NCBI RefSeq assembly: GCF_003236385.1
Contig: NZ_POUA01000014.1
Span: forward strand, 1-45,614
From: Spongiactinospora gelatinilytica
GTDB taxonomy: Bacteria > Actinomycetota > Actinomycetes > Streptosporangiales > Streptosporangiaceae
Reading direction: 5' to 3'
DNA length: 45,614 nucleotides
Shown: piece after piece, positions 1 through 45,614 of the stretch
Position numbering within the stretch: the first letter of the stretch is position 1
Layout: every line of letters begins with the position of its first letter
Notes under the pieces: model-generated
Told to the model about the DNA's origin: nothing
Seen by the model: only the letters and a program-made list of their open reading frames with translations
Database searches by the model: none
Made by a program: the position numbers and the translations under genes

Positions 1-77
1 GTGCTGGGGCTTGGTCCTCGGGGCAGGGGGAAAGGGCCTGGGCCGGGAGGCGGCCAGGAGGTCTCTGGGATCGGGGG

Positions 78-401
78 TTAGGAGGAGAAGCCCTCCTTGG
101 GCATTTCGAGGTCGGGCTTGGCGAGTTCTTCGACGTTGACGTCCTTGAAGGTGACGACACGGACGTTCTTCACGAACCTCGCCGGGCGGTACATGTCCCA
201 GACCCAGGCGTCCTGCATCTTCACGTCGAAGAAGACGTCGCCGTTCTCGGCCGTGCGCACATCCAGGTCCACGGAGTTGGTGAGATAGAACCGTCGCTCG
301 GTCTCCACGACGTAGGTGAACAGCCCCACGACGTCGCGGTACTCACGGTAGAGCTGCAGCTCCATCTCGGTCTCATACTTTTCGAGATCTTCTGCGCTCA
401 T
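78..401 (-). CDS. DUF2469 family protein
   Basis: A 107-residue acidic protein with the compact, highly conserved look of the actinobacterial DUF2469 family. It starts MSAEDLEKYETEMELQLYRE and contains a WVWDMYRP core. No catalytic motif, signal peptide or membrane segment is visible, and its function is unknown. It is the last gene of the minus-strand run and begins 36 bp after the rnhB stop, an arrangement I recall as conserved in actinobacteria. The ATG start is followed by the family's typical N-terminus, so I kept it. The 77 bases beyond its stop show no gene or clear terminator. Confidence 0.9.
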   Translation of the reverse strand: MSAEDLEKYETEMELQLYREYRDVVGLFTYVVETERRFYLTNSVDLDVRTAENGDVFFDVKMQDAWVWDMYRPARFVKNVRVVTFKDVNVEELAKPDLEMPKEGFSS

Positions 402-437
402 CCCGTCCTCCTGTCACGTGCCTCCCGGGCCGCCCCT

Positions 438-1145
438 TCAGACGACACCGGCCCCCACTTCATTCTCACCCATCTCGCTACCCAGCCCGGAACGCGCCAC
501 CGTGACGAAGGAGAAACGATGTTGCGGACAAGGGCCGTGGTTGGCGAGGGCAAGTCGGTGACCCGGGGTGACATACCCCTTGTGTACGGCAAAACCGTAT
601 TCGGGATGTTGCTCGTCCAGTGCCGTCATGATGCGGTCCCTCGTCACCTTGGCCACGATGGAGGCGGCCGCGACGCAGGCCGCGACCTGGTCGCCCTTCC
701 AGATGGCCAGGGCGGGGGCGGGCAGTCCGGGCACCGGGAAGCCGTCGGTGAGGATGTAGCCCGGGTCGCAGGCGAGCCGGGCGACCGCGCGGCGCATGCC
801 GGCGATGTTGCACTTGTGCAGGCCGCGCGTGTCGATCTCCTCCGGCGAGATGATCACCGTGGCGACGCCCTTGGCGGTGGCGAGGATGCGGTCGTAGAGG
901 GACTCGCGTACGGCCGGCGTCACCAGTTTGGAGTCGCACAGCCCGTCGATCTGTCTTCCGAGGACCACGGAGGCCACCACCAGCGGCCCGGCGCAGGCCC
1001 CACGGCCCGCCTCGTCCACCCCGGCGATGGGGGTGAAGCCCCGCCGCGCCAGCGCCCTTTCGTAGGCGTAGAGGCCCGAATCCCGCCGTACGACGCTCGG
1101 CCTCGGGCGGTACGCCGGCGCGGAGATGCGCGACACAACAGTCAT
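438..1145 (-). CDS. rnhB: Ribonuclease HII
   Basis: Cytoplasmic endonuclease that cuts the RNA strand of RNA-DNA hybrids and removes misincorporated ribonucleotides. The 235-residue protein has the family opening GVDEAGRG (Asp44, Glu45), an LTDG motif (Asp134) and AASIVAKVTRDR (Asp170), giving the expected D-E-D-D catalytic set. Length is normal apart from an N-terminal extension of about 30 residues and a loose Glu/Gly-rich tail. It starts at ATG 1145, 37 bp after the second signal peptidase stop. The ribosome binding site is weak, so coupled translation is possible. Function is confident, exact start less so. Confidence 0.96.
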   Translation of the reverse strand: MTVVSRISAPAYRPRPSVVRRDSGLYAYERALARRGFTPIAGVDEAGRGACAGPLVVASVVLGRQIDGLCDSKLVTPAVRESLYDRILATAKGVATVIISPEEIDTRGLHKCNIAGMRRAVARLACDPGYILTDGFPVPGLPAPALAIWKGDQVAACVAAASIVAKVTRDRIMTALDEQHPEYGFAVHKGYVTPGHRLALANHGPCPQHRFSFVTVARSGLGSEMGENEVGAGVV

Positions 1146-1182
1146 GACAGCATCGAGGTTACGCGCACTGGATCACCGAAAG

Positions 1183-1773
1183 CTATCGGACCCGTGCGAA
1201 AGTCTCGGGCCGCGACAGAATGGTCGCCCGGGAGAACGGCCAGACGATCGCGAAGGCGCGGCCGATCACGTCGTCCTCGTCGACCGGGCCGTTGTACTCC
1301 TCGCGCGAGTCCGACGACGCCGTACGGTGGTCGCCCATCACCCACAGCTTGCCCGCCGCCAGCTTGGTCTTGAACTTCCGCTTGGAGGGGTAGTCGTCGG
1401 GGTGGATGTAGGTCTCGTCCAGCGGCACCCCGTTGACCGAGATGCGGCGCTTGGCGTCGCAGCACTCGACGGTGTCGCCGCCCACCGCGATCACCCGCTT
1501 GATCGTGTCGCTGCCGTCCCAGCCGCGGAACACGATGATGTCGCCGCGGTCGGCCGAACCGTGCAGTTTGTTGACGATGACCCGGTCGCCGATCTGGAGG
1601 GTGTTCTGCATCGACTCGGAGGGGATCCAGAACTGCCCGATCACGAACGCCTGCAGCAGCAGCGCGATGACCACGCCGATGGCGATCAGGCCGACCGTCT
1701 CGCGCAGGGTCCCGCGCTTCTTGCCGGCCCGCTCGCCCTTCGGCTGCTTCTTCTCGTCCTTGGTCACGGTCAT
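1183..1773 (-). CDS. lepB: Type I signal peptidase (downstream copy)
   Basis: A 196-residue membrane-anchored serine/lysine protease that removes signal peptides from exported proteins. A basic cytoplasmic head precedes one transmembrane segment (about 26-46). The catalytic Ser54 lies in IPSESM, followed by GDRVIVNK, and the general-base Lys92 lies in TIKRVIAVGGD. Further conserved boxes are WVMGDHR and GRAFAIVWPF. A longer frame upstream exists, but the ATG at 1773 overlaps the stop of the preceding signal peptidase by ATGA, a classic translational-coupling overlap, so I chose it. It is a tandem paralogue of the gene before it, lacking that gene's insertion and C-terminal anchor. Confidence 0.95.
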   Translation of the reverse strand: MTVTKDEKKQPKGERAGKKRGTLRETVGLIAIGVVIALLLQAFVIGQFWIPSESMQNTLQIGDRVIVNKLHGSADRGDIIVFRGWDGSDTIKRVIAVGGDTVECCDAKRRISVNGVPLDETYIHPDDYPSKRKFKTKLAAGKLWVMGDHRTASSDSREEYNGPVDEDDVIGRAFAIVWPFSRATILSRPETFARVR

Positions 1774-2648
1774 CGGCTGCCGGCGCGCCTTCGCAACAGG
1801 CGGCGGCGTACCAGGATCAGGGGCACCGCTCCGGCGAAGCCGAGCACCAGCGGGGTGGCGCCGCCGACCGCGGCGGCGGCGTGCAGCGCGGGCTGGGCGA
1901 AGGTCTCCGGGATGGGCAGGGTCGCGGCGCGGGAGAACGGCCAGACGATGACGAAGGCGCGGCCGACGACGTGGTCGGCGGGGATCGTGCCGCCGCCGGG
2001 GTCGCCCATGTGCGAACGCGAGTCGAGGGACACCGAACGGTGGTCGCCCATCACCCACAGCCTGCCGGGCTCGACGGTGACCTCGAAGTACTTCTGCGAG
2101 GGCACATCGCCCGGATAGAGGTAACCGTCCTCTTCGATGGGCGTGCCGTTGACCGTGATCCGGCCCTTGGAGTCGCAGCACTTCACCTTGTCACCGGGGA
2201 CGCCGATGACGCGCTTGATGTAGTCCTTCTCGCCGGGCACCATGCCGAAGGCGGTACCGATCCAGCGGAAGAAGGCCGAGACCGGGTTGGACGGCTCCTC
2301 GAACTGCACCTCGCCGTCCCAGGAGTCGACCCCCGAGAACACCACGACGTCGCCGCGCTCGATGTCGCGGGTGTGGTAGACGAGCTTGTTGACGAGGACC
2401 CGGTCATTGGTGAGCAGGGTGTTCTCCATCGACTCCGACGGGATGTAGAACGCCTGAATAACGAACGTCTTGATGATGAATGCCAAGACGAGCGCCACAA
2501 CTACCAGGACGGGCAGCTCGCGCCAGAACGAACCCTTTTTCTCCTTGCCGCGTTTTGCGGCCTTATCGGTGTCTTCCGCGACCACGTGCACCTCGTCCTC
2601 GGCGGGGGTGTGCGCGGCCGCGCCAGACCCCGGGTCCTCGTTAGCCAT
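1770..2648 (-). CDS. lepB: Type I signal peptidase (upstream copy, with C-terminal anchor)
   Basis: A 292-residue signal peptidase I. An acidic, Ala/Glu-rich head of about 40 residues precedes a transmembrane helix (about 46-66). The catalytic Ser73 is in IPSESMENTL and Lys145 in DYIKRVIGVPGD, with WVMGDHRSVS and RAFVIVWPF boxes. Compared with the downstream copy it has an insertion of about 30 residues between the Ser and Lys motifs. It also has a hydrophobic C-terminal segment ending in an Arg-rich tail, so it is probably anchored at both ends. I chose ATG 2648 (MANEDPGS). Upstream in-frame codons to 2735 run back across the non-coding gap after rplS and show no family similarity. Confidence 0.94.
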   Translation of the reverse strand: MANEDPGSGAAAHTPAEDEVHVVAEDTDKAAKRGKEKKGSFWRELPVLVVVALVLAFIIKTFVIQAFYIPSESMENTLLTNDRVLVNKLVYHTRDIERGDVVVFSGVDSWDGEVQFEEPSNPVSAFFRWIGTAFGMVPGEKDYIKRVIGVPGDKVKCCDSKGRITVNGTPIEEDGYLYPGDVPSQKYFEVTVEPGRLWVMGDHRSVSLDSRSHMGDPGGGTIPADHVVGRAFVIVWPFSRAATLPIPETFAQPALHAAAAVGGATPLVLGFAGAVPLILVRRRLLRRRAGSR

Positions 2649-2802
2649 TGGTGACGAGCCTAGATGATGCGCGGTGCCAGAGGGTGGGCAGACCGCCTCG
2701 GAAAACCCGCGCGTCGCCTTCCGCACGGGCGTCACAGCCGTTCACGGACACGTTTACCCCTTTACGTCCCGGGACCTGGGAATGTCTCCGGCTTTGCGAA
2801 AC

Positions 2803-2838
2803 CGAATGGCCCGCGCCCACCGGGGCACGGGCCAATCG
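2803..2838 (-). terminator. Hairpin downstream of rplS
   Basis: An inverted repeat reads CCGAATGGCCCG ... CGGGCCAATCGG with one mismatch, plus an inner GCCC/GGGC pairing around a 4-base loop. It lies about 35 bp past the rplS stop on the minus strand. There is no T-run, as is common for actinobacterial terminators. It could end or attenuate transcription before the signal peptidases. Confidence 0.6.
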
Positions 2839-2871
2839 GACGACCGGCGGCGCGGGGTCACTGCGCGGCGG

Positions 2872-3237
2872 TCACTTGCCGGAGGGGGCCGCCTCACGCT
2901 TCTCGCGGATGCGGGCCGCCTTACCGCGCAGGTCGCGCATGTAGTAGAGCTTGGCGCGGCGGACGTCGCCGCGGGTCACGAGCTGGATCTTCTCGATGAC
3001 CGGGCTGTGCACCGGGAAGGTGCGCTCCACGCCGACGCTGTAGCTGACCTTGCGGACGGTGAAGGTCTCCCGCGCGCCACCGCCCTGGCGGCGCAGCACG
3101 AAGCCCTTGAAGACCTGGATGCGGGACCGGTTGCCCTCGACGACGCGGACGTGCACCTCCAGCGTGTCGCCCGGGCGGAAGTCCGGGACGTCGGTGCGCA
3201 TCGAGGCTTTCTCAAGCTCCTGGATCTGCGTGTGCAT
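2872..3237 (-). CDS. rplS: 50S ribosomal protein L19
   Basis: Structural protein of the large ribosomal subunit near the 30S interface. The 121-residue product matches the family length and has the characteristic stretches [30 protein letters not shown] and [10 protein letters not shown], ending in a basic tail. The ATG at 3237 ([10 protein letters not shown]) follows an AGGGACC-type ribosome binding site. A longer GTG-led frame to 3315 would add 26 residues not seen in L19. It sits downstream of trmD, as in many bacteria. The 228 bp between trmD and rplS hold no gene, only an imperfect GC hairpin around 3350-3371. Confidence 0.97.
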
Positions 3238-3465
3238 GGCTACGGTCCCTACATAGACGCGAGCCCGCGGAGGTCCGTCCGGCCGCGCGGTGAGGCGCGG
3301 CGTCGCGGCGGACACGCGAGCTGACTGGTTTGACGTGCGGTGTCGATGAGGCCGGCTTGGCGAGCCCGGCCACGACTCACCGACCGATGGACAGTCGGCG
3401 ACAGCGATTCAGTCTGCCACATCTTCGCGCCACATCGAAATCGGCCTATGCGAAGAAGGCGCCCG

Positions 3466-4239
3466 TCAGGGCCGCGGCTCCTCGCCGAACTCGGAAAGGA
3501 CCTCCCGGTCGCGCTTGTCGAGCGTGTCCGGGTCCAGCCGCGTCACCAGGTCCGGCCGGTTGCGGACGGTACGGCGCAGTGCCTCGTCCCGCCGCCACCT
3601 GGCGACCTTCCCGTGGTGACCGGACAGCAGGATCTCCGGCACCCGCCGCCCCCGCCACTCCGGGGGCTTGGTGTAGACCGGCCCTTCCAGCAGGTTGCGC
3701 ATCGCGCCCGGCGCGAAGGAGTCGTCGGCGGCCGACAGCTCGTTGCCGAGCACCCCGGGCAGCAGCCGCCCGATCGCCTCCACCATCACCAGCACGGCCA
3801 CCTCTCCCCCGGCCAGGACGTAGTCGCCGATGCCGACCTCGTCCACCCGGGTCCTGGTGGCGTACTCGTCGATCACGCGGGCGTCGATGCCCTCGTAGCG
3901 CCCGCAGGCGAAAACCAGCCACGGCTCGGCGGAGAGTTCCAAAGCGAGTTCCTGGGTGAACGGCCGCCCGCTCGGCGTGGGGACCACCAGGCGCGGCGGG
4001 GCCGAAGGGGAACGCGCCGCGACGGCGTCCAGGGCCTCACCCCAGGGTTCGGGTTTCATCACCATTCCGGGACCGCCGCCGTAGGGGCTGTCGTCCACGG
4101 TGCGGTGCACGTCGTGGGTCCAGTCGCGGAGCTGGTGGAGGGTGATGTCCAGAATGCCGCGTTCGCGGGCCTTGCCGATCAGCGAGACGTCGAGCGGCGC
4201 GAAGTACTCGGGGAAGATGGAGATGATGTCGATGCGCAT
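3466..4239 (-). CDS. trmD: tRNA (guanine-N1)-methyltransferase TrmD
   Basis: SAM-dependent SPOUT methyltransferase that makes m1G37 next to the anticodon and prevents +1 frameshifting. The 257-residue protein shows the N-terminal [13 protein letters not shown], the [17 protein letters not shown] loop and the trefoil-knot region [20 protein letters not shown]. The C-terminal domain carries YTKPPEWRG and [13 protein letters not shown]. It starts at ATG 4239, 6 bp after the rimM stop, so the pair is co-transcribed and probably translationally coupled. Confidence 0.97.
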
Positions 4240-4245
4240 GGGGTC

Positions 4246-4764
4246 TCAGACGGACTCGTCCGGGTCGAGCAGGCCGGGAGGCGCGTCCACGACCAGCAGC
4301 CCGGCCTCCAGGTCGATCTCCGGCACCAGGGCGCGTACGAACGGCACGTAGACCTCGCGCCCGTCGGTACGGCGCACGACCAGCAGGTCCTGGCCATGGT
4401 GCAGCACGTCGGCGACCCGGCCGACGGGCTCGGCGCCCGGCGCGGCCACCGACAGGCCGATGAGCTGGTGGTCGTAGAACTCGTCAGGGTCGTCGAGCGG
4501 CGGGGAGTCGTCGGACTCCACGAGCAGCAGTACGCCCCGTAGCTCCCCCGCGGCGTCGCGGTCGTGCACGCCGGCGAACCGCACCAGCAAGAACCCCGAG
4601 TGCGGGCGGACCTGCTCGATGACCAACGGTCCCGCGGACGCCGGATCGGTGGCGAGGGACGCGCCCGGGACGAACCGCAGCGCCGGGTCGTCGGTCCGCA
4701 CGTCCACGCTGACCTCGCCCCGCACGCCGTGCGGCCGGCCGATGCGTCCCACGACGAGCTGCAC
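4246..4764 (-). CDS. rimM: Ribosome maturation factor RimM
   Basis: Assembly factor that binds S19 and helps mature the 30S head. The N-terminal RimM domain begins VVGRIGRPHGVRGEVSV and the C-terminal PRC-barrel-like half contains FYDHQLIGL and VYVPFVRALVPEIDLEAG. I chose GTG 4764 (172 residues). It has a good GGAGGT ribosome binding site 9-10 bases upstream, and the family N-terminus starts immediately. An in-frame ATG at 4788 and a longer frame to 4884 would add residues with no RimM similarity and would run towards the hairpins after khpA. Confidence 0.95.
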   Translation of the reverse strand: MQLVVGRIGRPHGVRGEVSVDVRTDDPALRFVPGASLATDPASAGPLVIEQVRPHSGFLLVRFAGVHDRDAAGELRGVLLLVESDDSPPLDDPDEFYDHQLIGLSVAAPGAEPVGRVADVLHHGQDLLVVRRTDGREVYVPFVRALVPEIDLEAGLLVVDAPPGLLDPDESV

Positions 4765-4866
4765 GAGAACTGACCTCCATGAGCGCATGTCCGCGCGCCC
4801 GGCGAAGAACGGAAGCGGCACCCCACCTGCACGGTGCCTCGGTACCCGAGGAATGTGAAAGGCGCC

Positions 4867-4920
4867 CCGGCGAAGCCGGAACACGGCCGGCCCACGACAC
4901 GATGGAACGTGGGCCGGCCG
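4867..4920 (-). terminator. Paired hairpins between khpA and rimM
   Basis: A perfect 13-bp inverted repeat (CGGCCGGCCCACG at 4884-4896 with CGTGGGCCGGCCG at 4908-4920, 11-base loop) is followed on the minus strand by a small CCGGC-TTC-GCCGG hairpin at 4867-4879. No T-run is present. It lies 16 bp after the khpA stop and about 100 bp before the rimM start, so it may terminate or attenuate between rpsP-khpA and rimM-trmD. Confidence 0.6.
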
Positions 4921-4935
4921 GAAAGGCTCGCGAGG

Positions 4936-5178
4936 TCAGCGGGCTTCGCTCAGGTCGAGCAGGTCGACGCGAACGAACTTGCCGTCGGCCAGCGCGTTCA
5001 CGACGGTGCGCAGCGCCTTGGCGGTGCGCCCGCCACGGCCGATGACCTTGCCGAGGTCGTCTGGGTGAACCCGGACCTCCAGCACGCGCCCGGTGCGAAT
5101 GCGCCGGCCGCGGACACGGACCTCGTCAGGATGCTCGACGATGCCCTTGACAAGGTGTTCAAGGGCCTCTTCAAGCAC
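4936..5178 (-). CDS. khpA: KH-domain RNA-binding protein KhpA
   Basis: A small (80-residue) RNA-binding protein with one KH domain, whose GxxG loop reads KVIGRGGRTAKALRTVV. The family partners with KhpB/Jag in some bacteria and affects RNA fate and cell shape. The GTG at 5178 lies one base beyond the rpsP stop. The family sequence begins there (VLEEALEHLVKGIVEHPDEV), while a longer frame to 5289 would be a Pro/Arg-rich shadow of rpsP. Position between rpsP and rimM is the standard actinobacterial order. Confidence 0.93.
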   Translation of the reverse strand: MLEEALEHLVKGIVEHPDEVRVRGRRIRTGRVLEVRVHPDDLGKVIGRGGRTAKALRTVVNALADGKFVRVDLLDLSEAR

Positions 5179-5179
5179 C

Positions 5180-5644
5180 TCAGGCCCCGCCTTCCGAGGA
5201 CTCCTCGGCCGCAGCGGCGGGGGCGGCTTCGGCAGCGGGCTCCTCGGCCTTCTGCGACTTCCTGGACTTGCGCTGCGTGGTGGCGGCACCGCCGGTGTCG
5301 CCGGACAGCGCCTCCTTGGCCGCGGCCTCGTAGATGGCGTGGCGGTCCGGCTTGGGCTCGGCCACCTTCAGCGGCGGCGGGGCGGGCTCACCCTTGAACT
5401 TCTGCCAGTCGCCGGTGAGCTTGAGCAGCTTGAGCACGGGCTCGGTCGGCTGCGCGCCGACGCCCAGCCAGTACTGAGCGCGCTCGGACTTGACCTCGAT
5501 ACGCGAAGGGTTCTCCTTCGGGTGGTACAGACCGATCTCCTCGATCGCCCGGCCGTCCCGCTTGGTGCGGCTGTCGGCGACGACGATGCGGTACTGCGCG
5601 TTGCGGATCATCCCGAGCCGCTTGAGCTTGATCTTGACTGCCAC
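5180..5644 (-). CDS. rpsP: 30S ribosomal protein S16
   Basis: Small-subunit protein needed for 30S assembly. The core is typical: [20 protein letters not shown], then [14 protein letters not shown] and [17 protein letters not shown]. The 154-residue product is longer than E. coli S16 because of an Ala/Glu/Pro-rich C-terminal tail of about 70 residues, common in actinobacteria. GTG 5644 is chosen because AGGAGA lies 10 bases upstream and VAVKIKL is the family start. The longer frame to 5779 adds non-homologous residues. It leads directly into khpA. Confidence 0.96.
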
Positions 5645-5842
5645 GGGTGTGGTCTCTCCTGGACATTCGAGCGTGGGTGAACGGCGTCTCATCGAGTGGG
5701 GCACGACGGGAAGTCCGTCCGAGGGACAGACGGCCGGCGAGGATGAGAGGGCACCCGCGTGGCCGTGTTGTTCCAACATGCCATTGTGCCAGATCGAACG
5801 GCATGCGGCGCAATCACACGACGATCGTGACCTGATTGGCCC

Positions 5843-5868
5843 GAATCGGCCGTCGACGGCACCGATTC
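5843..5868 (-). terminator. Hairpin downstream of ffh
   Basis: GAATCGG pairs with CCGATTC around an inner CCG-TCGA-CGG stem, 17 bp after the ffh stop on the minus strand. The stem is strong but has no T-run. It probably ends the ffh transcript and separates it from rpsP. The rest of 5645-5884 shows no gene. Confidence 0.6.
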
Positions 5869-5884
5869 AGCACCGTCATTTGGT

Positions 5885-7429
5885 TCAGTTCTGGCCGGGC
5901 AGCTTGAGCTTGGAGGGGTCGAAACCGGGCGGCAGCTCCAGGCCGGGGGGCAGCTTGCCGCCCAGGCCCGGCGGCAACTGCTGTGCCGGGATGTCGTCCC
6001 CACCGGGCTTCCTGCCCAGCGCCGCCTTGCGCGGGTCGCCGCTGACCCTGCGCCCCTTCTTGCCCTTTTTGGCGGCCTTGGCGGACTTGCGCCCGCCTCC
6101 GCCGCCGGGCATGCCCGGAATGCCCAGGCCGCCCGCCATCCGCTTCATCATTTTCTGGGCGTCGAAGAAGCGGGTCACGAGGCTGCTCACCTCGGTGACG
6201 CTCACACCGGACCCGCGGGCGATGCGCGCCCGCCGGGAGCCGTTGATGATCTTGGGTTCGGCGCGCTCGCCGGGGGTCATGGAGCGGATGATGGCGGCGA
6301 TGCGGTCCAGATCACGGTCGTCGATCTGGTTGAGCTGGTCGCGCATCTGCCCCATGCCGGGCATCATGCCGAGCAGATTCTTGATCGGGCCCATCTTCTG
6401 GACCATCGCCATCTGCTCGAGGAAGTCGTCGAGGGTGAAGCCGTCGCCCGAGGTGAGCTTGCCGGCCATCTTCTTGGCCTGCTCTTCGTCGAACGTCTTC
6501 TGGGCCTGCTCGATCAGGGTGAGCACGTCGCCCATGTCGAGGATCCGCGAGGCCATCCGGTCGGGGTGGAAGGCGTCGAAGTCGCCCAGCTTCTCCCCGG
6601 TGGAGGCGAACATGATCGGCTTGCCGGTGATGTGCCGCACCGAAAGGGCCGCGCCGCCCCTGGCGTCGCCGTCGAGCTTGGTGAGCACGACGCCGTCGAA
6701 GCCGACGCCCTCCATGAACGCCTGCGCCGTCGTGACGGCGTCCTGGCCGATCATGGCGTCGACCACGAACAGGATCTCGTCGGGCTGGACGGCGTCGCGG
6801 ATGTCGGCCGCCTGCCGCATCAGCTCCTGGTCGATGCCCAGGCGGCCCGCGGTGTCGATGATGACGACGTCGTGCTGCTGCCGCTTGGCGTGGTCGATGG
6901 ACCGGCGGGCCACGTCGACCGGATCGCCCACGCCGTTGCCCGGCTCGGGGGCGAAGACCGCCACCTCGGCGCGCTCGCCCACGACGGCGAGCTGCTGGAC
7001 GGCGTTGGGCCGCTGCAGGTCGGCGGCCACCAGCATGGGCGCGTGGCCCTGCTCGCGCAGCCAGCGGGCCAGCTTGCCGGCCAGCGTGGTCTTGCCCGCG
7101 CCTTGCAGGCCCGCCAGCATGATGATCGTCGGCGGGGTCTTGGCCAGGCGCAGCCGCCGCGTCTCGCCGCCCAGGATCTCGACCAGCTCGTCGTTGACGA
7201 TCTTCACGACCTGCTGGGCCGGATTGAGCGCCTGGGAGACCTCGGATCCCCGCGCCCGCTCCTTGACGTGGGCGACGAAGGCCCGTACCACGGGCAAGGC
7301 GACGTCGGCCTCCAGCAACGCGATGCGGATCTCGCGGCAGGTCGCGTCGATGTCGGCGTCGGAGAGCCGTCCCTTGGCACGAAGGGAGGAAAAGACCGAT
7401 GTCAGGCGGTCGGAAAGCGTCTCGAACAC
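5885..7429 (-). CDS. ffh: Signal recognition particle protein Ffh
   Basis: SRP GTPase that binds signal sequences of nascent membrane proteins and 4.5S RNA and docks with FtsY. The 514-residue protein has the N helical bundle (ALLEADVALPVVRAFV), the G domain with P-loop GLQGAGKTT, VIIDTAGR and TKLDGDARGG, and a methionine-rich M domain (LLGMMPGMGQM, then GSRRARIARGSG). It ends with a Gly/Pro/Lys-rich tail. The start is GTG 7429 with AGAGG about 11 bases upstream. The SRP RNA gene is not in this window. Confidence 0.97.
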   Translation of the reverse strand: MFETLSDRLTSVFSSLRAKGRLSDADIDATCREIRIALLEADVALPVVRAFVAHVKERARGSEVSQALNPAQQVVKIVNDELVEILGGETRRLRLAKTPPTIIMLAGLQGAGKTTLAGKLARWLREQGHAPMLVAADLQRPNAVQQLAVVGERAEVAVFAPEPGNGVGDPVDVARRSIDHAKRQQHDVVIIDTAGRLGIDQELMRQAADIRDAVQPDEILFVVDAMIGQDAVTTAQAFMEGVGFDGVVLTKLDGDARGGAALSVRHITGKPIMFASTGEKLGDFDAFHPDRMASRILDMGDVLTLIEQAQKTFDEEQAKKMAGKLTSGDGFTLDDFLEQMAMVQKMGPIKNLLGMMPGMGQMRDQLNQIDDRDLDRIAAIIRSMTPGERAEPKIINGSRRARIARGSGVSVTEVSSLVTRFFDAQKMMKRMAGGLGIPGMPGGGGGRKSAKAAKKGKKGRRVSGDPRKAALGRKPGGDDIPAQQLPPGLGGKLPPGLELPPGFDPSKLKLPGQN

Positions 7430-7574
7430 GTGATGGCCAGCCTCTGCGCGTCAGGTCCTGCGTCAGGTCGTGCGGTCGTGCGACGGAGTCGTGCGCCGCC
7501 TGGGAGCGTCTCGCATAGCGTGCTGCACACGTTCCCGGGCGACTCAGCCTCCCAGCCTAACCTCTGACGGGCGT

Positions 7575-8168
7575 TCAGCGTCCCCCACCGGGTACGGCCA
7601 TGCGAATCGTCAGCGCGTGCTCCACCAAAGTGATCAATGTTGATTTGACCGACTCGCGCACCCGCGCGTCGGTCTGGACGATGGGAATCTGCGGGGACAG
7701 GGTCAGCGCCTCGCGCAATTCCTCCTCGGTGTGGGAGTAGTGGCCGTCGAAGCCGTTGACCGCCACGATGAACGGCAGATTGGCCTCCTCGAAATAGTCC
7801 ACGGCGGGAAAACTGTCTGCAAGCCTGCGGGTGTCGATCAGCACCACCGCGCCGATCGCACCGCGCACCAGGTCGTCCCACATGAACCAGAAACGGTGCT
7901 GACCGGGTGTCCCGAACAGGTAAAGGATCAAATCCCGGTCCAGCGACACCCGGCCGAAGTCCATCGCCACGGTGGTCGTCGTCTTGAGCGGCGTAAGGGC
8001 CGTGTCGTCGATGGCCGCGCTCGCGTTCGTCATCATCGCTTCCGTGGTCAGCGGCAAGATCTCTGAAACCGCCCCGACGAAAGTCGTCTTCCCAACGCCG
8101 AAACCGCCCGCCACGACGATCTTCGTCGAGGTCAGGCCGCCACTCCGATTAGAGTCTGCGAAGTCCAC
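7575..8168 (-). CDS. cvnD: Conservon GTPase CvnD (first operon)
   Basis: A 197-residue small GTP-binding protein of the conservon type, distantly related to Ras/MglA GTPases. The P-loop GGFGVGKT is at residues 21-28, then the switch region with TTTVAMDFGRVSLDRD and LFGTPGQHRFWFMWDDL (G3-type), and VNGFDG where a G4 NKxD would be expected. In conservons CvnD pairs with CvnB, C and A in a membrane-associated signalling complex. GTG 8168 overlaps the cvnC end by 20 bp, exactly as in the second operon, and the longer frame to 8342 is a shadow of cvnC. A 121-bp tract (7861-7981) is identical to 18265-18385 in another cvnD. Confidence 0.94.
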   Translation of the reverse strand: MDFADSNRSGGLTSTKIVVAGGFGVGKTTFVGAVSEILPLTTEAMMTNASAAIDDTALTPLKTTTTVAMDFGRVSLDRDLILYLFGTPGQHRFWFMWDDLVRGAIGAVVLIDTRRLADSFPAVDYFEEANLPFIVAVNGFDGHYSHTEEELREALTLSPQIPIVQTDARVRESVKSTLITLVEHALTIRMAVPGGGR

Positions 8169-8619
8169 TGAGCACCCTTTCCAACAGATTGCGATCCGGC
8201 TTGCCCGCCTCCAAGGTCGTCTGGTGCACCTGGACCAGCCCCTCGGCCGCCATGTCGGCGACGAGGATCCTGGTGACGCCGAGCGGGATACGCAGCAGCG
8301 CGGAGATCTCGGCGACCGACCGCACCTGCCGGCACAGCGCACTGATCGCCTGGTACTCGGGGGTCCGGTGGGTCAGATCGTGCTGCAGGGAGGTCAGCGA
8401 GGAGACCAGCGCCTCCACTGCGAGCTGCGTACGGGGGGCGGTACGCCCGCCCGTCACGGCGTACGGCCGGACCAGGGAGCTCTGCTCCCCGGCCGGAGGC
8501 GGCGAGAGGTGATGCGCCCCGCCGGTGTTCCGGTGGGGATCGTCCACGGGGTCGTACAGGGGGTTGTATGGCATTCCGCCCCCTAGCGGACGGCCATCAT
8601 GAAAGCCATGTCCTGTCAC
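8149..8619 (-). CDS. cvnC: Conservon DUF742 protein CvnC (first operon)
   Basis: A 156-residue DUF742 protein, a winged-helix-like component of conservons. The conserved core starts at SLVRPYAVTGGRTAPRTQLA and continues through LCRQVRSVAEISALLRIPLG and ILVADMAAEGLV, ending in the family's LLERVLSGLRRL. GTG 8619 is preceded by AGGAGG at 5-base spacing. An internal Met at the MPYNPLYDP segment is a weaker alternative. The last 20 bp double as the start of cvnD, which suggests tight translational coupling. Confidence 0.94.
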   Translation of the reverse strand: MTGHGFHDGRPLGGGMPYNPLYDPVDDPHRNTGGAHHLSPPPAGEQSSLVRPYAVTGGRTAPRTQLAVEALVSSLTSLQHDLTHRTPEYQAISALCRQVRSVAEISALLRIPLGVTRILVADMAAEGLVQVHQTTLEAGKPDRNLLERVLSGLRRL

Positions 8620-8643
8620 GGCGACCTCCTAGGGTCCCGCCCA

Positions 8644-9066
8644 TCACCGTGGATGGGCGGCCTGGAGCTCCGCGCGTACGGCGGGCGTGAGCACCTGCCC
8701 GGCCCGCTCCACGAGAAGCGTCATCTGATAGGCCACCAGACCCATGTCGCAGTCGGGCGCCGCCAGCACCGCCAGGCAGGACCCGTCGCTGATCGACATG
8801 ATCAGGAGCAGCCCGCGCTGCATCTCCACCACCGTCTGGGTGACCGCCCCGCCCTCGAAGACCCGGGAGGCGCCCTGGGTCAGGCTGATCAGCCCGGCCG
8901 CCACGGCGGCGAGCTGGTCGGCCCGGTCTCTGGGGAAGCCCTCCGAGAAGGCCAGCGGCAGACCGTCGGACGACACCACGACGGTGTGCGCCACCCCCGG
9001 CACGTTGTGCACGAAGTCCGTGATCAGCCAGTTGATACCGCGTGCCGCCTGGCTCAGTTCTCGCAC
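8644..9066 (-). CDS. cvnB: Conservon roadblock/LC7 protein CvnB (first operon)
   Basis: A 140-residue roadblock/LC7-domain protein, predicted regulator of the CvnD GTPase by analogy with MglB. Motifs include INWLITDFVHNVPGVAHTVV, SSDGLPLAFS, ADQLAAVAAGLISL and AAPDCDMGLVAYQM. GTG 9066 is chosen because GAGGAGG lies just upstream and the family N-terminus begins there. The longer frame to 9828 is antisense-like Pro/Arg-rich translation inside cvnA. It lies 58 bp after cvnA and 24 bp before cvnC. Confidence 0.95.
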   Translation of the reverse strand: MRELSQAARGINWLITDFVHNVPGVAHTVVVSSDGLPLAFSEGFPRDRADQLAAVAAGLISLTQGASRVFEGGAVTQTVVEMQRGLLLIMSISDGSCLAVLAAPDCDMGLVAYQMTLLVERAGQVLTPAVRAELQAAHPR

Positions 9067-9124
9067 TGCCCCTCCTCGATCGCGTGCGCCCGGGCGCTCG
9101 CGCCATGCATATGAACCCGCTTGA

Positions 9125-12112
9125 TCACGAGTCCTCCTTGCTGTGTTCGATATTCCAGGTGAAGTCGGTGGGGGCCGGTTCCCCGGCCGGTTCGCCGCGC
9201 GCGGCGGCGCGGGCCTGCCGTACGCCCTGCTGGAAGCCCGCCAGGCGGTCGCGCACGGCCTCCGGCGACGCGGGAGGCCTGTGGGGCACGGGCGCGGGCA
9301 GCGCGGCGGGCACCGGCCCGCCCTGGGGCCGGGCGGCGACCGCGCCGGGCAGCAGGTTGGCCTTGGGCACGCGCTTGGGCAGTCCGGCGTGGGTGATGCC
9401 GCCGAGCGTGGGCCCGCCGGCGACCTGCGCGGCGGCCTTGTAGCCGGGGTCGGCGGGTGAGGTCCATTGGCGGGGGTCCGGCGGCGGGGCGTCCTCGCCC
9501 GCCCGGCCGGTCTCCTCCCGCGGGCTCGCCGCGCGGAACCAGTCGGACTCGACCGCCGCGAAGATCGGCAGGTAGTCGTCGGGATCGCGGTGGATGCCGG
9601 AGCCGTTGGCCCGCGCGACGGTTTCGGCGAGCCCCTGGTCCCGCGCACCGCCGGTGACCCGGTCGATGGGGCCGGTCGCCTCCGCGGCCGAGTCATGGAG
9701 AGCGGGGGGCTCTGGGGGGATGTGCACGTCCCAGGCTCCGGAATCCCCGCCGTGCGGTCTGTCGCTCCACAGATCCTCGCGGGGCGCGGACGCCTGAGGT
9801 GTGAACATGGGAGCGGGCGCGGGAACACCGAACGCGCCGCCCGACGCGAGCGCGGCCTGCCGTTCGTGCGCCGCCCGCGACACCCCGTTCCACGGTTCGG
9901 CTTCGGCCAGCAGCGTGTCCGGCACCAGGACCATGGCGGTGAGCCCGCCGGTCTCCTGCTGGCGGAGCTGGACCCTGATCCCGTGCCGTAGCGCCAGCCG
10001 CCCGACCACGAACAGGCCCATCCGCCGCGACACCGACACGTCCACCACCGGCGGGTTGGCCAGCCGCCAGTTCGCCTGGGACAGCTCCGCCGCGGTCATC
10101 CCTATCCCGACGTCGCTGACCGCGATCATCATGCCGCCGCCGTCGATCCGGTTGGTGGACACGGTCACCGCCGTCTCGCTCGGCGAGAAGGAGATGGCGT
10201 TCTCCACCAGCTCGGCGATCAGGTGGACGAGGTCGTTGACACCGGAACCGACCACGGCGGGGCCGGTCGGGATGCGCAGGGCGACCCTCTCGTAGTTCTC
10301 GACCTCCGACAGCGCGGCGCGGGCCACGTCGATCAGCGGCACCGGCCGGCTCCACCGGCGGGCGGGCTCCTGTCCGGCGAGCACCAGCAGGTTCTCGCTG
10401 TTGCGCCGCATGCGGGTGGCCAGGTGGTCGAGCCGGAACAGGTTGCCCAGCCGGCCCTCGTCCTGTTCGCCCTGTTCCAGTGACTCGATGAGGGTGAGCT
10501 GCCGTTCGACGAGGGTCTGGGAGCGTCTGGACAGGTTGACGAACATCGCGTTGACGTTGTTGCGCAGGGTGGCCTCCTGGCCGGCCAGCCGTACGGCCTC
10601 GCGGTGCACCTCGTCGAACGCCCGCGCGACCTCGCCGATCTCGTCGCGGGTGGTCACGCCGATCGGCTGGAGGGCCTCGGACGCGGCCGCCTCGCCGCCC
10701 TCGCGCAGAGCGTTGACCGTCTCGGGCAGGCGGCGTCCGGCGACCTCCAGCGCGGCGTCGCGCAACCGGCGCAGCGGGGCGGCCAGCGAGCGCGCCATGA
10801 CGGCGGTGATGCCGAGGACCATGAGCAGCAGCAGGCCCACCGCGACGGTGACGGACACCGCGCCGCGGCGTTCGCGGTCGCGGAGTTCGAGGCTGGTCGT
10901 CACGATCCAGGCGCCCACGCGGCGTTCCACGACGCGCATCCGCTCGATGGTGTCGCTCGCGGCGTCGAACCAGCGGTCGAGTTCGTGGGCGGCGAGCGGC
11001 ACCGTGGGGACCGGGCGCTCGGCGGGCCGGGAGACGGGGCCGCCGGTGGCCGCGATGACGGCCCGCAGCCGCATGTACTCCGCCCGGTCCACCTTCTGGC
11101 CGGTGACGGTGTCGTCGTAGAACTGGCGCTGGGCGAGCGTCGCCTCGGACTTGAACGTGGCGAGCGCGCTCTCCCGCTCGGCGCGGGCGGCGGCCAGCTC
11201 GTCCACCAGGGTCGCGCTGAAGCCGCCGGAGGCAATGGCCACCGACAGCAGGGCCCGTTCGCTGGAGGCGTGCTCCTTGGCCTCGGCCAGCGCCTGGAAC
11301 GCGGTGACCCCGTTGGCCAGCGTCTCGCCGCCGGACAGCCCCTGGCCGATCTCGTCGTGTACGGCCAGCAGGTCGCCCACGATCCCGTTGTAGCGGTAGA
11401 GCACCGGCTCGGCGCCCAGTTCGGTCCGTACCACGGCCGCCCGCACACCGTCGAGCTGTTTCAGCCGGGTGCGGATCTGGGTGATCTCCCCGGCCACCCG
11501 CGGGGAGCCGCTGTCGGCGAGCGCGGCGTCGAGCGCGCGGTTCACCTCACGGCGCAGGTCATCGACGGTCTGCTGTTCCTGGACCCGCAGGCGCTCCAGG
11601 TCCTCGGCCCGCCGCCCGGCCGCGACGAACCGGGCCGCGAGGTCGCGTTCCAGTTCCAGCTCGTGGGCGAGGTCGCCGAGCGTGATGGCGAACGACGCGA
11701 GCGCGCGCGCCCGCTCGTACTCTTCCGCCTCGGCCACGGAGTCGGCGATGCGGAACCCGCCGAGCACGACTCCCGCCATCGTCGGGATGAGCACGAGCAC
11801 GATCAGCCGGGACCGTACCCGCCAGTTGCGCACGGACGGCCACCCGCCGCCGGGCGTCGCGTGGGAGGCGGCGGACGGCAGGGCGCCCTTGGGGGCCCGG
11901 CCTGACTCACCGCCCGGTGCAACGCCCGAGCGGTGGCCTCGTCTCCCGCCCCGCTCCCCCTGCGTGGCGGTGGCCGCCAGAGGGGCCTCCCAGTTGCCGC
12001 GGTCGCCGCCCGCCTTGTCCGGATACGTCCCCTGCGCGCCCGGATGCGGACCTGCGTGCGCGGGTAAGGCACCCGGGCCGCGGTCGCGGCCCGTGGGGGG
12101 TGTTGCAGTCAT
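9125..12112 (-). CDS. cvnA: Conservon sensor-kinase-like protein CvnA with NIT domain (first operon)
   Basis: A 995-residue membrane protein. A Gly/Pro-rich disordered head (1-95) leads to TM1 (about 103-121) and an extracytoplasmic helical nitrate/nitrite-sensing-like domain (about 125-410). TM2 (about 417-439), a HAMP-like region (440-510) and a kinase-like core follow. The core has RLDHLATRMRRNSENLLVLA (His563), N box AELVENAISFSP (Asn638) and G box SDVGIGMT. The C-terminal 250 residues are low-complexity. Conservon kinases lack a dedicated response regulator and are thought to signal through CvnB-C-D. The true ligand is unknown. ATG 12112 has AGGAGAGG 12 bases upstream. Confidence 0.93.
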   Translation of the reverse strand: MTATPPTGRDRGPGALPAHAGPHPGAQGTYPDKAGGDRGNWEAPLAATATQGERGGRRGHRSGVAPGGESGRAPKGALPSAASHATPGGGWPSVRNWRVRSRLIVLVLIPTMAGVVLGGFRIADSVAEAEEYERARALASFAITLGDLAHELELERDLAARFVAAGRRAEDLERLRVQEQQTVDDLRREVNRALDAALADSGSPRVAGEITQIRTRLKQLDGVRAAVVRTELGAEPVLYRYNGIVGDLLAVHDEIGQGLSGGETLANGVTAFQALAEAKEHASSERALLSVAIASGGFSATLVDELAAARAERESALATFKSEATLAQRQFYDDTVTGQKVDRAEYMRLRAVIAATGGPVSRPAERPVPTVPLAAHELDRWFDAASDTIERMRVVERRVGAWIVTTSLELRDRERRGAVSVTVAVGLLLLMVLGITAVMARSLAAPLRRLRDAALEVAGRRLPETVNALREGGEAAASEALQPIGVTTRDEIGEVARAFDEVHREAVRLAGQEATLRNNVNAMFVNLSRRSQTLVERQLTLIESLEQGEQDEGRLGNLFRLDHLATRMRRNSENLLVLAGQEPARRWSRPVPLIDVARAALSEVENYERVALRIPTGPAVVGSGVNDLVHLIAELVENAISFSPSETAVTVSTNRIDGGGMMIAVSDVGIGMTAAELSQANWRLANPPVVDVSVSRRMGLFVVGRLALRHGIRVQLRQQETGGLTAMVLVPDTLLAEAEPWNGVSRAAHERQAALASGGAFGVPAPAPMFTPQASAPREDLWSDRPHGGDSGAWDVHIPPEPPALHDSAAEATGPIDRVTGGARDQGLAETVARANGSGIHRDPDDYLPIFAAVESDWFRAASPREETGRAGEDAPPPDPRQWTSPADPGYKAAAQVAGGPTLGGITHAGLPKRVPKANLLPGAVAARPQGGPVPAALPAPVPHRPPASPEAVRDRLAGFQQGVRQARAAARGEPAGEPAPTDFTWNIEHSKEDS

Positions 12113-12173
12113 CAGCGTGCGAAACCTCTCCTCGGACGCGTGGCGGCGAGAACCAGGGGGCGCCGAGCTCGTG

Positions 12174-12197
12174 GGGGGTCACTGTGGGGGTCACTGT
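12174..12197. repeat. Tandem 12-bp repeat upstream of cvnA
   Basis: Two perfect adjacent copies of GGGGGTCACTGT lie 62 bp upstream of the cvnA start, between it and the monooxygenase gene. They could be an operator or simply slippage. In the rest of this 194-bp gap (12113-12306) I see only a short TGCCT-CAA-AGGCA inverted repeat at 12247-12259 and AT-rich sequence suited to a promoter. Confidence 0.45.
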
Positions 12198-12306
12198 GTA
12201 CGTGTGGCGAGGGTTCATTTGAGCACAAGTGGTCACACTGGGCCAATGCCTCAAAGGCACCAATTTTCATTTCAATCGCAATTGTGAGCAATCGAATCAC
12301 GCCTAC

Positions 12307-13614
12307 TTAAACTACGTTTACAACCTGTCCGAAACTAAGGGACGCCCCATGAAGGACGCTCCATGAAGGACGCTCGTTGAGCGTCCGGACGTCCATATCC
12401 GTGATCCGCTTCTGGACGGCCGCCATATCCGCCAGCTCGGCGGGGGTGAGCACGTTCGCGATATCGGTGAAGCCGTGCGGCGCACGTTCGAGCACCTTGC
12501 CGATCGTCTCCTCCATCGGCAGTTCCCGGTGGGCGAGGACCAGCCTGGCGGTGGCCTCCCGCCGCTCGTCCTCGTAGTCGGCGAGGGCCGCGGGCACGTC
12601 GGGCGCGCGCAGCGCCAGCGCCCGGGCGAGCACCCGCGCGTCCAGTACGGCCTGCGACCCGCCGTTCGACCCGATGGGATACATCGGGTGAGCCGCGTCG
12701 CCCAGGAGGGTCACCCGACCCTCGCTCCAGAAGGGCAGCGGGTCCCTGTCCGCCATGGGGTACTCCAGTATTCGGTCACTGGCCCGAATCAATTCCGGCA
12801 CGTCCAAATAGGGCAACCGCCAATCCTCGTAGTGGGCCAGAACATCGTGCAGGCGTCCCGCTCTGGACCAGTCCGCGGCAGGGGCCGGGCCCGGCTCGCC
12901 GACCTTGACCTCGGCCACCCAGTTGACCAGCGCCCTGCCGCGCGCCCGCTCCCGCGCCGAGATCGGGTAGGCGACGATCTTCGCCGCCCGGTTGGACCCG
13001 GCGACCAGCAGCGTCATGCCGTCCAGGAACTCCTCCCGGCCGGACGCCGTCCCGCGCCATATCCGGATCCCGTTCCACAGCAGCGGGTCCTCCGAAGGGT
13101 GCAGCCGAGCCCTTACCGTGGAGTTGACGCCGTCCGCGCCGACCAGCAGGTCCGCGTCCTCCTCCACCAGGCGGCCGGAACACGCCTCGCGCAACCGCGC
13201 GGTGACCCGGGCCGCGCCCTGAACGAAGTCCTCGAAGACCAGCCCGGTCCGCACGCGGTCCGGGCCGAGGCGCTCGCGCACCGCCTCCAGCATCAGCATC
13301 TGGAGTTCGCCCCGGTGGATCGAGTACTGCGGCCAGTGGTAGCCGGCCCTGCGCCCGCGCGGCAGAGAAAGGATCTCCCCGCCGTACCTGTCGGTGTAGG
13401 ATAGGTAGCTGGTGGGCACCCCGACCTCGGCCAGCGCCTCGCCCAGCCCCAGTTCGGTCAGCTCGCGCACGGCGTGCGGCTGCAGGTTGATGCCGACGCC
13501 GAGCGGGCGCAACTCCGCCACCGACTCCGCGATGACGCAGTCCAGGCCGGCGGCGTGCAGGCTGAGCGCGGTGGCGAGCCCGCCGATCCCGGCGCCGATG
13601 ATCAGGACACGCAT
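12307..13614 (-). CDS. FAD-dependent monooxygenase (aromatic hydroxylase type)
   Basis: A 435-residue class A flavoprotein monooxygenase related to salicylate/3-hydroxybenzoate hydroxylases and PhzS. The N-terminal Rossmann motif is VLIIGAGIGGLATALSLHAAG, the NADPH/FAD DG motif is LVGADGVNSTVRARL, and the FAD-ribose motif is TLLGDAAHPMYPIGSNGG. It would insert oxygen into an aromatic or heteroaromatic substrate using NAD(P)H, in the cytosol. It is the last gene of the importer operon, starting 14 bp after the second permease, so the substrate is probably what the transporter brings in. The substrate cannot be read from the sequence. Confidence 0.88.
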   Translation of the reverse strand: MRVLIIGAGIGGLATALSLHAAGLDCVIAESVAELRPLGVGINLQPHAVRELTELGLGEALAEVGVPTSYLSYTDRYGGEILSLPRGRRAGYHWPQYSIHRGELQMLMLEAVRERLGPDRVRTGLVFEDFVQGAARVTARLREACSGRLVEEDADLLVGADGVNSTVRARLHPSEDPLLWNGIRIWRGTASGREEFLDGMTLLVAGSNRAAKIVAYPISARERARGRALVNWVAEVKVGEPGPAPAADWSRAGRLHDVLAHYEDWRLPYLDVPELIRASDRILEYPMADRDPLPFWSEGRVTLLGDAAHPMYPIGSNGGSQAVLDARVLARALALRAPDVPAALADYEDERREATARLVLAHRELPMEETIGKVLERAPHGFTDIANVLTPAELADMAAVQKRITDMDVRTLNERPSWSVLHGASLSFGQVVNVV

Positions 13615-13628
13615 CGGTCACTCCCTCC

Positions 13629-14435
13629 TCAGGTGGCCGCGCGGGCCAGGTGGTGCCGGTGCGGCCCGCGGCGTTCGACGAGTGTGAAGGCGGCGTTGAG
13701 CAGGTAGCCGAGCACGCCGACGAACACGATGCCCGCCCACATCGCGGCCGGCTCGAAGTCGCGCTGGCTGTCCACCAGGTGCGCGCCGATCCCGTGCTTG
13801 CTGCCGAACATCTCCGACAGCACCATGAGGATCAGCGCGAGGCCGATGCTGATCCGCAGACCGGCGATGATCTTGGGGGCGGCGGCGGGCAGCACGATCA
13901 TGCGCAACCGGCGCAGCCCGCGCACGCCGAAGACCTCGGCGCTGTCCAGGTGCAGCCCGTCCACCGTGCGCACGCCGTCCATGGTGTTCAGCACCACCGG
14001 CCAGATGACGCCGAACACGATGGTCGCCACCTGCATCGACGTACCGAGCGCGAACACGCTCAGGAACACCGAGATCAGCGTGGGCGGCGGGATCGCCCGC
14101 CCGAAATGCACGATGGGCTCGACGTACCGGGCGAACGTGCGCGACAGCCCCAGCGCCACCCCGAGGGCGACGCCGGCCAGGCCGGTCAGCAGCCACCCCG
14201 CGAACAGGTTGAGCAGGCTCGGCCCGAAGTCCTCGACGGCCTCCTCGGTCAGGAAGAACCGGTCCGCCGGGCCGGAGAACCAGAGTTCGCGCCCGGTGGC
14301 GACGATCTCCGACGGCGGCGGGAAGTACGCCTCCCCGACCTGGGTGGTGACCCGTTCCCAGAGCCACACCAGCAGGACCGCGAGCCACAGCCGGCCCGCC
14401 GTCCACGTCACGGCCCCGGCCACTCGCCCCCTCAC
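13629..14435 (-). CDS. ABC transporter permease (SsuC/TauC type), second copy
   Basis: A 268-residue inner-membrane permease with about six helices and the cytoplasmic EAA-type loop DSAEVFGVRGLRRLRMIVLP, which contacts the ATPase. The family covers nitrate/sulfonate/taurine and pyrimidine-precursor importers. GTG 14435 overlaps the stop of the first permease by GTGA (14432-14435). Longer frames to 14531 run inside that permease gene and are rejected. With its neighbour it would form a heterodimeric channel. Confidence 0.9.
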   Translation of the reverse strand: MRGRVAGAVTWTAGRLWLAVLLVWLWERVTTQVGEAYFPPPSEIVATGRELWFSGPADRFFLTEEAVEDFGPSLLNLFAGWLLTGLAGVALGVALGLSRTFARYVEPIVHFGRAIPPPTLISVFLSVFALGTSMQVATIVFGVIWPVVLNTMDGVRTVDGLHLDSAEVFGVRGLRRLRMIVLPAAAPKIIAGLRISIGLALILMVLSEMFGSKHGIGAHLVDSQRDFEPAAMWAGIVFVGVLGYLLNAAFTLVERRGPHRHHLARAAT

Positions 14436-15199
14436 CGCAGGTCTCCCGTCCGTACGGCATGCCACCGGAACGCCGTCCGCGAGAGGCGTTGCAGCAGGGT
14501 GTTCACCGCCAGCCCGAAGACGCCCGCCCACAGCGCCACGGCGAGCATCACCTCATCGGAGCCGCCGCCGCTGCGCGCCTGGATCAGCACGACGCCGATG
14601 CCCCGCTCGCCGCCGCCGTACAGTTCCGCGCCGATGACCACGACCAGCCCGATCGCGGCCGAGACGCGCACCCCGGTGGCCACGAACGGCGCCGCGCTCG
14701 GCAGGGAGACCCGCCACAGCACGGCGAGCCGCCCGAACCCGAAGCTGCGCAGCGCCTCCTTGGCCAGCGGGTCCACGTCCCGCAGCGCGTAGATCGTGTT
14801 GAGCAGGATCGGCCAGGCCGCCGCGTAGCAGATCAGCGCGATCTTCATCTGGGTCTCCGCGCCGAACAACAGGATGGCCAGCGGGATCAGCGCCACCGAG
14901 GGGATCGGCCGCAGGAACTCCACCACCACGCCCGCGGCGGTGTTCAGGAACGGCACCGAGCCGAGCAGCACCCCGGTCAGCACCGCGGCCACCGTCGCGA
15001 GGGCCAGGCCCGCCGCCCAGGCGGCCACGGTGTCGGCCGCGTTCAGCAGGAACCCGCCGTCGGCGGCGAGGGTGAAGAACCGCACGACGACCTCGCTGAA
15101 GGGCGCCAGCCCCAGGACGCCGGTCCGGGTCAGCACCTCGGCCGTCGCGGCCGGCAGGAGGGCGCCGATCGTGCCGCGGATGATCCCCCCGGTGTTCAC
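14432..15199 (-). CDS. ABC transporter permease (SsuC/TauC type), first copy
   Basis: A 255-residue inner-membrane permease. It has hydrophobic helices throughout, the FLRPIPSVALIPLAILLFG segment typical of the family, and an EAA loop AKEALRSFGFGRLAVLWRVS. GTG 15199 overlaps the lipoprotein gene stop by GTGA (15196-15199), so lipoprotein, permease 1 and permease 2 are coupled in series. It shares only distant similarity with the second permease, consistent with a heterodimer. Confidence 0.9.
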   Translation of the reverse strand: MNTGGIIRGTIGALLPAATAEVLTRTGVLGLAPFSEVVVRFFTLAADGGFLLNAADTVAAWAAGLALATVAAVLTGVLLGSVPFLNTAAGVVVEFLRPIPSVALIPLAILLFGAETQMKIALICYAAAWPILLNTIYALRDVDPLAKEALRSFGFGRLAVLWRVSLPSAAPFVATGVRVSAAIGLVVVIGAELYGGGERGIGVVLIQARSGGGSDEVMLAVALWAGVFGLAVNTLLQRLSRTAFRWHAVRTGDLR

Positions 15200-16173
15200 C
15201 GGGACGCGGAGAAGAGCAGGTCCGAGACGTTCAGGTCCTCGGCGAGCAGGCCGTACTCACGCATGCTGTCGGCCACCCGCTGCAACCGGGTCGCGTTGAG
15301 CGAGGTGGGGAATCCGCCGATGGCCAGGCTGCCCGCCACCCCGGACTGGATCGAGGTGTACTTCGGGATGATCTCCACCACCTTGGCGCGGTCGGCCGCG
15401 GCGGCCTGGGCCTTGACCATGGCCCGCTGGAAGGCGGCGAGCGTCTTCGGGTTCTCCTTGGCGAAACCGCCGGTGGTGGCGTAGCCGGCGATCGGGAAAT
15501 CGGCGGTGGGGCCCTGGGCGGTGTCCCAGATCATCTTGGCCCCGATGGACTGGCTGAGCAGCGTGCCGAACGGCTCGACCACCAGCGCGGCGTCCACCTT
15601 CTTCCCCTTGAGCACCGCCTCCATCTCCGGGAAGGGGAACTCCACGAAATTGTCGTCCTCGTCGAGTTTCACGCCGTGCGCGTCGGCGGCGACCCTGACC
15701 AGCATGGTGCCGACGTTCCTGCGCGTGTTGACCGCGATGGTCTTGCCGGCGAGGTCGGCGGGCGAGGCGATCGGGCTGTCCTTCGGGACCATGATGACGT
15801 GCGTCTTGGGCGCGCTCTGAAAGCCGTCGGCGACGACCTTCAGGTCGAGCACGTTCTTGGCCGAGGCGCTGAAGAAGGAGACGTAGTTGCCGAAACTGAC
15901 GTCCAGCGCGCCGCTCTTCAGCTTCGGAATGGCCTCCGCACCTCCCGCGAGGGGCTGGAGCTTCACCTGCAGGCCCTCCTGGCCGAACAACCCGTCGCGC
16001 ACCGCGAGTTGCAGCGGCGCGACGTCCACGACCGGCATCGTGCCGACCGTTATCTCGGTCTTCTCAAGGCCGGATCCGGACGTCGGGCGCGCGGATGTGT
16101 CACCGCCTCCGCTACTGCATGCGGCGGTGAGCGCGAACGCGATGAGAACGGTGAGGGATGTGCGGAGTTTCAT
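15196..16173 (-). CDS. ABC transporter substrate-binding lipoprotein (SsuA/NMT1-like)
   Basis: A 325-residue lipoprotein that captures the substrate outside the membrane. The signal peptide carries a lipobox ALTAAC with Cys19 as the lipidated residue, followed by a Ser/Gly linker. The mature part has the family features ITVGTMPVVDVAPLQLAV, DVSFGNYVS, LAGKTIAVNTRRNVGTMLV and VDAALVVEPF. ATG 16173 is chosen because GGAGG lies upstream and a signal peptide follows at once. The upstream frame to 16251 has neither. Relatives bind sulfonates, nitrate, taurine, aromatic acids or thiamine precursors, so substrate is open. Confidence 0.9.
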   Translation of the reverse strand: MKLRTSLTVLIAFALTAACSSGGGDTSARPTSGSGLEKTEITVGTMPVVDVAPLQLAVRDGLFGQEGLQVKLQPLAGGAEAIPKLKSGALDVSFGNYVSFFSASAKNVLDLKVVADGFQSAPKTHVIMVPKDSPIASPADLAGKTIAVNTRRNVGTMLVRVAADAHGVKLDEDDNFVEFPFPEMEAVLKGKKVDAALVVEPFGTLLSQSIGAKMIWDTAQGPTADFPIAGYATTGGFAKENPKTLAAFQRAMVKAQAAAADRAKVVEIIPKYTSIQSGVAGSLAIGGFPTSLNATRLQRVADSMREYGLLAEDLNVSDLLFSASR

Positions 16174-16303
16174 GGATCCTCCGGGCTGCGCTGGCGCGCC
16201 GAAAACAAACTCTGGGGGGGAACGGAGTGGATCGTAGCGCACAATTTTCACTAACAGCGCATTTTATCACTCCGATATCAAATTGCTCTCTCATCTCCCG
16301 CTA

Positions 16304-16353
16304 ATAGCCACATTCAATGACATATAGCAGCGAATCGGACAGGGTATAGCCAC
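16304..16353. promoter_or_regulatory. Three phased ATAGC half-sites in the divergent promoter region
   Basis: AATAGCCAC (ATAGC at 16304), TATAGCAGC (16324) and TATAGCCAC (16346) are spaced 20 and 22 bp, about two helical turns each. They lie in the unusually AT-rich gap between the lipoprotein operon and the divergent ATPase gene. This fits a shared operator. No adjacent regulator gene is visible. Confidence 0.4.
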
Positions 16354-16410
16354 CCGGCCGACCCCTCCGCTAGAGTGCGCTGGTCTCTCCCAAGGGACAG
16401 ATCATGCCCG

Positions 16411-17256
16411 GTGACGAAACGGCGTGAGGATTCGGATTTGTTAGAGATCGCCGGACTGACCCACACCTATCGTGGTGCCCGTGGCGCGCACACGGCCGTG
16501 CAATCGATCGATCTGAGTGTCGCGGCCGGCGAACTGGTGTGCATCGTGGGACCATCCGGGTGCGGAAAGTCGACATTGTTGCGTTCCATCGCCGGACTGA
16601 TCCGGCCCACTGCCGGGCGCGTGTTGATCCAAGGGGTTCAGGTCGACCGCACACCTGACAATCTGGCCGTGGTGTTCCAGGATTACAGCCGATCTCTTTT
16701 CCCCTGGATGACAGTGGCCGAAAACGTTTCGCTGCCACTTCGCCGCAGGAGCGTGAAACGCGCCGCGCGGCGGCGGGTGGCGCTCGCCGCCCTGGAGCAG
16801 GTCGGCCTGGCAGGGGTCGGCGGGAAATACCCGTGGGAGCTTTCCGGCGGAATGCAGCAGCGCACCGCGATCGCCAGGGCCATCGCCTACCGGCCGGCGC
16901 TGATGCTGATGGACGAGCCGTTCGGGTCGGTGGACGCGCAGACCCGTGAAGATCTGGAGGACCTGGTCCTGGCCGTCCGCCGGGCGCACGGCATGACGAT
17001 CCTGCTGATCACCCACGACATCGACGAGAGCGTCTATGTGGGCGACCGGGTCGTGGTGCTGTCGAAGTCGCCCGGCACGGTGGTCGCCGACCTGCCGGTG
17101 GAGTTGCCGGGGCCGCGCGAGCAGATCGCCACCCGCGAGCACCCGGAGTTCGTACGGCTGCGCGCCGAGGCGGGCCGGTTGGTACGCGGCCGGTCCGCCC
17201 CGCCCGAGCCCGCGGGGCAGGGCCGGCGGATCTCGGCCGGCCCTCAGACGCCGTAG
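16411..17256 (+). CDS. ABC transporter ATP-binding protein (SsuB/TauB type)
   Basis: Cytoplasmic ATPase that should power the divergent importer. The P-loop GPSGCGKST is at about residues 48-56 from this start. The Q-loop is FQDYSRSLFPWMTVAENV, the signature is LSGGMQQRTAIARAI, Walker B is LMLMDEPFGSVD, and the switch His is LLITHDIDES. Start is uncertain. GTG 16411 is listed, but TTG 16438, 7 bases after GAGGA, gives the usual family opening LLEIAGLTHTY and may be right. GTG 16375 lacks a ribosome binding site. The 3' end overlaps the convergent cvnD by 13 bp. Confidence 0.88.
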   Translation: MTKRREDSDLLEIAGLTHTYRGARGAHTAVQSIDLSVAAGELVCIVGPSGCGKSTLLRSIAGLIRPTAGRVLIQGVQVDRTPDNLAVVFQDYSRSLFPWMTVAENVSLPLRRRSVKRAARRRVALAALEQVGLAGVGGKYPWELSGGMQQRTAIARAIAYRPALMLMDEPFGSVDAQTREDLEDLVLAVRRAHGMTILLITHDIDESVYVGDRVVVLSKSPGTVVADLPVELPGPREQIATREHPEFVRLRAEAGRLVRGRSAPPEPAGQGRRISAGPQTP

Positions 17257-17831
17257 GCGGCGCGCATCGTGAGCGCGTGTTCCACCAGTGTGATCAGGGT
17301 GTTCTTCACCGACTGCCGGTCACGCGCGTCGGTGCGCACGATGGGGATGTGCGGGGCCAGCGTCAGCGCCTCCCGCACCTCCTCCTCACCGTGCGGGTAG
17401 GCCCCGTTGAAGCCGTTCAGGCCCACCACGAACGGCAGGCGGGCCTCTTCGAAGTAGTCGACCGCCGGGAAGCTGTCCGCGAGCCTGCGGGTGTCGATCA
17501 GCACCACCGCGCCGATCGCGCCGCGCACCAGGTCGTCCCACATGAACCAGAAACGGTGCTGGCCGGGGGTCCCGAACAGGTAGAGGATCAGGTCCCGGTC
17601 CAGCGACACCCGGCCGAAGTCCATCGCCACGGTGGTCGTCGTCTTCTCAGGGGTCAGCCCGAGGTCGTCGATGCCCGTGCTGGCGTCCGTCATCACCGCT
17701 TCCGTGGTCAGCGGCAGGATCTCCGAGACCGCGCCCACGAAGGTGGTCTTGCCCACGCCGAACCCGCCCGCGACAACGATCTTCGTCGAGGTCAGGCCGC
17801 CACCACTCCGGCTAGAGCCTGCGATGTCCAC
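17244..17831 (-). CDS. cvnD: Extra conservon GTPase CvnD (duplicate)
   Basis: A 195-residue CvnD GTPase with intact P-loop GGFGVGKT and LFGTPGQHRFWFMWDDLVRG. It is the third cvnD in the window and stands at the 3' side of a full conservon without its own working cvnC. The bases just upstream are the wreck of a cvnC gene. GTG 17831 still overlaps that relic's end by 20 bp, as in the intact operons. The GTPase frame itself is undamaged, so it may still be made from the upstream conservon transcript. Its stop overlaps the convergent ABC ATPase gene. Confidence 0.9.
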   Translation of the reverse strand: MDIAGSSRSGGGLTSTKIVVAGGFGVGKTTFVGAVSEILPLTTEAVMTDASTGIDDLGLTPEKTTTTVAMDFGRVSLDRDLILYLFGTPGQHRFWFMWDDLVRGAIGAVVLIDTRRLADSFPAVDYFEEARLPFVVGLNGFNGAYPHGEEEVREALTLAPHIPIVRTDARDRQSVKNTLITLVEHALTMRAAYGV

Positions 17832-17975
17832 TTAACACCCTTTCCAGCAAGCCGACCCCCGGCTTGCCGGCCTCATGCCTCCGCCACCGAACGGAGTGCG
17901 CGGCACAGCTCCTTGATGGCACGTTACTCCCTGGTGAACGACATTATGAGGTGGTTGGACATCTCCGGGGGTGAT
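17812..17975 (-). pseudogene. Decayed cvnC (DUF742) relic
   Basis: Minus-strand translation gives MSFTRE, then a stop where intact copies have Tyr (TAC to TAA), then RAIKELCRALRSVAEA. This matches EYQAISALCRQVRSVAE of the first cvnC. About 33 codons of the middle are missing. In a different frame the sequence resumes as EAGKPGVGLLERVLSGHRRL and a stop, matching EAGKPDRNLLERVLSGLRRL. A premature stop, an internal deletion and a frameshift together make it a clear pseudogene. Its end still contains the start of the adjacent cvnD. Confidence 0.85.
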
Positions 17976-17981
17976 CGGCCG

Positions 17982-18569
17982 TCACACCTGTGCGCCGTAC
18001 GACGCGCGGACCTGCACGACGTACTCCACCAAGGTGATCAGAGTCGACTTGACCGAATCCCTCGACCGCGCGTCGCAGCGGACGATCGGAATGTGCGGAG
18101 CCAGTGCGAGCGCCTCGCGCACGTCGTCCTCTACGTGCGGGAACTGCCCCTCCCAGCCGTTCACTCCGACGATGAAGGGAAGCCCCGCCTCCTCGAAGTA
18201 GTCGATCGCCGGGAAGCCGTCGGCGAGCCTGCGGGTGTCGATCAGCACGACGGCGCCGATCGCGCCGCGCACCAGGTCGTCCCACATGAACCAGAAACGG
18301 TGCTGACCGGGTGTCCCGAACAGGTAAAGGATCAAATCCCGGTCCAGCGACACCCGGCCGAAGTCCATCGCCACGGTGGTCGTCGACTTGCTGGGCGTGA
18401 GCGCCAGGTCGTCGATGCCCGTGCTGGCGTCCGTCATCACGGCCTCGGTCGTGAGCGGCAGGATCTCCGAAACCGCTCCGACGAAGGTGGTCTTGCCGAC
18501 GCCGAACCCGCCCGCGACAACGATCTTCGTGGAGGTTAGACCGCCGCCGCTAGAGCCTGCGTAGTCCAC
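17982..18569 (-). CDS. cvnD: Conservon GTPase CvnD (second operon)
   Basis: A 195-residue conservon GTPase with P-loop GGFGVGKT, TTTVAMDFGRVSLDRD and LFGTPGQHRFWFMWDDL. The C-terminus (ITLVEYVVQVRASYGAQV) differs from the other two copies. GTG 18569 overlaps cvnC by 20 bp, and the longer frame to 18851 is a shadow of cvnC. Bases 18265-18385 are identical to 7861-7981 in the first operon, while flanks have diverged and the adjacent duplicate differs at about five positions in that tract. This mosaic pattern suggests gene conversion. Confidence 0.94.
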   Translation of the reverse strand: MDYAGSSGGGLTSTKIVVAGGFGVGKTTFVGAVSEILPLTTEAVMTDASTGIDDLALTPSKSTTTVAMDFGRVSLDRDLILYLFGTPGQHRFWFMWDDLVRGAIGAVVLIDTRRLADGFPAIDYFEEAGLPFIVGVNGWEGQFPHVEDDVREALALAPHIPIVRCDARSRDSVKSTLITLVEYVVQVRASYGAQV

Positions 18570-18924
18570 TGAGCACCCTTTCCAGCATGTGCAGATCTGG
18601 CTGACCCTCGTTGAGACGCGGCTGGTGGAGACGGACCAGGTTCTCATCGGCCATGTCGGCCACCAGCACCCGCGCCACGCCCAGCGGGACTCGCAGGAGC
18701 GCGGATATCTCGGCCACGGACCGGACCGAGCGACACAGTACGACGATGCTCTCCTGTTCGGGGGTGAGCAGCGCGAGGTCGCTGTCCGGCATGGCGTAGG
18801 AGGAGACCAGCGTTTCCATCGCCAGGTGGTAGCGCGGCTCGACGCGACCACCGGTCATCGCGTAGGGACGGAACAGGGGCTCGTCGTCCCCGGTTCCGTC
18901 AGCGCCGCGCACAGCCCTCTCCAT
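18550..18924 (-). CDS. cvnC: Conservon DUF742 protein CvnC (second operon)
   Basis: A 124-residue DUF742 protein: LFRPYAMTGGRVEPRYHLAM, LCRSVRSVAEISALLRVPLG, VLVADMADENLVRLHQ, ending MLERVLSGLRRL. It lacks the longer Pro-rich N-terminus of the first operon's copy. ATG 18924 lies 9 bp after the cvnB stop. A GTG five codons in is an alternative because AGAGGG is close to it. The end overlaps cvnD by 20 bp. Confidence 0.92.
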   Translation of the reverse strand: MERAVRGADGTGDDEPLFRPYAMTGGRVEPRYHLAMETLVSSYAMPDSDLALLTPEQESIVVLCRSVRSVAEISALLRVPLGVARVLVADMADENLVRLHQPRLNEGQPDLHMLERVLSGLRRL

Positions 18925-18933
18925 TCATCATGA

Positions 18934-19356
18934 TCATCGCGTCCTGGAAGTCTGGAGTTCGGCGCGCAGCGCCGGGGTCAGGACCTGCCCCGCCCGGTCC
19001 ACCAGCAGGGTCATCTGGTAGGCCACAAGGCCCATGTCGCAGTCGGGGGCGGCGAGCACCGCGAGCACGGAGCCGTCGCTGATCGCCATGACCAGCAGCA
19101 GGCCGCGCTCCATCTCGACCACCGTCTGCGTCACCGCGCCACCCTCGAACACTCGCGAGGCGCCCACGGTCAAGCTGAGCAGCCCGGCCGCCACGGCGGC
19201 GAGCTGGTCGGCCCGGTCCGGGGGGAAACCCTCGGAGTTCGCCAGGCACAGCCCGTCGGCCGACACGACGACCGCGTGCGCGACACCGGGTGTGCCGCGG
19301 ACGAACTCGGTGATCAGCCAGTCGAACCTACGAGCGTCGTGGCTCAGCGTGGTCAC
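18934..19356 (-). CDS. cvnB: Conservon roadblock/LC7 protein CvnB (second operon)
   Basis: A 140-residue roadblock/LC7 protein, closely similar to the first operon's CvnB: FDWLITEFVRGTPGVAHAVV, SADGLCLANSEGFPPDRADQ and AAPDCDMGLVAYQMTLLVD. It is the likely regulator of a CvnD GTPase. GTG 19356 is preceded by AAGGAGGAGG, a very strong ribosome binding site. It lies 55 bp after cvnA. Confidence 0.95.
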   Translation of the reverse strand: MTTLSHDARRFDWLITEFVRGTPGVAHAVVVSADGLCLANSEGFPPDRADQLAAVAAGLLSLTVGASRVFEGGAVTQTVVEMERGLLLVMAISDGSVLAVLAAPDCDMGLVAYQMTLLVDRAGQVLTPALRAELQTSRTR

Positions 19357-19411
19357 GCCTCCTCCTTCGCCGGCCGTGTGACCGAGACGCCCTCATGGTC
19401 GTATCGCTCAC

Positions 19412-22400
19412 TCACTGGCCCTCCTTCTTGTCCGATCTGTTGGGACCGGACTCGTCACGAACTTCCGCGCGCCCTCGGCGCACGCCCTGCTGCAGGCTCG
19501 CCATCCGGGTGCGGACCCGCTCAGCCGAGACGGGGGGCATGGGCGTGGGCGCGGCGACGGGCGTCTGCGCGGCGGCGGACACCCTGCCCGGCACGAGGTT
19601 CGCCTTGGGCGTGCGCTTGGGCAGCCCGGCGGCGGTGATGCCGCCCAGGGAGGGCTCGGCCGCGGCGGCGGCGGCCCGCCAGCCCTCGTCGGCGGCGGTC
19701 TGCCAGACGTCCTGACCCTGCTTCTGGGCGGGCTTGGCGGCCGGCTTCTGTACCGGTTCCGGCGGCGTGTCCACGGCCGCCCTGGCCGACTCCCACTCCG
19801 CGAGGCGGTCCTGTTCCTCGCGCCTGGCCCGTTCGGCCTGCTCCGCCGCCGTCTCGGCGGCGATCTCCTCCGGCGCGGCGTCCGGCTTGCGGAACCAGGC
19901 GGACTCCACCGAGGCGAAGATCGGCAGGTACTCCTCCCCCAAATCCAGGGCGGAGACGTCGACGGCGGGCATCGCCGCGGTCGATGGGTCGTCGTCCTGG
20001 GGAGTCCAGGAATAGGACGATGTCGAGGACGTGGACGGCGCACCGGTGCGGGCGTCGTTCGACGGTACGGCGGGCGCGAACGGATCGGACCGGGGCGCGC
20101 CGACCGGCGGCTCCTGACGCTCCGGCCGCGTGAAGGCCCCGCTGTCCCCCGGCGAGCGGGTGAACGCGCCGCTGTCACCGGGCGAGGCGCGGAACGCGCC
20201 GGAGTCGCCGCCGGTACGGCCGAAGGGATCGGCGTCGATGGACGGCCTGCCGAAGGCGCCGGTGTCGGTGGGCGAGCCGGTCCGGCCGAACGGGCCGGGC
20301 TCGGGGCGCGAGTCGCCGCCGGTGAACTCGTGGGTCGGGAAGCCGCCCGACGCGCCTCCCCTGCCGAACGGGTCGCTGCGCCCGCCGAAGGGATCGGCGT
20401 CCGGCCGGCTCTGACCGCCGGCCGGGGAGTCGGCCGTGGTCTGGCCGAAGTTCCACTCTCCGCCCGCGGGCGGCCGGGACGGCGCCTCGAAGGTACGGTC
20501 GCCCGGCTGCCTGCCGAAGCCGTCGTCCCCGCCGGGCATGTTGCCGAACTCGTTCTTGGCCACGCCCGCCGAGTCGCGGCGGGCCAGGGTGTCCGCGCCG
20601 AACAGGGTGCCCGCGGTGGAGCCCGTGCCGCCCGGCTGGAAGGGCCCGAAACTCTGCGGGCCGGTGCCCATCCCGTTCGCGGCCGCCGGCCAGCCGGCCG
20701 GGGCGGCCGGCGTGGCGCCGGAGTCGGCGATCAGCGCGGGCGGGATCAGCACCATCGCGATGAGGCCGTTGCCCTCGGCCAGGCGGAGCTGGGCGCGGAT
20801 GCCGTGGCGCAGCGCCAGACGGCCGACGACGAAAAGACCCATTCGCCGGGACACCGACACGTCCACGACCGGCGGCTCGGCCAGCCGGCGGTTGGCCTCG
20901 GCGATCTCCTCCTCGGTCATGCCGATGCCGGAGTCGATCACCGACAGCAGCGCCCCGCCGCCCTCGATGAGACTGCTCGACACGGTGACCTGGGTGTTGC
21001 GGGGGGAGAACTGGATGGCGTTCTCCACCAGCTCGGCGACCAGGTGGACGAGGTCGTTGGCGGCGCTGCCGACCACGGAGATGGCCCGGTGCACCTTGAC
21101 CTGGACGCGCTCGTAGTCCTCGACCTCCGACAGGGAGGCGCGCACCACGTCCACCAGTTTGGCGGGCTGGCTGCGCCTGCGGGTCGGTTCGTGGCCGGCG
21201 AGGACCAGCAGGTTCTCACTGTTGCGGCGCATGCGGGTGGCGAGGTGGTCCAGCGAGAACAGGTCGCCCAGCCGCTTGGCGTCCTCCTCGCCCTTCTCCA
21301 GACCGTCGATCAGCGAAATCTGCCGCTCCACCAGCGTCTGGGTGCGCCGGGAGAGGTTGACGAACATGGCGCTGATGTTGCCGCGCAGCTCGGCCTCCTC
21401 GGCGGCGAGGCGTACGGCCTGGCGGTGGACCTCGTCGAAGGAGGTGGCCACCTCCCCGATCTCGTCTCGGGAGTCGACCGAGATGGGCTGGACGGGCGGC
21501 GGCGTGGCGTCGCCGCTGAGCCGCATCTCGCGGACGACGTTGGGGAGGCGGAAACCGGCGATCTCCAGGGCCTCGGTGCGCAGCCGGCGCAGCGGCGAGG
21601 TCATCGAGCGGGCGATGAACACGGTCAGGACCAGGACCAGAACCAGGAGGGCGAGGATCGAGGCGGCGGCGATGGCCGCGTTGCGCTGCTCGATGTCGGC
21701 GAGTTCCCGGTTGCGGGTGATCACGCCGTCGGCGACCTGCTTCTCGACCTTGCCGATCAGCTCGATGGTGGCCGCGCTCTGCTCGAACCACTCGCCTCGC
21801 TTGTAGGGCTCGAGCAGCGCGCCCTGGGCCAGCGTCTCGCCGGTGCTCTGGATCTTGATGGCCTGCGACTTGGTGATCTCGGCGTTGGTGCGCCGCTCGT
21901 CGGCGATGGTCCGGTAGAGGAGCTGCGCGAAGGCGGCGCCGGCCTCGGTGGCGAACTCCGCGAGGTACTTGCCCTGCTGGTCCCGGGAGGCGATGAAGTC
22001 CTCCATCTCCTGGGAGCTGACCAGCTTGGGGTCGAAGGAGCCGATCAGCAGCCGGTCGCGCTGCTTGGACGCCTCCTCCTTGGCGTGCGCGAGGGCGCTC
22101 AGGCCACGGAAGTTACTGACCGTCTCGGGGTCGCGGCTGACGGTGGCGAGCTCGTCGTGAACGCGCAGCAGCGCGGTAGTGAGCGCGGTGTAGGGGGCGG
22201 ACTGGATCACCCGGCCCCTCTCCTCCTTGCGGTAGGCGGGCAGCGCGGCGATCTGCTGCTGGGCCTGGCGTACCGCTTCGGGGGCGAGGGCGCCGTAGGA
22301 GGCGTCGATGATCGCGAAGTCCTTGGTGACGCCAGCGAGCAGGACGTTCACCTTGTCCTGGCGCTTCTTGTACAGATCGTGCAGGCTGTTCGCGGTCACG

Positions 22401-22804
22401 CGGCTGCCGTCGTACATGATGCGCTGCTGCTGGCGGCGGTTGGCGTTATCGCGGCGGCTGGCGTCGACGGTGAAGGACCACCAGGTGGCGAAGTCGCGTT
22501 CCTCTCCGAGGGCTTCGGCGAGGGCTCGGATCCGGCCGGCGGCCTCGGCCGCCGTGGCGGCGCGCTCATGGATGGTGATGCTCTCGATCGAGGCGACCAC
22601 ACGGGCACCGGACAGGAAGACCGCGACGGTGGTCGGAACCAGGATCAGCGCGGCCATGCGGGTACGCACCCGCCAGTTGCGCAGGGCGAAGACGCGCTTC
22701 GCGAATGAGGGCCGCCCACGATCGTCCTTGGCGGTACGGTCGGCCTCGTTAGTACCCGTCGCCACGCTCTCGCTACCCCCAACCGTCGCAACCAAACCAG
22801 CCAT
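19412..22804 (-). CDS. cvnA: Conservon sensor-kinase-like protein CvnA with NIT domain (second operon)
   Basis: A 1130-residue membrane protein: basic head, TM1 (about 50-70), helical NIT-like sensor domain (about 75-370), TM2 (378-398), HAMP-like linker, then kinase-like core with SLDHLATRMRRNSENLLVLA (His520), AELVENAIQFSP (Asn595) and IDSGIGMT. The last 400 residues are Gly/Pro/Asp-rich with DPFGR and GDSGAF repeats, then Ala/Glu-rich sequence. ATG 22804 (MAGLVATVGG) is chosen; a TTG at 22846 could add 14 residues. It diverges strongly from the first CvnA in the sensor region, so the two conservons probably sense different cues. Confidence 0.93.
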   Translation of the reverse strand: MAGLVATVGGSESVATGTNEADRTAKDDRGRPSFAKRVFALRNWRVRTRMAALILVPTTVAVFLSGARVVASIESITIHERAATAAEAAGRIRALAEALGEERDFATWWSFTVDASRRDNANRRQQQRIMYDGSRVTANSLHDLYKKRQDKVNVLLAGVTKDFAIIDASYGALAPEAVRQAQQQIAALPAYRKEERGRVIQSAPYTALTTALLRVHDELATVSRDPETVSNFRGLSALAHAKEEASKQRDRLLIGSFDPKLVSSQEMEDFIASRDQQGKYLAEFATEAGAAFAQLLYRTIADERRTNAEITKSQAIKIQSTGETLAQGALLEPYKRGEWFEQSAATIELIGKVEKQVADGVITRNRELADIEQRNAAIAAASILALLVLVLVLTVFIARSMTSPLRRLRTEALEIAGFRLPNVVREMRLSGDATPPPVQPISVDSRDEIGEVATSFDEVHRQAVRLAAEEAELRGNISAMFVNLSRRTQTLVERQISLIDGLEKGEEDAKRLGDLFSLDHLATRMRRNSENLLVLAGHEPTRRRSQPAKLVDVVRASLSEVEDYERVQVKVHRAISVVGSAANDLVHLVAELVENAIQFSPRNTQVTVSSSLIEGGGALLSVIDSGIGMTEEEIAEANRRLAEPPVVDVSVSRRMGLFVVGRLALRHGIRAQLRLAEGNGLIAMVLIPPALIADSGATPAAPAGWPAAANGMGTGPQSFGPFQPGGTGSTAGTLFGADTLARRDSAGVAKNEFGNMPGGDDGFGRQPGDRTFEAPSRPPAGGEWNFGQTTADSPAGGQSRPDADPFGGRSDPFGRGGASGGFPTHEFTGGDSRPEPGPFGRTGSPTDTGAFGRPSIDADPFGRTGGDSGAFRASPGDSGAFTRSPGDSGAFTRPERQEPPVGAPRSDPFAPAVPSNDARTGAPSTSSTSSYSWTPQDDDPSTAAMPAVDVSALDLGEEYLPIFASVESAWFRKPDAAPEEIAAETAAEQAERARREEQDRLAEWESARAAVDTPPEPVQKPAAKPAQKQGQDVWQTAADEGWRAAAAAAEPSLGGITAAGLPKRTPKANLVPGRVSAAAQTPVAAPTPMPPVSAERVRTRMASLQQGVRRGRAEVRDESGPNRSDKKEGQ
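20127..20216 (-). repeat. 30-bp tandem repeats in the cvnA C-terminal linker
   Basis: Within the second cvnA, units of about 30 bp encode SPGDSGAFTR-type repeats: GGDSGAFRA, SPGDSGAFTR, SPGDSGAFTR, joined to upstream DPFGRTG units. The period is a multiple of three, so copy number can vary without frameshift. Confidence 0.7.
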
Positions 22805-22844
22805 ATCAGACCACAAGGTCGCGAGACATATTGGAAAGACCGGC

Positions 22845-22855
22845 AAACCCGGTTT
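22845..22855. promoter_or_regulatory. AAACCCGGTTT palindrome between glnD and cvnA
   Basis: A perfect 11-bp palindrome lies in the 90-bp gap between the glnD stop and the cvnA start. It could be a weak terminator for glnD or an operator for the conservon. It is too short to decide. Confidence 0.3.
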
Positions 22856-22894
22856 AATCGTTACAAAGGTGACAGAATGCTGAGCACTGCCGCA

Positions 22895-25144
22895 TTACCG
22901 TAGCGCAGCGAGCACATGGTAGCGAACCTGGCTGCGTCGATCTTCATCAGCGAGCAGGCGTCCGGCACTGTCGACGACATAGAAGACGTCCACTGCCTCT
23001 GCGCCGAGAGTCTCCACGCACGCGGCCCTGACGTCAAGACCGCATTCCCCGAATGCCCGCCCAATTCGCCACAATAGCCCCGGACGATCATGAACCCGGA
23101 CTTCTACCACCGTAGCGGTCGCCGAGGCGTCGTCCAGAAGCGTCACCCTCGGCGGAGCCGCGGGCACCCGCGCGGGACGCGCCGCACGTGCCCGGCGAGC
23201 GAGCCGCCGCTCGATGTCGAGCCGCCCGGCGAGCACGAGCCGCAGGTCGGCCTCGATCGTGGCGGGATCGGGCGGCGAGCCGTACTCCGGGACCACCGAG
23301 AACTCGATCACCGCCGTCGCTCCCGCCGACGCCGCCGTGGCCGAGCAAACCACCAGCCGGTGCGCGGCCAGCACCCCCGCGGCGCGCCAGAGCAGCCCGG
23401 GGCGATCCGGCGCGGCCACGGTCACCGCCCCGCCGTGAACGCGCACCGCGCCACCGCCATGGCGGGCGAGCGCCGCCTGCTCCGGGCGCAGCGCCGGAGC
23501 GGGCGGCGGCGGCGTGCCGGCGAGCACCGAACGCACCCGGCGCACCAGGTCCGACACCAGCGCGGCCTTCCAGCCGTTCCAGGCCGCCGGGCCGGTCGCC
23601 CTGCCGTCCGCGACCGCCAGCGCGGCCAGCAGGTCCAGCACCTCGCGGGTGCCGACCGCCTCGGCCACCCGGCCGATCGTCACCGGGTCGGCGAGGTCCC
23701 TGCGGGTCGCGGCCTCGGGCAGCAGCAGATGGTGGCGGACCACGGCCGCCAGCACGTCCACGTCGGCGGACGGCAGGCCGATGTGCGCGCCGATGTCCCT
23801 GGCCACGATCTCGCCGGTGACCGAGTGGTCGCCGGGCCAGCCCTTGCCGACGTCGTGCAGCAGCGCGGCGATCAGCAGCAGGTCGGGGCGAGGCACCTCG
23901 CGGGTGAGCGCCGCGGCCCCGGCGGCCGTCTCGATCAGGTGGCGGTCCACGGTGAAGCGGTGGATCGGGTTGCGCTGCGGGCGGTGGCGGACCCGCTCCC
24001 AGTCGGGCAGCAGCCGTACCACCAGCCCGGCCTGGTCGAGGTCCTCCCAGACGGGCACCGCGGCGCGGCCCGCGCCGAGCAGCGCGACCAGCGCGTCGCG
24101 CGCCGCGTCGGGCCAGGGCACCGGCATCGGTGCGGAACGGCCGGCCAGGGCGGCGACCGTGGCCGGCGCGAGCGGCAGCCCGGCCTCCGCGGCGGCGGCA
24201 GCGGCGCGCAGTACCAGCGCCGGGTCCCTCGCCGGGTCCGCGCAACGGGCCAGCGCGACCTCGCCGCCGTGCTCCACGACGCCGTCGGCCAGCGGCCTGC
24301 GCCCCCGCTGGCCGGGCCGGGAGACCGGCCGGTCCACCGCGCGCCAGGTGCCGTCCAGCGCGTGTGCCACGGTACGGCCGGCCTCGGCCACCCGGCGCAT
24401 CAACGTTTCGGCGTCCAGCAGGCCGAGCGCCCCGGCCACCGCGTCCTGTTCCTGGAACACCAGCCGGTCGGCGCCCCGGCCGGTCACCAGGTGCAGCCCG
24501 TGGCGTACGTCCAGCAGCAGTTCGTGCGCCTCGCGGACGCGCGGCCCCGGCCCCCCGGCGACCCAGGCCGCGGCCACCGCGCGCATCGCCTGGACATCGC
24601 GCAGGCCGCCGCGCGCGTCGCGCAGGTCCGGTTCGAGGAGGAAGGCCAGCTCACCGGAGGTCCGCGCGCGCAGGTCGGCCGCCTCGCGCAGTTCGGCCAG
24701 CCGCCGCGCCGAACCGGCCCGCCACTCGGCGAGCACCGCCTCCCGTACCGACCTGGTCAGGTCGGCGTCACCGGCGACGTGCCTGGCCTGGATGAGCCCG
24801 AGCACCGCCTTGAGGTCGTCCCTGGCGACCTTGACGGCCTCCTCCGGGGTGCGCACCGAGTGGTCCAGGGCGAGGCCGCTGTCCCAGACGGGGTACCACA
24901 GGCGGTCGGCGATCCCGGCGATGTCGTCCCTGTCGTCGTGGACGAGTACAAGGTCCAGGTCGCTGCCCGGTGCGAGTTCGCCCCTGCCCAGACTGCCGAC
25001 CGCGACCAACGCCACCCCCTGCGGGCCCGTGCCGCGCTCCCACGCATACGGCCCGGCACACGCGGCTCGCAGCAGCCCATCCAGCCACCGATCCACAGAG
25101 GCCACCCGCTGCCTGCGCTCAGTCACAAAGCACTGTGTTTCCAT
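22895..25144 (-). CDS. glnD: PII nucleotidyltransferase/deuridylylase GlnD
   Basis: Bifunctional nitrogen sensor of 749 residues that modifies and demodifies the PII protein. In characterised actinobacteria the modification is adenylylation rather than uridylylation. Domains: nucleotidyltransferase with VGSLGRGELAPGSDLDLVL (Asp62, Asp64), helical linker, HD domain with LLIAALLHDVGKGWPGDHS, and two C-terminal ACT domains (APDRPGLLWRAAGVL and VHDRPGLLWRIGRAF). ATG 25144 begins METQCFVTER; GTG 25126 is an alternative. The start codon and leader lie inside a dispersed repeat. It is the third gene of amt-glnB-glnD, about 200 bp after glnB. Confidence 0.94.
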   Translation of the reverse strand: METQCFVTERRQRVASVDRWLDGLLRAACAGPYAWERGTGPQGVALVAVGSLGRGELAPGSDLDLVLVHDDRDDIAGIADRLWYPVWDSGLALDHSVRTPEEAVKVARDDLKAVLGLIQARHVAGDADLTRSVREAVLAEWRAGSARRLAELREAADLRARTSGELAFLLEPDLRDARGGLRDVQAMRAVAAAWVAGGPGPRVREAHELLLDVRHGLHLVTGRGADRLVFQEQDAVAGALGLLDAETLMRRVAEAGRTVAHALDGTWRAVDRPVSRPGQRGRRPLADGVVEHGGEVALARCADPARDPALVLRAAAAAAEAGLPLAPATVAALAGRSAPMPVPWPDAARDALVALLGAGRAAVPVWEDLDQAGLVVRLLPDWERVRHRPQRNPIHRFTVDRHLIETAAGAAALTREVPRPDLLLIAALLHDVGKGWPGDHSVTGEIVARDIGAHIGLPSADVDVLAAVVRHHLLLPEAATRRDLADPVTIGRVAEAVGTREVLDLLAALAVADGRATGPAAWNGWKAALVSDLVRRVRSVLAGTPPPPAPALRPEQAALARHGGGAVRVHGGAVTVAAPDRPGLLWRAAGVLAAHRLVVCSATAASAGATAVIEFSVVPEYGSPPDPATIEADLRLVLAGRLDIERRLARRARAARPARVPAAPPRVTLLDDASATATVVEVRVHDRPGLLWRIGRAFGECGLDVRAACVETLGAEAVDVFYVVDSAGRLLADEDRRSQVRYHVLAALR

Positions 25145-25263
25145 GCCGCTCGCTCCGCTCGCTCGGGGCCCGGGCGCCTGCAAGGTCGCGTCCTCCGCTC
25201 CTCGCTCCGGACACGACCGCGCCCGGTCCCGTGCGTGGTCACGGTGAGCGCATCCCAGGACAA
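25142..25263 (-). repeat. Dispersed GC-rich repeat, copy A (glnD leader)
   Basis: Minus-strand reading: TTGTCCTGGGATGCGCTCA, then CGGTCGTGTCCGGAGCGAG, then GGCGCCCGGGCCCCGAGCG, ending in GAGCGGAGCGAGCGGCATG, where the ATG is the chosen glnD start. The same ordered blocks recur at 29848-30019. Weaker similarity (GACGCG...CGTCGC) extends to about 25290. No ORF or transposase is associated. Confidence 0.75.
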
Positions 25264-25352
25264 TCCACATCCCTTGCGACGCTGACGCGTCGCCTCACGG
25301 CTCGGGCGCTGGTAACCGGTGCGCCCCTCGGCGGCGTGGTGGCGGTCGTGTG

Positions 25353-27110
<1,758 letters not shown>

Positions 27111-27161
27111 TCAGTGAGCCATCAGCGTCGTCTTGCGCCGTTTCGAGTCCCGGCAAGGTGT

Positions 27162-27208
27162 GTTTCACCTGGGTGAATCTCTGACATCTGGGGTTTCCGC
27201 AATGTTTC
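27162..27208 (-). promoter_or_regulatory. Candidate GlnR operator upstream of amt
   Basis: On the minus strand TTCAC-6 bases-GAAAC (27162-27177) and GAAAC-6 bases-GAAAC (27193-27208) show the 11-bp phasing of actinobacterial GlnR boxes (GTnAC-n6-GAAAC). They lie about 145-190 bp upstream of amt, a known GlnR target in Streptomyces. The match is imperfect and the tract is a candidate only. The rest of 27017-27256 shows no gene. Confidence 0.45.
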
Positions 27209-27256
27209 GGATGGACCGAAATCAAATGTTTTGGTAACTGTGGATTAGCCGTTTCT

Positions 27257-28489
27257 TCAGGGCACGGTCACCACCGCGCCGGTCAGCCGGGAACGTTCCG
27301 CCGCCCAGGCGACCTGGTGACTGTGCAGGCTCTCGCGGGGATCGGACAGGATCAGGCCGGGATCGTCCTGGGCGATGGCGTCCAGGAACGCCCTGACCAG
27401 CCCGCCGTCACCGCCGCCGTGGCCGTCGGCCGCCGACGGGCCGCCCTCGGCCACGTCGATCTCCTCGGTGGCCCCGGTGAGGAAGTCGGTCACCGCCAGG
27501 ACATGGCCGTCGCCCTCGATGGAGCCGCGAGTGCCGAAGATCCGGGTCTTGCGGAACGCGAGCGGGGTGAACGCGGTCATGGTGAAGGACGCGCTGGCCC
27601 CGCCCTCGAACTCGAGGTTGACCACCTGGTGGTCGACCACATCGTTGTCACAGTCGTACACGCACCTGCCGTACGGACCCTCGCGCAGCGCGCGGAGCAC
27701 ACCCTGTTCGGTGACGTCGGGCGTGAGTACGGAAAGCGGCCATGACTCACGGCGGGGGTCGCCGACGAAGGAGAGATAGGTCCGTTTCGCGGAGTAGGGA
27801 CAGGTGGTCTCGACCGCGCAGTCCAGGCAGCGGTCCGCCGCACCCGCCGGGCGGTTCTCCGGCCGGAAGTGGTGCAGGCCGCCGAAGGAGGAGGCCCGCA
27901 CCACCCTGCGCCCCACGATGTGGTGCAGCCAGTCGAGGTCGTGGCAGGACTTGGCGAGCAGCATGAACGTCGACTCGTCCGAGCGCCGCCAGTTGCCGCG
28001 TACGAAGGAGTGCGCGTGGTGCCACCAGCCGACCGGCTCCAGGTGCTGCACGCTGACGATCTCACCGATCCGGCCGGAGCCGACCAGGGCCCTGGTGGCG
28101 CGGGTGTAGGGGGTGTAGCGCAGTACGTGGCACACAGCGAAGATCACTCCGGCCCGTTCGGCCGCTGTCACGATGGTGGCGCAGTCCTCCTCGCGGACGG
28201 CCATCGGCTTTTCGAGCAGGATGTGGTACCCGAGTCCGGCCAGGCGGACGGCGGGTTCGACGTGGCCGGCGTCCTGGGTGGCGATGATCACGGCGTCGGC
28301 GAGCCGGGGGCGCTCGGCCAGGTGCCGCCAGTCGGTGAACGCCTCGGCTCCCGGGTGCTCGGCGGCGGCCTTCGCCCGCCGTACGTCGTCGGGCTCGGCC
28401 ACGGCGACGACCCTGGCGCCGTGCCGTACGGCGTGCCCTGCGTAGGTCGTTCCCCGGGAGCCCGCGCCTACCACCGCGAGTGTGATCAT
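27257..28489 (-). CDS. Gfo/Idh/MocA family oxidoreductase with Cys cluster
   Basis: A 410-residue NAD(P)-dependent dehydrogenase of the sugar/inositol type. The Rossmann fold opens TLAVVGAGSRGTTYAGHA, the family EKP motif is at residues 93-95 (HILLEKPMAV), and the C-terminal alpha/beta domain carries AKSCHDLDWLHHIVG. It has a less usual CLDCAVETTC cluster (Cys221, 224, 230), which may bind zinc. It is divergent from a ROK regulator, which probably controls it, and a role in sugar-derivative oxidation is the likely one. The substrate is not identifiable. Confidence 0.9.
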   Translation of the reverse strand: MITLAVVGAGSRGTTYAGHAVRHGARVVAVAEPDDVRRAKAAAEHPGAEAFTDWRHLAERPRLADAVIIATQDAGHVEPAVRLAGLGYHILLEKPMAVREEDCATIVTAAERAGVIFAVCHVLRYTPYTRATRALVGSGRIGEIVSVQHLEPVGWWHHAHSFVRGNWRRSDESTFMLLAKSCHDLDWLHHIVGRRVVRASSFGGLHHFRPENRPAGAADRCLDCAVETTCPYSAKRTYLSFVGDPRRESWPLSVLTPDVTEQGVLRALREGPYGRCVYDCDNDVVDHQVVNLEFEGGASASFTMTAFTPLAFRKTRIFGTRGSIEGDGHVLAVTDFLTGATEEIDVAEGGPSAADGHGGGDGGLVRAFLDAIAQDDPGLILSDPRESLHSHQVAWAAERSRLTGAVVTVP

Positions 28490-28511
28490 GGAGCATCCTC
28501 GATTATGTGAT

Positions 28512-28568
28512 GGGTTAACATATTTGCTCGGATGCTAGATTGCCGATCGGTTAGGGTTAATGTTTGCT
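28512..28568. promoter_or_regulatory. Direct repeats between the oxidoreductase and ROK genes
   Basis: GGGTTAACATATTTGCT (28512-28528) and GGGTTAATGTTTGCT (28554-28568) are near-identical, with starts 42 bp apart (four helical turns), in the 92-bp divergent gap. The second ends 13 bp before the ROK start. They are good candidate operators for the ROK protein. Confidence 0.5.
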
Positions 28569-28581
28569 GACGAGGTCAGAT

Positions 28582-29667
28582 ATGCAGAAGACTGACGTAA
28601 CCCTGGTGCGGCAGGTGAACATCCGGGCGACGCTGCGCGCCCTGCGCGCGGGCGGCGCGCCGACGCTGACCGAGCTGGCCAGGGCCACCGGCCTGTCCAG
28701 GCAGACGGTGGAAACGGTGCTCGCTGAGCTGGCCGGGCGCGGGCTGGCCCGGGAGGTACCGCCGAGCGAGGGCGGCCCCGGGCGTCCGGCCCGCCGCTTC
28801 CGGTTCCGCGCCGACGCGAGGTACGCGCTGGGGCTGGACGTGGGCGCGCACCGGGTGCTCGCGCTGATCACCGACCTGGACGGCACGGTGGTCGGCACCG
28901 AACGCGCCGCCGTCGCGGCCGACGCCCCGGCGGCCGAACGGCTCACCGCGCTCCGGGCGGTGGCCGAGGCGTGCCTGACCCGGGCGGGCATCGTCCGCAC
29001 CCGGCTGGGCGCGGTGGCGGCGGGCACGCCGGGCGTCGTCGATCGCAGCGGCCGGGTCACCGTCGCCGGAGCGCTGCCCGGGTGGAGCGGCCTCGACCTG
29101 GCCGGTGTGACCGGCGGGTGGTTCGGCCGGCCTGGGTTCGTCGGCAACGACGCCAACCTCGCCGCCGTCGCCGAACACTGGCGTGGGGCGGCCCGGCACG
29201 CGGGCGACGTGGTCTACATCCTGGCCGGTCATCGCCTCGGTTCGGGAATCCTCATCGGGGGGCGTCCCCACCTCGGGCGTACCGGCGCGGCGGCCGAGAT
29301 CGGCACCCTGCGCCTGCTGGGCTGGGAAGACGCCCCCGCCGAACTCACCGGCGAGGCGACCGCCGACCAGATCTTCGCCGCCGCCGCCCAGGGCGACCCC
29401 ACCGCCCTCAAGGCCATCGACCGCTACGCCCACCGCGTCGCCCAGGGTGCCTCCGCCCTGATCCTGACCATCGACCCCGAACTCGTCGTCCTAGGCGGCG
29501 GCTTCTCCCACGCCGGCGACCTTCTCCTCACTCCCCTCCGAGCCCACCTCACCCCGCTCTGCCTCACTCCCCCGGAAATCACCGCCTCCACCCTCGGCGA
29601 CGAAGCAGTCGCCCTGGGCGCCACCCGCCTCGCACTCGACCACATCCACCAAGACCTCCACATCTAG
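28582..29667 (+). CDS. ROK family transcriptional regulator
   Basis: A 361-residue repressor with an N-terminal winged helix (LTELARATGLSRQTVETVLA) joined to a sugar-kinase-like ROK domain (LGLDVGAHRVLALITDLDG, GNDANLAAVAEHW, GRTGAAAEIGTLRLLGW). The zinc-binding CxCG...C motif usual in ROK proteins is absent: after AEIG the sequence continues without cysteine. The phosphate-binding DxGxT is DVGAH, so kinase activity is doubtful. ATG 28582 has GAGG six bases upstream; a TTG at 28564 is less likely. It probably regulates the divergent oxidoreductase in response to a sugar. Confidence 0.92.
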   Translation: MQKTDVTLVRQVNIRATLRALRAGGAPTLTELARATGLSRQTVETVLAELAGRGLAREVPPSEGGPGRPARRFRFRADARYALGLDVGAHRVLALITDLDGTVVGTERAAVAADAPAAERLTALRAVAEACLTRAGIVRTRLGAVAAGTPGVVDRSGRVTVAGALPGWSGLDLAGVTGGWFGRPGFVGNDANLAAVAEHWRGAARHAGDVVYILAGHRLGSGILIGGRPHLGRTGAAAEIGTLRLLGWEDAPAELTGEATADQIFAAAAQGDPTALKAIDRYAHRVAQGASALILTIDPELVVLGGGFSHAGDLLLTPLRAHLTPLCLTPPEITASTLGDEAVALGATRLALDHIHQDLHI

Positions 29668-29847
29668 ACCAATGCCCGCAAGCGAGGGCTGAGGGTGCCA
29701 GTGGCGTTACCGGGGAGGAAAGGGGTGAGGGCGCACCAGCGCTCTGGACGAAGAAGCCATGGACGAAGACCGATTCCCAGCGGCCGAGCAGCCACGCGCA
29801 GCGTCGCGATGTTGGCCGACGCGGCACGTCGCGCCGTGGGAGGCAGT

Positions 29848-30019
29848 TTGTCGTGGGATGCACTCAGCGCATCCACCCACGGGCCCGGGTGCGGTCGTGT
29901 CCGGAGCGACGAGCGATGGAGTGAGGGAGCGAGGAACGAGCGAGTGAGCGACTGAGCGAGGAGAGGAGGGCGCGGCCTTGAGGGCGCCCGGGCCCCGCGC
30001 GAGCGAAGCGAGCGCCATG
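29848..30019 (+). repeat. Dispersed GC-rich repeat, copy B
   Basis: Within the 373-bp gap after the ROK gene: TTGTCGTGGGATGCACTCA, GCGGTCGTGTCCGGAGCGAC, then GGGCGCCCGGGCCCCGCGCG and GAGCGAAGCGAGCGCCATG. Blocks and order match copy A at glnD. About 45-50 bases of GAGC/GAGT-type short repeats (29915-29970) are inserted in the middle. After the ATG only a 12-codon frame (MSTARAPVLRCG) follows, ending inside the sigma gene tail. I see no other gene in 29668-30040. Confidence 0.75.
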
Positions 30020-30040
30020 AGCACAGCGCGAGCGCCAGTA

Positions 30041-30976
30041 TTACGCTGCGGCTAGTTTGCGGAGGCGGGCCAAGGCGTCGCGTTCGATGCGGCGGGCGCG
30101 GTCGCGGCCGATGCCGTAGCGTTCGCCGACCTCGGTGAGGGTGTGCTCGCGGCCGTCGACCAGGCCGTAGCGCCAGCGCAGCATCTCGCGGGTGTTGTTC
30201 TCCAGGCCGGTCAGCCACTCTTCGAGGCGCTCGCGTTCGAGCACGTCGATGGCCTGCTGCTCGGGGTCGGCCCAGGTCTCGGCGGCGATCATGTCGCCCA
30301 GCTCGGTCTCGTCCTCGTCGCCCACGCCGAGCTGGAGGGAGACCGGGTCGGAGGCCCAGCGGCGCAGCTCGCGGACGCGTTCGATGGGCAGGTCGAGGAC
30401 CTTCGCGAGGTCGTCGTCGGTGGGCTCGGCGTCGAACTCGGCCAGCATGTCCCTGCGCACCCGCATCAGCCGGGTCATCTGCTCCCCGGCGTGGGTGGGC
30501 AGCCGCACCGGGCGGGCCTGCTCGTGGATGGCGCGGCCGACCGACTGCCGGATCCACCAGGTCGCGTAGGTGGAGAACTTGTACCCCCGCCGGTAGTCGA
30601 ACTTCTCCACTGCCCGGACCAGCCCCAGGTTGCCCTCCTGGACCAGGTCGATCAGCGGCATCCCCCGCCCGGAGTACTTCCGGGCCACCGCCACCACCAG
30701 CCGCAGGTTGGCCTGGATGAACTCGTCCTTCGCGCGCCGGCCGGAGATCGCCAGCCGTTCGAGCTCCTCGTCGGTGGCGTCACCGACGCGGGGCTCGGCC
30801 ATGGCCGCGTCGAGCAGCTGCTCCGCATACAACCCCGCCTCGATGCGCTTGGCCAGCTCGACCTCCTCCTCGGCCGTCAACAGGGGCACTCGCCCGATTT
30901 CCGCCAGGTAAGTGCCGAGCAGGTCTCTATCCGAAACCTGCTGTTCCTGTGCGCGATTCCCCGTGGGCCTTGCCAT
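30041..30976 (-). CDS. RNA polymerase sigma factor, group 2 sigma-70 (HrdD/SigB type)
   Basis: A 311-residue primary-like sigma factor. Region 1.2 is DLLGTYLAEIGRVPLLTAEE. Region 2 contains FIQANLRLVVAVARKYSGRG, DLVQEGNLGLVRAVEKFDYR and FSTYATWWIRQSVGRAI. Region 3 follows RPVRLPTHAGEQ, and region 4.2 is LTEVGERYGIGRDRARRIER. It lacks the long acidic N-terminus of the principal HrdB sigma, so it is probably an accessory HrdD/SigB-like factor recognising -35/-10 promoters similar to the vegetative ones. The 221 bp upstream hold no gene, only a small TCCTCC-GTGA-GGAGGA hairpin (31133-31148). Confidence 0.93.
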   Translation of the reverse strand: MARPTGNRAQEQQVSDRDLLGTYLAEIGRVPLLTAEEEVELAKRIEAGLYAEQLLDAAMAEPRVGDATDEELERLAISGRRAKDEFIQANLRLVVAVARKYSGRGMPLIDLVQEGNLGLVRAVEKFDYRRGYKFSTYATWWIRQSVGRAIHEQARPVRLPTHAGEQMTRLMRVRRDMLAEFDAEPTDDDLAKVLDLPIERVRELRRWASDPVSLQLGVGDEDETELGDMIAAETWADPEQQAIDVLERERLEEWLTGLENNTREMLRWRYGLVDGREHTLTEVGERYGIGRDRARRIERDALARLRKLAAA

Positions 30977-31197
30977 CCCCTGGCACCTCGTTCCCGCCGC
31001 TGCCCAAGATTGCGTCTATTTGCGTATGCGTGTTCTTGAGTGGTTAGTCCTGACTGCGCCGTCTGCTTCGACCAACGACTCGATCAGGGCAAAGATTCCC
31101 TCAATGCATACGCCCGCAGGACGGTTTTCGTTTCCTCCTCACGGAGGATGCAGGGGCACTTCACGAACTTCGCTGCGGGACTCGGGCCGGACGGGGG

Positions 31198-32349
31198 TCA
31201 CGCCACCTTGCGACCACCCCGCCAGACCTGGTGGACGAGCGGTACTCCCGGCCGGTAGGCCAGGTGGACGTAGGAGGGCGCGTCCAGGACCACCAGGTCG
31301 GCGCGCGCGCCGGGGCGCAGGACCCCGATGTCGTCGCGGCGCAGCGCGCGCGCTCCGCCGTAAGTCGCGGCCCGGACGGCCTCGAGCGGGGTCATCCGCA
31401 TCTCGCGGACGGCCAGCGCGATGCAGAACGGCATCGAGGAGGTGTAGGACGAGCCCGGGTTGCAGTCGGTGGCCAGCGCGACCGTGACGCCCGCGGCCAG
31501 CAGCCGCCGCGCGTCCGGGTACGGCGAGCGGGTGGAGAACTCCGCTCCCGGCAGCAGCGTGGCCACCACGCCGGAGGTGGCCAGCGCCGTGACGTCGTCG
31601 TCGCTCAGGTGGGTGCAGTGGTCGGCCGAGGCCGCGCCCAGCTCGCAGGCGATCTCCACTCCAGGCCCCACCCCGAACTGCGCCGCGTGGACCCGCACGC
31701 CCAGTCCGGCCGCGATCCCGGCGGAGAGGATCTCCCTGGACTGGTCGCCGTCGAACGCCCCCCGCTCGCAGAAGACGTCGATCCACCTGGCCAGCGGCGC
31801 GCAGGCGGCCAGCATCGGCCCGGCCACCTGCCGGACGTAGTCGTCGGTGCTCACCCCGGCGGGCACCACGTGCGCGCCCAGGAAGGTGGTCTCCTCGGTG
31901 AACGCGCCGGCGATCTCCAGTGACCGGCGTTCGTCCTCCTCGGTCAGGCCGTACCCGCTCTTGATCTCCACGGTCGTGGTGCCCTGGGCGAGCATCTCGG
32001 TGACCAGCGCGGCCGTGCGCGCGGCCAGCACCGAGTCGGCCGCCTCCCTGGTCGCGGCGACGGTCGTGCGGATGCCGCCCGCGCGGTACTGCTCGCCGGA
32101 CATCCGCGCGACGAACTCCGCCGTACGGTCGCCCGCGAACACCAGGTGGGCGTGGCTGTCCACGAACCCGGGGAGCACGCAGCGCCCGCCGACGTCCACC
32201 CGCCGGTCGGCCTGCGGCGCGCTCGCGGCGGGCCCCACCCAGGCCACGGTCTCGTCTTCGACGACGAGCGCCGCCGAGGCGATCTCCTCCCCGCCCGTCT
32301 GGTCGCCGGTGTAGAGGAGCCCGATCTCATCGAACAGAATTGATGCCAC
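31198..32349 (-). CDS. hutI: Imidazolonepropionase
   Basis: A 383-residue metal-dependent amidohydrolase that opens 4-imidazolone-5-propionate to N-formimino-L-glutamate in histidine catabolism. Motifs: metal site [44 protein letters not shown] and [11 protein letters not shown]. Length and architecture are normal for the family. The start is GTG 32349 with AAAGGG about ten bases upstream. It lies 52 bp after hutF in the same minus-strand operon, with a TGTTAACA palindrome in the gap. Confidence 0.95.
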
Positions 32350-32401
32350 TTAAATGCCCTTTGTTAACATCGGCCGGCCGCATGGGAATTGCGCCCGGCG
32401 C

Positions 32402-33736
32402 TCAAATCGAATTGATCGCGGCGGACAGGAGCGGTCCGATCTCGCCGAGCGCGTGCCGTCCTTCGGAGACGACGCGCCGGCCGCCGGACACCACCGAATG
32501 CACATCGGCCGCGGTGGCGGCGAACACGACGGACTCGGCGGCGGTGGCCGGGCTCGCGCCCGCGGTACGGACCGAGTCGAGCCGGACGGACACCAGGTCG
32601 GCCCAGGCCCCGGGCAGCAGCGTGCCCGCGTCGGGGAAGCCGAGGGACGCCTGGCCCGCGGAGGTGGCGGCGGTCAGCAGTTCGGCGGCGGTCCAGTGGC
32701 CCCGCCGCTCGGTGGCCAGCCGTTCGTCCAGTTCCACCGCGCGGGCCTCCTCGAACATGTCGATCATCGCGTGGCTGTCGGTGCCGAGCGTGATCGGCGA
32801 GCCGGCGTCGTGCGCCGCGCGGGCCTTGCCCACGCCGTCGGCCAGGTCGCGTTCGGTGGTGGGGCACATGCACACGTGCGTGCCCGACTGGCCGAGCAGG
32901 GCCAGATCGACATCGGACAGGTGCGTGGCGTGTACGGCGCTGGAGCGGGGGCCGAGTACGCCGTGCTCGTGCAGCACCTGCATCGGGCTGGCCGCGTACA
33001 TCTCCACGCAGGCGGCGTTCTCCGCACGCTGCTCGGAGACGTGTACGTGCAGCGGCACGGCGTGGTGGTGGGAGTATTCGGCCACGATCGGCATCTGCTC
33101 GGGCGGCACCGCGCGCACCGAGTGGACGGCCGCGCCCACCACGACATCATCAGCCCCCGCGTAGTCGCCGGCCAGCCGTTCGGCGCGTACCGCCCAGCGC
33201 TCGGCGTCGCCGTCGCCGAACCGCACCTGCGGTCCGGCCAGCGGCTTCCCGACGCCGCCTGCGAGGTAGCAGGTGTCCAGCAGGGCGATCCGCAGCCCGG
33301 CCTCGCGCGCCGCGCTGACCAGCGCGTGCCCCATCGCGTTGGGGTCGTCGTACGGCGTGCCGCCCGGCTGGTGGTGCAGGTAGTGGAACTCGCCGACGCA
33401 GGTGACGCCCGCCAGGACCATCTCGGCGTAGACGGCCTTGGCGAGGGTGTAGTAGGAGTCGGGGTCGAGCGATCCGGCGAAGCCGTACATCTGCTCGCGC
33501 CAGGTCCAGAAGCTGCCCTTCTCCGCCTGCGTCGAGCCGCGCAGCGCCCGGTGGAAGGCGTGCGAGTGGGCGTTCGCGAAGCCGGGCAGTGTCAGCCCGG
33601 CCAGCCGTACGGCTCCCGCCGGCGGCTCGCCCACCCCGGGCACCACCTCGGCGATCCGCTGCCCGTCCACCCGGACCAGCACCCCCTGGACCACCTCGCC
33701 CGGAGGCAGCCAGGCGAGCTCACACCAGTAGTTCAT
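32402..33736 (-). CDS. hutF: Formimidoylglutamate deiminase
   Basis: A 444-residue amidohydrolase that converts N-formimino-L-glutamate to N-formyl-L-glutamate and ammonia. The metal site begins TLPGFANAHSHAFHRALRG; QMYGFAGSLDP, YLHHQPGG, VHVSEQ and LGTDSHAMIDMFEEAR follow as in HutF. ATG 33736 has AAGGAGC upstream and overlaps the end of the M20 hydrolase gene by 17 bp. Its presence means this organism uses the two-step route through N-formylglutamate, which needs a deformylase (HutG), and none of that family is visible here. Confidence 0.94.
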   Translation of the reverse strand: MNYWCELAWLPPGEVVQGVLVRVDGQRIAEVVPGVGEPPAGAVRLAGLTLPGFANAHSHAFHRALRGSTQAEKGSFWTWREQMYGFAGSLDPDSYYTLAKAVYAEMVLAGVTCVGEFHYLHHQPGGTPYDDPNAMGHALVSAAREAGLRIALLDTCYLAGGVGKPLAGPQVRFGDGDAERWAVRAERLAGDYAGADDVVVGAAVHSVRAVPPEQMPIVAEYSHHHAVPLHVHVSEQRAENAACVEMYAASPMQVLHEHGVLGPRSSAVHATHLSDVDLALLGQSGTHVCMCPTTERDLADGVGKARAAHDAGSPITLGTDSHAMIDMFEEARAVELDERLATERRGHWTAAELLTAATSAGQASLGFPDAGTLLPGAWADLVSVRLDSVRTAGASPATAAESVVFAATAADVHSVVSGGRRVVSEGRHALGEIGPLLSAAINSI

Positions 33737-34898
33737 CGGCAAGCTCCTTGATGGCGTCGGCGAGCGCGGCGACACCAGCGTGGCAGTCGGCAGGCTCCGC
33801 ATGTTCCTCCGGGGAATGGGAGATTCCCGTTGGGTTACGGACGAACACCATCGCGGTGGGCACGCCCGCCGCGGCGAGGATCCCCGCGTCGTGGCCCGCG
33901 CCCGTGCCGATCAGCGGTGCGCCGCCGAGGGCGGCGGCCAGGCGGGCGGCCAGCGCCGGGTCGAACTCCACCCGCGGGCTCCAGGACTCGCAGCCCACCC
34001 GCGCGCCCGCGCCGACCTCGGCGACCAGATCACGTACCGCGTGTTCGTCCTCGCCCCTGACGTCCAGCCAGGCGGTGACGTGCCCGGGGATCGCGTTGGC
34101 GCTGCCCGGCGAGACCCGGACCTTGCCCACGGTGGCGACCACCCCGCGCCGCTCGGCGGCCGTCCTGGCCGAAAGGACCGCCTCGGCGAACGGGATCATC
34201 GGGTCGTCCCGGTCGGCCAGCCGCGTGGTGCCCGCGTGGTCGGCCCGGCCGGCGAAGTCCAGCCGCCAGCGGCCGTGCGGCCAGATGGAGGTGGCCACGC
34301 CGATGGGCGCGTCCATGTCGACCAGGGCCCGGCCCTGTTCGACGTGCAGTTCCACGAAGGCCCCGATGTGGCGGCGCGTCTCGGGGTCGGCGCCGAGCGC
34401 GGCCGGGTCGCGGCCCGCCCGGCGCAGTACGTCGGCCATGGTGTCGCCGTCATCGTCGGTCAGCCCGCGCGCCCGGTCCGGCTCGACCACGCCGGTGAGC
34501 AGCCGCGACCCCATGCACGGGACGCCGAACCTGGCGCCCTCCTCGTCGGTGAAGCATGCCACCCCGAGCGGTACGCCGGGCCGCACCCCCTGCTCCCTCA
34601 GCAGGTCGATCGCCGCGAACGCGGACACGACCCCGAGCGGCCCGTCATAGGCGCCGCCCTGCCGTACCGAGTCCAGGTGGCTCCCGGTCACCACCCCCGG
34701 CCGCGCCTCCGGGTCACCCCACCACGCCCACAGATTCCCGTTGCGGTCCTCCCGCAGGTCGAGGCCGCGCCGCCCGGCCTCCTGCCGGAACCACTCGCGC
34801 AGTTCGAGATCGGCCGCCGACCAGGCGTCCCGCAGGTAACCTCCCCGCGCGTCCCGTCCCACATCGGCCACCGCCACCCACATACCGTCGAACTCCAT
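33720..34898 (-). CDS. M20-family amidohydrolase (allantoate amidohydrolase/N-carbamoylase type)
   Basis: A 392-residue binuclear metallo-amidohydrolase of the AllC/HyuC family. Metal ligands lie in TGSHLDSVRQGGAYDGPLGV, FTDEEGARFGV, FVELHVEQGRAL and the late ISHSPEEHA; GAGHDAGILA is also typical. Relatives cleave N-carbamoyl or ureido groups of amino acids. It is the first gene of an operon with hutF and hutI and overlaps hutF, so it may act as the missing N-formylglutamate hydrolase. That is inference. ATG 34898 follows GAGGGG at seven bases. Confidence 0.9.
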   Translation of the reverse strand: MEFDGMWVAVADVGRDARGGYLRDAWSAADLELREWFRQEAGRRGLDLREDRNGNLWAWWGDPEARPGVVTGSHLDSVRQGGAYDGPLGVVSAFAAIDLLREQGVRPGVPLGVACFTDEEGARFGVPCMGSRLLTGVVEPDRARGLTDDDGDTMADVLRRAGRDPAALGADPETRRHIGAFVELHVEQGRALVDMDAPIGVATSIWPHGRWRLDFAGRADHAGTTRLADRDDPMIPFAEAVLSARTAAERRGVVATVGKVRVSPGSANAIPGHVTAWLDVRGEDEHAVRDLVAEVGAGARVGCESWSPRVEFDPALAARLAAALGGAPLIGTGAGHDAGILAAAGVPTAMVFVRNPTGISHSPEEHAEPADCHAGVAALADAIKELADELLV

Positions 34899-35105
34899 CG
34901 CCGATCCCCTCAATCGCCTCGCGGCGGTGTCCCGATCATGCGCCCAAGGGTAGACCGCGCCCATCTGAGAGGACAGAACACCCCATGAGGTACATCACAT
35001 CCGTAGAGCGGACCTTCACCCCAAACCGGAAACCGGACTCTCCCTTCCCCTGCGGCGGGCGCGTCATGCCTCGCCGGGCGGGCGCGTGTTCGTAGGGTCG
35101 GAAGG

Positions 35106-36743
35106 GTGAGTGACACGGACGGGCAGCTCAGGCTGCCGGCCGCCTTCGCCTGGTCGCCGAAGGGGTGGCCGTCGGAACGGGCCTTCGCCGAACCGGGGGC
35201 GGCGGAGGTCTGGTGTTACACCGACAAGTTCGCCTACCTTCCCGGCGAAACGGTCCGGTTCCACCTCAGCGCGAGCGTCCCGTCCTTCGACCTGGAGGTG
35301 GTCAGGGACGGCCTCGCGCCACAGGTGGTGTGGGCACGCCGAAGACTCACCGCGGGGCGCTTCGAGGCGCCGGCCGACGCCTACGCCGCGGGCTGCGGCT
35401 GGCCCGCCGGGGCGGAACTGGAGATCCCCGCCGACTGGCGCAGCGGCTTCTACATCGTCACCGTCCGGGCGACCACTCCGGGCGGTGAGCTGTGGGAACG
35501 CGAGCACTTCTTCGTGGTCAAGGCCCCGCCGCAGCGGCGGGCGCGGGCCGTGCTGGTGCTGACCACCGGCACGATGCTGGCCTACAACGACTGGGGCGGG
35601 GCCAACCACTACCGGGGCCTCGGCGACGACCCTCGGCACGACGCCGGATCGCCGCTCGCCTCCACCCTGCGGCCGATCGCCCGCGGCATGATCCGCAAGC
35701 CGCCCGGCGCGCCCCGGGAGGCCGCCACCGGATCACTGCCGATGTACGGCGCGCCGCGCTACCCCTCCTATGAGTGGGCGCGGCTGACCGGCTACAGCCG
35801 TCACCACGCCGACGCGTTCTGGGCCACCTACGAGCGGCACTTCGCGCTGTGGGCCGAGCGCAACGGCTACGAACTCGACTACCTCACCCAGCACGACCTG
35901 CACTTCGACCCCGCCGCCCTGGACGGATACGCCTGCGCGGTGATCGTCGGCCATGACGAGTACTGGTCCTGGCGGATGCGCGACACCGTCGACGCGTTCG
36001 TGGACGCCGGGGGCGGGCTGGCCAGGTTCGCCGGGAACTACCAGTGGCAGGTACGGCTCAGCGACGACGGCAACACCCAGTACTGCTACCGCCTGCCCTC
36101 CGCCGACCCCGCCGCCCGGGAGACGCCGCACCTGGCCACGACCGTGTGGGAGGCCAGGTCGGTCGGCAGGCCCGGCGCGACGACGATGGGGCTCAACGGC
36201 CTCGGCGGGATCTACAACCGGTACGGAGTGGCGGCCCCCCGCTCCTCCGGCGGCTTCACCGTCTACCGGCCGGGGCACTGGGCCATGGCGGGCACCGACC
36301 TGTACTACGGCGACCTGCTCGGCGGCCCGCCGTCGTTCCTGGCGGCTTTCGAGCTGGACTCGGTGGAGTACACCTTCCGGCGCGGGCTGCCGTACCCGAC
36401 GTTCGAGGACGGCGCGCCGGAGACGTTGGAGATCCTGGCCCTCGCGCCCGCCGTGCGCGGGGAGGAGGACCGCTTCGGCGGGCGGGTGCCGATCGGCGGG
36501 CCCGAGGAGGAGGTCTACAACTACAACGCCGACCTCGGCGACGACCTGCCCGCGTACGTCCACGAGGGCGAGATGCGCGGCGCCGGGATGATCGCCGCGT
36601 TCACCCGCGGCGCGGGCGAGGTCTTCAACGGCGGGTCCACCGAGTGGCCGCACGTGCTGGGCCTCGGCGACCCGTTCGCCGAACGCATCGCGCACAACGT
36701 GCTGCGCCGGTTCGGTGCGACAGGGCCGGGAAAGGGGCTCTGA
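35106..36743 (+). CDS. N,N-dimethylformamidase large-subunit-like protein
   Basis: A 545-residue soluble protein resembling the C-terminal part of the dimethylformamidase beta subunit, an iron-dependent formamide hydrolase. An N-terminal beta-sandwich (WCYTDKFAYLPGETVRFHLS) leads to a glutamine-amidotransferase-like core with AYNDWGGANHYRG (about 159-171), the conserved GHDEYWSW (282-289), and STEWPHVLG near the end. No small-subunit gene is adjacent. It is divergent from the hut M20 hydrolase and followed by an APC permease. The true substrate is unknown, but a formamide-type bond fits its hut setting. GTG 35106 has AGGG eight bases upstream. Confidence 0.8.
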   Translation: MSDTDGQLRLPAAFAWSPKGWPSERAFAEPGAAEVWCYTDKFAYLPGETVRFHLSASVPSFDLEVVRDGLAPQVVWARRRLTAGRFEAPADAYAAGCGWPAGAELEIPADWRSGFYIVTVRATTPGGELWEREHFFVVKAPPQRRARAVLVLTTGTMLAYNDWGGANHYRGLGDDPRHDAGSPLASTLRPIARGMIRKPPGAPREAATGSLPMYGAPRYPSYEWARLTGYSRHHADAFWATYERHFALWAERNGYELDYLTQHDLHFDPAALDGYACAVIVGHDEYWSWRMRDTVDAFVDAGGGLARFAGNYQWQVRLSDDGNTQYCYRLPSADPAARETPHLATTVWEARSVGRPGATTMGLNGLGGIYNRYGVAAPRSSGGFTVYRPGHWAMAGTDLYYGDLLGGPPSFLAAFELDSVEYTFRRGLPYPTFEDGAPETLEILALAPAVRGEEDRFGGRVPIGGPEEEVYNYNADLGDDLPAYVHEGEMRGAGMIAAFTRGAGEVFNGGSTEWPHVLGLGDPFAERIAHNVLRRFGATGPGKGL

Positions 36744-36782
36744 CCTGCGGGTACTGTACCTAGCACAGGGAGGAGCGAACAG

Positions 36783-38234
36783 ATGCCGAATCCCGTGATC
36801 GAGCCGAAATCCGCGAACGCCCTGGCGGGCGACGCCATGGGCACCAAGGACCTCGTGTTCACCGTCCTGGCGGCCCTGGCGCCCCTGACGCTCATCGTCG
36901 CCGTCGCCCCGCTGCACTTCCTCAAGGGCGGGGTGGCCGTCCCCGGCGGGTACCTGGTGGCGGGCGTGGTGATGGCGCTGTTCGCCGTCGGTTTCATGAC
37001 CATGAGCCGCTATGTCCGAAACGCCGGGGCGTTCTATGCGACCATTTCCCGCGGGCTCGGCCGCCCGGCGGGCTCCGGCGCGGCCATGCTGGCGGTGGTC
37101 GCCTACAACGGCCTGCAGATCAGCACGTACGGCGCGCTCGGCGTCTACGCCGGCACCACGTTCACCGAGTACACCGGTCTTTCCGCGCCGTGGTACGTGT
37201 TCGCGCTGGTCGCCCTCGCCCTCGTCGCCTGGCTCGGCTACCGGGGCATCCACACCAACGCCCGGGTCCTCGGCGTCCTGTTGATCCTGGAGATCGCCGT
37301 CCTGGTGATCCTCGTGGTGTCCGTCCTGGCCAGGGGCGGCATCACCGACTGGTCGGCCACGTCGTTCTCCCCCGCGACCGTGTTCGCCTCCGCCAACGCG
37401 GCGATGTTCGCGCTGGTCGCCGGGGCCTTCATGGGGTTTGAGGCGACCGCCATCTTCAGTGAGGAGGCGCGCGGCGGCATCAGGACCGTACGGCGGGCCA
37501 CCTACCTCGCCGTCGGCTTCATCGCCGTCTTCTACGCGTTCGTCACCTGGATCGTGGTCATCGACTACGGCTCCGCGAACATCGCCGCCGCGGCCGAGGC
37601 CGACCCCGTCGGCCTGGTGGTCGCGGTCTTCACCGCCAACGTGCCGGGCCCGATCGTCGAGGTGATGAACGTCCTGCTGCTGACCAGCGCGTTCGCCGCC
37701 CTGCTGGCGCTGCACAACGCGGCCAACCGCTACTTCTACGCGCTCGGCCGCGAAGGTCTGCTGCCGCGCGGGCTGGGCCGTACCGACCGGCGGACCAAGG
37801 CCCCCTGGGCGGCCGGCCTGCTCCAGACCGCCATCGCGGCGGCGGTCGTCGGCGCGTTCGCGATCTTCGGGCTGGACCCCTACCTGGGCCTGCTGCTGTG
37901 GGGCAGCGCCCTCGGTTTCCTCGGCATCATCACCCTGTGGGCGCTGTGCAGCCTCGCGGTGATCCGGTTCCTGCGCGCGAACGCCCCGGAGGCGGGGATC
38001 TTCCGGACGACCGTCGCGCCGGGCCTCAGCTTCGCGGCCCTGGCCGTGGTGCTGGTACTGGTCCTGGTGAACCTGCCGCTGCTGACGGGGGCGGGCGCGG
38101 CGGCCAACATCGTGATCGTCGGCATCGGCGTGGTCGCCGTCGTCGCGGGGGTCGCCCGGGCGCTGTACCTGCGCTCCCGTTCGCCCGCCCGCTACCTGGG
38201 GCTGGCGCAGACGTCGGTCGCGGAGGGGCGGTGA
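36783..38234 (+). CDS. APC family amino acid permease
   Basis: A 483-residue integral membrane protein with about twelve helices and the APC-superfamily opening GTKDLVFTVLAALAPLTLI; GFMGFEATAIFSEEARGG lies in the region of the conserved TM6 loop. It probably imports an amino acid or related compound. Between a formamidase-like gene and the hut regulator, histidine, urocanate or a formyl amino acid are reasonable guesses. GGAGGAGC lies just upstream of ATG 36783, and the gene starts 39 bp after the formamidase-like gene, so the two are probably co-transcribed. Confidence 0.88.
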   Translation: MPNPVIEPKSANALAGDAMGTKDLVFTVLAALAPLTLIVAVAPLHFLKGGVAVPGGYLVAGVVMALFAVGFMTMSRYVRNAGAFYATISRGLGRPAGSGAAMLAVVAYNGLQISTYGALGVYAGTTFTEYTGLSAPWYVFALVALALVAWLGYRGIHTNARVLGVLLILEIAVLVILVVSVLARGGITDWSATSFSPATVFASANAAMFALVAGAFMGFEATAIFSEEARGGIRTVRRATYLAVGFIAVFYAFVTWIVVIDYGSANIAAAAEADPVGLVVAVFTANVPGPIVEVMNVLLLTSAFAALLALHNAANRYFYALGREGLLPRGLGRTDRRTKAPWAAGLLQTAIAAAVVGAFAIFGLDPYLGLLLWGSALGFLGIITLWALCSLAVIRFLRANAPEAGIFRTTVAPGLSFAALAVVLVLVLVNLPLLTGAGAAANIVIVGIGVVAVVAGVARALYLRSRSPARYLGLAQTSVAEGR

Positions 38235-38240
38235 GCGGCG

Positions 38241-38750
38241 ATGCCCGAGCGGGAGGTACGCGGTTACCGGACGGTCGCCCTCCCCCGCAACGCCCCCCGC
38301 TCGATCCTGGACGACGGCGAGTCCTGCCCGCTCGGTGAGCGGACCCTGCATGGCATCCCCTTCGACTTCGGCGAGGAGCGCGGTGACGCGGCGCTGCTGC
38401 GGGTGGAGTCCGAGGCGGTCACGATCCCGCTGGGACGCTCCTTCCGGTCGAGGTGGACCGCGGCTCGGCGACCTACGTCTACCGCCGGGCCGGTGGCCCC
38501 GGCGCGGACCTGCCCGGGTGGGGAGCGCCGATCGAGGAGGAGCACCGCGCGTACGTACGGGTGGCCGCGACCCCGTCGGCCCGGCTGACGCTCCGGCGCG
38601 GCCCTGCCGTGCTCGCCGCCTGCACCTGGGGAGCCCTGCTGGCCGCCGGGCGGCACTCGGCGGACGGGGTGACCTGGCGGGTGCCGGACGCGGGCCGGGC
38701 GTGGGTGCGCACGGTGGTCCGCGACTCCGCCGCCGGGCGCGCGGAGCCTA
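38241..38750 (+). pseudogene. Frameshifted gene of unknown function
   Basis: ATG 38241 lies 6 bp after the permease stop with a good GGAGGGG site. The first frame reads MPEREVRGYRTVALPRNAPR, then LHGIPFDFG and VESEAVTIPLG, then turns Arg/Pro-rich at about 38440. From there a second frame continues sensibly: TLLPVEVDRGSATYVYRRAG, EEEHRAYVRVAATPSA and AACTWGALLAAGRHSADGVT. It stays plausible until the end of the convergent rpiR gene. A single-base indel near 38436-38441 joins the halves. I do not recognise the family; the IPFDFG segment suggests a beta-sandwich domain. A sequencing error or programmed shift is possible. Confidence 0.55.
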
Positions 38751-39608
38751 GTCCACGAAGAACTCGCCGGTCTCCTCGGCCATCCGGTCGAGTTCGGAAA
38801 GCCGCGCGCCGGTGCGCAGCGGGGCCGCCTCGGCCATCGCCTCCACCAGCGCCATCGCCAGGGCCATCGGCGCGGCGTGCGACCCGGCGGCCGAGCGGTC
38901 GGCCACCGGCGCGTCGAGCACGACCTCGGCCGGGAAGGGCACCGCGGGCCGGTCGGTGATGGCGGCGATCCGCAGGCCCAGCCGATCGCCGTAGGCCAGC
39001 GCCCGGACCGCCTCGGCCGGGTAGCGGGGCAGCATCACCGCGAGCACCCATTCGGCGCCCGCCCGGCGGGCCGAATGCAGGCCCTCGGCCAGCTCCGAGC
39101 CGCCGTGGGTGAGCATCCGCACGTCGGGATGGACCCGTCTGGCGTAGTGGCAGAACGTGGTGGCCAGCCCAGCCGACGCGCGCAGCCCGAGGACCGGCAG
39201 CGGCTCGCCCGCCGCCAGCGCCCCGCCGAGGTCGCCGATCCGCTTTCCCAGGCCGTCGCCCTCCTCCGCGCACAGCCGCTCGTGGACGGCGGAGAGATTG
39301 CGCAGCTCCGCCTCCACTCCCGCGCAGTGGCGCGCTTCACCGTGCGCCGGCTGGGCGGCGGGGCCGGTGGCCTCCTCGCCGCCCAGCGCCAGCGGACGCA
39401 GTGCCTGCCGCAGCTCGGGATAGCCGGCGAAGCCGAGCACCATGGCGAACCTCGTCACCGACGGCTGGCTCACCCCGGCCCGCTCGGCCAGCTCCACGCT
39501 GGACAGAAAGACCGCCTCGGTCAGGTGACTCGTGAGGTACCGCGCGATACGCCGCTGAACGGGCGACATTTTCCTGCCGTTGAAAAGCTTCTGCAGTCCC
39601 TCGCCCAC
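38748..39608 (-). CDS. RpiR/MurR family transcriptional regulator
   Basis: A 286-residue regulator. The N-terminal HTH_6 domain contains ARYLTSHLTEAVFLSSVELA and AERAGVSQPSVTRFAMVLGF; the C-terminal SIS domain (about 130-260) includes LGLRASAGLATTFCHYARRV and VLAVMLPRYPAEAVRALAYG. RpiR proteins usually sense sugar phosphates, but some control histidine use. It begins at GTG 39608, 48 bp after hutU on the same strand, so it is probably co-transcribed with hutU and a regulator of the hut genes. Confidence 0.92.
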   Translation of the reverse strand: MGEGLQKLFNGRKMSPVQRRIARYLTSHLTEAVFLSSVELAERAGVSQPSVTRFAMVLGFAGYPELRQALRPLALGGEEATGPAAQPAHGEARHCAGVEAELRNLSAVHERLCAEEGDGLGKRIGDLGGALAAGEPLPVLGLRASAGLATTFCHYARRVHPDVRMLTHGGSELAEGLHSARRAGAEWVLAVMLPRYPAEAVRALAYGDRLGLRIAAITDRPAVPFPAEVVLDAPVADRSAAGSHAAPMALAMALVEAMAEAAPLRTGARLSELDRMAEETGEFFVD

Positions 39609-39656
39609 GTAACAGCGAACACGCGAGGCTCACCGGTCATTCCTGACCACCCAGAA

Positions 39657-41312
<1,656 letters not shown>

Positions 41313-41356
41313 GGTTGGGTCCTCTCCGTCGAGGAGTCGGGGCTCCGTATCCGGAT

Positions 41357-41380
41357 CTTACGTAAGTGTCCGAATTGGAC
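41357..41380. promoter_or_regulatory. Two adjacent palindromes upstream of hutU
   Basis: CTTACGTAAG (41357-41366, perfect 10-bp palindrome) is followed after one base by GTCC-GAATT-GGAC (41368-41380). They lie 45-68 bp upstream of the hutU start, where an operator or promoter would be. The RpiR protein encoded after hutU is a candidate ligand. Confidence 0.45.
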
Positions 41381-41386
41381 TACGGG

Positions 41387-41489
41387 GGGGCATCCCCGGT
41401 CGGGGTCTCCGGCGGGGATGCCCCTCACGGCCGCCTGCCCGGGCGCACGCCCCGGGGCATGGCCCCGTCTCGCGAAGGAGAGGCTTCGC
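41387..41489. other. Cluster of three hairpins between hutU and the ABC exporter
   Basis: Three inverted repeats in 103 bp: GGGGCATCCCCG/CGGGGATGCCCC (12 bp, 41387-41424), CGGGGC-ATG-GCCCCG (41453-41467) and GCGAAG-6-CTTCGC (41472-41489). The rest of the 299-bp divergent gap shows no gene. It may be a structured leader of either gene, a small RNA, or divergent regulation sites. I cannot match it to a known RNA family. Confidence 0.45.
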
Positions 41490-41611
41490 AACCACCGCCG
41501 TTCCCGGTTTGCCGGCCGGCCAATCGCCGACATCACCCACCCCGCCTCATACTTTGGGCTGACTCGCCCCCGACTTTGTAACGAACTTCCCGCGGTCGCG
41601 GAACGCCACCG

Positions 41612-43429
41612 ATGATGGGGCCCGTTGACCGATTTGTGAACGGCACCCTCGCGGAACCCGCCCCCGCCGCCCCGATCGCCAAAGGGTCGTGGCGGCTTCT
41701 ACTCACCCACATCAAACCGCGCAAATGGCCTCTTGTCGCCGGTGGTCTGCTCGGCTTCGTCGGCGGCATCGCCGGGCTCGCCGAGCCGCTGGTGGCCAAG
41801 TCGGTGATCGACGCGTTCGGCTCGGGGGCCTCGCTCACCGGTCCCATCCTCATGCTCACCGTGCTGGTGCTCTTCGGGGCCACGCTCTCGGCGGCGGGGA
41901 CGTTCGTCCTGGAACGCACCGCGGAGTCGATCGTGCTCAGCGCCCGGCTGGGGCTGGTCGGCCGGATGCTGCGGCTGCGCGTCCCCGACGTGGACCGGCT
42001 CAAGCCCGGCGACCTGATCTCCAGGGTCACCGCCGACACCACCCTGCTGCGCGCGGTCTGCACCGGAGGCGTCACCAACGGGATCACCGCGCTGTTCATG
42101 CTGGCCGGATGCGTCGTGCTGATGGGGTTCATGGACGTCGTGCTGCTCGGCGTCACGCTTGGCGTGCTGGCGGTGGTCGCCACGATGGCGCTGTTCGTCT
42201 TCCCGCGCATCGGCAGGGCCACCACCCAGGCGCAGGAGGCGCTGGGCGAGATGGGCGCCGTGCTGGACCGGGCGCTGCAGGCGTTCCGCACGGTCAAGGC
42301 CGCCGGGGCCGAGGAGCGTGAGACCGAGGCCGTGCGCGGGGCCGCGCAGCGCGCCTGGCGCAAGGGCGTCACCGCGGCCGGCTGGAACTCCATCGCCGGC
42401 ACCGCCACCTGGCTCGGCGTCCAGCTCTCCTTCCTGGCCGTCCTCGGGGTCGGCGGGCTGCGAGTGGCGTCGGGCACGCTGGAGGTCTCGGCGCTGATCG
42501 CGTTCCTGCTGTACCTGTTCTACCTGACCGGGCCGATCTCGATGCTGGTGGAGGGCGCCACCCAGTTGCAGACCGGACTCGCCGCGGTGACCCGGCTGCG
42601 GCAGGTGGAGGAGCTGGAGGTGGAGTCGCTCACGCCGGGCGAACCGGCCGCGCCCGGAGGTACCGCTCCCGCCGCGCTGACCTTCACCGACGTGCGCTTC
42701 CACTACACCAAGGACCGCTCCCCCGCGCTGGACGGGGTGTCCTTCGAGGTGCCCGCGGGCAGCATGACCGCGCTCGTCGGGCCTTCCGGGGCGGGGAAGT
42801 CCACGATGTTCGCGCTGCTGGAACGCTTCTATGAGCCGGACGCCGGGTCGATCACGCTCGACGGCAGGGAACTGCGCGACATCCCGTTGCCCGGGCTGCG
42901 GGCCGCGCTCGGCTACGTCGAGCAGGACACGCCGGTGCTGGCCGGGTCGCTGCGGGAGAACCTGCTGTTCGGCGCGCCCGAGGTGACCGAGGATGAGGTG
43001 GCCGCGGTGATCGCCCGCACCCAGCTCACCGACCTGGTCAACCGCCTGCCCGAGGGCCTGGAAACGCAGGTCGGCCACCGCGGCCAGATGCTGTCCGGCG
43101 GCGAGCGGCAGCGGGTCGCCATCGCCAGGGCGCTGCTGCGCAGGCCCCGGGTGCTGCTGCTGGACGAGGCCACCTCCCAGTTGGACGCGGTCAACGAACT
43201 GCGGCTGCGCGAGGTGATCGAGGAGGTCGCGGCCACCACCACCGTGCTGGTGATCGCCCACCGGCTGTCCACCGTGACCAGCGCCCGGCAGATCGTGGTC
43301 CTGGAGGCGGGCCGGGTCCGCGCCGTGGGCAGCCACGCCGAACTGGTGGCCGCCGACGACCTGTACCGCGAGCTGGCCACCACGCAGTTCGTGGCGAGCG
43401 GGGAGGCGATGGCGGGCAACGCCGGGTAG
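41612..43429 (+). CDS. ABC transporter, fused permease/ATPase (exporter half-transporter)
   Basis: A 605-residue MDR-type ABC exporter that would dimerise. Six helices occupy about 37-310, including a KPGDLISRVTADTTLLRAV coupling region. The ATPase domain has Walker A GPSGAGKST (390-398), signature LSGGERQ (494-500), Walker B VLLLDEAT (514-521) and switch His550 in LVIAHRLSTV. The likely role is export of a drug, lipid or peptide; no substrate gene is adjacent. ATG 41612 or the ATG one codon later could start it. It stands alone, divergent from hutU. Confidence 0.93.
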   Translation: MMGPVDRFVNGTLAEPAPAAPIAKGSWRLLLTHIKPRKWPLVAGGLLGFVGGIAGLAEPLVAKSVIDAFGSGASLTGPILMLTVLVLFGATLSAAGTFVLERTAESIVLSARLGLVGRMLRLRVPDVDRLKPGDLISRVTADTTLLRAVCTGGVTNGITALFMLAGCVVLMGFMDVVLLGVTLGVLAVVATMALFVFPRIGRATTQAQEALGEMGAVLDRALQAFRTVKAAGAEERETEAVRGAAQRAWRKGVTAAGWNSIAGTATWLGVQLSFLAVLGVGGLRVASGTLEVSALIAFLLYLFYLTGPISMLVEGATQLQTGLAAVTRLRQVEELEVESLTPGEPAAPGGTAPAALTFTDVRFHYTKDRSPALDGVSFEVPAGSMTALVGPSGAGKSTMFALLERFYEPDAGSITLDGRELRDIPLPGLRAALGYVEQDTPVLAGSLRENLLFGAPEVTEDEVAAVIARTQLTDLVNRLPEGLETQVGHRGQMLSGGERQRVAIARALLRRPRVLLLDEATSQLDAVNELRLREVIEEVAATTTVLVIAHRLSTVTSARQIVVLEAGRVRAVGSHAELVAADDLYRELATTQFVASGEAMAGNAG

Positions 43430-43572
43430 CCGGGCCGCGGAACAAAACATGATCGGTTCGATCCACGGGATTCGGAGCGCCGAATAGCCGATCGAGGACC
43501 CGGCCGGACCTCGTCGCAAGTCCGGCGGCCGGCTGCGGCCGGTCGCATTCTGGTCGAAGGGACCGAACCGAC

Positions 43573-44462
43573 ATGCGTTTACGGATCGATCGGCGCGCCC
43601 TCATCGGGCTGGGCCTGGCGGGGGCGCTGGCCGTCTCCTCCGGCGATGCCGGGGGCCTCGCGGTGTGAGGACGCGGTGCCGGTGTCGGCGCGGAGCAGGC
43701 CGAAAGCTCTACACCCTCAAGCGGATCACCGAGTCGGGCACCAAGACCCTCGTGTCGGACGGAGTGGTCGCGCCGAGCAACGTCGGCCCGGCCTCCATGC
43801 CCGACTACGGCACCCTGCGCGCGCAGGCGATCACCGGGCTGCCGGGCGGCGGGAAGACCTTCGCCGGCCAGTCCGACGAGGCGTTCTTCCTGGACCTGCG
43901 GATCTTCGACCTGCTCTACGGAGGCGACCTTTCGGAGGTCGGGCAGGACACCACCAAGGGCTACAACGTCCAGACGCTGGCCCTCCAGGTGCCCGCCGAC
44001 GAACTCGCGCTGAAGGGCGACGCCACCCGCAACCCGGTCATCGGCGTCTGGTCCACCACCGACAAGAAGGGCAGCGACGGCTTCGTCCAGGTGTCCCGGC
44101 TCGGCAACCCGCTGGTCAACGAGGTCGTGGTGCCCGCCGGGCTGAAGGACGCCTTCAACGCCCTGCCCCCGGCCAAGGACGCCGGCGTGCCCGCGCTGGT
44201 CAAGCGGGTCACCGACCCCGAGGTACCGCGGCTCATCGAGGCCATCTACGGCAGCAAGGCCCCGGCCACCCCGCGCGATGACCTCGTGCAGATCTTCCTG
44301 ACCGGGATCGCCAAGCGGAACGGCCCGATCAAGGCCGACCTCAACTCGCAGATCCTCAACAAGGACGCGGACCCGGACAAGTTCCGCCCCTCGGAGATGC
44401 TGCGGCTGAACACCTCGATCCCGCCGAGCAAGGACCCCGACCGGCTCGGCGTGCTGGCCGGC
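43573..44462 (+). pseudogene. Truncated, frameshifted DUF4331 gene
   Basis: ATG 43573 encodes a signal-peptide-like MRLRIDRRALIGLGLAGALA but stops at 43668. In another frame, from about 43690, sequence typical of the C-terminal half of DUF4331 proteins continues: SNVGPASMPDYGTLRAQA, GLPGGGKTFAGQSDEAFFLD, GYNVQTLALQVP, NPVIGVWSTTD and QVSRLGNPLVNEVVVPAGL, then RLNTSIPPSKDPDRLGVLAG. The usual N-terminal half (with the HREAP region) is missing, and the C-terminus after VLAG is replaced by a different protein's end. Together these show internal deletion and loss of function. Confidence 0.7.
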
Positions 44463-44647
44463 GCCGCCTACGGGCTCGGCATGGCCGCCACGCTCACCGC
44501 CGCGGCCTGCTGCTGGTCAAGGTCTCCCACCGGCTGCTGACCACACCAGGGGCCTGGTGGTCACGGTTCGCCCCGCTGGGGACCGCCGCGATGGTGTTCC
44601 TGCTCGGCGCGGGCCTGGCGGTGCGCAGCCTGATGGGGGCGGCCTGA
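44463..44647 (+). pseudogene. C-terminal fragment of a NicO-type nickel/cobalt transporter
   Basis: Directly fused in frame to the DUF4331 relic, AAYGLGMAATLTAA reads like the late membrane helix of NicO/RcnA transporters. A one-base shift at about 44502-44505 is needed to continue as GLLLVKVSHRLL, then APLGTAAMVFLLGAGLAVRS and LMGAA before the stop at 44645-44647. I recall DUF4331, a TPR protein and a NicO transporter as neighbours in some actinomycetes. A deletion removing the middle of such an operon would produce this join. Confidence 0.6.
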
Positions 44648-44648
44648 G

Positions 44649-45356
44649 TCAGTCGTCCACGGCGGGCAGGTCGAAGTCGGTCGCGGGGTCGAGGTCGCCG
44701 TCCTCGGCCCTGCGCAACTTGATGTCATCGGCCCACGCGTACGCGAACCGCCTGATCTCGTCCACCCGCTCCTCCGGGACGCCGAGAGCCATGAAGCCGG
44801 TGTCGGCCACCAGATCGACGCCTTCCAGGCGCATGACGAGGTCCTCCAGGGAGAAGTCCTCGTCGTGCAGGCGGGCCAGATGCTCCAGCTCGCGGAACGG
44901 GTAGAGCCGGCCCGCCTCCGCCGCGTCGCGGAAGTCGCGGGCCAGCCCCCGCCCGTGGAGATCGCGCAGCCGCAGGCCGATCGCGTCGGGAAGCGCCACG
45001 ACGGCGACATCGCCGCACCTGACGGGGGCGGCCTGAAGGGCCTCGCGCAGCAGTGCGAGGCGGCAGGTCTGCCCGGTGACCGGCTCGGTGACCAGCAGCA
45101 GGGACGCCCTCGGCCCCGACTCCAGATCGCCCACCTCGAACCCCGCCGCCCGGCACGCCTCGGCGACCGCCCAGGCCACGCCGGCCGGCTGCTCCTCCCC
45201 CGTCACCGCGAACCGCAGGCTCTCCCCCGGCCGCTCGGCGAGCCCGTGCGCCATCATGGCGTGCCCCCCGGCCAGGGCCAGGCCATGTCGCTCGGCGATG
45301 GGCGACAACACCGACACCAGCCGCTCATGGAATTCCGGAAGCCTCAGTTCATCCAT
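44649..45356 (-). CDS. AbiEii/AbiGii-like nucleotidyltransferase-fold protein
   Basis: A 235-residue protein with the AbiEii-like opening LALAGGHAMMAHGLAERPGE and a later ALPDAIGLRLRDLHGRGLARDFRDAAEA segment. In active family members the GG is followed by a D-x-D (for example a RPSxDLD pattern). Here the equivalent is RPGESLRFAV, so the metal-binding aspartates appear to be lost. It may be a non-catalytic relative or an antitoxin-like binder. ATG 45356 overlaps the stop of a small upstream ORF by 8 bp. Its 3' end is 1 bp from the end of the convergent NicO relic. Confidence 0.7.
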   Translation of the reverse strand: MDELRLPEFHERLVSVLSPIAERHGLALAGGHAMMAHGLAERPGESLRFAVTGEEQPAGVAWAVAEACRAAGFEVGDLESGPRASLLLVTEPVTGQTCRLALLREALQAAPVRCGDVAVVALPDAIGLRLRDLHGRGLARDFRDAAEAGRLYPFRELEHLARLHDEDFSLEDLVMRLEGVDLVADTGFMALGVPEERVDEIRRFAYAWADDIKLRRAEDGDLDPATDFDLPAVDD

Positions 45357-45516
45357 CCGGCCCGATCCCCCGCATCATGGTCTCCCACGCGTTCCGGTAG
45401 CCCGGCCCGAGGCCCATCCGAAGCAAGGGCCGGTCCGCGGCGAGCAGGCCGGCGTTGAGGTAGGGCTCCGCGTCCTGTCTGACGCCGCCGGTGATCACCG
45501 TACGGTACACGCCCAT
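45349..45516 (-). CDS. Small ORF of 55 codons upstream of the AbiEii-like gene
   Basis: Begins MGVYRTVITGGVRQDAEPYL and ends TMMRGIGPDG. Composition is protein-like (no Arg/Pro runs), it overlaps the next gene by 8 bp, and CATACTGT about 80 bp upstream could be a -10 element. No family recognised. The ribosome binding site is weak, and it could instead be the end of a longer gene whose start is degraded. The remaining bases to 45614 show no gene. Confidence 0.45.
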   Translation of the reverse strand: MGVYRTVITGGVRQDAEPYLNAGLLAADRPLLRMGLGPGYRNAWETMMRGIGPDG

Positions 45517-45614
45517 GCGGTCCGTGCAGGGCGTCCGGGGAGGGCGGGACCCGCCTCGTGAGTCCGCTGGTGCGGGGTGGGAGCGCGTCTGGCATGGTCA
45601 CAGTATGCCCACTG

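Follow-up and report, generated by a model that had tools for sequence, protein, structure and literature searches.

The window analysed here is one whole contig of 45,614 bp (C55) from the draft genome of Spongiactinospora gelatinilytica 7K107T (G000), an actinomycete of desert origin. The paper on this genome (30x, POUA00000000; PMC12187853) used HiSeq 2500 paired reads and names SPAdes as the assembler for its isolates in general. Two congeners were used for comparison, S. rosea LHW63015 (G001; NZ_QMEY01000025) and Spongiactinospora sp. TRM90649 (G002). At positions 43573-44647, the window holds the stub of a conserved operon encoding a DUF4331 protein, a TPR protein and a NicO-like membrane protein. 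The synteny is anchored by both neighbours of the stub, and the features, compared with contig C18 of S. rosea, are as follows.

41612..43429, + strand: ABC transporter (label by eye), upstream neighbour, intact; 96% protein identity to S. rosea, full length
43573..43641, + strand: 5' remnant of the DUF4331 gene; matches C18 8904-8836, the start of a 462-aa DUF4331 gene
43640..43703, - strand: inverted 64-bp DUF4331 piece; 97% identity to C18 8771-8834, opposite orientation
43704..43708, no strand: five join bases belonging to neither arm; 297 bp of S. rosea (8474-8770) absent here
43709..44461, + strand: middle part of DUF4331 (the island), open frame; 95.5% identity to C18 8473-7721; PF14224 positions 107-364
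44461..44462, no strand: blunt deletion join; 2716 bp of S. rosea missing, 0 bp shared
44462..44647, + strand: 3' end of the NicO-like gene; matches C18 from 5004 downward
44649..45356, - strand: 235-aa protein, downstream neighbour, intact; 92% protein identity to S. rosea, full length

The 5' remnant comprises, by eye, a start and a signal-peptide-like stretch. Its ATG at 43573 begins MRLRIDRRALIGLGLAGALAVSS..., and the frame ends after 31 codons at a premature TGA (43666-43668) that is brought in by the inverted piece. In total, 362 bp of S. rosea (8474-8835) are replaced on this side by 67 bp, of which 62, together with 2 bases shared with the left arm, are S. rosea 8771-8834 reversed, and 5 match neither arm. 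The piece is not inverted relative to S. rosea only, as 48 bp of it are in the opposite orientation relative to G002 too. On the 3' side, the 2716-bp deletion removes all of the TPR gene along with ~205 bp from the end of DUF4331 and ~1.15 kb from the start of the NicO-like gene. The junction 44461|44462 keeps the frame, and an ORF of 291 codons (43665-44540) runs from the DUF4331 middle into the NicO-like tail. A 1-base deletion at about 44505 then throws this tail out of frame, the last ~60 codons of the gene being left up to the TGA at 44645-44647. The frame of the stub is thus disrupted and its genes truncated by the early stop, the large deletion and the 1-base deletion. While the 3' join shares 0 bp, the left 5' join shares about 2 bp, and no clear shared bases were found at the right 5' join.

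What survives has 92-97% identity to the S. rosea trio, and most of the collinear stretch is at 94-96%. The DUF4331 profile (PF14224) scores 256.4 bits on the stub against a cut-off of 27, and only positions 107-364 of its 421 are covered, aligned to residues 13-269 of ORF 43665-44540 (E 7.8e-76). An earlier note, made from the letters of the window, had described a signal-peptide start, the C-terminal half of a DUF4331 protein and the last stretch of a NicO-like transporter within about 1.1 kb. These parts are indeed present, except that what remains of DUF4331 is the middle and not the C-terminal half. The two frame changes that it reported can be assigned, relative to S. rosea, to the 64-bp inverted piece and the 1-base deletion, respectively, and its proposal of two or more deletions is borne out by the same comparison.

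In S. rosea, the same site between the same two neighbours holds the three genes whole, encoding proteins of 462 (DUF4331), 434 (TPR) and 445 aa (NicO-like). The same trio lies beside the ABC transporter on contig C73 of G002, where a relative of the 235-aa gene is found 2 kb further on (53% identity). At the operon the two congeners thus agree with one another against S. gelatinilytica. The name 'NTase' given to the 235-aa gene is a by-eye label, and its S. rosea relative has no Pfam family match at E 0.1.

The comparison was extended to 52 named Streptosporangiaceae loci, which take in the records of both congeners. A near full-length DUF4331 gene (coverage 0.97 or more) is present in all of them, and in 47 it is followed on the same strand by TPR and NicO genes; the remaining five loci reach the end of their contig before that. 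The NicO matches among the 47 are not all clean, as one has a stop inside the alignment (L089), one is cut by a contig end (L059) and four are in two pieces, the best piece having a coverage of 0.76-0.80 (L062, L074, L097, L098). The order DUF4331, TPR, NicO, which the earlier note had assumed to be ancestral, is supported as such by these 47 loci. As for the DUF4331 protein of S. rosea itself, it has no sequence match among solved structures at E 10, and a structure predicted from 26 sequences has a mean pLDDT of 51.5. No mention of DUF4331 or PF14224 was found in the literature searched.

We now turn to the possibility that ORF 43665-44540 encodes a functional short chimera, consisting of the DUF4331 middle and a NicO helix. 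That the join is in frame and leaves 291 open codons would agree with this, as would the low omega between S. gelatinilytica and S. rosea. However, the ORF has no signal peptide by eye, it starts inside the inverted piece, both ends of the DUF4331 domain (profile positions 1-106 and 365-421) are gone from it, and its tail is out of frame past the 1-base deletion. A fused gene conserved in frame among relatives, the case that the earlier note had set against its own reading, was also looked for and was seen in none of the 52 named loci, which makes a real chimeric protein unlikely. Taken with the state of the ORF, we give this reading very little credence.

A more serious concern is that the operon is whole in the living strain and that sequence was lost and wrongly joined when the draft was assembled, the inverted piece being a chimera of this process. 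The draft is fragmented (30x, 957 contigs, 8,049,107 bp), and its completeness is 95.9, compared to 100 for both congeners. The losses are also one-sided: among the 36 joins listed, 18 differ in length by at least 500 bp, and at every one of these S. rosea has the longer version. Furthermore, the last 7.2 kb of C55 contain five of its seven joins, at four joins elsewhere the two BLAST arms run 12-19 bp into each other, and the island looks constrained overall, with an omega of 0.09. Of the four overlaps, two were refined to 7 and 0 bp, and the two in contig C111 were omitted.

Several observations speak against such an artefact. At the 10 clean joins examined, spread over eight contigs, the number of shared bases is 0 in five cases, 1 in two, 2 in two and 7 in one, compared to a random mean of 0.85; poor arm scores were obtained for the C15 join (refined to 0 bp) and the 8.1-kb join in C555. 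Since these numbers are near chance, misjoins driven by overlaps are disfavoured. A k-mer assembler such as SPAdes should, moreover, need reads across blunt joins. The earlier note had suggested looking for short repeats at the joins, and little beyond chance was seen apart from one 7-bp case at 38724, among joins filtered to exclude C111 and a 78-bp join at 45518. At the 30 joins with at least 50 S. rosea bases missing, the G+C content of the missing part is 0.55-0.78, on either side of the 0.68-0.72 of the spans. In this window the missing parts are at 0.65-0.77 and the span at 0.71, and no sign was seen that sequence had been lost through extreme G+C. The NicO tail, finally, carries its additional 1-base lesion.

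The distribution of damage over the sampled contigs argues in the same direction. On the contigs carrying ribosomal protein L14 and FtsZ, 1 of 39 genes is not intact, whereas four other contigs have 27 such genes out of 101 (p = 0.0007); the counts are approximate, since the gene lists come from a rough home-made ORF caller, and the sample is non-random, as C55 and C221 were picked for the operon finding (without them, C15 and C111 have 11 of 45). With truncated genes only, the sparing of the core contigs is weak (1/39 against 14/101, p = 0.067). In the reciprocal test, with gene lists from the same caller, 10 of 123 S. gelatinilytica genes are not intact in S. rosea, some of which are the fused fragments themselves and the others either confined to S. 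gelatinilytica or just under the 0.9 threshold. Altogether, an assembly error is the less likely explanation, somewhat improbable in our judgement, and ordinary gene decay is favoured.

The substitution pattern was also considered. On the island, the nonsynonymous to synonymous counts are 6:10 on the S. gelatinilytica branch and 1:16 on that of S. rosea (p = 0.04), a weak hint of relaxed constraint; of five residues changed on the former, two (D and S) are the commonest in the 52 relatives, and an R occurs in 2 of the 52. When fragments are pooled and tested against intact neighbours, the branch test, which included neither the NicO tail nor the second of the CehA/McbA pieces, gives p = 0.25. 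The pooled dN/dS is 0.36 for the fragments, 0.23 for the intact neighbours and 0.13 for the core contigs, and the corresponding frameshift rates of 2.46, 0.94 and 1.08 per kb, obtained by blastn with cheap gaps, are too noisy to build on. The recent date proposed in the earlier note agrees with an island that is 95.5% identical to S. rosea, still open and at an omega of about 0.09, a signal to be read with the qualification that a misassembled intact gene would give the same picture.

Other losses are frequent in the sampled contigs of the same genome. Within the window, positions 38241-38748 are what is left of a gene for a CehA/McbA-family metallohydrolase (835 aa in S. rosea), from which two more deletions have removed about 0.5 and 1.5 kb, the latter with 7 bp shared at its join, and at 29667-29882 there are 216 unmatched bases opposite about 5.1 kb of S. 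rosea. A paralogous operon lies on contig C221 (33146 and 34820-34879; L003). Compared with S. rosea C19, it has lost 1403 bp upstream of DUF4331, most of its TPR gene is gone, with 58 bp standing in for 1040 bp, and its NicO gene is read in two frames. On contig C555 (L126), a urease-gene gap is located at 1252-1300 and a further 8.1 kb are absent at 5384. At C15 13673-14516 (L039), what is by eye a sigma-factor fragment is joined to other coding sequence, and its ORF 13673-14323 has no match in the S. rosea stretch compared.

From the scar, the earlier note had concluded that a nickel- or cobalt-related function was recently lost, and an adaptive loss of nickel/cobalt handling was therefore weighed as well. 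S. gelatinilytica has no match (E 0.001) to NicO (PF03824) or to urease alpha (PF00449), while S. rosea has two of each, one PF03824 match being the operon at the site of the stub and one PF00449 match being barely above the cut-off; G002 has one urease, the PF03824 search having covered S. gelatinilytica and S. rosea. In addition, there is the damage to the paralogous operon on C221, and about 5.3 kb of S. rosea C45 holding the urease alpha gene are absent from C555. However, the nickel SOD is intact in S. gelatinilytica. The intact NicO-like protein of S. rosea reaches 20.5 bits against PF03824 (cut-off 27.7) and 56 bits against the nickel/cobalt efflux subfamily PRK10019 (RcnA; cut-off 195), below the cut-off in both cases, and even the C19 paralogue of S. 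rosea goes undetected by PF03824. The G002 urease, with 20 kb around it, and the 34 kb compared from S. rosea have no flank in common, which leaves both a urease loss in S. gelatinilytica and a gain elsewhere compatible with the data.

Outside the two core contigs, 27 of 101 genes are in any case not intact. At this level of damage, about one in four of the genes sampled there, the losses do not point to selection on nickel, and the scar, as one of many in the sampled contigs, marks no particular function. That the scar shows the organism to have stopped using nickel is not supported, and we consider the adaptive reading highly unlikely. The earlier note is thus supported in part: its anatomy is almost correct, while its functional conclusion is not supported.

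The most probable reading, to which we assign a probability of roughly 0.7 on the basis of the sequence comparisons, is that the locus is a pseudogene of the DUF4331-TPR-NicO-like operon in S. gelatinilytica 7K107T. The lesions would then lie in the strain's own DNA. Comparison of the assemblies shows a 5' rearrangement inside DUF4331 that introduces the stop after 31 codons, a separate deletion of 2716 bp that joins the middle of DUF4331 in frame to the last ~60 NicO codons, and the 1-base deletion that breaks the NicO tail. The joins may stem from illegitimate repair of the end-joining type, since they are blunt and a flipped local fragment sits at one of them, the outcome to be expected for a doubly broken piece re-ligated backwards.

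One can also speculate that, compared with S. rosea, the strain is in, or has passed through, a burst of gene loss that is blunt and biased towards deletion. A change in end joining might lie behind it, since Ku (PF02735) has no match in S. gelatinilytica and one each in S. rosea and G002, although incompleteness of the draft could also account for this. We regard the burst as rather doubtful; if it is real, the scar and the flipped fragment in it would be one of its traces. The wider pattern of one-sided losses would merit attention only once long-read data had borne it out. As it stands, a well conserved operon would be in the course of being lost in one strain, and a single such locus matters little. 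The case does warn that fused ORFs in fragmented drafts should not be taken for chimeric proteins.

It is finally useful to compare the stub with known systems. The Streptosporangiaceae operon (L100 in S. rosea, L054 in TRM90649) has, in S. rosea, the same place and order as the stub, which differs from it in lacking the TPR gene, most of the NicO-like gene and both DUF4331 flanks, and in carrying the 64-bp inversion. To the RcnA/NicO transporters (PRK10019; PF03824), the S. rosea NicO-like protein shows a weak profile likeness in its membrane part and a visible His-rich loop, but it falls below their curated cut-offs, and a nickel/cobalt substrate is putative. Bacterial pseudogenes can form by intragenic and multigene deletion, and the known cases resemble the stub in their truncated frames, premature stop, blunt join and intact neighbours. 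Compared with the usual deletion pseudogenes, the flipped fragment is a little unusual, yet it fits end-joining repair.
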